From Paramacrobiotus metropolitanus (taxonomy: Eukaryota > Tardigrada > Eutardigrada > Parachela > Macrobiotidae), in NCBI RefSeq assembly GCF_019649055.1, contig NW_026570302.1, positions 124,001 through 188,000 of the forward strand: a DNA stretch of 64,000 bases, read 5' to 3'. Under the pieces are notes generated by a model, which was not told the origin of the DNA, did not search any database, and worked only from the letters and a program-made list of their open reading frames with translations. Positions within the stretch are counted from its first letter, which is position 1; each line of letters opens with the position of its first letter. A program made the translations under genes and the position numbers. Below are positions 1-64,000 of the stretch, piece after piece.

Positions 1-235
1 TTATAAGCATAGCAAAAGTATGGTTGTTGTTAGGTGAACTGCTGATGCTGTGCCGAGTACAATGACTATGGGCCCTAGATATCGCTGAGAATTTTAGCTG
101 TTTTTTAACGTTTAAATGAATCTAGCGCAGACTTTTCTGTAATGTGGAAGGGTTGCTCCAGTAAACACACTAGCGATGCGAAGTATGTTGTTGGACAACA
201 CTGCGACTGACCCTGCAGCTATCCAGAACGCTTAC

Positions 236-1521
236 CCCCATCCAAATATCGAATTCCTGGATCGCTGTGGATCCAGGGATCGTTCTGTAAATCTTTAGCG
301 CTTGGTCGCTTCGCCGGATCCTCGATTAGGCAGCGCTGAATAAATGACCTTAACAGTGGTTGCAGACTGCGCGAGACATAGGGTCGTCCGCCGGTACGGA
401 GGAAGTCATTCAGTTGCGCCACCTCCTTGACAGCATTGACGGCACTTTCGTCCTTCCTGTACTTTTTCACCTCCAGACGTTCCTGATTGGGCTTTACAAA
501 GTACACACTCTGGTACGTCACCAGGTCCAGAAATGTGCAGCCCAGGCTCCAAATGTCAGCGTTCCGCTTGACATGGACATTGTCGGTATCGTTGCGCAGT
601 CGTTCCGGGGAAAGATAACGCAGTGTGCCGACGAGCTGTGTAGCATTGAGAGCGGTTTTGTTCGTGGTACCTTCAGGCACCTGCACAAAATCATCCAGGT
701 CGCCGATCTTGGCCAGCAGCTCACCGTCGGCGTTCACGTCGATGAAGATGTTGTCCGGTTTGAGGTCTCCGTGGAAAATGTGCTGGCTATGGATATGCGC
801 CACGCCGGCAACGATGTCTTTAATTAATCGGTGCAGTGTCGACCATTCGGGTCGGGACCTCGAGAACAAATTGGCCAGACTATCCACTGTAAAAAGCAAA
901 CAAGGCTTTGCGTTCAAAAGCTTCTGTACAGTGCATTCGGGACCTAACGCAACTTTACAGGTCATTCTATTCGGAATATTGAATTTTAGCAAATTGGAGA
1001 GAAATCTGAGCGGCTATGAAGCGTTCGTCCACGTTTTCAGCAGTTCTTCCAAAGGTCAGCTCTTCTCAGCGGTAGGTAGCTGAGTAGCTCTAAACGTGCG
1101 TAAATACAGTAATATGGTAAAATAAAAATAATCACATTTTACTGGGCCCACTTACAGCGGCACCATTCCATTAAAACCACCAAATGTGCCGGTTTTGTCA
1201 GCGTTTCCGGTAAAATTTCCACATGCAGATAGCGTATAACGTTGTCATGCCGGATACTCCGCAGCAGCTCCCACTTAGCCTCCAGCTGCTGCACATCGTC
1301 CTCATCCCGCAGGAGGATCTCTTTGAGGACATAGCGTCGTGGTTTGGCTGTTGCTTCCGCTTCGGGAACAATATTGTCGCCTTTAACAAGCCAAACCTTT
1401 CCACGATTACCGCCGGGGAATTGCTTAATCTTTGCATAGTGAAATCGTGGCCATCTATAGTCAGCGTCCATGATTGTGGAGGTGTGCTGGGTGCTTCAGT
1501 GTTAGAGATTTCCGGGGCCAT
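236..1521 (-). CDS. Divergent protein kinase, fusion-family group 1, 3' part outside window
   Basis: Two exons are visible on the minus strand: exon 1 at 1521-1156 and exon 2 at 886-236, joined by an intron with GTAAGT donor and TTTTTACAG acceptor (phase 1). Exon 2 ends at a further phase-1 donor (GGGG|GTAAGC), so the peptidase-like exon 3 lies left of the window. The kinase lobe shows YVLKEI (VAIK-type lysine), IFHGDLKPDNIFID (catalytic loop), KIGDLDD (DLD for DFG), LSPERL (APE-type) and NADIWSLG. All core catalytic residues are kept, so it could be active. Exon 1 is 366 nt, one short of the phase its introns need. The MAPE frame opened at 1521 is broken near 1432 in an A-run, where the paralogue at 20490 and the relic at 7142 stay in frame. 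An ATG at 1471 opens the downstream frame directly. This is either a recent lesion, a sequencing indel, or a shorter N-terminus. Kinase family confident; substrate unknown. Confidence 0.75.
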
Positions 1522-1691
1522 AGCTTTCTTTAATTAATGATAAGAATGTATTCAGGTGTTTTGCTGAAATTAGCGCAAAAACGCTGGCAATGAATTGTCA
1601 AGTGTCGACGAAGTTGAGGGAAACCACTTATGTTGTCGCTTCTGGTTAAATTCTAAATAGCGGTTAAAAGGAGCACGCATAATGCACTTTA

Positions 1692-1706
1692 CCGCTTTTA
1701 TTTATG
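1692..1706 (-). promoter_or_regulatory. TATA-like core promoter of the kinase gene at 236-1521
   Basis: On the minus strand this reads CATAAATAAAAGCGG, about 170-185 bp before the first ATG. Almost the same string stands before the relic exon at 7142 (7319-7333), and CATAAAAGCG stands before the pseudogene at 20490. Flanking DNA further upstream (1800-1860, TCGATAAGTATTCG) is also shared with 7440-7470. The role is inferred from position and conservation. Confidence 0.5.
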
Positions 1707-3148
1707 GCTTTGTTGACTTTGTGAGCAAGCTGCACTTTAAGATTTGCCGCCCTATTTACGTCGCATTAATGCGATAAAATGACTCATTTGTGCAACAATG
1801 CAGTGTTACTGGCCGCGAATACTTATCGATCCGCCGTGGCTAACCTTAGTTTGTGAATATCCAATGTACGTCGATAAGAATGCGCGAGAGCCCCCCGTTT
1901 AAAGGCTTGGCTATTCAATAAAGCAATCAATCAATCGTAAGTAAACAGTGAACGGCAGAGATAATTATACGTTTATGTGTTTTAGGTTGCGCTTATCTTA
2001 TTATTCCTCAGGTTTAATTACGATTTGTTAATAAAACTTGGAAATTTTACAAAGGACATTCCAAAAATAATTTTCCCTATTTTGTATCTCCCGGCATTAA
2101 CGCATTCAGCTAATATCATCCATATTGTTGCAAACGTCCTTCATTAGCAAACTGTATAAAGAAAGTTATTTTGTTTAATTACAATCAAATGGGGAAGAAA
2201 TACCAAAAGAAACACCAAAGGGTTTTCAAAGTTTTTCACGTGATTTTCCCGGACAGTTTTTGCTACTTTTCGCAATCTTTCTGCTCATTTTCCTTGATGC
2301 ATAAAATATATTTAGGTTAAGAATTCTTTCCTCTTACAAAATAAAGTTTTGAACAAAATGTCCTATTCAAACCACTTTTCTAGAAAAATAAGAACTGCTT
2401 GGGACTAGGTGTCAAAATCAGAAAGCATCGCAGCATCCAGACGGTAAAAAAACAGAAAATTTCATGAAAACATTTGCTGTTGTCGGTGGAATGCAAACTT
2501 TCTTGGTATCTGAGATGCGCACGACTGGCCATAAAATGTGCTTTTTATCGATGGGAAGCATCATGAATTTATAAAAGCGAAACGGCTGGAATAAGGGAAT
2601 TTCGGTGTCTTACGAAAGAAAAATGTTTACTTTTAATCCTGAGCTTTTCAAAATGTTCTGCCATCGCAATAATATCAAGCACTAAATTTGCAGTTGATAC
2701 TTTAAGTTTTTTGTTGAAAACATTGCCAGGTCAGAAGTTGCAATAAAAAGAATAATTTTCAAAAAAGGTGCTGAAAAAAGCGCAAAAGCAGCTAGCAACA
2801 TTTCGTTTTTCGTTTGGCAAGTTCTTCTTCGATTCTTTTGATTCTTATTTCTTTACATAGTTTACATAATGGGTTATCCAGCAAAAATTATACCATTTGT
2901 GTATAACCTAAAATCGCAGGGAGACGGAATAGGGAAAATTATTTTTGGAATCTCCTTTGTATGTGTACTACGTATAAGGCAGTACAGTTATTCGGTTTGT
3001 CTTGTTTCGAAATGTTTTTTTGCGTTCAGAAATTGATTCCCGGTCACTTTATAAATTAATAATTTTCCTTGATTTACTGTGCATTCGATGCATCATCGTT
3101 GGACTGACAATATGAGATAGTTAGACTGTTTACTGACTTGATCGCTAC
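1707..3148. other. Intergenic, AT-rich, no gene seen
   Basis: About 1.4 kb between divergent kinase genes. The left 250 bp is homologous to 7336-7600, the upstream region of the relic exon. The rest is AT-rich without a supported ORF, RNA gene or clear repeat. Confidence 0.6.
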
Positions 3149-3195
3149 CTGACCTACTGAAAATATTGACACAAGCATCGGCCGGCGATAACGTG
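3149..3195 (+). promoter_or_regulatory. Conserved upstream element shared by kinase genes
   Basis: The core CTGACCT, then AAAATATTGACA, then AAGCATCG and GCGATAACGTG recurs with the same order and spacing at 8074-8120 and, more weakly, at 20116-20159, each time upstream of a kinase-family gene on the same strand. The first two copies sit 188 and 192 bp before their ATG. It contains a GATAA core. Probably a cis-regulatory block; function is inferred. Confidence 0.5.
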
Positions 3196-3250
3196 ACCCC
3201 AGCCGATTGATTTTGATTGTTTCTCGGAATGAATGGTCTAGCCAATGTGA

Positions 3251-3257
3251 TATAAAT
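3251..3257 (+). promoter_or_regulatory. TATA box, kinase gene at 3337
   Basis: TATAAAT lies 86 bp before the ATG and is followed by GTTGCACC. The same arrangement (TATAAATGTAACACC) is at 8177-8191 before the paralogue at 8266. Confidence 0.5.
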
Positions 3258-3336
3258 GTTGCACCTAATGCCGGGGCTCCATCACGCATTTCATGAAATC
3301 TGGCGGCTGTTCTATTTGCATCGCAACGGTATCAAA

Positions 3337-6300
3337 ATGGCGTTCACACCCGGCAAGCAAACAATAAGTGTAACTATCAACGGTAAACCGCACCATTTTA
3401 AGTTGGTAAAAGTTTTGGATTCGGAAAAAAAAGTCAAGCTCATCGAAGAAATTGTTGACGGTCAACTGCTGGACGGTGAACCGGTGCGGGATAGGATGAA
3501 ACTGGTGATGAAAGACGTGGAGATAAAGCTGTCCACGGATGCGGCTGCCCGGGCAACAACCCTCCGGACACTGCGAGAATCGTGGAAGCGAATGTGCCGC
3601 GTTCAACACTGTAATGTTCTGCAGTGCATCTCTGCCACTTTGAGCGAACCCGGTTCCCAAGAGATCGTGATGAGCGGCACCCAAATCATGGAGTACAGCG
3701 ATAGTACGTGTTGCATTACACTTTTAATTACTTAATAACTTTGACCTATGGTTCTCTGCTAATTCATTCGATTTAATGTCCTATATCTGCATCTCCTTAG
3801 ACCTTAGCCATTGAAGAAAATTAAATATTCTAGGCTAGTAAACTCACCGGAACTCGTAAATCCTAGTACTACGCACGCTAGAGAAGCAATACATCACAGA
3901 ATTGTTGTAAGTTAGTACGGGCATGAATTTCAGTGGGCGATTTAAAGCAGCACATGCAGCACCAAAGGAAGACGACACCCATCACCATGGACCAAGTGAA
4001 AAACTACAGCTACCAAATACTACAAGGCATTGAATACCTACACTCAGCGTTCAACCTGGTCCACGGTGATCTCAAGCCGCAGAACATTATCGTCTTTCCT
4101 GATCCCAGTCGGCCGTACGGTACGGTTTTAAAGATCATCGACCTGGATGACCATGCTGCGCTGGACTATTCGCGTACAAAAACGCTGCAGACTGGAGCGA
4201 AGGTCGTCAGTGGTACGCTATGCTACATGTCGCCGGAGCTGCTGCAGATCGGCAGCGGAGGGAAGAATAAAGTGGGTCGACTGACGGATATCTGGAGTTT
4301 TGGTTGCATTATCCTGGTACTGCTTAGCGGTGAACAACAGCTCAAATTTGCGTACTGTGCCGACCGCATTTTCACGGATCCTCTCGACCCGGCATTGCAA
4401 TGTACGGCATTTCAGACTGTCGTCGATCCGGAGGACTTTCGACGTAGAGGCGGAATGACCATGCCGTTGCTGCCAGGGAGTCTTACGGATAAGAACTGTC
4501 GTGATTTTTTAAAGCAGTGCCTGGCAAGCGATCCGCAGAAGCGTAGTAGGACCGCCATATTGCATACGCATTCGTGGCTGATTCATGAACATGAACGTTC
4601 CCTTACTGCAAGAGGTACATGTATTTATCTACATTCACCTAAAAAAATAAAACTAAGAAAAGTCACAATCAATTAGAAATTTCTCCATTAGGCTAGCATG
4701 ATATCGCTGTTAGTAGAGTTTGGCTGCTGTAGTTCGATAATAACAATAGTTAAAGTACTGGTACCTGAAAATACTGCTACAGAGTTCGACAATATTGAAT
4801 GAAAAGCACTTCAGGCAGTCACTACTGCTGAGTCAATTTTACATACGGATCTGTATTAAAACTAGAAAGAAATAGAAAAAACTGAAAACGCCATTCGATT
4901 CAGCATACTTAAAGAGAATGATTTCATATAAAATCTGTATTTTTGCGCTGTTGCAATATACCTACAGTACTTATCATGTTTCGACGAAATACAGAATCTG
5001 ATGTTATACTTCGCTTTGTCTCATATTCCGGTCACTTTAATTTTACGGTTTCATATTCCGGTCACCAGATAGCCAAATTTCCTGACAAAACGAAGCTCAC
5101 ACAGATCATTAGTTTTCATAAAAACGACTTCTCTCATTAAATTTGAACGTAAACACCAATAAATTTTTATGAGAAACAAAACAAATAGCAGAAACTCTGA
5201 ATCGGGTGAGACGCAAAACACTGGACCTTTCCGTCATACAAATGCAATTTCAAATTTTAATGGACTCCCGAAAAGTGTGAGGGTGGGGTGGGCTTGCTCA
5301 GCGAACTGCACATTTGACGGGTGGCTAAAGGCAGTGCGATCAGCAGCTATTCATCTACATAGTACGCCAAATGTGCGGTCGCACCAGTGACTGGTGACCG
5401 GAATATGAAACCGTACACTCAAAGTGACCGGAATATGAGACAAAATGAAGTACAGTACTAAAAACTGTTCATTCGAAATCAAAATTATTAAAGTGGCCGT
5501 GGACCACAAGAAACGCGGAGGCGAAGCCGAAGCTGTTTCTTGTACATTATATAATAATTACACAGAATTATAGCAGGTCTTTATTTATATTGTGCATGGA
5601 TTTTTCAAACAGGACTGACGCATACCAGCAAGTTCTTCCTTCATCGCGAGCCAAGCTGGCCGGGAACCGTTGTTGACTGTCCACCAAAAGAAAAGCACTG
5701 GGTTCGTGGACTACACAATGGTGGTACTATTCTGACGCACTCTTTACGTGCACTATGTCAGTACCCGGTTTACGAGGACGCCAGGCAAACCCTGCTCGCC
5801 GAACTGCGAAGTCAACCCTTTAGTGAGAAGCAAAAAGAAATGTGTGTCAACCATTTGGCGGCTGTCATTACTACCCTGAAACCCATCGAGCAAGAGACAG
5901 CAACACAAATAAAAGAATTTTTTGCAAAAAACAAGGAAGGTTGTGCGACGATACGGCCACTGTTTCCCGTGTATTTGTCGCTTCCCGTGTTGTGCGATTT
6001 CCTCAATAATTTCTCCGCGGGACAGTATGGTGCATTGATCGACCCGAGCTCGGTTACCCAGTACGCGTACAGCGTTAAGTCAAACCTGGAGTGGAAGGAC
6101 ATAGAGAGTGCTCTGGATAAGAAGCATCCCGTTATTTGCCAGATCGCTCAGAACGAGATCGATCAAGACAGTACCCTGGTGACCGGTGCCAGAATGTTGT
6201 CACTGGGTCATCTCTGTCCGCACAAGCTCATTGAGCTGGACTTTGTCATTCTGACAGGATACTCGAAGACAATGAGTGGAGATACGTATGCCTCGTACAC

Positions 6301-6445
6301 CAAAGCGGAAGGCGATACCATGGAGATGAATGTAAAGGATTTTGAGGCGATCTGGAACTGGCGTGCGAGTGATTCGTTGCTGCAACAGTATCTGACGCTG
6401 GAGGATGTCCGACCTGCGTCCGCTCTCTTTCGATCAGTAATCTAA
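3337..6445 (+). CDS. Kinase plus peptidase-like fusion protein, group 2, intact copy 1
   Basis: Three exons: 3337-3703, 3934-4614 and 5613-6445, joined through phase-1 GT-AG introns, give a 626-aa open product. Residues about 1-350 form a divergent kinase lobe pair: LVMKDVEI (Lys59), VHGDLKPQN (Asp168, Asn173), IIDLDD (DFG-position Asp192), YMSPELL and LTDIWSFG. No glycine-rich loop is evident. The catalytic Asp, Asn and metal-binding Asp are present, so activity is possible. Residues about 350-626 resemble a papain-like/C39 peptidase fold: HPVICQI, a DFVILTGYSK strand pair, then GDTMEMNVKDFEAIWNW. The catalytic Cys and His positions of the group 1 homologues (VCGVRF, VHGYVG) read NGG and LTGY here, so this domain is probably a pseudoenzyme. 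The start was chosen at ATG 3337 because the 8266 paralogue is colinear from its equivalent Met. No signal peptide or TM. Intron 2 holds a MITE. Kinase call firm; C-terminal fold call is inference. Confidence 0.82.
5007..5452. mobile_element. MITE-like element with 62-bp terminal inverted repeats
   Basis: The left arm (5007-5068) and right arm (5391-5452) are near-perfect reverse complements. Each carries CATATTCCGGTCAC twice. The arms end in TACTTC / GAAGTA, so a TA target duplication with CTTC-starting ends is possible (mariner/Tc-like), but this is not proven. It lies in intron 2 of the kinase fusion gene. There is no transposase inside; the small ORFs there (for example 5169-5390) match nothing I know. 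The paralogue's intron at 9617-9977 lacks it, so it inserted after the two genes split. Confidence 0.75.
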
Positions 6446-6989
6446 AGGTTAAAGGCTAAAGACCACATTATGCTCGTCTTCTGCGCTCAGTTTTTTGGAT
6501 AACATTTCGTTTATTTTATTAATTTATCTATAGTCAGCGGATGTATTTGTACATGCGATTATCACTAGGATAGCTTGTTTACAACTTTACATACAACATA
6601 CAAGTACAAATTGTACATGGTATTATTTTCGAGGTATGTGCCTTCATACGTCATGGTATTACATGGCATTTCATAATAACGGTGTCATTGCGTTTTTGGA
6701 TACTGTGGTAGATAGTACTAGATACTTTATTCTACACTTTTTGGAACAGCATGCTAGAAAAGCGGAGCGTGAACGGCTCTAGCGCTCAGTGGGTTCACTA
6801 TTTTGTGGCTTTTACAGTTTTACTGAAGCGTTTTACAACTGCGTTAGTTCGTATTCAGCAGTACAGGTACGTCCAGGTACTCTGTACTTAAAGGGAGGTC
6901 GAAGCGATTGCATCCAGTAATTTAAACAATACGTACCGTAACACGGCCAGCATATTTTGTAAACATGAATTGTACCATGGTGATGGAAG
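6446..6989. other. Intergenic, no gene seen
   Basis: 3' flank of the first fusion gene. AT-rich; the 6446-6520 part is similar to the 3' flank of the paralogue at 10811-10870. No polyadenylation site could be placed with confidence. Confidence 0.5.
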
Positions 6990-7142
6990 CATCTCTTGGA
7001 GGATCCTCTGTACAGCGCCGTCGTGTCGACGCCGAGAAATTTGCTTGACCTTCTGTATAGTGAAAACGCGGCTATCTATAGATAGCGTCCCCGACTGTGG
7101 GACCGTAATGAGTGCGGCAGTGCCAGAGGTTTCCGAGGCCAT
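6990..7142 (-). pseudogene. Relic of exon 1 of a group 1 kinase fusion gene
   Basis: Minus-strand reading from ATG 7142 gives MASETSG, then TLSIDSRVFTIQKVKQ. This aligns with the starts of the group 1 genes at 1521 and 20490 (TLTIDGHDFTMQ and TLTRNGRVFRMQHVKQ). Shortly after, RILQEML matches the YVLKEIL lysine strand, but the segment between (GNRGKVWLVKGDN in the 1521 gene) is missing. The ORF continues into unrelated sequence and no exon 2 or 3 follows. Its promoter region (7319-7600) is preserved and homologous to 1692-1950. Clear fragment of a dead gene lying between two plus-strand paralogues. Confidence 0.7.
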
Positions 7143-7318
7143 AGCTTTCGCTGTGGTCAACTGTAAGGAGTGTGTTCAGATGTTTTGCTAATAGTGTGCA
7201 AAATGTTGGGTGGCAAGATTAGAATCAAGCGTCGACTAAGTTGAGGAAAGCCACAAAAACGACACTTTTAATTGGCGAACTGTAAGTAGCGATAAAAGGG
7301 GTAAGCATAATGGACTTG

Positions 7319-7335
7319 CCGCTTTTATTTATAGC
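7319..7335 (-). promoter_or_regulatory. Orphan TATA-like promoter of relic exon
   Basis: The minus strand reads TATAAATAAAAGCGG, 177 bp upstream of the relic ATG, the same spacing as in the gene at 1521. DNA to 7600 aligns with 1707-1950. It could still start transcripts; nothing in the sequence decides this. Confidence 0.4.
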
Positions 7336-8073
7336 TCTATTTATTTGGCGGGGAAATTGTACTTCAAAATCTGCCGTCGTTAGTTCAAAAACTCAGTGCC
7401 ATATAAATGACTAATTCGTGCGCACAACAATGCAGTGTCGTTGGCTGCGAATACTTATCGGTTCGCGGTGACTAACCTCAGGTTTGTGGATAACCGGTGT
7501 GCTTTGATAAAGATAGGCGAGTGTGCCACGATAGCGGGTTCGGCTACTCAATATAAAATAATCAATCAGTCACTCAAAAATCAACACTGAATCGTAGATC
7601 GAATTATACAAGAATATATTTCCAGTTGCTGTTATCTTGTTATTGAAACAGTTTTCCTTTGATCTGCCAACGAGTGACAATAAACCTTTACCATAAGCTA
7701 TTGGGTCAAATCATCAGCCAATAACGAAAAAAATACCGAGATTTTAATTTGTACAATCGGGACTGGTGTCACTGTATCACCACCAGTACCTATATCATAT
7801 AATTATGCAATGCTGCGGTGCTTCCCTTTCTTGGCAAAAAATGAGCACCAGGGCAGTTACAGTATAAAGTCGATGCAGTTACAAAACTTACTCAATTGTA
7901 CGGCGTGACTGCGCTAAATTACTGTACATGCTTTCATCAGCAATACGAAATTTTAAGCGTTATTCAGTTAAGTGTGCTTTTCCATTGGGTTGGTTTGAAA
8001 TTCGGTCACGATATCTTTAAATTAACGATATCAGCCTAATCCGCCTGCAGAAGGCTGGTCATATAATCTCGGT

Positions 8074-8120
8074 CTGACCTAGACAAAATATTGACAAAAG
8101 CATCGACCAGCGATAACGTG
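8074..8120 (+). promoter_or_regulatory. Conserved upstream element, second copy
   Basis: CTGACCT, AAAATATTGACA, AAGCATCGACC and GCGATAACGTG in the same order and spacing as at 3149-3195. The TATA box TATAAAT follows at 8177-8183. Confidence 0.5.
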
Positions 8121-8265
8121 GTCCTTGTAAACCTTCGTCGTTTCTTAGAATGAATGATCTACCGTAGACAATTTGCTATAAATGTAACACCAAGCGCGAG
8201 TGTTCCAATCACACTTTTCCTCACAGATCTGCACATTCTGGTTGACTTTATGTCGCAGCGGTGAA

Positions 8266-10810
8266 ATGGCTTTCAACGCCGGATATCTTAGCGTACCTAT
8301 CAACGGCCAGCCGAGCCACTTCAAGTTTGTCAGATTTTTGGATTTTGTTAAAAATGTCAGTCTGATTGAAGAAATTATCGACGATCAATCGTTGGGCGGA
8401 GAACCGGCGAGGGAAGGAAGGAAACTGGTGGTAAAGAAAGTGGATATTCAGCTGTCGGGAGATGCCGCTGCCCGCTCGAAAGCCATCAAAACGCTCAGAG
8501 AATCCTGGAAGCGAATGTGCCGCATGCAGCACAGCAATGTTCTGGAGTGCATCTCCGCCACACTGGAGGAACCGGGTTTCTTTGAGACCATGATAAGAGG
8601 CACTCAGATCATGGAATACAGCGATAGTATGTAATCGTCGTAATATATCACTAGTCAATAATTGTATCATAGCTTATGTATTATCGAGCCTTGCATTTTT
8701 CTTCATGATGATGATTTAAAAACTAATAATTATTGGAACCTGTGATTCTTTTTGCCAAAACACTTACGACCGAAACACCATTGGTTCCCTGAAAATACTT
8801 CGCCTTCACCTTTTATTCTCTGGGAATACTTAAATCGTGTTCTTTTTTTGCTATTTAAAAATCGTGAACATTAGTTTTTTAAACCCATTTTTTATCCGTG
8901 ACCTTTTGTTCATTCGAGTTCATGTTTTTCAGAGGGCGATCTAAAGCAGCACTTGGAATGGCAAAAAAAGACTGCGCTCTTCAGCATGGACCAGGTAAAA
9001 AATTACAGTAATCAGATACTGCAGGGACTCGAATACCTGCATTCCGCGTTCAACCTGATCCACGGCGATCTCAAGCCGCAGAAAATTATCGTCTTCCCGG
9101 ATCCCAGTCGGCCGTACGGTACGGTCCTGAAGATCACGGCCCTGGAAGATCATGCCGTGCTGGATGATTCGCGGACTAATACGCTGCAGAGCAGGACAAA
9201 TATTGGCTGCGGTACATTGCGCTACATGTCACCGGAGCTGCTGCAGATTGGTAGCGGCCGGGAGGATAATGTGGGCCAGCTGACGGATATCTGGAGTTTT
9301 GGCTGTATTATTTTGGTCCTGTTGAGCGGTGAGCAGTCGTTCCAGTATGCCTACTGTGCCGACCGCAATTTCACGGACCCTCTCGACCCGGCACTGCAGC
9401 GTACGGCGTTTGTGACCATCGATGATCCGGAGAAGGACTTTCGATACAGGAGCGGGGCGGCCATGCCGTTGCTGCCAGTAAACCTTGCGGATAAGGACTG
9501 TCGGGATTTTTTGAAACACTGCCTGGCCAGTGATCCACAGAAGCGCAGCCGGACAGCCATGCTGCACGCACATCCGTGGTTGATTCATGAACATGAAAAT
9601 TACCTCATGGGAAGAGGTATGGTTCGAAAACTATTTCTGGCAGTAATGCATAGCTAGCCGCCGCAGAATCAGACCATCAGATTTGCTCAGAAAACGTGGT
9701 GTTCGCCACATGCGTACGCTTTATACGATGCATAAAATCGCTTGGTGGTATCTGTAGAAAGATATCAGTGTTCTGCATCGTATAAGTGGTAGTGAATTAC
9801 TACCACATCTATGATTATCGGCAACTGCACATGCTGAACTCACATGAACACCTTAATTTTGTAGAGTACGATACTGTTTAATATACATTCACAGCCGGGA
9901 ACTGAAAATTCTCTGCAATGTAATGCGTTTATTGATGTTAGACCTTTTATCGTAATTTGCACGCATTTTTCGAACAGGCTTAACGGACACCTGCAAAATT
10001 TTCCTCCAACGTGAGCCAAGCTGGCCGGAAGCCATGGATGAATGTCCTCCCAAAGAACAAAACTGGGTTCGTGGACTACACAGTGGCGGTGCCATTCTGA
10101 CGCATTCGCTACGTGCACTATGCCAGTACCCGGTTTACGAGGACGCCAGGCAAACCCTGCTCGACGAATTGCGAAGTCAACCGTTTAGTGAGAAACAAAA
10201 AGAAATGTGTGTCAACCATTTGGCAGCTATCATCGTTACCTTAAAACCCGTCGAACAAGAGACAGCCAGACAAATTATGGGCTTTCTTGCCAAAAATAAG
10301 GAGGGTTGTGCGACAATACGGCCACTGTTTCCGGTGTATCTGTCTCTTCCCGTGTTGTGCAATTTCCTCAATAACTTCTCTGCGGGACTGTATGGCGCAT
10401 TGATTGACCCGAACTCGGTTACTCAGTACTCGTACAGCGTCAAGTCAAATCTGGAGTGGAAGGACTTGGAGAGCGCTCTGGACAAGATGCATCCTGTTAT
10501 CTGCCAGATCGCTGACAACGAGATCGGTCAAGACAGAACACTGGTGAGCGTTGCCAGAATGCTGTCACTGGATCATCTCTGCCCGCTCAAGCTCATTGAG
10601 CTGGACTTCGTTGTTCTGACTGGCTACTCGAAGACAATGAGTGGAGATACGTATGTCTCGTACACCAAGGTGGAAGGCGATACCATGGAGATGAATGTAA
10701 AGGATTTTGAGGCGGTCTGGAACTGGCATGCGAGTGATCCGTTGCTAAGACAGTATCTGACGCTGGAGGATGTCCGACCTGCATCCGCAATCTTTCGATC
10801 AGTTATTTAA
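8266..10810 (+). CDS. Kinase plus peptidase-like fusion protein, group 2, intact copy 2 (predicted pseudokinase)
   Basis: Exons 8266-8626, 8933-9616 and 9978-10810 have the same phase-1 structure as the gene at 3337 and give 625 aa. The two proteins are close tandem paralogues along their whole length. Lys57 (LVVKKVD) and the HGD Asp166 are present. The catalytic-loop Asn is Lys171 (HGDLKPQK), and the DFG-position Asp is Ala190 (ITALED where the paralogue reads IIDLDD). Both metal-binding residues are therefore gone, predicting a pseudokinase. YMSPELL and LTDIWSFG remain. Exon 3 encodes the C39-like region (HPVICQI, DFVVLTGYSK, VEGDTMEMNVKDFEAVWNW) with Cys and His positions replaced, as in the first copy. 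Open frame, conserved splice sites and a conserved promoter argue for a maintained gene. An earlier in-frame ATG at 8250 exists in another frame only; Met 8266 matches the paralogue. Confidence 0.82.
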
Positions 10811-11694
10811 ACAATGAAGCTTATGTGCTGGTTTTTTGCCGTCAGTTTTTGGATTAAATTTTGTTTCCTGCCGATGTATGAACATGTATTGTATAGTACT
10901 GGGATGGACATGCACTAATCATGCACCTCTCGGATAGTTTACAAGTACATGGCATTTCATAAAATGGGTGCATGCTATTATAAGTACTTCAACAAATGAT
11001 TTTCGTGAGTACAGCTGAACCACTCCATTAAAACTACCAGAAGCGCCGTTTTTTTGGCAGTTGCTCAAGCATTATACACGCTCGTCCCGAGAACGAAAAC
11101 ATCAAAAGGTTTACTGTAATGTAATAGAGCACAGCAAGCTAAGGTCAGCAGACACCCGATGGTTTCATTAACAACTGAATTACTCATATTCTGTAACATT
11201 TTCTGGTATTGTCCTCTGGTCGTCTTTTACTTCGGTGCAGATAACGCAGAGAAATGATGGAGACTGGCAATTTATTAGATCGCTCAAAGAGCTATGAGTT
11301 GATAAAACTTCTGCAGAATGAAGCATTTCAAAAGAAATGTAAAGCTTCGGCCGTCTGTATTATGAGCCAACCGGGGCATTTTCTTAGTACTCGTATTATT
11401 ACAGGCGTAATAAAAAGCCATTGCTTTGGAAGTTAATTTCGAGCTAAGTTCATTCATTTTGTAATACGTTGCTTAAGTTATCACTAAACATTATTAGCGG
11501 ATGGCTGTTAATCATATAGCATTTGCGCTAAGCACGTTTGCAGTGCCACTAGAAAATTGTTGGACTGGACACTGGACAGTTCGAGGCGACAAAACAATTT
11601 TGCGTTCTTGCTGTCACATTAACTCTACTCTAGCACGTCGTCCCGCCCAGTGGAAATCATAGTAAGACCGTGTTATGATAAAAACATTCCAATC
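10811..11694. other. Intergenic between convergent genes, no gene seen
   Basis: 3' flanks of a plus-strand and a minus-strand kinase-family gene. A 60-codon ORF at 11254-11436 has no recognisable homology or splice context and is not called. Confidence 0.5.
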
Positions 11695-13802
11695 CTACAG
11701 CTTCGCTCGACGAGACAAGAAGCTTCGCTTGACAACGCCAGCACACTCGTATATCTTTCTAAACCGTTCATCCTCCAGCTCCCAATCCCACAAATCCATG
11801 AAGCTGGCGTATGACCGCTCCCGTACCATTCCGTCACTGGATGTACAGTAGACGATGCGGTTGTCCGGCGTGTTGCCGACATATCCATGCACGATATTGG
11901 TATGCAGCGCCGGTACAGCATCCGGAAACCCCTAGCTGCTAGCCAGTTGTTGCAGGTGCGTCTGCACCGGAAACTGGCCGCTCTGATACATCACCAACAC
12001 CGGTCGCCCACCATCCAGTTCCCGCTGAATATCCATCCAATCAGCGTGCGTCTGCACAACGTACTCGTATTCGTCTTCGAAGGTGTTCAACCAGCGCGCT
12101 AGATCCGACAGCGGTGCACCCAGTGGGGGTAATCCGGCACTGATAACCCTGATCATACCTTCATCCTGCAGTACCATATTCGCCATGCTGCATACGAACG
12201 GGTCCTGTGTGAATTCCGGAATGATGTCCAGCAACAAGTCGCGGTATTTTGGTTCTAATGGCTGTCCGGGGTTGATGGCTTTGGGGCACTGTTGGACCAG
12301 TTCATCAGCGTCGGCCAAATTGAACCTAGGTGCCTCAAAGTGCGCCAGGAATCTGACGCCGCAGACGGCGCTACAACTCCATGAAAAAACTCCCGAAGCT
12401 TCGTCGGCGGCGTAACGTGGCAGGAGGTTGTGTGATTTCAGTTTTATCAGCACCGGGCGCCGCATAACTAGAATGTTGACAGGAAATGAGTTTATTAATA
12501 TTTCAAAGGAGTCTGTTATATATGCACATCAGATATATTATTGTGAATGCATGCAATATTGTGATGTTTTTCTTTGTACGGGCCTAATGTTAATATAAAT
12601 AACTGTATACCTCCATCAATGCGTTTCTCTATCGGATCAGACAGGATCCACGGGTAGCTCAACAGTTCTTGAAATCGTGGTCTCTGTAGAGCGCTTTCAG
12701 CCAAAAGGTCCTCCATCATGTCTGCCAGCGGTTTTGGTACATAAATCGGAATCCTGGGGCGTCCCCCTTTATGGAAAACCTCCACTAGTTCCTCTCGAAG
12801 GGCGTCCAGTTCCGCATCTGAGTTTTCTCCGCTGTCCTTTGGGATTTCCAGTCTTTCGCCATCCTTCTTGACCAGCCACAAACTGTTCTCGGCGACCAAA
12901 AATAACAGCACACAACCCAAGCTCCAGATATCACCGGCTTCGCCGAGAAGCTTCTGACTGAGAATACCGGCAGTGACTTCGGCGTTATCGTTGGTGAGCC
13001 ATCGCTGTGAAGCGCTGTCTGCTTCTTTCACAAGATATGATTTCTCAGGGCGAAGGCGCATGAAGGTGTCCAGAAGGCTAGTAGTGTCGGCAGCTACTAC
13101 GTCACTGGACGCTTCCACCATATCCAAACCCCCGATCTTTGCTTGGAGTTCACCATGTGCGTCAATGTGTAGGAAGGTATTTTTCGGTTGAAGATGCCCG
13201 TGAATAATTCTCTGAGCGTGCAGATACTGTACACGATGCCGTTGATTAGATTACCACTTAGGCGATGCAATGTCGGCCAATCCGGTCGGCTTGACCGATA
13301 AAACTCGGCCAAACTTCCATCTAAATGCCGAAAAACATCATTTCATGTATCTGAGAAACTTGCTGTATTTTAAGGAGCGGGTTAATAATACTTTCAGATA
13401 ATCAGATAATGCTGCTGTCTTTTAAATAATACTGCCATTTGCCAAAAATGATATTATGCGCAATAACGTGCAGTGCAAATAAATACCAGCATATTTAAAC
13501 TTACGTTGACACCATTCCATTAAAACGATGACCTTTGACTCGCCGGTTAATTCTTTATTCACCATGCCACAATGCATGTATTTCAGGACATTATCATGGT
13601 ACAGACTTTTCAGAAGATCCAGATTGTCCTGCAGCGCACGAAACTGCCAGTCCGATATGGCGCGGCTATTCCATGTTTTCAAGGCGAAGCATTGTGGCGC
13701 TGCATCGTCTAATTGTCCTTCAATGAGACTTACCGAATTAGTTGGCGATTCGTGTAGAATTTTCAGTTGACGCATGTTCTCATACAGCGAACTCGATGGC
13801 AT
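11695..13802 (-). pseudogene. Kinase plus peptidase-like fusion, group 1, disrupted copy
   Basis: Minus-strand exons 13802-13505, 13320-12611 and 12467-11695, with the family's phase-1 splice sites. Exon 1 (ATG 13802) is open and carries FALKTW (VAIK Lys) and VLMEWCQ. Exon 2 is out of phase by one base. The frame breaks near 13228, after GIVY, and resumes as YLHAQRIIHGHLQPKN; the catalytic Asp is His and the DFG region reads GGLDM, so the kinase was already inactive. Exon 3 is in one frame for 257 codons with a single in-frame TAG at 11932-11934. It encodes the C39-like domain with Cys (AVCGVRFLAHF) and His (IVHGYVGNTPDN) both present, then SYASFMDLWDWELED. It may be a gene kept for its peptidase-like half and lost recently, or one carrying sequencing errors. 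Two independent lesions favour a true pseudogene. Confidence 0.75.
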
Positions 13803-14020
13803 CACGGAAGCTATTTTCAGATGAGGAAAGTTTGATTGGTGCCGCAGCGTTTTTGGCTTAGACACCGACAAGTCAGTTCGTGATACCTATTACTCGTAGT
13901 GATTCGGAAAAATCTTGAGCGTTGTCGTCAAGTAATAAACAGGACAACAACTAAAAGCCAACTTTTGTATTTATTAACGAGAGAGTTTAATTTCAACGAC
14001 AACGACCGCTTTTTGTCATG

Positions 14021-14031
14021 GTTTTATATCT
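14021..14031 (-). promoter_or_regulatory. Possible TATA box of the disrupted gene at 11695-13802
   Basis: The minus strand reads GATATAAAAC about 220 bp before the ATG. It lacks the AAAGCGG extension of the other group 1 promoters, so the assignment is weak. Confidence 0.3.
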
Positions 14032-15074
14032 ACTGTAGAGCAGGCCGTACAGATAAAGTGTGAGTTTGCGCTGGGAGTGGATGTTTACTGTACACAGACC
14101 CACTTTCTTGGCCATTGATATCGGTGCCTAATTAATTTTGCTTAAAAGTAGCTTAGTTCGCTAACTACCGCGATCTGTGTAGATACCGCTGGTTTGTTGA
14201 TTGACAACATTTGACCTCCAATGTTTATTCTGAACGCTAGCAATCAAAGCCTACATCAATCAAGGGCCAACCCATAATTATTTATAAGAGAATTCTGAGA
14301 TTATGGCTTAACCTAAGCTTTCCACTCCTTTATCGAAAAGCATGCGCTACACCCTTTATATGTACCGAATTCGACTTGTTTTTTTTATTTATAGGAGACA
14401 CTGAATTTCACTATTCAAGAAAAATGGCTGATGTATACGAGACTCTAGTTTATCAAACGCTTGTTCGTTACGAGTGGGCGCCATCGTAGACTGAAATATC
14501 TAGTTTAGTGCTTTATTTATTTTACCGACGAATCAATTGCTTAACTGCTATGCACATTAACACGAAATTCAAGAAGGGTTTCGGAAATATCTGTTTTTTA
14601 TATATACAGTGTAACCGTTGTGATCAAAATAAATATGTTTCATGTAATGCATGCTACTGCCAAAGAATTTTGCTAACTCGTGTTTCACTAATAACAGAAC
14701 TGGTCGATGTAGCGCGACTCTAGCGCTACAAGTATTTGTATTCTCGTGCCAATAATAATATTATTAATTGTAAAGCCCTTAGTGTATGTAATCTGGTAAA
14801 CAGTCATCGCAGAATGCAAACAGAAATGCTGCGTGCTATACTATTGTACTACTGTATTTGCTTTTATTTTATTATCTTGGGGTACATGATTAACAACGAC
14901 AACGCGTGCGATAAGAGACTATCAGCACGCACAACGGCGATTCGTTCTTGGATTAACCAGACACCTAATGGATAAAAGGTCACTGCAAGGAAGTTGGAGG
15001 AGGCCAGTTACTCTACCGAGTTTTGAGAGAGCCAGTAGACTAGCATTACAGCAACGCAGCTGGCAGCATAGATG
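14032..15074. other. Intergenic, no gene seen
   Basis: Short ORFs at 14508-14723 and 14736-14975 have AT-driven composition and no recognisable motif. Nothing else supported. Confidence 0.5.
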
Positions 15075-15115
15075 TCACATGTACAACGTATAACGTGTAT
15101 TATCAATCAATACCG

Positions 15116-15836
15116 TATAATATAGGGGGAAATCGATAGCATACTATACACCTTCCCTGTACTGCTCCAGTCATTCGTATGGATTTTCCCGTCATGGCTA
15201 AACAGGGGTTTTTAAAAGCGCCACATTTATACCTGCACATTGATTGCTGTAAAGTCGCTTTAGTAGCAAGCGTATCTCGAGATGCGCGTGAGTGATTACC
15301 TTCAAACTGCCCTGTATTTCTGGAAAATCTCTTTCCTGTTTTTTACATGAAGATTCACAAAGACCTCAGAGCTAAACGTTAGAAAAACGAGTTTTATGGA
15401 CTTCCGGCGTGTGACGCGGGTGGCACCGTGTTTTGGCTCAAATTTTGAAAGTTTTCGAAATCTTCTATCCTTTTGATTTTCGATTTTTGGGCGAAAAAGT
15501 GGCTTCTTCTGCGCAACGTTGGTTGCAAAATGAAGAATAAATGACGGGAATCAATCTAAGTGTTAAATGTGCCTTTTTGAACCAGATTTGTGCACGTTTC
15601 CAGGATTCTGCCTGCGCGACGCACAGCAAAATGCAAATTCTACTGTCACTGCATTGACTGCAGCACTTTGTTGATTATCACTACCGCCTTACACGGTACA
15701 TGTACCTGCATCAGTGTGCAGGTATAAATGCAGTGCTTTTAAAAATCCCTGTTCAGCCATAACGTGGAATCCATACGGATGACTGGAGCAGTACAGGGAA
15801 GGTGTATAGTATGCTATCGATTTCCCCTATATTATA
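15116..15836. mobile_element. MITE-like element with about 124-bp inverted repeats
   Basis: The left arm 15116-15240 is the reverse complement of the right arm 15714-15836, with a few mismatches. Both outer ends start TATAATATAGGGG and both arms hold CCCTGTACTGCTCCAGTCAT. The interior of about 470 bp is non-coding. A direct repeat flanks the element: TCACATGTACAACGTATAAC at 15075 onward and TCACATGTATAACGTG at 15847 onward, both ending TTATCAATCAA. A divergent single arm of the same family is at about 42870-42960. A non-autonomous DNA transposon is likely; the superfamily is not identified. Confidence 0.7.
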
Positions 15837-16030
15837 TATATCAATATCACATGTATAACGTGTGTTATCAATCAAGGCCCGCTTCTACCTAATTGGAATT
15901 CGCATATCGACGGCTGCATTAGAAAAAAAGCTAAAAAGACGACAGATTGAACAGAATGAATTTTTTACAGAATGAAATATGAGTCAGACGCAGATGCCGA
16001 GCCAGCAAAGTTTGTACGTAGCAATTGTGA

Positions 16031-16202
16031 CTATTCCTGCTTTTTGCGGCGATACACCGTACTGCCTTGGTACACCTGTGCGCACTGAAACACGCGCTTT
16101 ATTCTCCAGTCATCCGGTGTCCAATCCCTAATTTCCAAAAAATGCGCATACGAATGCTCGTCTACCAATCCGGTACTGCTAGGAGCCACGCAAATGCAGC
16201 CA
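16031..16202 (-). pseudogene. Orphan last exon of a group 1 fusion gene
   Basis: After a good acceptor (TTTTATTTTGCAG, minus strand) the frame reads CICVAPSSTGLVDEHSYAHF, then EIRDWTPDDWRIKRVFQCA, to a TAG at 16033-16031. This aligns with the C-terminal end of the gene at 11695 (IVYCTSSDGMVRERSYASF and DWELEDERFRKIYECA). No kinase exons stand upstream. The next minus-strand coding exon belongs to an unrelated membrane protein (16277-17214), whose phase at plausible donors would allow splicing only at GTACGA near 16315. Most simply a relic; capture as an alternative 3' exon cannot be excluded. Confidence 0.6.
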
Positions 16203-16276
16203 CTGCAAAATAAAATAATAACAAGTTTAAAATTATTAATATTAACGTTGTTTAACCCCTGTTTATTAATTGCTGC

Positions 16277-17214
16277 TTAATTCCCACGCATCCATTTGTA
16301 CTCGTACCGAGCCGTACGTTTTAGGCTTACCACAGGTCTTGGAGGCATTAGGTTTCTGCATCCATCGCCGCCGACAACACCAATGCCTGCGCGGTTAACC
16401 TGCGGGATTACTGGTGGTGACATGGCCCGAGTGACACGGGAAAACAATGGCGATGACCCAGGGCGAATGACAAGGGGGAACGATGGTGATCGGGTCGGTA
16501 CACTGCTGCCGTTGTCGTACGTCAAACCGGATGCGCCGAATGCGTACGGCGGCGAAGGGAACGCCGATGCCACCGCATACGAGGACGCCATGGATGTACC
16601 GGAAACTGACCCGGCGCGAATGACACGTACATACGGAAACAATGTTGATCGGGCCGGTACACCGCTGTCGTTAATGTCGTTCGTCAAACCGGATGCGCCG
16701 AATGCGTACGGCGGCGAAAGGGACGCCGGTGCCGCCGCATACGAGGACGCAGAGGATGAGCCAGAAATTGACCCGACGCGAATGACACGCGAAGACGTTG
16801 AAGTGGCACTGCCGTCGTCATCGTCCGTCTGAGTGGATTTCGCAACAACATCGCTGTCGGTTTGCACTTCTTGCGAAACGAATTGGCGCAAAGGGTAACT
16901 TTGGCTTGGTTCTACAAGCAAGTTAAAAACTTTTGTCACATATTCGACCACGACCACCTCTTCAAACTCGTGTTAGTGTATCAGCACTTACTCGGTCTCG
17001 TAAGGTGTCTACTTAACCAGCAAGCAACCAGCATGCAAATCGCGCAGACTAAAAGTCCAGCAAGAAAATACAACCAGCCATAATCCCCAGATTCGCCTTT
17101 AGAACCAGGCAAATCCTCACCCTCTTGTCCGCCGTCGCTATGGGTAGGCATTGCTTCTGAACCCAAATATAACGCACAAGAAAGGGAAAATACTATGATC
17201 CAAACGTTTGCCAT
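16277..17214 (-). CDS. Single-pass membrane protein with Ser/Pro-rich repeat tail
   Basis: Exon 1 is 17214-16992 and exon 2 is 16959-16277. Phase 1 is preserved and the product is 301 aa. Residues 1-21 (MANVWIIVFSLSCALYLGSEA) look like a cleavable signal peptide. A short acidic, Gly-rich ectodomain follows. Residues about 47-69 (WLYFLAGLLVCAICMLVACW) are a TM helix, then a cytoplasmic tail with acidic EVQTDSDVVAKSTQTDDDD. Two imperfect repeats of about 53 residues each start RVIR[VA]GS[IV]SG and contain SPPYAFGASGL. The tail is otherwise disordered. The inferred intron is only 32 nt (GTAAGTGCTG to TTTGAAG, with CACTAAC before the acceptor). It is required to join the frames, which is unusually short. 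No known family recognised; a receptor or adhesion stub is possible. Confidence 0.55.
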
Positions 17215-18239
17215 GATGTGGTCTTTTCGCTAACCTAGATAGGAATTTACTGACTAAATGTCTGTTGGCTAACTCGCCGCACCTGCAGTTCTATGTGCCT
17301 CGAAAAAGACAACATTTGCTAATTAAGCCGGTACATCCAGGTACGGTTTTATTGCCCCATTAAGAGCGGATGCGCAGCAATCCATGCATATGTCTCATGG
17401 AAGAGACGATGTCTGCTGCTCTCTCTTGAAGAGAAAACGGCGTGGTTCAAGTCGCGCCGACTTTTTTAATGGTATGTCTAACGTGTTACACCTCAATTGT
17501 GGAGCTGCACCAGCTGGGGGAGCAATAAAGTACAATATTTAACGATATGATGATTACTTCCGTATCCACTGGACGGGAATTTAAAGGAACTTTGCTACGC
17601 TTGGTCGGAAATTCAGTCTCCAAAAAAACTGAAGTAGATGAATATTCATTTCAAATAATTTTACAAATGCCCGCACTTAGATAGCTCACAAGATATGTCT
17701 AAGGCTTATTTCACATGTACAAGTACATGTACTCTGTACACGGAAGTAATTTACGCAAGTACGTATCTTATGTTCAACAGTTCAATCACGCATGTGTATC
17801 ACACAAAGCCATACGTGTACATGGTGATAAATAGTGACAAATTTTTATATTCGCACAAGAGCATCAGGGACATGAATAATAATTTATTAATAATTATCAA
17901 GTTCTATGACGCTTAACACTTAACACCAGCACGCTTCGAGACTTTTACTTCCGTGAACGCCTTTTTTGTCATGAGTAGTCTTCGATCTCGTGCAGGTTAC
18001 ATCTGATCGTTAAAGACATTAAGCCTATTAATCAAACAAACAATAAACGAAGAGCAACTCGGGAGAATTTGTTTTAAATTTAGTTTTACGTAATTTTGCG
18101 ATGATTCTTTTCATCAACAATCGAATTTACATGTTGATAAAACCTAAGAAACTGCAATATGAAATACGATGACGTTGTGAAAAATTCTGCAACCGACTAC
18201 AAAATCACTGTATTTAAAGAAAATTGATAGAATTTTTGT
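17215..18239. other. Intergenic, no gene seen
   Basis: Short ORFs only. The stretch AAACGAAGAGCAACTCGGGAGAATTT near 18045 resembles 41478-41505 and may be a dispersed repeat. Confidence 0.4.
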
Positions 18240-18240
18240 A

Positions 18241-18410
18241 TTATAATTTGTACGTGTCGGTACTGTACAAACATAACCGGACTGTGTGTTGCGTCGGGAC
18301 AGATGTGACAGATTTATAGCATTTCGGCGCAACCAGCTGACATGCAAAGTAGCAAGTCAGTATCCCCGTGATGATTATAGAACGAAGTAGAACGAAGCTG
18401 TCAACGTTCT
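18241..18410 (-). pseudogene. Relic of exon 1 of the Ig-like gene family
   Basis: The minus strand reads ITGILTCYFACQLVAPKCYK, closely matching the first exon of the Ig-like gene at 27399 (VACYFACQPVAPKCYQYITCGPTYEAC). Downstream, the conserved Cys of ITCGP has become Ser (SVTSVPTQH) and the YEAC end is lost. No Ig exon follows on this strand. A third, inverted copy of the leader exon. Confidence 0.6.
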
Positions 18411-20115
18411 GCGCATCGCGCACAAGCGATTCTGCCGCTCAGATCATGAACACGGTATAACGGGAAAGATTCTTCGAAAGAATCTGAGTATAACGAGGTC
18501 AAAGGGTCGTCCTGCCACGAGCGTATGAATGTAGTGAAGACGGATGCCGGATTTGGAGCAGGACGAAGCAAGAGTCTATTTAAGCATGATTGTATTCGAC
18601 AACCACTTCCAGTTTGTAAAATTATTTTGGGCCGTTCTTCCCTATCCCGCCCACCCTTTGTTTTCTGTTTTCTAGAGGGCGAGGGCATGTGACTTGAATT
18701 GCTGGTGGTGTTCCTTTTTTGTGTTGCTTGGGCATGTGAAAAATATGATGATTTTGTTCTCGTAAACTTGTAAACTTTGTGCTACTGCTGTTTTATGTTC
18801 ACTGTTTGTTCGCCAAATTGCCATGAATGTGAGAACGTAGAAGACCCGGCGCACAAACATCGCGCCCAAATGAATAAACCCATGGCTGTTGAGAAGTTCC
18901 TTTCCTCTTGCTCCCCGTAGACCGTAGTTATTTTTCGCTAAACAATTTCGGACCAAATTCATCAGTGTGTTTCTATTCACAAGGCACGCAACTGACTGGG
19001 GCAATCAGTAAGCTGTACTTACTCAAATAAGTGAAATATTGCCAACAACGGCTACAAGCGATTTATGCCATGACGATTACGAAATTCATGCGTAATGACT
19101 TTTGAGAGCAGTACCTACATGTACAATACATAGCCAGGCGACCCATGCCAGGATACTATTGATTAATCAATGATTAATTACTGAATAATTAATGACGGAT
19201 TAATTATTAATCAATTAATGACGGATGACAAACGTATACGTACTAAGTCTTAGATTTAACCGGAACGTCATCCACGTACTGTAATGCTGTGTACTCTAAC
19301 AATTGCGCCGTCGTGGCAATTTCATTACGGCTGCAACTGCTACAGCAGAGTAAAATTCAAACGAGTACAAAAGTTTAATGTCAGGAAAGGCTATTAAACA
19401 CTGGAGTTCCATCCAGTTGAGCGAATTCTGTTCGTGATAAGCGTACACTATTTTGTTTGCTGCATTGCACTACGTATGCACCTTGATTCAAGACTTTAAC
19501 TGAACGACATGAACTACTCTCTGTACGCTACCCATATGTGCGCTAAAACTTGATTACAGTATTTATGTAAAATGTGAGTTGTGCCACCATCACAAGAACA
19601 CGCAATTTTCGGGTCGAGTGGTTTTGCCTGTTAATCATAAATACACACCGATCAAAAGACGCTTACGATCAAAAGACGAATTGTTATTGTATTTTTGTAT
19701 TTTTGTTATTGTATTGTTATTTCATTTTTGTTCAAACAGCCTCTTTTTTAAAAACAAATGTGGAACACTAACTTAAGATAACTGCTCACGCGTCTATAGC
19801 TCTGTTTTATTAATTGTTTAAAACATAATAACTATACAGAGAAGCACTATAGCACAGGCAGTGCAGTTTATTTGAGACGTTTGGGTTCAAACTTGAAAGC
19901 GTTTTTCCGAACGCGCAGTAAGAAAATACGGATCACATTGTGTTCAGAAATAGCGCTGGCCAGTTTGCAGTTACTGTGTCACTGTAATAATAACAAGTAT
20001 GCAACTCTTTACGGTGTTTAGCTGTGCTGTGCTCCTTTACTGAGGAAATTAAGAAAAGAGCATTACGGATCAAATAAGGTTGGACAGTGACACATGTTTG
20101 TTTAGTTATCATTGC
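18411..20115. other. Intergenic, no gene assigned
   Basis: A 95-codon minus ORF at 18688-18401 (Arg/Ser-rich start) and one at 19004-18672 show no known motif. At 19150-19220, TAATTAATGACGGAT repeats locally. An AT-rich tract lies at 19680-19750. Confidence 0.4.
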
Positions 20116-20159
20116 CTGACCTCCAGAAAATATTGACAGAAGCAGGGCAATACGATAAC
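20116..20159 (+). promoter_or_regulatory. Conserved upstream element, third copy
   Basis: CTGACCT, AAAATATTGACAGAAGCA and CGATAAC keep the order of the elements at 3149 and 8074, with more substitutions. A TATA-like CATAAAAGCG is at 20311-20320. This group 1 pseudogene therefore combines the upstream element of group 2 with the TATA type of group 1. Confidence 0.4.
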
Positions 20160-20489
20160 ACTAAAGCAAGGCTCGGCACCGCAACCGATAACCGATAAGC
20201 AATTGCGATCAAAAGCCTTGAGAATTCGCTGATGAGTCACGTAAAGGGGTTGTGCCGACCATTATCCCCAAGGCACCCATTTGTGCGCAAAGTTCGTAGC
20301 TTAGACAGTGCATAAAAGCGGTCGTCCAAGCGATGTATCGGATAATGTTTCGACACGATTACTATCTTCAATACAGTACTGTTACCGCAACTGTCCTAGT
20401 CGATATACAGAGTACAATGTAAATCTTAAATTTATTTTCCAAAAAATTTTGTAGATTATATTTAGCTTATACACTGTAGTGGAGACAAA

Positions 20490-23240
20490 ATGGCTCCGGA
20501 AGCAGCCAGCACAGCTTCACCCAGTACGTCGGTGCAAATGTGAACGCTGACCAGAAATGGCCGGGTTTTCCGCATGCAGCACGTCAAGCAGTTTGATGTT
20601 GGCAATCGCGGTACAGTGTGGCTCGTCAAAGGGGATAATGTGGATAACGAGACAGATACTTCAAAAAACACTCGCTACGTGCTCAAAGAGATCCCTTTCC
20701 AAGGAGACGACGTGGCCAAGAAGTAACTGAAGGACAACTGGGATCTCCTGAAAAGTATTAACCATCCCAATGTCATACGTTATCTCCATGTCGAAATGCT
20801 ACCTCAAACGCCCATAAAACCGGCGCATGTGGTTGTTTTGTTGGAGTGGTGTCGCTGTAAGTGCGTATGTACACTGTACAATATACACCGTAAAAATGCA
20901 CATTGTACAACTATTTCCAACTTGTATTTCGATGAAGTTCTTTTTAGTCGACATTTTCATGCACAAAATATATCTCTCATAACCAATTAACTATACACGA
21001 TCAGAAACTATTGTAATGACGATCATTCAATTTTTTGTAACTTTCTCAGGTATGTACAATGTAGGACTAAAATTTAATGGTCGTATAGCCCCATACCCAG
21101 CATTCTGGACGCAAACGGTGCAGTGCACTTGTACGAAACGGATATTAAATTTTTGAACTCAGTCGTACAGTGCACTGCGCTGCATTCGTACTGAATGTGA
21201 AGAGGTTGGGTATGCGATCATTTTGTCCTAAGCTGTAAAATAAGCACATTAAGCTAATCGCAAAAAAATATCGAAAAGCATAAAATTTTGTTTGAACGCG
21301 CACACAGTTTTTGGATTAAAAAACGATAAATATTGCAGTTTAAAGTCTGGCGAACTTGTTACATGAAAGCAGACCCGAAGGATCAACGTTTCACAAACTG
21401 ACTGTCGACATCCTCCGCGGTACGCTTATTCACGCTAAACGGATTTTCCACGGAGACATAAAATCCGAAAACATCTTCATCGATGTGGACGCCGATGGGG
21501 AACTGCAGGCCAAAATCGGTGACCTCGATGATTTCATCCGCGTAGCCGAGAGTACCACCAATAAGACCAACCCAAACGCGGCACAACTGGTAGGCACCGT
21601 TCGCTATTTGTCCCCGGAGCGGCTGCGAGGCGACACTAATGTGCCGGTGAGCGTAAAGAGAAACGCCAATATTAGGAGTGTGGGCTGCACTTTCCTGGAT
21701 TTAGTGACATACCAGTGCGTGTACTTCGTTAAACCCAAAGGAGAACATCTGAAGGTGAAAAAGTACTGCAAGAACGATAGCGAGACTGGGGATGCCTTGA
21801 AGAAGTTGGCTGAATTGCGGCATTTTCTGGAGAACGGCGGGCGGCCGTGGGTACCACCTAGTCTGCAGCCGGAATTACGGGCATTTATTGCACGCTGTCT
21901 GGCAGAAAATCGAGCACAGCGACCAACCGCAAAAGAGTTACTAGACGACCCATGGATCCACTGCGATCCAGCGATTCGATATATAGATGGAGGTGAGCCG
22001 TTTTTCAACTAAGCTGTGGTAAAGAAACTCCTGTGTACGTTCGGGCGGATTGAGCTAGTCCTACAACGGCTACAAGCAGCCTAATATAGTTAAAAATGCT
22101 TTATTTCACCTGAGGTACAACATAAATTTGTAATAACATTATAACAGACAACATAAAACATTTTTTACAACATCAGACTTAAAAATTCTTTGTCGTTTTA
22201 ATAATCCGATAAAAATCGAGACGCAGCCACTTGTTTGTCTGTTTCTCGATGGCCCGTATCATCTTGTGGTTTAAGGCGGTATTTCGTTTTCGCCCCATCT
22301 TTTTATTTAAAGCGCAAAGTGGTTTTGCGTCCATACAAAGCGTACACACGTGAGAGCCAGTGTGACGCATGTGGTCCAAAAACCGTTTTTCTGTGTGAAA
22401 AGTAGAAGAACGGTTTTACCGCTGGAAGTAAATGGGCGCCGCCTTTGTAGAAAATAGTACCCTAAATTGAAGAACGGTTATGGCTATAAGAAGACAACTG
22501 AGTATCGGCCGTTAGCATAAATAAAATTCCGATTCCATAGTGCCTTACGAGCCGCATATCATCCGACTGAAACACTCCAATCTACTACCCCGTCAAGTGG
22601 ACGGGGAGTACGATATGAAGAACGTGGAATGGAATCTGCCATGGAGTAACAATGCCCACTGCGCCATCCGCTTTCTAGCGCACTTCGGAGCGCCCCATTT
22701 TCGGATAGCCGATGCGGAAGAGCTGGTTTACGCGTGTCCGCGCGCCCTGACGCCGGGCCAGCCGATTGAGAAGAAATATCGCGATTTAATTCTGGAGGGT
22801 CTGGAGACGAGTGAACTACTGGTCGAACAGCCTCTCCTCGCCGCTATGGTCCGCCACATGCTCAACGACGACCGAATGCCGGCCAAGTTCACGGCCCGTC
22901 TGCAGCCAGTGGGTGCGCCGTTCCCCGATATGGGGGCCTGAATGAACACGATGGAAGTGGAGCACGAGTACGCCGTCAAGGTGGCCGCCACCTGGGCGGA
23001 TATCAAACCGAAATGGACGCTGGCCGACCGGTGATGGTGATGATGTACGCGGGGTCCATCGGGATGCGCATGCCCGTCTTGGATACCTTTCGAGGCATCA
23101 ACGGCGTCCCGGACCATATTCCAACGTTTTCGGTCACAATTATTATTAACGGGTACTATATATAGTGACACGGATGCCAATCGCATACTGATTTGTACAG
23201 GTTCGTCGCCCAGCCTGTCGAAGATGTTGTGATTAATGTG
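20490..23240 (+). pseudogene. Kinase plus peptidase-like fusion, group 1, heavily disrupted
   Basis: Exon 1 (20490-20856), exon 2 (21339-21992) and exon 3 (from 22541) keep family splice sites and phases. In-frame stops are TGA 20541, TAA 20724, TAA 21341 and TGA 22939, and a frameshift near 23030 separates LADR from RPVMVMMYAGS. Kinase motifs remain readable: YVLKEI, IFHGDIKSENIFID, KIGDLDD and LSPERL, but NANIRSVG replaces DIWSxG. The C39-like exon keeps Cys (AHCAIRFLAHFGAPHF), while the His position reads IIINGYY. Fragments of the last strand (ANRILICTGSS) are legible to about 23240. Several stops affect Trp or Lys codons by single substitutions, as expected for neutral decay. It is the best full-length outgroup for the group 1 gene at 236-1521. 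Confidence 0.85.
22179..22420 (-). other. C2H2-finger-like fragment
   Basis: A minus-strand ORF contains EKRFLDHMRHTGSHVCTLC, which reads like the end of one C2H2 finger, its HTG linker and the C..C of the next. It then loses the pattern in a Lys/Arg-rich stretch. It lies antisense in intron 2 of the pseudogene at 20490. It could be a retained zinc-finger gene fragment or chance. Confidence 0.25.
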
Positions 23241-23259
23241 CAAATTTGAACTAGCCAAA

Positions 23260-26200
23260 CCTATTTGGCCTAATTTTAGTTTTTAATTCCTTTCCGTTAC
23301 GAATGAATGCTATAGTTAATGGGGTAACATCTGTTGTACATCTCTTAACGAATTACCCTTCCTACCGAGGCTGGTTCCGGCAAAACTGGCTGCGGTAAAG
23401 ATTTGAAGGTAATCTTGAGAATAATAGCAGTTCTAATTGCTTAGAAGATTTATTAAAGCATTAAGTACGTATATACTATAATAACTTTATGTATGTACTA
23501 TGATTTGAATTCAGAGCCATGTTTGAATTATGTACACCGAGTTTCGAAGGGATAATTTGCAATCGCTGCATGTCAAAATACCTGCAACCGAATTTCACGA
23601 GAATAAATGTGCGAAGTAGGAAGTATCAGATCTTTCGCTTCTAGGCTAGGCAAGGTTAGTAAAATGTGGCACTTCTTCACAGCAGAAAAAACTCAGGTAA
23701 TTCCTCTGCCAAAAACACTAACGTGATATGCAGCAATATGTTTAGTTTAGCATCTGCAGTTTTAGATTAATACGAAGATGTTCGAATTTTTGTTTCTAGG
23801 GCATCCAAAACCACACATTTTTAAAATAAAACAGAAAAAACCAAACCTTTTAAACGTTGATCTAGTGAATCAACACTGGCCAGTTGGCTAGCCCGGAACG
23901 GATTTATAAATCCAGTATTCCATACTCTGACTAAATAATCGGAGCAGTGCATAAAACATTATAACTGCATTAATTTTAAAATAACTCAGCACCGGTTACC
24001 ACGCTAAAAGATCATCGGAGTAGAAACGCCTGTTTATGCCATCCGTAAAATAGCGCGTACAAAACTGGCGAGTAAGTTTAAGAACTGTGTCACTAAAGGG
24101 ATTCTCCAGAAAAAAGTCGACCTTTCATTACTATTCAGTAGCCTGCTAGGACACTTAATTGATATAACAATCGAACTTGATATTTTGCCGAAATCTATAA
24201 TAAATCTGCTATCTCCAGTGAAAAAAGATTGTTAAAAGGTCTGACCTTTCGTTGCTGTCTCAAAGTGTTCGAGGGTTTTAAGTAAAACCACATAGCACAC
24301 CACTTACAAGGCAAAAATCTTTATTAAAAAGTTTTTTCAAAACTTTATCCGTGGACGTCAAAACAATGCTCAACAATATCCGCATATAGCGCTACTACGC
24401 TTTGGATGCAATATCCTTATGGTACAGTTTACACTCCTTTTCAGTTGAGATGGATTTGCACTGCTCCTTACAGATACGTTGATTTGTTACGAGTATCGAA
24501 AGTGGTCTGTGCAGGTTGTTCAGTAACTTTACAACGCATGATGCGGTGCAACGCCCATAGACTACAGCATAGTGTAGAATTCACTGTTAAATTGCGTTTT
24601 GGCCACGCCCATTAACCATAGCAGATGAAACTAAATTTTTTCGTTTATTCTAATGTTCCTCTATCTTTCTGTAAAAGATCAGAACTTTTTGAATTTACAT
24701 CCGGTGACGGGCCCTGGTCAGAAGTTATTCGACTATCAGAAATAATTCCACTATGTATTATCTGCACAAAATAATTGAAAAAGGTGTTACAGTACTTCGT
24801 ATGCGCTATACCGTAGGCTATATAGATATTGGGTAGTGATACACAGTTTGTTTACAAGATCGAGATTGTAGTGATCAACGATTAAGGGATTTAGCCCGGT
24901 ACATAGCACCAAATTTAATTTTAAAAATTATTTTAAAATTTGAAAAAAATGGTAGAAAGCTGGTTCGGTACCAAAACGATCTTCATGGTAATGTGCGTTT
25001 TCGTGCAAAATTTGAAGAGCGTCGGTTCATAATGAGACTTTTGGTGCACCTCCGCGCGTTTAAACTTTTGGAATTTTATTTCACTACAGATAATAACTCC
25101 CGAACCGGATGTTGCGCGCGCAAACGGATTTCACGCCTATTTTTACGAATCCATTGATTACAAAATGTCCTAAAGCAATGCAAAAAAGTGTTTAGTAGTG
25201 CGCGACAGCGAAAGCTCCCGTGCATGTACCCGAATTTGGTACTATGTACCGGCCCAAATCCGTTAAGTACTGATAACTACTGGACACATGTGGCTGTGTT
25301 AAGCATTTGCGCAGCCGTTCCTGTGAAAACAGAGTAGTATCGAGTAGTAATTGTAGTCATCCCGGCATCGCTAACGTAACATTTTAAACGACTACGAAGA
25401 GAACGCAGTTTGCGCATGCGGCAGGAATGGCGTTTTGGAGTACTGTAACTACACGTATTTTGTCGAGAAACCGGCTTTATTAAACCACCAGGGTAGTCAT
25501 GCTACAGATAACCGGTACCGCTTTCACTGTCCCAGCACAATCTGCCCCAAGCGAACGGGAAGCTGAAACACCGAAATGCTCGCATGTGTGCAGCACCGTT
25601 CGACCAGAGCGAGAAAGGAATGTGTGTAGCAATAATTTGGTGACCTCTTTCACATAGTCCAACGGAAAGCGGGGGCAAGGGCTAAAATCTTCTAAACAGA
25701 GCTTGGCATTCGTAGCAGTTACAGATTAGGAAACGGCGTTCTTGCCGGGATTCCGAGGTTCGGGGTGTTCGCCGAGTAGGCGCAGTCGCGGAAGTTATCG
25801 AACCGCGCTCGTCAGACTAGCTAATATAGTCCGGGTAACCACAAGGTCCACAACGACAGTGGCAAGGCCTAAAGGGGAGTCATCTTTCACTTCAAAGTTC
25901 TGTCTGAAACGGCTGGAAAAGAAAATCATATAAGGCTAGTTTACCTTCCATCGTCGGCGGTCGGGCTACCAACTGAGGCATGATTTTCTTCCACAAAAGA
26001 AAAAAATAGGAAAACAATAAAAGAAAAGTAAAACTTTACTCTGGGAAATAAATGACACGATTTAGCGTTGAGGAAACTCGTATTTACACTTCTATTTACA
26101 GGTTCCCTCATTGTGCTTCTTAGGCTCACTTGTTACATAGGGACAGGAGGTACGAGTACGCACTTAGTGCAACCGATGCATGTTTTAAAATTATAACCTC

Positions 26201-27398
26201 CACATTCAACAAAATATAAAAGTTTTGTCAACTTTATTTCATAATTGTAAAGCACAATTACAGTTACAGTACATGTTTCCTTAGGAAGCAATCCGGAAGG
26301 ATCTAAAATCCAGAATTATATTTTTAAATCTAAAATTCAGAAATTTACATGCTTCAGTACTTTTTGTATTCTGGACGCTTAGTTAGTCGTAGCTGTGCAC
26401 CGCAGTGCGCTGATTGTTGGCTTCTTGCTACTGTATGTCTTCACCTTCTGGAGCCAACTTGGAGTTGTCCAATAAGGAGAAAACTTTTCTAAATTAATTT
26501 ATTGATAAGTACTAATAACTGCTGTTACAGGAACGGAGAAGCCTACACAGAAGATTCGTAAAAAGTGGCTGAGGCTTTTCATGTGGAAACAGCGCACTAT
26601 TGTCTGGTTTCCGGAAGGGGAAAAACATTAATGCAGGCTGCTGTTCTCACAGGGACGACCATAATAATATTGCAAAGGCTTTCTACGCTGCAGAATCATG
26701 ACGTGGAAATTGTATTAAAAAGCGTGACGATAACTTTGTACTTTGTACCTGTCTATCAAATTTCGTACAACGACAGTGGGACCCAGAAGACTGAGCTCAT
26801 TAATGCACCGGATCTGACCGGAAACACAAAAGATTGTGGAAGCGGTAGTTAGCATAGCGGCCTACGGGAATGCACGGTAACTACGGTAACTACGGCACTA
26901 TATGTTACCGTATACTGTAATGCGACTAATGTCCAAATGAGACTCGGGAGCAAATGCCAACGCACGCTGCAGCAATGCCATGCTCAGTGAACCGAACGAA
27001 TTCACGAGATTCGATTGCCACGATGGCGCAGCTCCAGTTGCTGCAATATGCAGCGCTACAGCCGTACCTGGATATCGATGTCGTTTCTATTAAATTAATG
27101 TGTAGCAGTTTGCAGTAAATTTTAAACAGTGCGTACTTACACAGCAAGAAATAGTATTCAATTTGTGCTCCCGCCCTGCAAGTCAGCAAGTCATCGGCAA
27201 TCAATCAATCCGCTATCGGCTGTCCTAGCATGCTTCCTATGTGGATAATAAATTGTGATCGCAGTCATTACGCATACTTCTGCTAACATTTCGCAGTCGT
27301 TCTGAATCGGTCCTTTTGTAGACATTATTCAAGTTTTAATACTATAGCCTCTGCCATTTGTACGGGTATCTGTAGTTCAAGTTAACAAGACCAAACCG
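23260..27398. other. Gene-poor 4.1 kb, no gene assigned
   Basis: AT-rich with many stops. Short ORFs at 24406-24615, 25480-25662 (minus), 25742-25933 and 26565-26852 carry no family signature. 26880-26900 has a small ACGGTAACT repeat. The minus ORF at 25662 (DYVKEVTKLLL) is faintly like the tail exon of the membrane gene at 16957 (EYVTKVFNLLV), too weak to call. Confidence 0.4.
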
Positions 27399-28587
27399 AT
27401 GCATTTTTCCAGGGAGCTGGTCGGTGGTTTTGAGCACTTCTTTGCCGTAATCAGCATGACGATGGTGGCTTGTTATTTTGCATGTCAACCGGTTGCGCCA
27501 AAATGTTATCAATATATCACCTGTGGTCCGACGTACGAAGCCTGTAATTATCACAAAAGCATTTCTGCTATCAGTAATCTATACTTGCATACCTAACTTC
27601 TAAATTTTAATAGCTGTACTTTGTCTGTTATGCTTTTACAGTTTAGAGCGCAATAAATACGTTCTAAACACAAACGCAAAGAAAAAAACAGCAACTGATG
27701 CTTTAAAAATGAAATAATTTGTATACTTTATTTTTATAGATAACATATATTTTTTACAGATATATTTTGTATATTCATTTTTCATACATACACATACAAG
27801 TATAATGAATAATAATGTATATATAATATATACATCTTTTTACACATTTATATTTTTTATATACATACATTTTGTATTTTTACTTGCACAAGTCTGTTGT
27901 GATAATCTGCTTATATTTCGCGCATAGTAATGGAAGTCTTGACCGAGGCCGATCGTACTAAGAAAGACGACACTGTCTACCTCGCATTTGCCCGTTCCAG
28001 AGCGGCTGCAGAAAAGGTCACTCCAGGGAAGTTCACCATAATATCCATGGCCCATGTGGAGGAGTAATTAAAATTATTAATAATTTATAAACCAAGTGCA
28101 CGCTTTATTCTAACAGTGCTTCCCAAGCCGGAATCCATCTTCATCGTCCCCATGCCGAACGTGACGGTCAGCCGGTTCGACGATGCGACATTTAATTGTA
28201 CTTTCAATCGCACATTCCCCTTCGATAACTCGTGGGGAGATTTTATGTGGCGGCTCAATTCCAGGATAATACGTGCTCCGAAACGACACCCGTTTTATGG
28301 GTTTGAACGGCACAGAATGCAAGGCGGCTGGCATGGCAAACATTTCCCTCTGTACAATATATCCACGGCCACGTATTTACGGACAGACACCTGGACACAT
28401 CCCGATCGGATGGCGGCCGTGTATTGGACCCTGTTTGTAGTGCGCAACGTGGACCTTTACAAGTCGGCGCGGGTCGAATGTTGGGTGCGCAGCGATCCAC
28501 GTGATGAGTGGTGGATGGTGCAAGGGGCTTACCTTCATGTCAACTGGCAGACGTCCATGTATGTACAGAGCTTGTCAACAAATTGAG
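27399..28587 (+). CDS. Ig-like secreted or membrane protein, copy 1
   Basis: Exon 1 (27399-27543) encodes a hydrophobic leader then Cys-rich FACQPVAPKCYQYITCGPTY. Exon 2 starts at 27928 (LTEADRTKKD, VTPGKFTII). Exon 3 starts at 28117 and encodes one Ig-like domain: ATFNCTFNRTFPF (B strand Cys), FMWRLNS (C strand Trp), YWTLFVV and SARVECWVR (F strand Cys), then LHVNWQTSMYV. Several N-x-S/T sites suggest glycosylation. Exon 1 to 2 is phase 1, and exon 3 also begins in phase 1; the 3' junction of exon 2 is unresolved, since no phase-1 donor is obvious. In this copy the frame stops soon after the Ig domain (QSLSTN, TGA 28585), without a clear TM segment. Copy 2 at 43805 conserves all three exons, which supports real coding function. 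Product family not named. Confidence 0.65.
27720..27880. repeat. AT-rich simple sequence in intron 1 of the Ig-like gene
   Basis: Repeated TATATA, TACATA and ATATTTT tracts. Not present in copy 2's intron 1 (43935-44151). Confidence 0.5.
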
Positions 28588-28790
28588 CATTCATAAACAC
28601 AGCGAACATTAGAAATTTACGGGTAACAAGTAAATCCGTACTAGGTATACGGCGCGCCACGCCACACTGTTTAAACACGTAACATCCATTTGGCTGGCTG
28701 GTGACCTGGCGCACGCCAGATATTTTAATGAAAATAAATGTAACTGCCTGGAGGAATGTGGCTAGAAAGCGGTCGATGCAGTAAGGCACT

Positions 28791-28807
28791 AACTGCGAAG
28801 CGCAGTT
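28791..28807. repeat. Small perfect hairpin
   Basis: AACTGCG and CGCAGTT flank AAG. It sits 8 bp left of the longer palindrome. Confidence 0.5.
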
Positions 28808-28815
28808 ACGCGTTG

Positions 28816-28890
28816 GTAGAGCAATATTAGTGCGAAGTTGGCGCTTGAATGTACATTCAAGCGCCAAACTTCGCACTAATATTGCTCCAC
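28816..28890. repeat. 75-bp near-perfect palindrome
   Basis: Arms of about 37 bp meet at a central GTAC (28851-28854) with essentially no loop. The left arm ends GGCGCTTGAATGTAC and the right arm begins GTACATTCAAGCGCC. The only differences are one extra T and one G/A change. It lies just 3' of the Ig-like gene copy 1 and is absent after copy 2. Short loopless palindromes like this are often remnants of inverted duplication. Confidence 0.8.
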
Positions 28891-30021
28891 CTGCACAATT
28901 TTTCGACAGGCTTGTACAGGTTATTATTTTGTTTTTCGTGCTCTTTAATGGTTATTTTAATGGTATGTTGATTATTGCAAATTTGTATATTTGGTTGAGC
29001 CTTGTTAAAAGACAGGTTTGTTTTTCTTATTAGTTTCTTAATTCTTCTATAATTACTATTGATTGATTCTGTGTGTGAGTGTTGTTTTCTGTTTCTAAGC
29101 ATGGTCACGTTAATGCATAGGAAAATTAATGTAAAAATTGTAATTCGATGTACAATAGAACAGAAGATATGTAATTATGTACTTTAGATAACCGCGTGCG
29201 CGGGCAAGGGAACGGAGCCTCGGGAAGTTGTACTTACTTATTATTACCTTCCGTTTGCTGGCTGGAAGTGGATCATAACAAACGGCTGAAGAAAAGCGAT
29301 GCTTTAAATTATTTCTACGATGATTTAAATTATACCCGTTATTTCTATTTAATATTTCCATTATTTTTTCATTGTTTCTTATTTGTTGCTATAAATCACA
29401 TACAAAACTAATAATGCTATTTTTGTTGCAACTTATGCATCGTCATGTACGGTACCTACTTGTATTGTCAATAATGGTCTTCAAAATTCACTGCTGGGTT
29501 TGTGTCTTCATGCAGCCGCAATTTTAATACACCATTTGTCATGACTTTCATATTTGGCATAAATAAACAAAATATTTTCACGCTAATAAACATCCCTCGC
29601 AACACAAAAAACAACTCACAATACTCAGGAAAAGCAAAAACCTCAAGCGTACAAACACAAAAACTGAGATCAAAAATACAGAATAAAATTCCCATTCGTA
29701 GACCAGAGCAAAGTTCACACGTAAACAACATTTAGGAACACAAAAAACCAACGCAACAAAGTCAATAGACTCCACTCTACACACTAGAAAGAACCAAACC
29801 GAGATTGCTGTCAGAAAAATCCTCATTATTCTCCCCTTCCAACAGGACCTCCCTAAGGATGTCCGAAAGGTCACCAGTCACTTCAAAAAATTCTGAATAA
29901 ATCCCTTTTAACGCGGCCATCCTTCACATGTCGAATAACCGCCCAAAAGGTAACCAGACACTCCCAAAAATCCAGATTATTCTCCCCATCCAACAGGACA
30001 TCCCTAAGGATGTCCCAAAGG

Positions 30022-30598
30022 TCACCAGCCACTCCCTTCCGTGGCCGGCGTCAGGCGTTCATCATCCAGCAGCTCCGCAACATCCGCCTCGATATTCCGC
30101 CGCTGCCGGCTCTCCTCCGCGGCCTCCATCAACTCCAGATGCAGCGATTTCCGCGCCCGCCGTTCTCCACCGCCACCGGGCGGACGGCTCGTTTCGAGGA
30201 TAATTGATCCGTTCGTACTGCACCGACGAGGTGCGCTGGACACTCCCGTTGCTCCGCGCGTCGAGATAGGAGTAGGTGGAGCTGTGCGCCAGCGCCGCCG
30301 GGTTGAGGATCAGCCCGGAGGTGCGCGCCGCCGTGGTGGTCTCCAGGCGGGGGGAGCGGACGACGGAGCCGTTGGTGTTGTTGCTCCAGGTGTCGGTAAC
30401 GTAGCGGCGATACTGGAGAAAGTGCTCCTGCATCTGGTTGGCTTCCTGTTCTAAAGCACGAATGCGTTTCTTGGCTTCGCTGATGGAGCGCAGCGAGACC
30501 GAGGTGGGTTCGTCGGGGGCGGCGTGGTCGTGCGCCGGGGGTTCGGCGCTTAACGCGGGTGGGGGGCGGGGGGTTGGAGATCACGGGGGTGTGCGCAA
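30022..30598 (-). pseudogene. Orphan duplicate of the terminal OFD1 exon
   Basis: The minus strand reads MQEHFLQYRRYVTDTWSN, AARTSGLILNPAALAHSS, VQYERINYPRNEPSA and ends with LLDDERLTPATEGSGW, nearly as in OFD1 exon 4 (47518-48104). Relative to that exon it has an extra T near 30551 (GCGTTAAGC for GCGTAAGC) and an 11-bp deletion near 30178, so three frames are needed to read it. No upstream OFD1 exons accompany it. The acceptor site is preserved (TAG at 30599). Non-functional fragment. Confidence 0.85.
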
Positions 30599-31028
30599 CT
30601 ACACAACATACAGTCCGGATATGTACAAGAAGCTACTAAATGTCTAAATCTCCTTCCTGTGTCTGTAAATATTTATGTACAACCAGTTGCGAAATTTTCA
30701 CAGTATTATCATATTTTACATCGAATTTCGAGTTCCCAAGTTGATACAAAAGAATTATCAGGAAATTAAGTTAAATTCAGAAATACGTCTTCCCGGTTTG
30801 TTCTTTCGTTTGAATTGTTAACCGCTCAACGAAATCAAAGTAATTATTAACAAAATTAACTATGATACCCTGTTTGTGAATATGCCAATTAATGTTATGT
30901 AATAGTCGCGAAAGAAATCAGCATTAATTTATATAAGTACCCGTCGCAGAACAGCTATCAACTTTCTTTCCTCATCGAATTAGATAAATGTCGTAGAATA
31001 ACGGCAGTGAACAAGCGTACTTTCTCCA

Positions 31029-31132
31029 TCAAACTATATGATCATGAAGTATATCAAACTATATGGTATGCAAACTATATGGTATGCAAACTATATATGG
31101 TATGGTAACTATATCAAACTATATGGTATGCA
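31029..31132. repeat. Short tandem repeat CAAACTATATGGTATG
   Basis: About five imperfect units of 16 bp with internal expansions (TATATATGG). Present only in the left block; the corresponding DNA at 48560-48600 has one related TATACGGCATACG. Confidence 0.6.
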
Positions 31133-31644
31133 TCATTGAAGGCTCATTAGTAAACCGAAACGTACACTAAAAATCTAATTTCACGCTTCTTATTTTTGTA
31201 ACGGCAGCAGCAATATTTTACTGTAATCGCGCACAAAATGATATCCGACGTTTGCCAGTATTCTTCTACAAAGGCACGCTGCTATTATTTGTCCCGACGA
31301 TAGAAATAGTTTTAACTTGACAACTTGTCACACGGCCTTAGACTGCAGACCACATCGCCTCAAAATTTTTCGCAATGCAGTTTAAAAGCAACTGTATAGT
31401 AATAAGTATCACATTCATGATTCAAGTACAAACTCAGCACATACTAAAACAAGATTCACAACAAAAACACGGTTTAAAAATGAGACCTTCTCGTTCCATG
31501 TCAAAAGCAGCTACGACTTAATTATACGACTTTCGTAGAATAATGGCTTCAAATACTCGATACCTACCGTCAGCTTGTGTCATATTAAAGACCAATTAAA
31601 AACAAAAACATTCATTATTAATTTAATTATTCTAATTATTCTAA

Positions 31645-33175
31645 AGATCAGCGACCTGCCGCACTGGCCGCCTCCCAGACGAAACCCATGGTCAACGGGA
31701 ACGAAGTCAGAGGTACGCGGCGCTATATGTCGCCGGAGTTGATCCAGATTGGCAGCGGTTTCAAGGACAAAGTGGGCCGTTTGACGGATATCTGGAGTTT
31801 CGGCTGTACAGTGTTAACCCTGCTCAGTGGTCAGCAGCCGTTTCATTATGCTTACCATGAGCAGCGCAGTTTTTCGGATCCGTTTGATGCAGCACTGCGA
31901 ACGAAGGTTTACAAAACCGTGACAGACCCAGAGAACGATTATCGCAACATTGCAATATTATAGCCTACGTCCTACCCTCCTTTAATAATTCGGCGGTAAC
32001 TAACGGGTAAAACCGCCAGCTAGGAAATTCACTCCGACAACGTTGTCCGGATGCGGAACGCCGAATGCGCACTCCGACTAAACCGTCCGGTCAATACTCT
32101 AGACCCCACCATTTCACAACAACGAAGTGTTCAGAGTACTGGGTAGACAAAATTTATGGTAGGCGCTCTTTGAGATTGATAAGCGGTATATTCGTCCTGA
32201 CGGTTTAGTCGGTTACATGTAGCGCTTTTACACCGTACCATGAAATGCTCCTTCGATGGGGACTGCCAATCCAGCCGGCGACCCTTGCGGCATTTCCAGC
32301 TGATATTTCGAAGAGGGACGCTCGAGTGCATAACTAAATGACGGCGACCATGAGCTTTTCCTATATAACCTAAAATTCCCTCAACACGCTCAACTTTTTT
32401 CAGTTTGCAGATGCATGCAGCCCAACCCAGTCGTATCTTGTTTCCCTATCAGTAATGATGTGCGATGGACTGACCATAAACGTTAAAACGCCGTGGTCAT
32501 TGTTGGATGTTTTCTCCTAGGCGTAAGATGTTGCAGTAATAATTGTTGTCCGTTACGCAAGTACGAAGAACTGTCGATGTGCAAATACATCTCATGTACT
32601 AGCACGCACCAGTAACCGGCAATAATGACCCCGGCAAAAATATCTCCACTGGCAGTTTTTGGTGCCTCCTAAGGCACCATCGCAAAATAGCAGCCTTTGC
32701 TGATATTCTACGATATCAAGGAGCTACATGATAAAACCTCGGTAACTTGCTTCCTCTTCTGCCCATTAGAAGGTGAAGACTCATAGCTGCACTTCTATAC
32801 CCGTGGTTAGTACTGGCTTTGTAAAATATTTTTCAAAATAGCGTTTTATCTCTAAAAATCGCGCGTTCAGAATAACTGATAAAAGTGTTTTTATCCAGTA
32901 TTCGGTAAATCTGCGGCCTCTCCTATCCCTATCAAGTAGCTTAGCAGCCCTAACGCTCTCTTCACTTCCCACTCTTTATTTCGATTCATAATTCTTCCCA
33001 ATCTTTGCAGTCCACTCGCGCAACTTAAGTGACCCCGGGTATGAACATGGAGATGGATGTGAAGGATTTCGAGGCAGTGTGGAATTGGCAAGCCAGTGAT
33101 ACGTTGTTGCGGCAATATTTGATGCTGGAGAACGTCCGACCGGCGTCCGCTCTTTTTCGGCCAGCTATTGGATAA
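31645..33175 (+). pseudogene. Broken group 2 kinase plus peptidase-like gene
   Basis: Two pieces remain. 31645-31963 starts just after the DFG position and reads RGTRRYMSPELIQIGSG, DKVGRLTDIWSFGC, LSGQQPFHYAY, TVTDPENDYRN and then stops. 33041-33175 carries the C-terminal end: MEMDVKDFEAVWNWQASDTL and LENVRPASALFRPAIG, with a family-like stop. The N-lobe, catalytic loop and most of the C39-like domain are missing, and the 1.1 kb between is unrelated. The protein motifs are well preserved, so decay is probably recent and driven by a large deletion or insertion. It abuts the right end of the duplicated block (31625), so the duplication junction may have cut it. Confidence 0.8.
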
Positions 33176-34273
33176 ACCTAAGTAGCGGGTCGACCATCTG
33201 TAGTCAGTCTTAAGATAATTTATGGTCTTTTCCGTTGTTATACTCTGTAAGCTAAAAATTCGACGGACATTTCCTAAAGATATTCGTATCTCTTTAGACA
33301 GGCTTACGTGTAGTGAACCTGTACTTTGTGGAATATTTTGTGGAATCCCTTTCGATTTTGATTAAACAGTTTTGTTAACTTGTTACCGCTCATTGTGTAT
33401 GCTACAGCAGTACAGCGTAATTGTAACCTCACCATCAATCAATCAATAATCAATTATTTGGAGTAGGCAACTGAGTAGCTGACGTACAGCACCACTTCCT
33501 GAGAGCATCTTTGGTTTATCTTGTTGATTTCAAAAAATTAAATGGTGCTATGCGGAGTCAAAAGTGGTGTACAAAAGGTCATGTTAGCCTATTAGGAGCC
33601 AAAGGTAGTAAAAGGTGGTACTAGGAGCCTTTACCTTTACCTATTATTAATTATCAGTTCCCTGAAATTACAGTATCAGTTTATTTATGAGAATGCGGAA
33701 ATGTAGACTTCCATGAACAGCATAAAATAACGCTGAACGTACGTATCGATCGAATATCATTACTATCCCCGCCCCTGCGTGACGCAGTATTGTGAGCACT
33801 GTTTATTAGAATCGGCTTACTGGAGTAGGCTATTGAATTTTCCCAGCTCACACTCACTGGCATGGCGCATTAGCAATTTATCAGATGTAGATAAATTAGC
33901 AATTTGTAATTTTTTTATTTTTATGAACATACACATATAAACAGACGCATAGCCTGAATTAATTTTTAAATCTGTGAAAATTAATTTCTAAATAAAAATA
34001 CAGGTACATGCACGATTGTGTATCATAACGGGCAACGGCATGCTTACAGCTAGACTGCCGACTGGCAGTCATCAGCAAAACTGTGAATTACATTGCATGT
34101 CTTTCTTACAGCTGGTGGATATTGAAATCCGGCTTTTGCGCCACATTTGTCGCACTGGCTCACATCTGAGTATAAACAAAAAATATCTGGATGCGCGGGA
34201 ATAATTTAATCAGTAATAAAGCCAATTTTGAGTAAAGCAACCTGCTGTGCTTAGCGTTTCTGAAAGATCGGGA
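33176..34273. other. Intergenic, no gene seen
   Basis: AT-rich. 33540-33640 has short internal repeats around AAAGGTAGTAAAAGGTGGTA. Nothing coding supported. Confidence 0.45.
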
Positions 34274-34302
34274 AACGATACCTGCTGTCAGCAGGTATCG
34301 TT
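34274..34302. repeat. Perfect 14-bp inverted repeat
   Basis: AACGATACCTGCTG, one base, then CAGCAGGTATCGTT. Could be a hairpin in RNA or a transposon footprint; no other context. Confidence 0.6.
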
Positions 34303-34596
34303 CCCACAAGCTGCATTTGGCACAACGTGTCATAACGAATGAGACGCTCGCCGGTTGCACCCCATGTCCTGTAGGGGGTGTTCCCGGCACTATCCGATAA
34401 AAAACTTTTTCCACCTACTCCTCATTGTATCCTCCTCTTGTGTATCCGTTAGCATTTACACAACAACGTCAGTCTCAGTGCGCTGTCAGTGTACCGTAGT
34501 GAGCAGCCCGTAATTTACGGTTCATCGGTCATTCTTATTAAAATTAAGAAGCTCAGTCCTTAACTTACGCTCTGTCGCTCTAATTAAGAAGCAGCC

Positions 34597-35221
34597 ATGG
34601 CTTCGATATTCGATCGCCAACGGGAATTTTGGGACAACCTTGACGAAGATACTAAGAGGGGGATTTATTTCGCTATTGGACTTGTGGCCTGCATCATCGT
34701 TTTTATAATTGGTTACTGTTGCAGTAAGTGTCACATTTCTGACTACATTTAGTAGAAAGCTCGCGAATATTTTTTCCCGTTGGACGCGTTTTGCGTTTAG
34801 TCGTTGGCTCGGTCGTTGGCTCGTTATAAGGTCATACATAGCATTTCTGGCTGTTTTTAATTATTAACGGAAACAAGCTACGACAAACAGACTTTTTACC
34901 TTATAAAAATCTTTAGGTATTTTCAAGATCTAGTACCTGGTTGGTATCTAGTACCCGGTTGGTGGAAGTAAGTACAATTACTCGTACAGCTAGTTCGATG
35001 CAGGCTAATTCCGGTGGTGTTAGAATTCCTTTGTTCATCTGGTCGATCCAAAGGTTTCAGGTTGTGGTGGAAACAAAATTTTTTCTTTGATAGCGCCACA
35101 ATGCGGAAAACCCAAAAAGCCAGCCAAGGCAGCCATCATCGAGCAACCTCAGAGCAACGACGGTAACGACATCGACGAAAACGACGACGACGACATCGTC
35201 GAAAACGTCACATGGGTTTGA
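34597..35221 (+). CDS. Small single-pass membrane protein, 84 aa
   Basis: Exon 1 34597-34723 (strong Kozak, GCAGCCATGG) and exon 2 35094-35221 join in phase 1 across a GTAAGT to TTTGATAG intron. Residues 1-22 are charged (MASIFDRQREFWDNLDEDTK). Residues about 23-42 form a TM helix (IYFAIGLVACIIVFIIGYCC) and the rest is a Pro/Lys then Asp-rich acidic tail ending ENVTWV. No signal peptide, so a type II or signal-anchor protein is likely. The exons are too short for simple ORF scans, but the joined frame, splice sites and composition agree. No known family recognised. Confidence 0.6.
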
Positions 35222-35928
35222 AAAAACACACACAGTGGAGACACATTCTCAAACGCGGACAACCTTTTCCTAAACCGGCGCAAGCATTACTGTGGATGAA
35301 GCGCACCTTTTTTTCTGATTGTGAGCCTGATCTTTCATTTCCGAGCACCCACCGTCCTCCTCGCAATGTCTGGTACTAAACCAACTTGCCAACTTTTCCC
35401 CGTTCTGCATAGCTTCGTTTTTTTAAAGTGTTTGAGAAATCCCCGCAATGCAACACTGTCTCGACCGCAATGCGTACGCCGATTACCCATTTTAACGCTG
35501 TCATAATACTATGCAATATGTTGCCGGATTCTTAATAATTTGTTAAAAATTCTGTGTAGAGCAATTAAAAATTGCTCCAGTTTGTCATTGATTGTAAAGT
35601 AAATATGCCAGGGTTGACACATCACATACCTGTCATGGTTACAAAATAAATTAAGTCACGAAATAAATTACATTTTGATGTCAGTACGAACAATAAGTAA
35701 TCGTAGGTCGTATTATGTATACTGCAATGATTGCAATCTAGTTGTAGGGTTTTTTTGTACGTTGCAATACCAATGCGAAATACTCTGTACGAGAAAAAAA
35801 TGCTAGTAAATAATAATACATGATGAAAAAGAACGCGAGGCGGTCCATTCCATGTGAGTCTGAAGGCTTCTTCACATAGCGACTCGTAAACACACATGGT
35901 ACTCGTAGTCGAAATCTGTTATATCTCG
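35222..35928. other. Intergenic, no gene assigned
   Basis: A 61-codon plus ORF (35321-35506) and a 91-codon minus ORF (35897-35622) have no motif. Confidence 0.35.
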
Positions 35929-36110
35929 TCACGGATGTCGAAATTGTGGCGTACCATAAGCGGTGTTCCCATATGGAACTACATATTCGTGGACCATTTT
36001 GATTAAAACCGGCAGTTTCCAGTCTCCAGGACTGAAATGGCTGCACTCCGGTCTGCCAATGCATTCTTTCGTGCATCCTTCTAGTATAAATGTATAATCA
36101 AGAACAGGGA
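35929..36110 (-). pseudogene. PAN/apple-like exon fragment
   Basis: The minus frame reads FILEGCTKECIGRPECSHFS, the C...C......C..F pattern typical of PAN/apple domains, then DWKLPVLIKMVHEYVVPYGN and a stop. A second degraded copy is at 42795-42860 (LEKCIEQCTGRPE). There is no flanking exon I can connect. PAN identity rests on one motif, so it is tentative. Confidence 0.35.
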
Positions 36111-36402
36111 GAACATTTAAGGGTGACACTATAGCCACCCCAAACACCCCCCTGTTTTATAGCTACCCCTTTTCCACACCCCGTTAATTATAGGTACCCT
36201 TTTTTCATGAATCAATTTTCTTTTAAGACGACACCCTGTATTTTATAGGCACCCTTTTGACATTTGACAAGTTCTAAGGACTAACGATAAGGTTGTATGG
36301 TACAAGGTAGCCTCGCGCATCCGCGCTCGGCACTTAAGTACTGGATAGTATTGGCTTTGTTTTGGAAAGGTCATTATAAATATATAAAGGCTGGCGTTCG
36401 GA

Positions 36403-36715
36403 GTTTCTGACGTTCTGACAATTTTAATTTTTCACGTTCTGAAGTTCTGATGTTCTGACGTTCTAACGTTCTAATGTTCAGTTACTTTATGACTTTATGA
36501 CGGTTTGACGTTCTGACGTTCTGGTTCTGACGTTCTAACGTCCTCACGTTCTAACGTTCTAACGTTCTGATGTTCTTACTTTATGACGTTCTGACGTTCT
36601 GATGTTTTGACGTTTTAACGTTCTGACGTTGTTTCGTTCGGACGTTCTAACATTCTGACGTTCTGATGTTCTTACTTAATGACTTTTTGACGTTCTGACG
36701 TTCTGACGTTCTGAC
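36403..36715. repeat. 8-bp-unit minisatellite
   Basis: Tandem ACGTTCTG with frequent variants (ACGTTCTA, ATGTTCTG) and occasional interruptions (TTACTTTATGAC). About 310 bp. The variant order suggests a higher-order unit of roughly 110 bp ending in TTACTTTATGAC. Confidence 0.85.
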
Positions 36716-36754
36716 TTCAAAAAAAATCCTAACTCACTTAATTTCAGTACCTAC

Positions 36755-37280
36755 TCGTAAGCCAATATTCATCCGTGCTCATCTTGTTATATGAATACTA
36801 AACATCTCTAGCAGGTCTTTGGGGCCTCATGTTAGACCGCGGTAATCTCCGCTTCTGCTCATCCGATCTTCCTGCTTCAAAATGTTTTGAAAACCTTCCA
36901 GTCTGGCGGGTGATCTAAGACCAGTCGTTGTTTGTTGAATTCAGAACCGCAATCCCAGTGGTCACTCAAAAGCTTGTTACCATGGATGCCATAGGTCTAA
37001 CATGGGCTGGTCTGTTACCACGGTCACAATTATACTCAAACAAGAAACAGCTTTGGCTTCGCCTCTGCGTTTCTCATGGTCCAAAATCGGACCAAACAAA
37101 TGATCAAGCTCGTCTTCAGTTGATATGCAAGCTTCTGAGGAGACTATTAGCCGCTGTGCACGAAACTGCTTCAAACAAAATACTAACTGCTATTGCTTCC
37201 TCGAATACACTGCAACCTATGAATTTTAAACTGATTCATTTACCCAGTCGTAAGCCAATATTCATCCGTGCTCAGCTTGT
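36755..37280. repeat. 33-bp direct repeats flanking 460 bp
   Basis: TCGTAAGCCAATATTCATCC starts both 36755-36787 and 37248-37280, with one mismatch over 33 bp. The enclosed DNA includes an unassigned ORF (36928-37380). This could be a duplication scar or ends of a small element. Confidence 0.5.
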
Positions 37281-37605
37281 AACATACATATTTTACCTAA
37301 AGAGCAAGTATTTATGCATCCGCTATAGTCTCCGTGGTTACAGTCACTATGTTTTAAAGCATTTTATTGCTGTGCAGTGAATACTTTTCGAGTGCTCTTT
37401 ACGTACGTTTCCTATACTTAAGACCTGGTGAAGCCATCTTCTGACCACTGGTTATTAAAAACAAACAAAAATCTAGTGGCACACCTATGGAAAATATGGA
37501 ATTTTTTAAGACCAAGCTGGACTTAAACTGACCACGCGTTATCGAGGAGTTAAACACGGCGCATAAATACGCTTTGGTCGGTAAGATTGTATGAATACAA
37601 GTATT

Positions 37606-37625
37606 GGTGGCGCTAGCGCGCCACC
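37606..37625. repeat. GC-rich hairpin GGTGGCGC-TAGC-GCGCCACC
   Basis: Perfect 8-bp stem in strongly AT-rich DNA, followed by AGCTGTGCTTTAG. Nearly the same hairpin recurs at 38571-38590. Confidence 0.6.
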
Positions 37626-37699
37626 AGCTGTGCTTTAGGTATGGAAACACGAAAGAGATAACGAAGTCCAAATGGTTTTAGACATATTTCAAAGGAATT

Positions 37700-38570
37700 A
37701 AAAGGCGTAAAAATGCGGCGCTCTCAGCTATTACTGCATGTTAAGCTGTTTAGATATTTAGTAACTTCACTAAAATATTTAAACTCCGATATTTAAGTAT
37801 CAAAATACTTAGGTATTTATTACTCAGATATTTAGGTATCAAAATATTTAGATATTTTGATATTCTGAAGCATTAAGGTGACGGCCCCGCTGCGCGGGGA
37901 TTTACAAACGCGGGGATTTGATTTCGAGGGATTTACAAACATTTAAAAACATTTAAACATCTCAACATTTATTACAGATTAGTATTCAGAAATAAAAATA
38001 TGTTCAAATTTTGATTTTTGAACAGTAAGATATTGAGGTTTTTAAATACTTTGAACGCTTGATTTCGAAATTCTGAATCGCAAAACAACTGGAGGTAAAA
38101 TGTGTATTCAGATATATATTTCAATATTTAGATAGGCAGTAAGCTAATGTGATATGTATTCAGATATTGTAGTGTCTGGAAACATGGATTTTAAAACTCT
38201 GGACCGACTAGAAATATTTAAGAATAATCATCAAACAAAAGAGGAGCGTAAAGTATTTAGTGTTTTATACGGTTCGCACTTCGCAGCATTGTTAGCATAT
38301 GTTGCTAAGTTTCAAATCTGTAGGTTCTGATCATTCTAGATGTTTCTAGAAATTTCTAAATACTTAAGAGCTAAAGTACTGAAAATCTGAAAACCTTTTA
38401 AAACGTTTTGGAAGACCAAAGAATTTTTTTCAAAGTGTAGATGTCCCCCCTTGATGGATGTTAGATTTTTTAAAAATATAAAACGTTCAGAAATGTGAAA
38501 CTTGATTTAGGAGATAATTTCCGCAAAAAAAGGACGTAAGAGTATATTAATCTATAATCTACAAGGTAGC
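37700..38570. other. AT-rich degenerate repeat region
   Basis: Many variations on ATATTTAGGTATCAAAATA and ATTTAAACATT. Another GC hairpin (CCCCGCTGCGCGGGG) stands at about 37889. No coding signal. Confidence 0.4.
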
Positions 38571-38590
38571 GGTCGCGCTAGCGCGCGACC
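38571..38590. repeat. GC-rich hairpin GGTCGCGC-TAGC-GCGCGACC
   Basis: Compensatory base changes relative to 37606-37625 keep the stem perfect (G to C on the left, C to G on the right), and the same AGTTGTGTTT context follows. Confidence 0.6.
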
Positions 38591-40394
38591 AGTTGTGTTT
38601 GACGTAATAGAAGTGCTGAAACGTTTTAAACAGTTTTTCCTTCAGAAATGTATGGTTTTTAGAAATTCATGTCTCTTAAAACGTTCAGGAAATGTGCGTT
38701 TTAACATTTTCTGTCTCTGCCTTGGGACATGTGCCTATGTATTGGGAACAGCACCAGCATCGGCTAATTTAGATGAAATTTTCTCTATAACTAGGCCGCC
38801 TATTTTCGCTGTGGGCTGAGGCTGTGTATTCAGCGAAAATTTTAATTTCATAGAAAAATTGTGAATTTTTTATACCGCCATGCTAAATAAAAAATTCCAA
38901 AGCTGCAAGAACTTAAAGTTAATTGCGAAATACCATTCACAACTTTTCCGGAACCTTGCGCACTTCCACTTAGTTTTCCAACTCCATAAAATTTTCGGCG
39001 AGCCCACCTTGAAAAATATTTTTAAATATTTAAAACTGTTTTGAACGTGTACAAATTTACGAAAATATACAGGTAGCACCAGCGACCCCGCTACGCAGAA
39101 CTAGCATTCTCTTTTAATAATAATATTTTAATATTAATAAAAAAGTTGTAAGTTTTTTAGACTTGCGTATACAGTTAGGTTAGATTATACTGAACCATTT
39201 TTGACATTATTTTTCTGCCAGAATTTCGGAGATTATTTCTTTAATTCCAGAGATTATTTCTTTAATTTTTTTGTCAAAAAATTTCTTTCAAACGTGGAAG
39301 CGAAATATAGAGGTATTGGCTCACAGCATAGGAAACTGGAGATGTTTAAGATTTTAGAGTGCCAAAATTCCAGTTCCAAATAAAAAATTCAAAATTAACG
39401 AGTTAGCGGTAAGGCAAAACATTACTTAAATAAATCAACACAAATCAAAGTTTAACAGATTCCTCGGACAAAAATTTTTTTCAGACGTGACCTTTGTTCG
39501 TCCACAAATTTCAATTTAGAAAATTAATAATCTGCAGACTTGTAAGTACGAGATGGGTTGGCTGAAAAAAAAGTTTGACATGCGCGTGCAGACGTGCAAA
39601 GCTCCCAACAAAATTACTGTACGACAGTACGAGTACCGTTAGATCGGTAAAATACGTGCACTAGCTTTAATACAGGAACACGCATGGCTGGCTCCTATTT
39701 TTGCAACTTTTAGAACAAATTTTTGAAGAACGAAGCAGTTGCTAAGGCCTAAGCTGATCATGCGATCCATATCTGTAAGAACCGTAAGTTATTCAAAGGG
39801 AAATTTCTAGAAGCTTTTGGAAAGTACTGCTTAAGTACTGCGAAAACTTCAAAGATTTTCAGATACTGTTTGCAAGACTGAACATTTTTTACAACTGCAA
39901 ATGAATCTCTTCTGACATGTGTCTGAATTTTCAATAAAATTTGGAGCTGGAATGTATGAGTCTGAAATTAGTTTTGGAATTACAAAAGTAAAAAGACGCA
40001 ATAGTGTATAACTCTTAAGATAAAGACAACCGTACAAGTACTACCACACGCTCATTCAGGAAAGATGGAAGAAGCTTCCAGGAAATTGACGGCTAACTGC
40101 AAGATCGGCGAAGAAAAAAACAACGGTACCAAACTATCGGCGCAGAATTTGCTAAAGGCATTAACAAGGTCAAACGGGCAAAGCGAGACGGGAAAAGCCG
40201 TTGCTATTAAGGATTGACGATATCGCAAACATTCGCATCAAAGCCCTTGGTTACAGAACTACAGTAGAAATGCCGGACCAAGTTCAGTAGAAGTACACAA
40301 CGAAATTCTCGTCAGAGATTCATAGGTTTCCAACATTTAAAGCACGTATATCAGCGCATTATATGGGGATGCACGTCATTCATCATATCTTATT
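38591..40394. other. Intergenic, no gene seen
   Basis: AT-rich. 39076-39102 (ACCAGCGACCCCGCTACGC) resembles the GC-rich ends near 37880 and 38571. No supported ORF. Confidence 0.4.
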
Positions 40395-40700
40395 GTACTG
40401 TCAGGACAGGCTAGCATGTCCCGCGACAGGCCGTCGCGGGACATTTGGTTTTACGGATGTCTCGGCTAAGAACGTTCCGTTTTTGTGGCAAATAGCCATA
40501 TGAATGTTTGTTGCCATAAACCGGTCGATAATTTTTCGACTTCGCAAAATCGCGCGACCAAATGTCACATAACCAAACGGCTGCGAAACCAGTTGTCCCA
40601 AAACAAATTAGCCGCTGCGACGAAAAACATGTGGCGAAATGTCCCACGACGAATTGTCCCGCGACCACTTGGGCTGTCACGGAGAAATGGCGGAACTACT
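40395..40700. repeat. Internally repetitive segment with TGTCCCGCGAC palindrome
   Basis: 40417-40443 is an 11-bp perfect stem (TGTCCCGCGAC / GTCGCGGGACA) with a 5-base loop. Related strings (AAATGTCACATAACCAAA, CAGTTGTCCCAAAAC, AATTGTCCCGCGACCACTTG) recur to 40670. It looks like a degenerate repeat family or transposon end; unidentified. Confidence 0.5.
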
Positions 40701-40825
40701 GGCTGGTAAGTGGTGTACGTAGCTGGTGTACTCCGTAGAAAATTTGCAATCGCACAGAATTGGAAAAGACTCTGCCAAACATCAAACAATAAAGTACGAC
40801 AATTTGCTAGAGACATTTTGCGGTG

Positions 40826-40873
40826 TGCCTGGAAAGGCCCACAAAACGTACGCTCTCTGTGGCTTTCCAGGCA
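40826..40873. repeat. Imperfect hairpin, 16-18 bp stem
   Basis: TGCCTGGAAAGGCCCACA pairs with TGTGGCTTTCCAGGCA across a 14-nt loop containing CGTACG. The stem is short for a miRNA precursor. Confidence 0.45.
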
Positions 40874-41665
40874 TAAGCACTACGTTAATTGATTCCAACT
40901 GACCGTCGGTGAGTGATAAGAGTTTTAGCAAGGCTAAAAACGTGTGTGATAAAATAGCAGAACAATCTGCACTCTGCCGCATAATATACACTGTTGCCAA
41001 CATAGTGCACATAGTAAAAACCGCGCTGTCATGTAGCCAGTAAGCAACACGGGCAATATGATTATTAGTTCCTAAAACTGCTAACGACAACATAGTATTA
41101 TTATGTTTAATGCGGTTCATATGTGCAGCTTGCTCAGAAAAGTAGATTTGAATTAAATTTCTACGTAAGTTTAACAATACGGTACTTCTACTTATAGAGA
41201 AAGGAAGAAACTAATGGAGATTAAAAACGGTTGCGTTTTGATAGAACTAAACACAAAATTGCAGTAATCAATACCATTAAAATCTTGCTGGTGTAAATAC
41301 GGTCACGGTTGAAAAATCAAAAATGTACTGAGAACTTCTATACTTTGGTTTGTCCCCTCATGACAATTAACCGTCGTGCCACCGATTGTCTATTGTAAGT
41401 TTGTAACCACATTTATTGCGTCCAGTGACGTCTACTGCAGTTCCTCTGACTCGTTTGAGCGCTAGCGCTTACCAAAAAACGAAGAGCAAATCGGCAGAAT
41501 TTTTATTTTAGTAAATACCTTTAGCTTTACATACTTAAAACATGATTAAGTTGATAATTTTTTAGCAGTAGTGTCTGATTGTAACTATTTCCTTCTACTG
41601 TCAATAATCAACGATACATTGTACATGAAGTGCAATTGTATCCGTAAACCGGTAATTTCTGATTC

Positions 41666-41698
41666 ATAAAACACAGATGTACTGCATCTGTGTTTTAT
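41666..41698. repeat. Perfect 14-bp inverted repeat
   Basis: ATAAAACACAGATG, TACTG, CATCTGTGTTTTAT. Confidence 0.6.
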
Positions 41699-42794
41699 AA
41701 ATACGTTTTTAAATGTCGATAGCAAGCTGACAACCTACGTAATGATGATGCCAGTATCGGTACTGGATCGTCTTCATGATTGTCTGCGAGGATAATATTG
41801 GATACATTTTGATGTTTCTGTGCATATCCCATAAAAAAATCGCAAAGGCAAATTGTACTTTGAATGTAGACTTCTCTCGTGGGATTCCAGATCGCTTAAT
41901 TACCATGTTCTGAGTAGCAACACGCTCATGTCTAAGCTGCAGCTGACTTTAAAACTTCTGGTAGTAGCGACACATTTACACTACATATCTGCTGTGCTCC
42001 TGACGGAGCACTACTACAATTCATTTTGTGCACTGTGTGAGCTCACGTCTGCCTCTACGCGGACTCAATCCCAATTTTGAATCCGCTCTTCTGTACAAAA
42101 AAATTAGCAGATACCCTTCCAGTTCTACATGTGTTCAGATGCGGACCGCACTTGTGTTCAGCTACCTGGAAGGAATATGATCGTAACAATACTGATTTTA
42201 AAGTATGCCGCACTTACTTGTTCTCACTTACCTCACTTGATATTTGCATCTCTACCTTATATAGTCTTCGTTATCCCAAATTTGAAGTTTCATTTAAAGA
42301 ACAGTTTTGAAAACAATACTTCAAGCAACTGCATCGATTATTTGGCTTGAAAATAACGTGAAATACTTGCTCAAAATGTATTAAGAGTTATCAAATTTGA
42401 GATTGCTCAGATTTGTTTCACCTGTTAATTCTTCTCCTAGTGCAGTTTCAACGTTTTCGGGTGGGAGAGTTACTTCGCTGACTACTGGTGAACTTTTGAA
42501 ACCCCCCTGACAAGACTCAATTTTAAATCTGACGTTGTATAACTTTGATTTGGATACAACCGCTTCTCAAAGCAACGGAAAAAGATTCAGTTTGTAGTCC
42601 GAGCAGCGGTTTTTCTTTATGGGTATATGGGATTATTTACGGTCGACTCCAGCCGGCTGACGGCAGCAAGTACAGGGGTCAGGGAGTGCTGAAATGCGTT
42701 ACCGTAATCCCCTCGTAAAGCAAATTTATGAGGGATACTGTACATGAAGCATATGCGAAGCACACATGTTTCTGTCACAGCTACCTTTAGCAAA

Positions 42795-42860
42795 AAACAC
42801 CTTTGCAAAAGCTGCGCTCCGGTCTACCAGTGCACTGTTCGATGCATTTTTCTAGTTTTA
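42795..42860 (-). pseudogene. Degraded second PAN-like exon piece
   Basis: The minus strand reads IKLEKCIEQCTGRPERS, matching FILEGCTKECIGRPECS at 35929-36110 with loss of the third Cys. Confidence 0.3.
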
Positions 42861-42869
42861 TACTTATTA

Positions 42870-42960
42870 TGACACAAGGGAAGTCGATGGCTCGTCATAC
42901 CACTTCTCTTGTACTGTGCTGCTCCAGTCATCCGCCCAGAGTTTTGCGTCATGTCTGCCC
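42870..42960. mobile_element. Divergent solo arm of the 15116-15836 MITE
   Basis: AAGGGAAGTCGATGG, CATACCACTTCTCTTGTACT and GCTCCAGTCATCCG follow the order of the left arm at 15122-15180. No second arm was found within several hundred bp. Confidence 0.4.
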
Positions 42961-43804
42961 ATAGGGTGGGTCTATGCAGCCGCGCGGTAATAAGCTAGTC
43001 GGATGGCCGGATGCGGTGTGCAGTTAGTTTTCTTATGCATAGCAGTACTTATTTCGATGTCGTTTCGATTGTTAATTATTGAAGTAAACAATGTACGGCA
43101 AAGCTCACGTACTATTTTAAGGTGGTGTACGTACTCCGTATGTCGCAAAATTTGTTTCTTGTTTCAGAGGGTAAGTAGTACTAGATAAGTACTGTAGACT
43201 GCACAGTGTAGGTACTGTACTTGCTGGGATTGAGGTATCCAGTTAGTAGGTAAGTACTGTAATTTTGTTCATTGCGTGAATCCTGCACTGAATCTAGAAA
43301 ACCGGAATCTGCGTGTCATCAATGAATGCCTGAAATTTTCAGTCATACTAGTGAAACAGGGGATGAGCGGCTAGCTCACCCCTGGGCGGACAGAGACGGA
43401 AATTCAGCGCGTGCACACTCCCACCTTTATATCCCTCTTACATACAACACATCAAAGGCTACCGCAGCAGAATGCTGTGGGGCAAAAGGAAAAAGCAAGC
43501 AGCTCGGACGACGAAATCTGGCAACTGCAGAATCTACCAGATCTTCTGGTAGATGAGAAAAAACCAGCAAAAACAGCAAAACTACCTAACAACCGCGCGA
43601 GCGCGGGTGTATGGAGGAACCACTCCTCCTCACATAGTCACACTAGTATCATTATTATCTCACCATTTCGCACTGCCTGTGGATATTGGACTTGATTTTG
43701 TAACCTTTATTCATGATTGTTGCCCTAAGTCTGCCCCTTTTGTAAACCTACCAGTTTAGGTTATACCTGGCATCTGATAGGAACACAACCAAAGGAACAG
43801 CCTG
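42961..43804. other. Region upstream of Ig-like copy 2, uncertain coding
   Basis: An ORF at 43003-43188 starts with a leader-like MAGCGVQLVFLCIAVLISMS, and its reading could donate at AAG|GTGGTG near 43124, but no partner exon was found. A 10-bp-stem hairpin (ATCTACCAGA-TCT-TCTGGTAGAT) is at about 43535-43557. Confidence 0.25.
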
Positions 43805-45120
43805 ATGCATTGGTCCGGGAGAGTTGTGTGCGGAATTAAAAAATTTATTTGCATATTTTCATGCTGTTGGGCGTGTACCCCGGTTATCCCAAAATGTTAC
43901 GAATATTCCACCTGTGGCCCCACGTACGAAGCCTGTACGAATTTCCATGATAAATTAACGAAATATGCACGCATAGATTATTATCTAGGCATAATTGATA
44001 AAGTGTTATTCAGAGTTCATGTATCTGTGCCTTCGTTCTTAATTAGCACAAGACACAATCACTACGAGCAGTTTTAGTGGCACTTTCTGCAAAGGCTTAT
44101 TCTGGTTCTATACAAATTTACCGTATTAATATGCTTATCTTTCGCGAACAGTGACGAAAGTTCTAACCGAGGCCGATCGTACTAAGAAAGACGGTATGGT
44201 CTACTTGCCATTTGTTAGTTCCACATCTCAGAGCACAGCTCCTGCAAAAAGGGTCACTGCAGGCGAGTTTACCCTTATTTTTGTCTTCATCGGGCGGCAC
44301 TGTCTCTAAATGACATAATTATATCAATAATACTTTAACGAAATCATATTTCTTAGGTTAGTACAGACTGTATATCTTATGTTCGATATACAGTCAGAAT
44401 GTCATACAGTCATATTGGCGATATTGCGCACGCTGTTATACGATTATATAGTAATTACTTGTGTCCATATGCTGGCTAATTTAATTGGCAGTGCCTCCAA
44501 AGCCAGAATCCATCTTCATCATCCCCATGGAAAATGTTACTGTCCGCCGGTTCGGTGACGCTATTTTTAACTGTACATTTAATCGAACATTTCCCTTCGA
44601 TGACGCATGGGAGGACTTTATGTGGCGGTTTAATTCCAAGATCATTCGTGCTCCGGAAAAGCACCCGTTTCACGGGTTCGAACGGTATTATGATCAACGG
44701 CAGGGACGTCTGGGTGGTGCCGAGCACCCTTTATTTAATATATCCACAACCCGACGTTTGCAGTTAAATATATGGAAAAATGAGGATCCGAGGGCAGTAC
44801 TGTACTGGACCTTTCTTCGACTGCATAAGGTTGACCTTTACACATCGGCGCGAGTGGAATGTTGGGTGCGCACTGATCCACGTGATGAGTGGTGGATGGT
44901 GCAAACAGCCTACCTACATGTCACCTGGCAGACGTCCATGTACGTACAGATTGCTTATTCATTTTTATTTGTTATTCTGGGTGGTCATCGGTGTAGGATT
45001 GTATATATTTCAATGCTATTAATAGGTAATTTTGTTTTCTCGTTTCTTAGGTTTTTCACAATTGCTGTTGATTTATTTACGAATTTTTTATTTTTCTGTT
45101 TTGCGTATGTACATCCATGA
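43805..45120 (+). CDS. Ig-like secreted or membrane protein, copy 2
   Basis: Exon 1 43805-43934 (leader, then WACTPVIPKCYEYSTCGPTY), exon 2 from 44152 (LTKVLTEADRTKKDG, VTAGEFTLI) and exon 3 from 44492 (Ig-like: AIFNCTFNRTFPF, FMWRFNS, SARVECWVRTDP, YLHVTWQTSMYV). Junction phases match copy 1. After the Ig domain the exon-3 frame stays open through a very hydrophobic stretch (IAYSFLFVILGG and on) to a TGA at 45118-45120. Alternatively, a GTACAG donor after TSMY (44944) leads to a separate TM exon: one candidate ends GVGLYIFQCY (stop at about 45020), and a tandem copy of it ends GNLYLFQCY (45229-45231). Either way a C-terminal membrane anchor is plausible here, unlike copy 1. Function unknown; one Ig domain with extra Cys suggests a cell-surface or secreted binding protein. 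Confidence 0.65.
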
Positions 45121-45340
45121 ACGCACAGATTACCCACGGTATTTAGTCTTTTTTAATTATTGTTGCTACCACTTTCAACTTACCATACTGGTATTCATTA
45201 CTGGGAATTTGTATTTGTTTCAGTGCTATTAACTGTAACAACCAGGTACGAGTTCAATTAACTTCGTTTTTCTTGTTTCCTAATTTTTTTAATTTTCTTA
45301 CTTATTCCCTATTTTTTCATTTTTCTGTTTTTGCGCAGGG
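44950..45340. repeat. Tandem duplication of the putative TM-anchor exon
   Basis: 44950-45120 and 45140-45340 align. Both contain an ATNCTGGT...TTGTATNTNTTTCA(A/G)TGCTATTAA segment encoding a hydrophobic end FQCY-stop, then T-rich DNA with GTTTTCTCGTTTC/GTTTTTCTTGTTTC and ATTTTTCTGTTTTGCG/ATTTTTCTGTTTTTGCG. Confidence 0.5.
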
Positions 45341-45407
45341 TTACCTTTGCATAGTAAATGTAACTGATGTAAGTGTACATAGTACTACACACCTACGGAC
45401 AATAAAT

Positions 45408-47500
45408 GATACAGCTGCTTATATTACTGTATAATTTTAGATAACCGCGCCGGCAAGGGAACGGGTTACGGAGCATAATTATTGTTATGGCAGTTCACTA
45501 TAATTACCAAGAATAATTATTACAGTATACTGTAAAATAATTATTCCATTCGTTGGCTGAAGGCCAGGATCATGGTGTTGAATTAAACGAACAGCTGGTG
45601 AAAAACGGTGATCTGCAAATCCCAAGAGAAGCGTCATAATTTCTATGCATTCAATAAATTACATAGAAATTTAATAATGCTAGAAGTATGCATATTTGGT
45701 GCATGGACAGCATAGTGCATCTATGTTCCATCCACAAATGATAGCTGGACACAGTATTAATTAAAATATACTGGTGCTGCCTCGATTTTTTAATTCAGAT
45801 TACCTACCGGTACACATTATTTTCCAAAATAAATGCATGATTTTTATGCATTTTAGAGATGACAAAATACAGCGTTAAAGGTTACTTATTTGTGGTGTGT
45901 ATTTTTATTGCCAGTCGAGCGGGCTGATGTTGAAGAAAAATGCATTGGTTTACACTTACAAGTAAACGAACCCCAATGATTTCCTTTCTATAATTATTTT
46001 TTTATAATTCTCATGTAGCCGCAACTTTAATACAATATTTGTCATGACTTTCCTATTTGGCATAATAAACAAAATATTTTCACGCTAACAAACAGACCTC
46101 GCAACACAAAAAAACTCACAGTACCCACGAAAAAGCAAAAAACTCAAGTTTACAAACACAAAAACTGAGATCAAAAATACAGAATAAAATTCTCATTCGT
46201 AGACCAGAGCAAAGCTTTACACAGGCCGTAATTTAGGAACACAAGAAATCAACGCAAAAAAGTCAATAGACTCCACTCTATACACTAGAAAGAACCAAAC
46301 CGAGATTGCTGTCCGAAAAATCCTGATTATTCTCCCCTCTAATGGGACGTCCCGAAGGATGTCCTAAAGGTCACCAGCCCCTCCCAAAAATCCTGATTAC
46401 ATCCCTTTTAACGCAACCATCCCTAGCATGTCTCAGAACCACCCAAAAGGTCACCAGCCACTCCAAAGAATCCTGATTAAATTCTCTCGAGCGACTCTAC
46501 ATCCCTTTTAACACCAATACTCCTAGCATGTCTCAGAACACTTCCAAAAGGTCACCAGCCAATCCAAAGAATCCTGATTAAATTCTCTCAGCGGACACTG
46601 ATACAGCTGCTCCTGTATAATTTTAGATAACCGCGCCGGCAAGGAGACGGGCATCCCGCAGAACACTCCCAAAAATCCTAAGTCATTCAATAAACCATAA
46701 TGCTAGAAGTATGCTATTTGGTGCATGGACAGCATAGTGCTTATGTTCCAAATGTGGCCGGCGTCCTCGAGGCGTACACATTATTTTCAAAATAAATGCA
46801 TGATGTTTATTCTACGCGTAGCGGTATAGCTTTTAGAAATGACAAAATACAGTGTTAAAGGTTACTTATTTGTGGTGTGTATTTTTATTTTATTTGTGGT
46901 GTGGGCTGATGTTGAAGAAAAATGTATTGGTTTACACTTACAAGTAAACGAACCCCAATGATATCCTTTCTATAATTATTTTTTTGTAATTCTCATGTAG
47001 CCGCAACTTTAATACAATATTTGTCATGACTTTCCTATTTGGAATAAATAAACAAAATACTTATTTTCACGCTAACAAACAGACCTCGCAACACAAAAAA
47101 ACTCACAGTACCCACGAAAAAGCAAAATACTCAAGTTTACAAACACAAAAACTGAGATCAAAAATACAGAATAAAATTCTCATTCGTAGACCAGAGCAAA
47201 GCTTTACACAGGCCGAAATTTAGGAACACAAGAAATCAACGCAAAAAGTCAATAGACTCCACTCTATACACTAGAAAGAACCAAACCGAGATTGCTGTCC
47301 GAAAAATCCTGATTATTCTCCCCTCTAATGGGACGTCCCGAAGGATGTCCTAAAGGTCACGAGCTCCTCCCAAAAATCCTGATTACATCCCTTTTAACGC
47401 AACCATCCCTAGCATGTCTCAGAACACTTCCAAAAGGTCACCAGCCAATCCAAAGAATCCTGATTAAATTCTCTCGAAGCGACTCTCCTCAGGATCCCGC
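45408..47500. repeat. Tandem direct duplication downstream of OFD1
   Basis: 45408-46597 and 46598-47500 begin with the same TGATACAGCTGCT and TAGATAACCGCGCCGGCAAG strings and run parallel: GCATGGACAGCATAGTGC, TGACAAAATACAG, CTCGCAACACAAAAAAACTC. The second unit ends at the OFD1 stop. Within each, about 100-bp subunits repeat (CCCTTTTAACGC, CTAGCATGTCTCAGAA, GGTCACCAGCC, AATCCTGATTA). The 29180-29900 region is a third, more diverged copy. Confidence 0.75.
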
Positions 47501-47517
47501 AGAACACTCCCAAAAGG

Positions 47518-50500
47518 TCACCAACCACTCCCTTCCGTGGCCGGCGTCGGGCGTTCATCATCCAGCAGCTCGGCCACATCCGCCTCAATATTCCGCCGCT
47601 GCCGGCTCTCCTCCGCGGCCTCCTTCAACTCCAGATGCAGCGATTTCCGCGCCCCACCGTTCTCTACCGCCACCGGAATGCGGTAGGCGGACGGCTCGTT
47701 CCGAGGATAATTAATCCGTTCGTACTGCACCGACGCGGTGCGCTGGACACTCCCGTTGCTCCGCGCGTCGAGATACGAGTAGGTGGAGCTGTGCGCCAGC
47801 GCCGCCGGGTTGAGGATCAGCCCGGAGGTGCGCGCCGCCGGGGTGGTCTCCAGACGGGGGGAGCGGACGGTGGGGCCGTTGGTGGTGTTGCTCCAGGTGT
47901 CGGTGACGTAGCGGCGATACTGGAGAAAGTGCTCCTGCATCTGGTTCGCTTCCTGTTCTAAGGCACGGATGCGTTTCTTCGCTTCGCTGATGGAGCGCAG
48001 CGAGACGGAGGAGGGTTCGTCGGGGGCGGCGTGGTCGTGCGCCGGGGGTTCGGCGCTTACGCGGGTGGGGGGCGGGGGCATGGAGATCACGGGGGTGTGC
48101 GCAACTGCATAACACACAGTCTTGGTTATGTACATAATAGTAAATGCTATCAAATCATTTTTCTATATTTTCAAATATTTACAACTAGTGGCGAAATTTT
48201 CACAACATTTTATCGGCGTTCCCAGGTTTAATTTAAATGCGATAATTGATACAAACTACAAAGAATTATCAGAAAATTAAGCTGGGATAAATTCAGAAAC
48301 ACGTCTGTCCGATTTGTCTTTGGTTCGTGTTGTTAACCGCCCAACTTAATTATTAATCGTATCAATCGCAGTTATTACGTTAAAGTAATTACTGACAAAA
48401 TTAACTATGATACTCTATTTGTGAATATAATAATTAATGATACAATATATTCGCGGGAGTTGTCAGAATTAATATAACCCGTCAAAGAAGATCTATCAAC
48501 TTTCCTTTCCTCGAATTATGACAACTTTCGTAGAACAACGGCACTGACATCAATCTTCCGTATGAAATTATACGGCATACGTTATACTGCAGGCCAGTTA
48601 GTTAACCGAAGTGTACAATCTATAATTTTACGCCTTTTATTTTTGTAAAGGCAACAGCAATATTCCACCTTAATCACGCACAAAATAATATCCCACGTTT
48701 GACAATATTTTTCTAGACACGCTGCTATTTTTGTCGTGACGATAGAAAGTTTTAACTTACAACTCGGGACACGCGGCGGTAGTACTATACTGCCGATCAA
48801 ATCGCTACAAAACTTTCGCAATGCTAATTGCAACTAAACACTACTGTACATCAATAACTGTCACATGGAAGTACAAACTGAGTACAAAAACAAAATTCAC
48901 AACCAAAACGCTAATTAAAAATAATGAAACCGTTTCTTTCTGTGGTAGAGGCATCTACCACTGAACATAACGGCTTTCGTAGAATAATGGCTTGAAACAT
49001 TTGTTCCTTCCTCATGTGTTGAATTTAAGATCAACTAACTAACGAAAAAAGTCAGTAATACACTTTTTAATTCACTACAATTATCAGACCCACGTTTCTA
49101 TATTTATAACTGCAGTAGCAATAATTTAAAACACGCTGCTATTTGCTTAGAATTTTCTGAAATCTAAATGCATCGGTAACACTGCTGATTAAATCGTTAA
49201 AAATCTGCCCGTACATCAGTTTGAAAATCCGAAGCCACCCTACCTGACTGCGCCGGCGGCTGCATCATCATCCAGGTGGCCTGCGACGCCACGCCCTGCA
49301 TCCGCGCCATCCTCCCATTCAACTGCTCATACCGCTCCTTCTGGTCACTCCACCGATTCCTCCAGTCCTCCACTTCCCGGGTCTTCTCCCGAATCAGCCC
49401 CCGCAGCCGCGCCCGCTCCCCCTCCCAGCGCACCCCATCCAGCAGGTTCTTCTCCGCAGCCCATCCGCCTCGCGGCGCAACGCTTCCATCCCGCGCTCCG
49501 GCTGCAGCATCTTCTCCGTCAGCTCGCGGACGGTGGCGGTGTGCTCCTGTCGTTCCTGCGTCATCTCGGCTTGGAGGGCGGCCAGCTGGCGGCGGAGGTG
49601 GGCAGCCTCGGTGTCGGCGTCGTGGAGACGGGTCTTGAGGGCGTCGTAGTCGGAGTGGGCGGTGGCCGCCGCCTTGAGCTTCTGGTTCTCGCGGTGTAGC
49701 CGGGAGAATTCGGCTTTGATTTTCTGGATGAAGGGTTTCGGTTCGGTGAGCGGCGGGGCGGAGGGCGGGAGGTCGTCGTCGGAGATGATGGTGCGGGTCA
49801 GGTGTTCCTGTTGAGGAAAACGGTGACTGGATAATTATCACAGTAACTGAATATTTTCATCCGATGAACACAACACCAGTTATTTATTATTTGCATTACT
49901 TTAATAATTTTATTTATAACTTTATTATTTCTTCAGCAGCGCTGCTACAATTTTGTAATCTGCAAACAGACTGTTCTAGTAAGTAACAGCGCTTCATGAA
50001 AATGTTTGGCGATTAATATTAATGAGTAAGAAAATGGTGAATATTTCCGCCTAGTGACCACAAAATCAGTATTTAAATTTTTTATTCCCTAATAAAATTT
50101 TTTATCAATTACTGTATCTATTTACTCTGCAGCGTTAAGTCTGAAATTTACAAAACAGATTTTTCCCCGTAACACCACTCTAAAAAAAGGTGTCGGAGTA
50201 TCACTGCAACAGGAACGAAATTCCAAAACATTCTGCGCTTTAATAGCGAATATTCTAGATTTCAGCCTAAAATTTTCGACTACGGATACGGATAGTCCCA
50301 TAACATTATTTTATCATAACAACTGGAACCGTAATGTTATTTCTCTAGTAAAAGAAATAATAATTAAAAATATTACTCACATTAAAACGTATTAAATGTT
50401 ATTCGTAATTGTACAAGAGATATTAGGTACAAGAACAAAATCGCGTAGTCGACGGCACACGAGTGGCCCATGATGCACTTATTCACTGCACTACGAAATC

Positions 50501-53500
50501 TCTGTATTTTCGTATCACCTGTAATTTCAGCGGTGTGGCTTCCTTCGTCAGCCGCAATTATATCACAAATTTTTAACTTAACTTGGCAACGTAACAATTC
50601 AACGGAAATCGTAACATTATTTCCCCAATAAAACACAGTACTCTTATATACTAATTATTAAAACTATAATTTTAAAAACATTACGTTAGTACAAAAGATA
50701 ATTAAAAGTATTCTGTGCTAGGGGAGGCGGGAGTGCGACGTGCGTACAGCAAATTCCGTACCTTCGAGCCAGAATGCACCCACTGCACTACGAAATCTGT
50801 GTTCTCGTATTACGTTCAATATGTTCAATATCAGTGTGGATTTTTCCTTCTTCAGCCGCAATTACAACTGCAAATTTTTATCTCGAGATAACAACGTAAT
50901 TATTCAACGGAAATTGATCGAAAATATTAAAGACCCAATTTTGAAAAAATAATTATTTTTGTAAAAATACACTTAATAATTCGCATTAGACATTCTGTGC
51001 TACTGGTGTGTGAACAGGAAATTAAGGTGCACGGGTGTAGGGGAGCAGAATGCACTCACTGCACTACGAAACTCGTCAACACTCTCGTCTTACCTTCAGT
51101 TAATTAAGTATATCAGTGTGGCTTTCTCCTTTCTCAGCCGCAATTACAATCGCAAATTTTTAACTCGAGACATCAATGTAATTATTCAACGGAAATCGCA
51201 ATGTTATTTCCTTAAAAATAATGCATAATTATGAAAAATATAATTTAGAAAAACTAATTATGTTAGTAAAAAATACAGTTAAGTAAAAATATTATTCACG
51301 GTAAACGTATTCTGTGCTATTGGTGTGCGAACAGAAAATTACGTGGGACTGAAAATAATGCACTACTGCACTAAGAAATCGTCTACATTCTAGTATTCTT
51401 ACCTTCAGTTTCATCAGTGTGGCTTCCTCTTTCTTCAGCCGCTCTTCCCGCTCGTCCAGCTCCTTCCCACGGCTCTTCAACGCCTCCACCACCTTCTGCT
51501 CCACCAAACTGCCCCACGGCGGCGTTCTTATTCTCCAACCGCTGCGACAGCTCCGCCAGTTGTTTGGCCTTGGTGACCAGCTCTTCCTCCTGCCCGGCCA
51601 ACCGGCGCCGACCGTCCTCCTCGGCGTGGCGCGCCTTCTCCTCGCGCTGCTGCAGCACCTCCTGCTGCTGCAGCAGCTCCTGTCGCTGCGCGAACTGCGC
51701 TTGTTCGGCGAGATGGAGGCGCTGGTGCATGGCGTCGTAGGCGGCGGTGTGGTCGCGCATCCGCGCTTCCCAGTTGGCGGTAACGCTGAGGAGTTCGCGG
51801 GTGTGGCGGGATTTCTCCTCGTCCAGCCGCTGCTTCATGTCGGCGTTGTGGGTCTGGGTGAGCTCGTGCCGAATAGCGGCGCGGAGGTTGGATGCCAGAT
51901 TGGCTTCGTAACTGTAAACGCGATATCCACCGTTCTTATATTAATAATATTATTCTTATCCCTTAATTCTTCCGTAATAATTACAGATACGAGTACAGCT
52001 ACGAAGCGTTGCTGTTGTTAACACAACAATTTTCTCACCGTCAGAAATTATCATAAATTTATTATATCACATATTCCATAATTCTAATTATTAATTTTCA
52101 AGCTTCAACTTCGATTATCACGCCCGCTAGCAATTTAAACATTAATAAAAACATTTTAATTTTTTGGCTTGATTTATAGTCAATAATTTTGAATTTCCTC
52201 ATTTTAGGGATTCCAGTTTCTCGCACTTTTATTAATATTACTTACTCTGTACAAAATAATATTACTTGATTTTTTCTGCATTCTACAGTATCTGTAGCCT
52301 GCAATGTCTACATAATTATTCTGAAGAAATTTATTTAGAAAAAAAACTCAAATTTGCCGGCAAACAAATCCAAAAATTAACAACTTTCAGAAACAAAAAT
52401 TCTATCAGCTAAATACGGACTTTTGCTATATCATTCAGAAGAAAGAACATTTTTAAAAAATAAAAATCGCCTGAACCTTACGCAAGAATTTTCGAGTTAT
52501 TATCAAGGTAATGTGCAAAAATAATCACACCCCTTTTGCTCATGCCAGTGTTGTTATTATTTGAAAAGCATGACAGTAAATAATCCAGTCGCAACTCGCA
52601 ATATAAAATGCTGACGCAGTCTGTTTACTCAGCGAAAATTAAAGCGCTCTCGGACAATGAAAGCGTCTTATGCTGATAAAAACCGCACAAAAAGCCCATA
52701 CTTTCCGGCTCTTATCGGCTGTTTACCCAAGAGTGTCAATGGATGTATTAAACGGTGACAGATACATGTAACCATCTATCTCAAGGGAAGCGACGGCGAA
52801 GATGGATAATCCAATTATTCCCCTTGAAAATCTGACACCTGTCAAGGCCGCTTCGGCACAAATCAGCCATTTTCAGCCGGCTGTCAATTATTTTCTTATA
52901 TCGACACCAATCCGTCTGATTGAAAAGCCGGGAAAAGGATTTTACGAAAATTTTGTAAGTCAGACAAAGCGTGGGAAAATGTTGTGCCACACAAAATAAA
53001 CTGATCTTCGGGTATCTCCTTTGCTTTTTACTGTACGCAGAATCCCGAAAATAACTAAATCCAAGAAAATGTTAAAAAGCGGGTGTTTCATTGAAATTAT
53101 GTAATGAATAAAAAAATCATTTTATATCAATATGGTCACGAAATTCCCCAAAAACTGACGAAATTGCTGCTCGTACAATATTACACCGATAAACAAAGCT
53201 TCAAAAATTCTCATAAATACATATTTCAACTTCAAAATAATGTAATCCGGACATACATCGTCACAGAAATTTCGGAAATTTATTCAGTAAAAAAACCGAC
53301 AAACAGGTAGACAATATTTTTGTTAAATATTCTAAATACCTAAGGACTTAATTTTTTAATTAACAAACAATCCAAAACTCGACATTAACATACCAATACT
53401 TCAGAAAATACTCCTGCGCTCCAGTAATTATTTTTATTTAAAAAAAGGCGAAATTTTATAACAACCAGCCTGTTTTTATATAAAACTAATAAGAGAAAAA

Positions 53501-54193
53501 TATTTGAACCACAAAAACTCACAAAAATCAGCGAAAAAGTCACAAATTACAAACGTACCGTTCAAACGCTGCGGCGACATCCCACCGTCCCGTCTGCTCC
53601 CATCCCAATCGTCTCCGCACCTCCACCATCCTCAACCGTTCCTCCAACGCCAGCTCCCGTTCCTCATCCACCTCCGTCTGGACCTCCCGCCCGACACCCC
53701 CCTGCTTCCGCTCCCCATTCCACCCGACCCCTTCATCCACATTCACCGGCAGCTTCTGCATCAGCCAACTCAAAAAACTCCCCTCCTCCCCGGACACGGG
53801 CCCCTTTACCCGCAGGAAGCGCAGGAGATCCCCCCGCGGCATGGGATGGACGTGGCTGTTCAGTCCGCTCTCCGGGAGGAAGACGGACAGGCTGAAATCA
53901 CAGGCGGACGCGCGGAGATGCTGAGCCACCACGGCGTGCGACAGCTCCCGTAGGGGGTCCGGAGGGCGGTCGGCGGGTTGGGCGGTGAGGATGTGCGACG
54001 GGGTGAGGTGCAGGGCCAGGGTGGCGCGCATCTGGGCTTTGAGCTGCGCGGCCAGGTGGGGCGACTGGAGGCGGGCCAGGAGGTCCTGCCGCAGGGCGTT
54101 CTCGTTATCCATGGGGTTCCCTGTGTCTTCGTCATCCTCCTGGTCGGACAGGGGGAGGTGGTCAGCGGGATGACCGTTGCGCAGGACATCCAT
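47518..54193 (-). CDS. OFD1: OFD1 homologue, centriolar/basal-body protein
   Basis: Four minus-strand exons: 54193-53559, 51911-51403, 49807-49244 and 48104-47518, with junction phases 2, 0 and 1 that match at every acceptor. Exon 1 encodes ALRQDLLARLQSPHLAAQLK and, at residues 101-111, SLSVFLPESGL after VVAQHLRASACDF. This is the LisH-containing N-terminus characteristic of OFD1, followed by EVQTE as in vertebrate METQT. Exons 2-4 are long coiled coil (QRLHLAEQAQFAQRQELLQQ; KNLLDGVRWEGERARLRGLI; SEAKKRIRALEQEANQMQEH). About 763 aa in total against about 1,010 in human. OFD1 caps distal centrioles and supports cilium formation. Exon 2 has one base too many near 51510 (T-run) and exon 3 one too few near 49465 (G-rich run). 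Both lie in GC-rich tracts, so sequencing or assembly error is more likely than decay, but a damaged gene is possible. Exon 1 to 2 intron 1.6 kb; no promoter recognised. Confidence 0.85.
50385..51445. repeat. About 300-bp tandem repeats in OFD1 intron 2 that copy the exon 2 end
   Basis: Three intronic units (about 50385-50640, 50700-50960, 50990-51260) each contain TGCACTNACTGCACTACGAAA, then CAGTGTGGCTTNCTCCTT, CAGCCGCAATTA and TTATTCAACGGAAAT. The functional exon 2 end (51300-51440) has the same order: TGCACTACTGCACTAAGAAA, the splice donor ACCTTCAGT, CAGTGTGGCTTCCTC, TTCAGCCGC. The 50990 unit even keeps the donor string CTTACCTTCAGTTAATTAAG. Confidence 0.7.
51912..53558. other. OFD1 intron 1
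   Basis: 1.65 kb of AT-rich intron with no nested gene supported; ORFs at 52802-52999 and 53104-53310 lack any family motif. Confidence 0.5.
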
Positions 54194-55191
54194 CCAAAAA
54201 CAATAATTTATCCTGTATCACTGAGTAAACGCGTTGAGTCATGCCATGTTGATCAGATTAGATCGTTAACACAGCCGCAATCGATGTCAAGTTCAATGTC
54301 CGGATGGCAGTACGCAAATTATCCACATTGAGCTGGGAAATATTTTTTACGATAAACGGTGTAGGTTTTGCAGAAACGTGGAGGAAAAAATCACGGTTGA
54401 TCGGATAAAAGTTAATGAATTATGGATGAACCATTTATGTAATTTTGGCTGGGAAATCAGAAAATGCACTTTGAAGTTTGTGAGCGACTGATTTGAATCG
54501 CTGCAAGGCACGGATGCTGGCTGGCAAGTGAGGACATCGCGCCGGCTACGGCTCGGTTCCGGTCCGTATACCAGTTCCATTGGAGGCCGCGCAGCTCTTG
54601 TAGTCTTGACAGCGCCAAATGGGACAGTTTTCCAATACCAGTGCAGACTGGAAGTGGAATCATTGACTCACCGAATAAAATGAAATTTTCTGCTCTTTTT
54701 CGAAGTTTTTGTTACTGTAGTAAGCTGTAAGTATTTTGATTTTCGCACTTTTCTTTTTCTAACTTTTCTTATGATTGACGGGAGTTTCCTGGACTTTCGG
54801 TACTCTTTATTTTTATGCTTTCAATCTTAAGTTCCGAATTGTATTGAAGTTTTGTAATCTAGTTAGACTAAGTTAGTAATCTAGTTTTCGAGCTTGAAAT
54901 CCGAGTTTAGCAGCTGGCAGTTTCTTTTACTCCGTGCTTTCTGCTTAGTGCCTACAGAAGTTAATATTCCATGGTGCGCAGTTAGGACCGCACGGAATTT
55001 TACTGGGACTTCCGATTTTGAACCAGCTGTTCTTTATTTATGCCTTACTGATTTGAATAATCCCAATTTTGGTTCTCATCAATGATCCTCGCTTGAGGGA
55101 GCTTATCATTTATTTCCTCATCATCTGCGCAGGCAAATCGTGGAAACCCAGTTTCAGCATCGTGACAATTCGGGAGGTCCCTTCTCCAACC
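54194..55191. other. Intergenic between divergent genes, probable shared promoter region
   Basis: OFD1 (minus) and the small gene at 55192 (plus) diverge from here. There is no TATA box or RNA gene that I can support. Antisense ORFs at 54347-54663 have no motif. Confidence 0.45.
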
Positions 55192-55548
55192 ATGACGACC
55201 GCCAACCCCGATCCGCGGACCCCCGCCACTCCATCCCCGCGCGGTGCTGCCCCCGTGGACATGCGCAGCCCCTACATGCCGCCGCGGGCCCTGACGGCCG
55301 CGGAGCTGACCGCCGAACGCGAAGCCAAGGAGCAGAAGAGCGTGCTGCGTCTGTTGCGCCGCTACAAATGGACCATCATCGCCCCCACCCTGACCATCTG
55401 GTGCATCTACGCCGACTGGCAACGCACGCAGCGCGACAAAGCCTCGCGGGCCGCCCAGACCGCCCTGCCCCCACCGGTCCCTCCCCTCAGCGTCCCGGAG
55501 AAGGCTCCGGCGGTGGCGAAGACAGTCGCAACTGCGGCGCGATCGTAA
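55192..55548 (+). CDS. Small single-exon membrane protein, 118 aa
   Basis: ATG at 55192 in good context (CAACCATGA), stop TAA at 55546-55548. Residues 1-31 are Pro-rich (MTTANPDPRTPATPSPRGAA). A charged helix (AELTAEREAKEQKSVLRLLR) follows, then a TM segment at about 58-76 (YKWTIIAPTLTIWCIYADW), a basic stretch (QRTQRDKASRAAQ) and a Pro/Ala tail. Strong GC-rich codon bias, like OFD1 and CUL1, supports real coding. The organisation resembles small mitochondrial inner-membrane or ER proteins with one helix, but I do not recognise the family. The frame is open upstream to 55069 without an ATG, so 55192 is the first start. Confidence 0.6.
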   Translation: MTTANPDPRTPATPSPRGAAPVDMRSPYMPPRALTAAELTAEREAKEQKSVLRLLRRYKWTIIAPTLTIWCIYADWQRTQRDKASRAAQTALPPPVPPLSVPEKAPAVAKTVATAARS

Positions 55549-57067
55549 TGATGGGCGATCGGGTGTTTTTGCGACGAGAGTTGGTGTTGTGGGGTGTCGA
55601 GCATCCCCGGAAAATTTCTGGTGTTTTTTTAAACCTGTTGTTCAGTTTTTGTGAATAATTTGTTGTGCTGGTTCAGCCTGGTTGAGGAGAGTGGTCTTTG
55701 CGAAGCGGTGAACATACTACGTTACATAATAAACGACTGGTAGTGACAGGTAGTCGGTAGAATTATTTGAATTAGCTTGCTGTCAGTTTATTTAAATTTA
55801 AATTAATAAATAATAAGATTTAATAATTTTATTTGAACAAATTTAATATACATAAAATGTACCCATGGAACTGATGGAAGTAAGTACGCAGTACGACTAC
55901 GCACTCGTAGCTGTTTTACTCATTTTTAAAGTAGTTCGTAGGTGTGACTTGCGAGTTAATTTTGCGAAATGTGAATAATATTGCAGCTAATTGATGGGGA
56001 ATGATGTAGTGCACTGGCGCTAGGCAAATTTGCTATTAATTTTTGCTCACAATAATATGAATATCAGTAGCCTACGTGCTACGTACACTGAGAGCATTGC
56101 TCACACTCAGCCTCACAGTTGTAAAACTTAAAATCGATTTTGCTCTGAGCAATATTTTGACGCAATGCGGCCACCGGGAATCAGATGTTAACCATCTTAC
56201 TCACAAATGACGTCATGCGCGTACGCTATCAGAACGCATGTGATTGGTTGGCTGAGAAATTGGCTCTGTTTTTTAAATTATTATAATTTCTTAGAATAAA
56301 AATTATTTTATTTTCTTTTTCTCTCTTTACGTACTTATTTTATTATCTTTATAGAATCTTCGGTAATTAAATCATTTTGGCAATAAATCTAAAAAACAGT
56401 CAAAACCGGATTTAATGAAATTCTGCAATTGGTCCAAGCCATATCCGCTAGGCGGAGCCACAATTTGGTCATTAGCCTTTGACTTGATACCGAACGGCGG
56501 CGAAGAGCATCGAACACAGTTTTTTCGCTTCTACTTTTTCCAGTTCCTGCTTCGGGGTTCTTTCGTCAGTGAATTAATTTTATTGCTTACACGAGCTCTG
56601 AGCGCGGCAGGGATCTTTCACTTTTCGATTGATCATTTAATCCACCACGGTAATGCTGATATTTTGCCACTACTAGCAGGCACAACAAGCACTTCTAAGT
56701 TACCTGTTCCTGTACAAACCTGTTATTGACTATTCTCAGAAATTTGTTTTCGAGGTTTTACGTAGGATTTCTCTCATTCTGCGAAGGATCTCTCCTTGGT
56801 AGTGGCATCAGTCTTTAGTGTTCAGTTGGTAGTTGATCATTTATAGCCATCATCTTCTCTTAACTATACACTTTATCTCCATTCGTTCCCATTTTGGGGG
56901 GTTCCCATGAAACTGAAATCTTTGAAAAACCTGGTCAGCATTGCAATTTGCATGCGAATTTCACTGCTTGCGAAAAAGAACGTCATTGTGGCTGTGTAAT
57001 TTTCAATGAAAGATTCGGCTGTACAGGGAATTACAGTGGTCGGTTTTTGGTCTAGTTTGGCATCAAC
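55549..57067. other. Intergenic, no gene assigned
   Basis: The ORF at 56415-56729 starts MKFCNWSKPYPLGG and has no recognisable motif. The region is AT-rich, with a GC-rich switch at the CUL1 start. Confidence 0.45.
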
Positions 57068-63640
<6,573 letters not shown>

Positions 63641-64000
63641 GTGGGTGTTCGGACGTGATATTGATTTTTATAATGAAATAATAGTTTTGGTATTTTCATT
63701 AGGTTTTGTTTCTCATCGGTAAATTTCTGGGAATAAAAAAGGCTCATGTTTTAACGGAAAGTATTAGTTTGTATTATTATAAATAACTTATAGTTATAGT
63801 TTCGCAAATATTTTGAGCATTTTTAAAAATTTATAAATTTGTATAAATTTACTTACACATAGTAATGTTTTTTTCTTGTACACGTGTAATTTATTAGTAA
63901 CATTGTGGGTTTGATAGTAATGTTGTGAAAATAAAAGTTACAGGAAATCAGTGGCTGTTTCCCATTTTCTGGCCAATATCTGGTGCTAACGGAATGTTTG

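Follow-up and report, generated by a model that had tools for sequence, protein, structure and literature searches.

A tardigrade gene family that may join MAP3K-like kinases to a mostly degenerate papain-like domain

In a 64,000-nucleotide stretch of the genome of the tardigrade Paramacrobiotus metropolitanus (contig NW_026570302.1, positions 124,001 to 188,000; here called the window), we analyzed a gene family in which two kinase exons are followed by a third exon that encodes a separate domain. The same design was found elsewhere in this genome, beyond the window. The reading that we favor, with somewhat better than even confidence, is that these genes encode non-RD, probably MAP3K-like kinases with a C-terminal, mostly degenerate papain-like domain that would act in regulation or docking.

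Two intact genes, their kinase domains, and related copies

Genes A and B are on the plus strand, and each has three exons and an open frame, of 626 and 625 amino acids, respectively. All four introns have GT..AG borders. Gene A exon 1 (3337..3703) encodes the kinase N-lobe, with the VAIK Lys and without a Gly-rich loop. Exon 2 (3934..4614) encodes the remainder of the kinase, with HGD at 4062-4070 and, at the DFG site, DLD (4140-4148), and exon 3 (5613..6445) encodes the putative papain-like (C39_2-like) domain, followed by a stop. In gene B, exon 1 (8266..8626) encodes the N-lobe, exon 2 (8933..9616) encodes the C-lobe with HGDLKPQK and no catalytic Asn, and exon 3 (9978..10810) encodes the predicted papain-like domain and then a stop. 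The two genes are 65, 75, and 85% identical in exons 1, 2, and 3. A preliminary description had placed two intact paralogues here, with the kinase in exons 1 and 2 and a second domain wholly within exon 3, and both the genes and this layout held up.

The kinase assignment was also borne out, with PF00069 scores of 120.6 bits for A and 116.3 bits for B against a curated cutoff of 31.7. Gene A keeps all of the kinase catalytic residues (Lys, the HxD Asp, Asn, and the DFG Asp). In gene B, Lys takes the place of the catalytic Asn and Ala (9139-9141) that of the DFG Asp, and the protein is likely a pseudokinase. In a 10-row family alignment, the Asn and the DFG Asp were kept in 9 of 10 members and the HxD Asp in all 10, and the VAIK Lys was present in each of the 8 that have exon 1. 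The best PDB match of the gene A kinase was MAP3K5 (5.3e-13), with other kinase groups trailing it within about one order of magnitude. The kinases are non-RD (HxD without Arg) and probably MAP3K-like, although the MAP3K label is weak. They resemble MAP3K5/ASK1-like kinases in these best PDB matches. However, the family has HGD, HMD, HTD, or HCD rather than HRD and has DLD or DVD where DFG is expected, and the Gly-rich loop is absent from A, B, and C13b. One other match, L035 (E = 0.049), was set aside as chance; by eye it looks like kinase sequence of the exon 1 type.

The genes do form a family, as had been proposed, but its extent is genome-wide rather than local. Its exon 3 occurs in 12 uninterrupted copies, which fall into three diverged groups, and in two interrupted ones, and there are relics as well. 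At least four relics had been reported in the window, and we found four relic loci there; to these we add a third gene, free of stops, at the left edge. This gene, C82L (group III, 236..1471, minus strand), has exon 1 at 1471-1156 and exon 2 at 886-236, and its exon 3 lies on the minus strand just beyond the edge of the window, at about C82:123590-122785. It encodes 590 amino acids with no internal stop. C82M is a broken group III copy (11701..13748, minus strand) with matches to all three exons: exon 1 at 13748-13506, exon 2 at 13318-12612 in two frames, and exon 3 at 12447-11701 with one TAG. At 16037..16180 (minus strand), there is a relic of the exon-3 end, covering the last ~48 residues of the domain; we looked for a kinase match beside it and found none. 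The group III relic C82r1 (20553..23156, plus strand) retains exon 1 in two pieces (20553-20855), exon 2 (21344-21991), and exon 3 in three pieces with a stop and a frame shift (22561-23156). The group I relic C82r2 (31658..33163, plus strand) retains only part of exon 2 (31658-31939) and part of exon 3 (33038-33163).

Exon 3 as a probable part of the kinase gene and its predicted fold

For the gene models, splice sites were picked by hand close to conserved exon ends, choosing those that let the frame continue. C32a was dropped because its exon 2 frame is broken, with 15 stops, and C13a was left out because of a stop in exon 2 and an exon 1 end that by eye is off phase 1. The exon 1-exon 2 junction is a GT/AG intron in phase 1 in all eight models with exon 1. 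The exon 2-exon 3 junction, also GT/AG, is in phase 1 in all 10 models whose exon 2 is intact, but the phase result is not blind, because the sites were chosen to keep the frame running. A kinase exon 2 lies upstream, on the same strand, of all 14 full-length exon-3 copies, which come from three groups and six contigs. These observations back the assignment of exon 3 as a probable third exon of the kinase gene. It might instead be a separate gene that merely sits behind the kinase, and C12 does have an in-frame Met near the start of exon 3. However, the upstream exon 2 in every full-length copy and the in-phase donor and acceptor argue against this, as do the exon-3 frames of A, C13c, and C82L, which have no Met ahead of the Cys-helix position. 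We consider a separate gene highly improbable.

Profile comparisons support a papain-like, Peptidase_C39_2-like fold for exon 3. In scans of 24,736 Pfam models, C39_2, BtrH_N, and Guanylate_cyc_2 surfaced, all of them papain-like, although weaker, unrelated families appeared at E = 0.006-0.1 alongside the latter two. The Guanylate_cyc_2 match falls on a WDCGVNC segment. The consensus of groups II and III matched PF13529 at 1.6e-5 (26 bits; cutoff, 24). The best natural member reached 21.4 bits (E = 4.1e-4), under that cutoff, and a genome-wide PF13529 search gave one place, a family member, also under the cutoff (E = 0.072). Full-length A and B had no PF13529 match at E<=1, and gene A exon 3 alone matched no Pfam family at E<=1.

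We also used hhalign with a profile of bacterial PF13529 proteins (30 loci minus L126 and L133, which few others resembled). The family scored 45.1 (80.7%) as query and 55.5 (93.0%) as target, whereas unrelated profiles gave 0.1-0.2%. None of 100 column shuffles each way reached these scores (maxima, 23.5 and 22.3). Group I alone gave 7.7% as query and 30.6% as target, and again none of 100 shuffles each way attained its scores. A first control of 60 shuffles covered the group II+III profile only; over all three profiles, in six comparisons of 100 shuffles, 0 of 600 attained the observed scores. No useful alignment came from hhalign in global mode.

The PVI strand and the His strand ending in G[YF] align with those of Peptidase_C39_2 (PF13529), BtrH_N (PF14399), and Guanylate_cyc_2/GUCD1 (PF09778), as do the next strand and the 'F..xW' helix. 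Group II also has a similar Cys-helix segment (e.g., WDCGVNC). Compared with those families, ours has more sequence separating the Cys helix from the PVI strand, some 80 residues by eye; it has lost the Cys in A and B and the His in most copies, and it is fused to a kinase. C39_2 proteins are single-domain peptidases, according to a review.

Alternatively, the exon-3 domain might not be papain-like, and the C39_2 similarity might be a short chance match. It spans about 63 aligned columns near the strand-His-strand and excludes the Cys helix. When the PDB was searched with family profiles and the consensus, only chance-level sequence matches and no papain-like protein came up, and an NCBIfam search returned no C39 match and nothing relevant. 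Structure prediction was unusable. AlphaFold2 gave a mean pLDDT of 35.0 and pTM of 0.21 for gene A exon 3 with three window stretches and 40.2 and 0.32 for C82M exon 3 with two window relics. With the latter model (pLDDT 40.2), Foldseek had no match with E below 1 (viral main proteases led the list, at E >=1.1), and the best VIA-align hit was a thioesterase (Z = 3.4). All of this output was too poor to count for or against any fold. However, a chance match would not readily account for three papain-like families surfacing among so many models or for the shuffle results, and we regard it as quite unlikely. Outside this genome, neither 32 pattern stretches in viral contigs nor 14 stretches in prokaryote genomes were confirmed as exon-3 relatives; the prokaryote search was sensitive to close relatives only.

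Active-site residues and selection

Statements about residues are based on 13-row and 10-row family alignments; a window-only alignment, in which the Cys helix was shifted, was not used for them. The Cys position is Asn in A (5717-5719) and Ser in B (10082-10084); the remaining 11 of the 13 aligned copies have Cys there. The His position is Asp in both A (6239-6241) and B (10604-10606). It is His in 4 of 13 copies and is replaced by D, C, Y, or G in the other 9. Both residues are kept in 3 of 12 uninterrupted copies (C85a, C72a, and C13c) and also in the interrupted copy C82M. Therefore, although the lead to the C39_2, GUCD1, and BtrH families fits, the C...H catalytic layout proposed with it does not apply to A and B. 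They also do not have the proposed 'HGY' strand, reading IELDFVILTGY in A and IELDFVVLTGY in B; the motif is instead found in the minus-strand group. The alignment partner of the peptidase His precedes the Tyr of 'HGY' by seven residues and its His by five. We infer that cutting activity has been lost from the exon-3 domain of most members. If the family were enzymatically dead throughout, there would be no need for Cys to be kept in as many as 11 of 13 copies.

Judged by dN/dS, purifying selection is acting on all three exons in the two paralogue pairs tested. For exons 1, 2, and 3, dN/dS was 0.24, 0.15, and 0.18 between A and B and 0.15, 0.19, and 0.18 between C85a and C72a, and the bootstrap upper bounds were <=0.40 for every exon of both pairs. 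Intron 2 identity was 46-48% in both pairs, and intron 1 identity was 50% for A-B and 72% for C85a-C72a.

Two other accounts of the family bear on these results. Its expansion could be selfish or neutral, with A and B as dying copies that have no function. Several relics are in the window, gene B lacks both catalytic sites, and C13a and C32a are broken in exon 2. However, the low dN/dS in all exons of both pairs argues against this account, which we think is very unlikely. In the other account, a kinase is joined to a working cysteine peptidase or acyltransferase in C85a, C72a, and C13c, and A and B are inactive offshoots of these. The frequent Cys and the copies that keep both residues, C82M included, are in its favor. 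The Asp position is no argument against it, because many bacterial yardstick proteins also have no Asp there (HSG/HTG, by eye). However, the His is replaced in most copies. Furthermore, C85a and C72a are close to one observation because their exon 3 sequences are nearly identical. This account seems to us rather unlikely.

Comparison with known systems and a proposed role

In plant EDR1, which negatively regulates a MAP kinase cascade, the papain-like part comes first and the kinase follows. By contrast, the kinase is first in A, B, and six other complete models. PMC10318531 describes the EDR1 domain (PF14381) as often fused to a kinase and likens it to C71/C93 peptidases, whereas the tardigrade exon 3 appears related to C39_2/BtrH. 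EDR1 is described as a Raf-like MAPKKK (PMC4022593), and the tardigrade proteins would likewise join a papain-like domain to a MAP3K-type kinase. PF14381 had no match in full-length A or B at E<=1. The preliminary description knew of no standard family with this domain order. That statement should be qualified, because the fusion itself has a plant precedent, the nearest that we identified, although EDR1 belongs to another papain-like family and has its domains the other way round.

Plasmodium SERA5 belongs to another papain branch. It has a papain-like domain with Ser at the Cys position, a change also found in gene B, and is reported to have a nonenzymatic role; unlike for gene B, the available text of PMC4671257 mentions no kinase. 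Tardigrade-only protein clusters are reported to include 27 kinase and 53 peptidase clusters (PMC5531438). Because kinase clusters are already among them, the kinases themselves are unsurprising, and the fusion is the surprise.

In the regulatory or docking reading that we favor, the papain-like domain at the C terminus, akin to C39_2, BtrH, and GUCD1 and supplied by a single third exon, would be a module for binding or regulation. This module could dock a peptide-like ligand, a substrate, or a partner, or it could restrain the kinase, which would be the output. Conservation of the domain by selection, even though key residues are gone in A and B, suggests that it senses or steers rather than cuts. 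Gene B, having lost both peptidase and kinase residues, may partner active paralogues such as A as a scaffold or decoy. The family would evolve through duplication, decay, and, seemingly, partial gene conversion of exon 3.

A more speculative idea, to which we give little weight, is that the papain-like domain serves to bait or sense parasite-derived effectors or cysteine-protease inhibitors, and that B-like copies act as decoys. The family would then be, just as doubtfully, a tardigrade-specific birth-and-death family and an independent animal counterpart of plant integrated-decoy or EDR1-type kinases. The clustering, the relics, the homogenization of exon 3, and a conserved copy that lacks both active sites are compatible with this idea.

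An animal lineage appears to have separately built a fusion of a kinase with a papain-like domain, from another papain-like branch and in another order, and the domain seems to have been kept under selection while its active site decayed. The family may offer a testable example of a peptidase fold that became an accessory domain of a kinase, on a small scale within a large kinase expansion.

Gene models and family copies

The two intact three-exon genes of the preliminary description were borne out, their frames being open throughout at the places it gave. Both are on the + strand of the window, with kinase exons 1 and 2 followed by exon 3, which encodes the second domain. Gene A (626 aa) occupies window positions 3337-3703, 3934-4614, and 5613-6445, and gene B (625 aa) occupies 8266-8626, 8933-9616, and 9978-10810. 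A profile scan in all frames found four more damaged family loci in the window (GC content, 42.1%) and a further stop-free gene at its left edge (1471-236, - strand), with the third exon just beyond. Introns were GT/AG and phase 1 in 8/8 models with exon 1 and in 10/10 with an intact exon 2; because splice sites were picked by hand close to conserved exon ends, this agreement is a matter of consistency and no blind test.

We searched the genome (169,799,020 bases in 533 contigs, numbered with a C prefix) using the exon 3 proteins of three members. On this numbering, the window corresponds to C82:124001-188000. This revealed at least 12 uninterrupted full-length exon-3 copies in three groups, and such counts are lower bounds because the searches score best candidates only. 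Group I contains A, B, C13a (C13:337232), and C13b (C13:963989). Group II contains C85a (C85:72152), C72a (C72:19796), C72b (C72:40586), C32a (C32:1178478), C32b (C32:940758), and C12 (C12:1339265). Group III contains C13c (C13:952444), the left-edge gene C82L (C82:122794), and two interrupted copies, C82M within the window (C82:135701) and C13r (C13:331693). There are relics besides. Same-strand kinase exon-2 sequence lies upstream of exon 3 in all 14 copies (12 uninterrupted and 2 interrupted), with exon 2 itself broken in C13a and C32a. Exon 1 of C32b and of C13c was not found within the stretch fetched at each locus. By eye, frames resembling retroelement reverse transcriptase/RNase H and integrase lie upstream of C13c kinase exon 2 (L022/L012, C13:954328-957300), at the expected place of exon 1.

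Elsewhere in the window, three segment pairs are duplicated: 29508-30830/46993-48345 (85% identical), 28114-28569/44489-44950 (76%), and 45845-46498/46825-47486 (95%). Two of these pairs are about 16-17.5 kb apart. The segments carry similar open frames, by eye one Ig-like and one coiled-coil-like.

Identity of the exon-3 domain

PF13529 (Peptidase_C39_2), PF14399 (BtrH_N), and PF09778 (Guanylate_cyc_2) are papain-like families that we take to share one Pfam clan. Their best single-member matches had E values of 4.1e-4, 0.091, and 0.014, respectively, the last spanning the WDCGVNC segment. At E≤1, PF13529 was matched by 3 and PF09778 by 2 of the 10 members scanned, and unrelated families also matched single members weakly (0.029 to 0.13). 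The eight-copy consensus of groups II and III matched PF13529 above the cut-off (1.6e-5), followed by the unrelated CBF at 0.006; the all-copy and group III consensuses matched PF13529 at 0.0067 and 0.012. Across the whole genome, PF13529 found one place at E≤1 (C13c; E 0.072, under the cut-off), and PF09778 found none. A review places the three families close together (PMC10318531).

Profiles were also compared with a bacterial profile built from 28 of the 30 PF13529 loci fetched. All 13 copies together gave 80.7% as query (score 45.1) and 93.0% as target (55.5), groups II and III with C82M gave 37.4% and 72.1%, and group I alone gave 7.7% (27.8) and 30.6% (34.1). Unrelated profiles gave 0.1-0.2%. 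In each of the six comparisons, 0/100 column shuffles attained the observed score (top shuffle, 26.3), and a separate 60 shuffles of the II and III profile reached at most 26.6. Gene A 'IESALDKKHPVICQI ... LDFVILTGY ... KDFEAIW' aligned with bacterial 'VMQLVSDQIPVIVFQ ... WHYAVVTGF ... SLFERTW', which sets the bacterial catalytic His against an Asp of gene A. The Cys helix lies outside the alignment.

Active-site residues and selection

The Cys position holds Asn in A, Ser in B, and Cys in all other aligned copies (11/13). At the His position, the 13 copies have Asp (4), Cys (2), Gly (2), Tyr (1), or His (4), the last being C85a, C72a, C13c, and C82M; some family copies may be active enzymes. 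Another His, seven residues past the Cys position, is invariant in 13/13 rows. The Asp position is uninformative because many of the bacterial proteins also lack Asp there. In the kinase, the HxD Asp and its Lys are kept in 10/10 members, the Asn and the DFG Asp in 9/10 (both are gone in B), and the HRD Arg is missing from all 10. A, B, and C13b lack the Gly-rich loop. Among solved kinases, MAP3K5 comes nearest to gene A, followed closely by kinases of other groups.

Among eight pairs compared, A-B and C85a-C72a were the only ones close enough in all three exons; in the other six, synonymous sites were at or near saturation in most exons. For exons 1, 2, and 3, dN/dS was 0.24, 0.15, and 0.18 (A-B) and 0.15, 0.19, and 0.18 (C85a-C72a), with upper bootstrap bounds of ≤0.40. 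Aligned introns are 46-50% identical in A-B and 72% (intron 1) and 48% (intron 2) identical in C85a-C72a. In both pairs, exon-3 dS was at most half that of exons 1 and 2 (0.42 versus 0.91 for A-B; 0.08 versus about 0.40 for C85a-C72a), an order reversed in 0/1000 bootstraps for either. The C85a-C72a pair also shares 99.6% identity in 280 aligned bases of 3' flank. Taken with the low exon-3 dS, this is consistent with gene conversion at the 3' end, here across two contigs. C85a (C85:72152-73300) and C72a (C72:19500-20593) are near-identical in exon 3 and 3' flank and about 12% different in exons 1 and 2; this reflects either such conversion or an assembly effect. The A-B flank shows no homogenisation, with 59% identity across 145 aligned bases, and therefore any A-B conversion would concern exon 3 alone.

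Origin of the fusion and proposed role

In the stretch fetched per locus, 16 of 17 comparison kinase loci gave no match to exon 3 at a threshold of E 0.01, and the remaining locus, L031, is itself a family relic. Groups I, II, and III were each supported clades in a 29-row kinase exon-2 tree (100/99, 99/97, and 100/100), and group II clustered with three kinases that lack the exon-3 domain (93/97). Presence or absence of the domain requires three changes on this tree, and a single origin followed by losses may explain it. The whole genome has at least 136 PF00069 matches, many of them separate exons and several clustered (C16, C104, C69, C72, C166); this is a large kinase expansion. At L025 (C88:37800-42300), a related kinase exon runs into a 578-residue frame whose C-terminal part looks leucine-repeat-like by eye, perhaps another fusion within the same expansion.

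Among the matches listed from the open-access PMC literature, no paper dealt with a fusion of a kinase and a C39_2-like domain. The plant protein EDR1 is the nearest precedent found for joining a kinase to a papain-like domain. The exon-3 domain is conserved even in A and B, where its catalytic residues are gone, and most likely binds something. The ligand would be a peptide, inhibitor, or partner, and its binding would serve to place or control the kinase.
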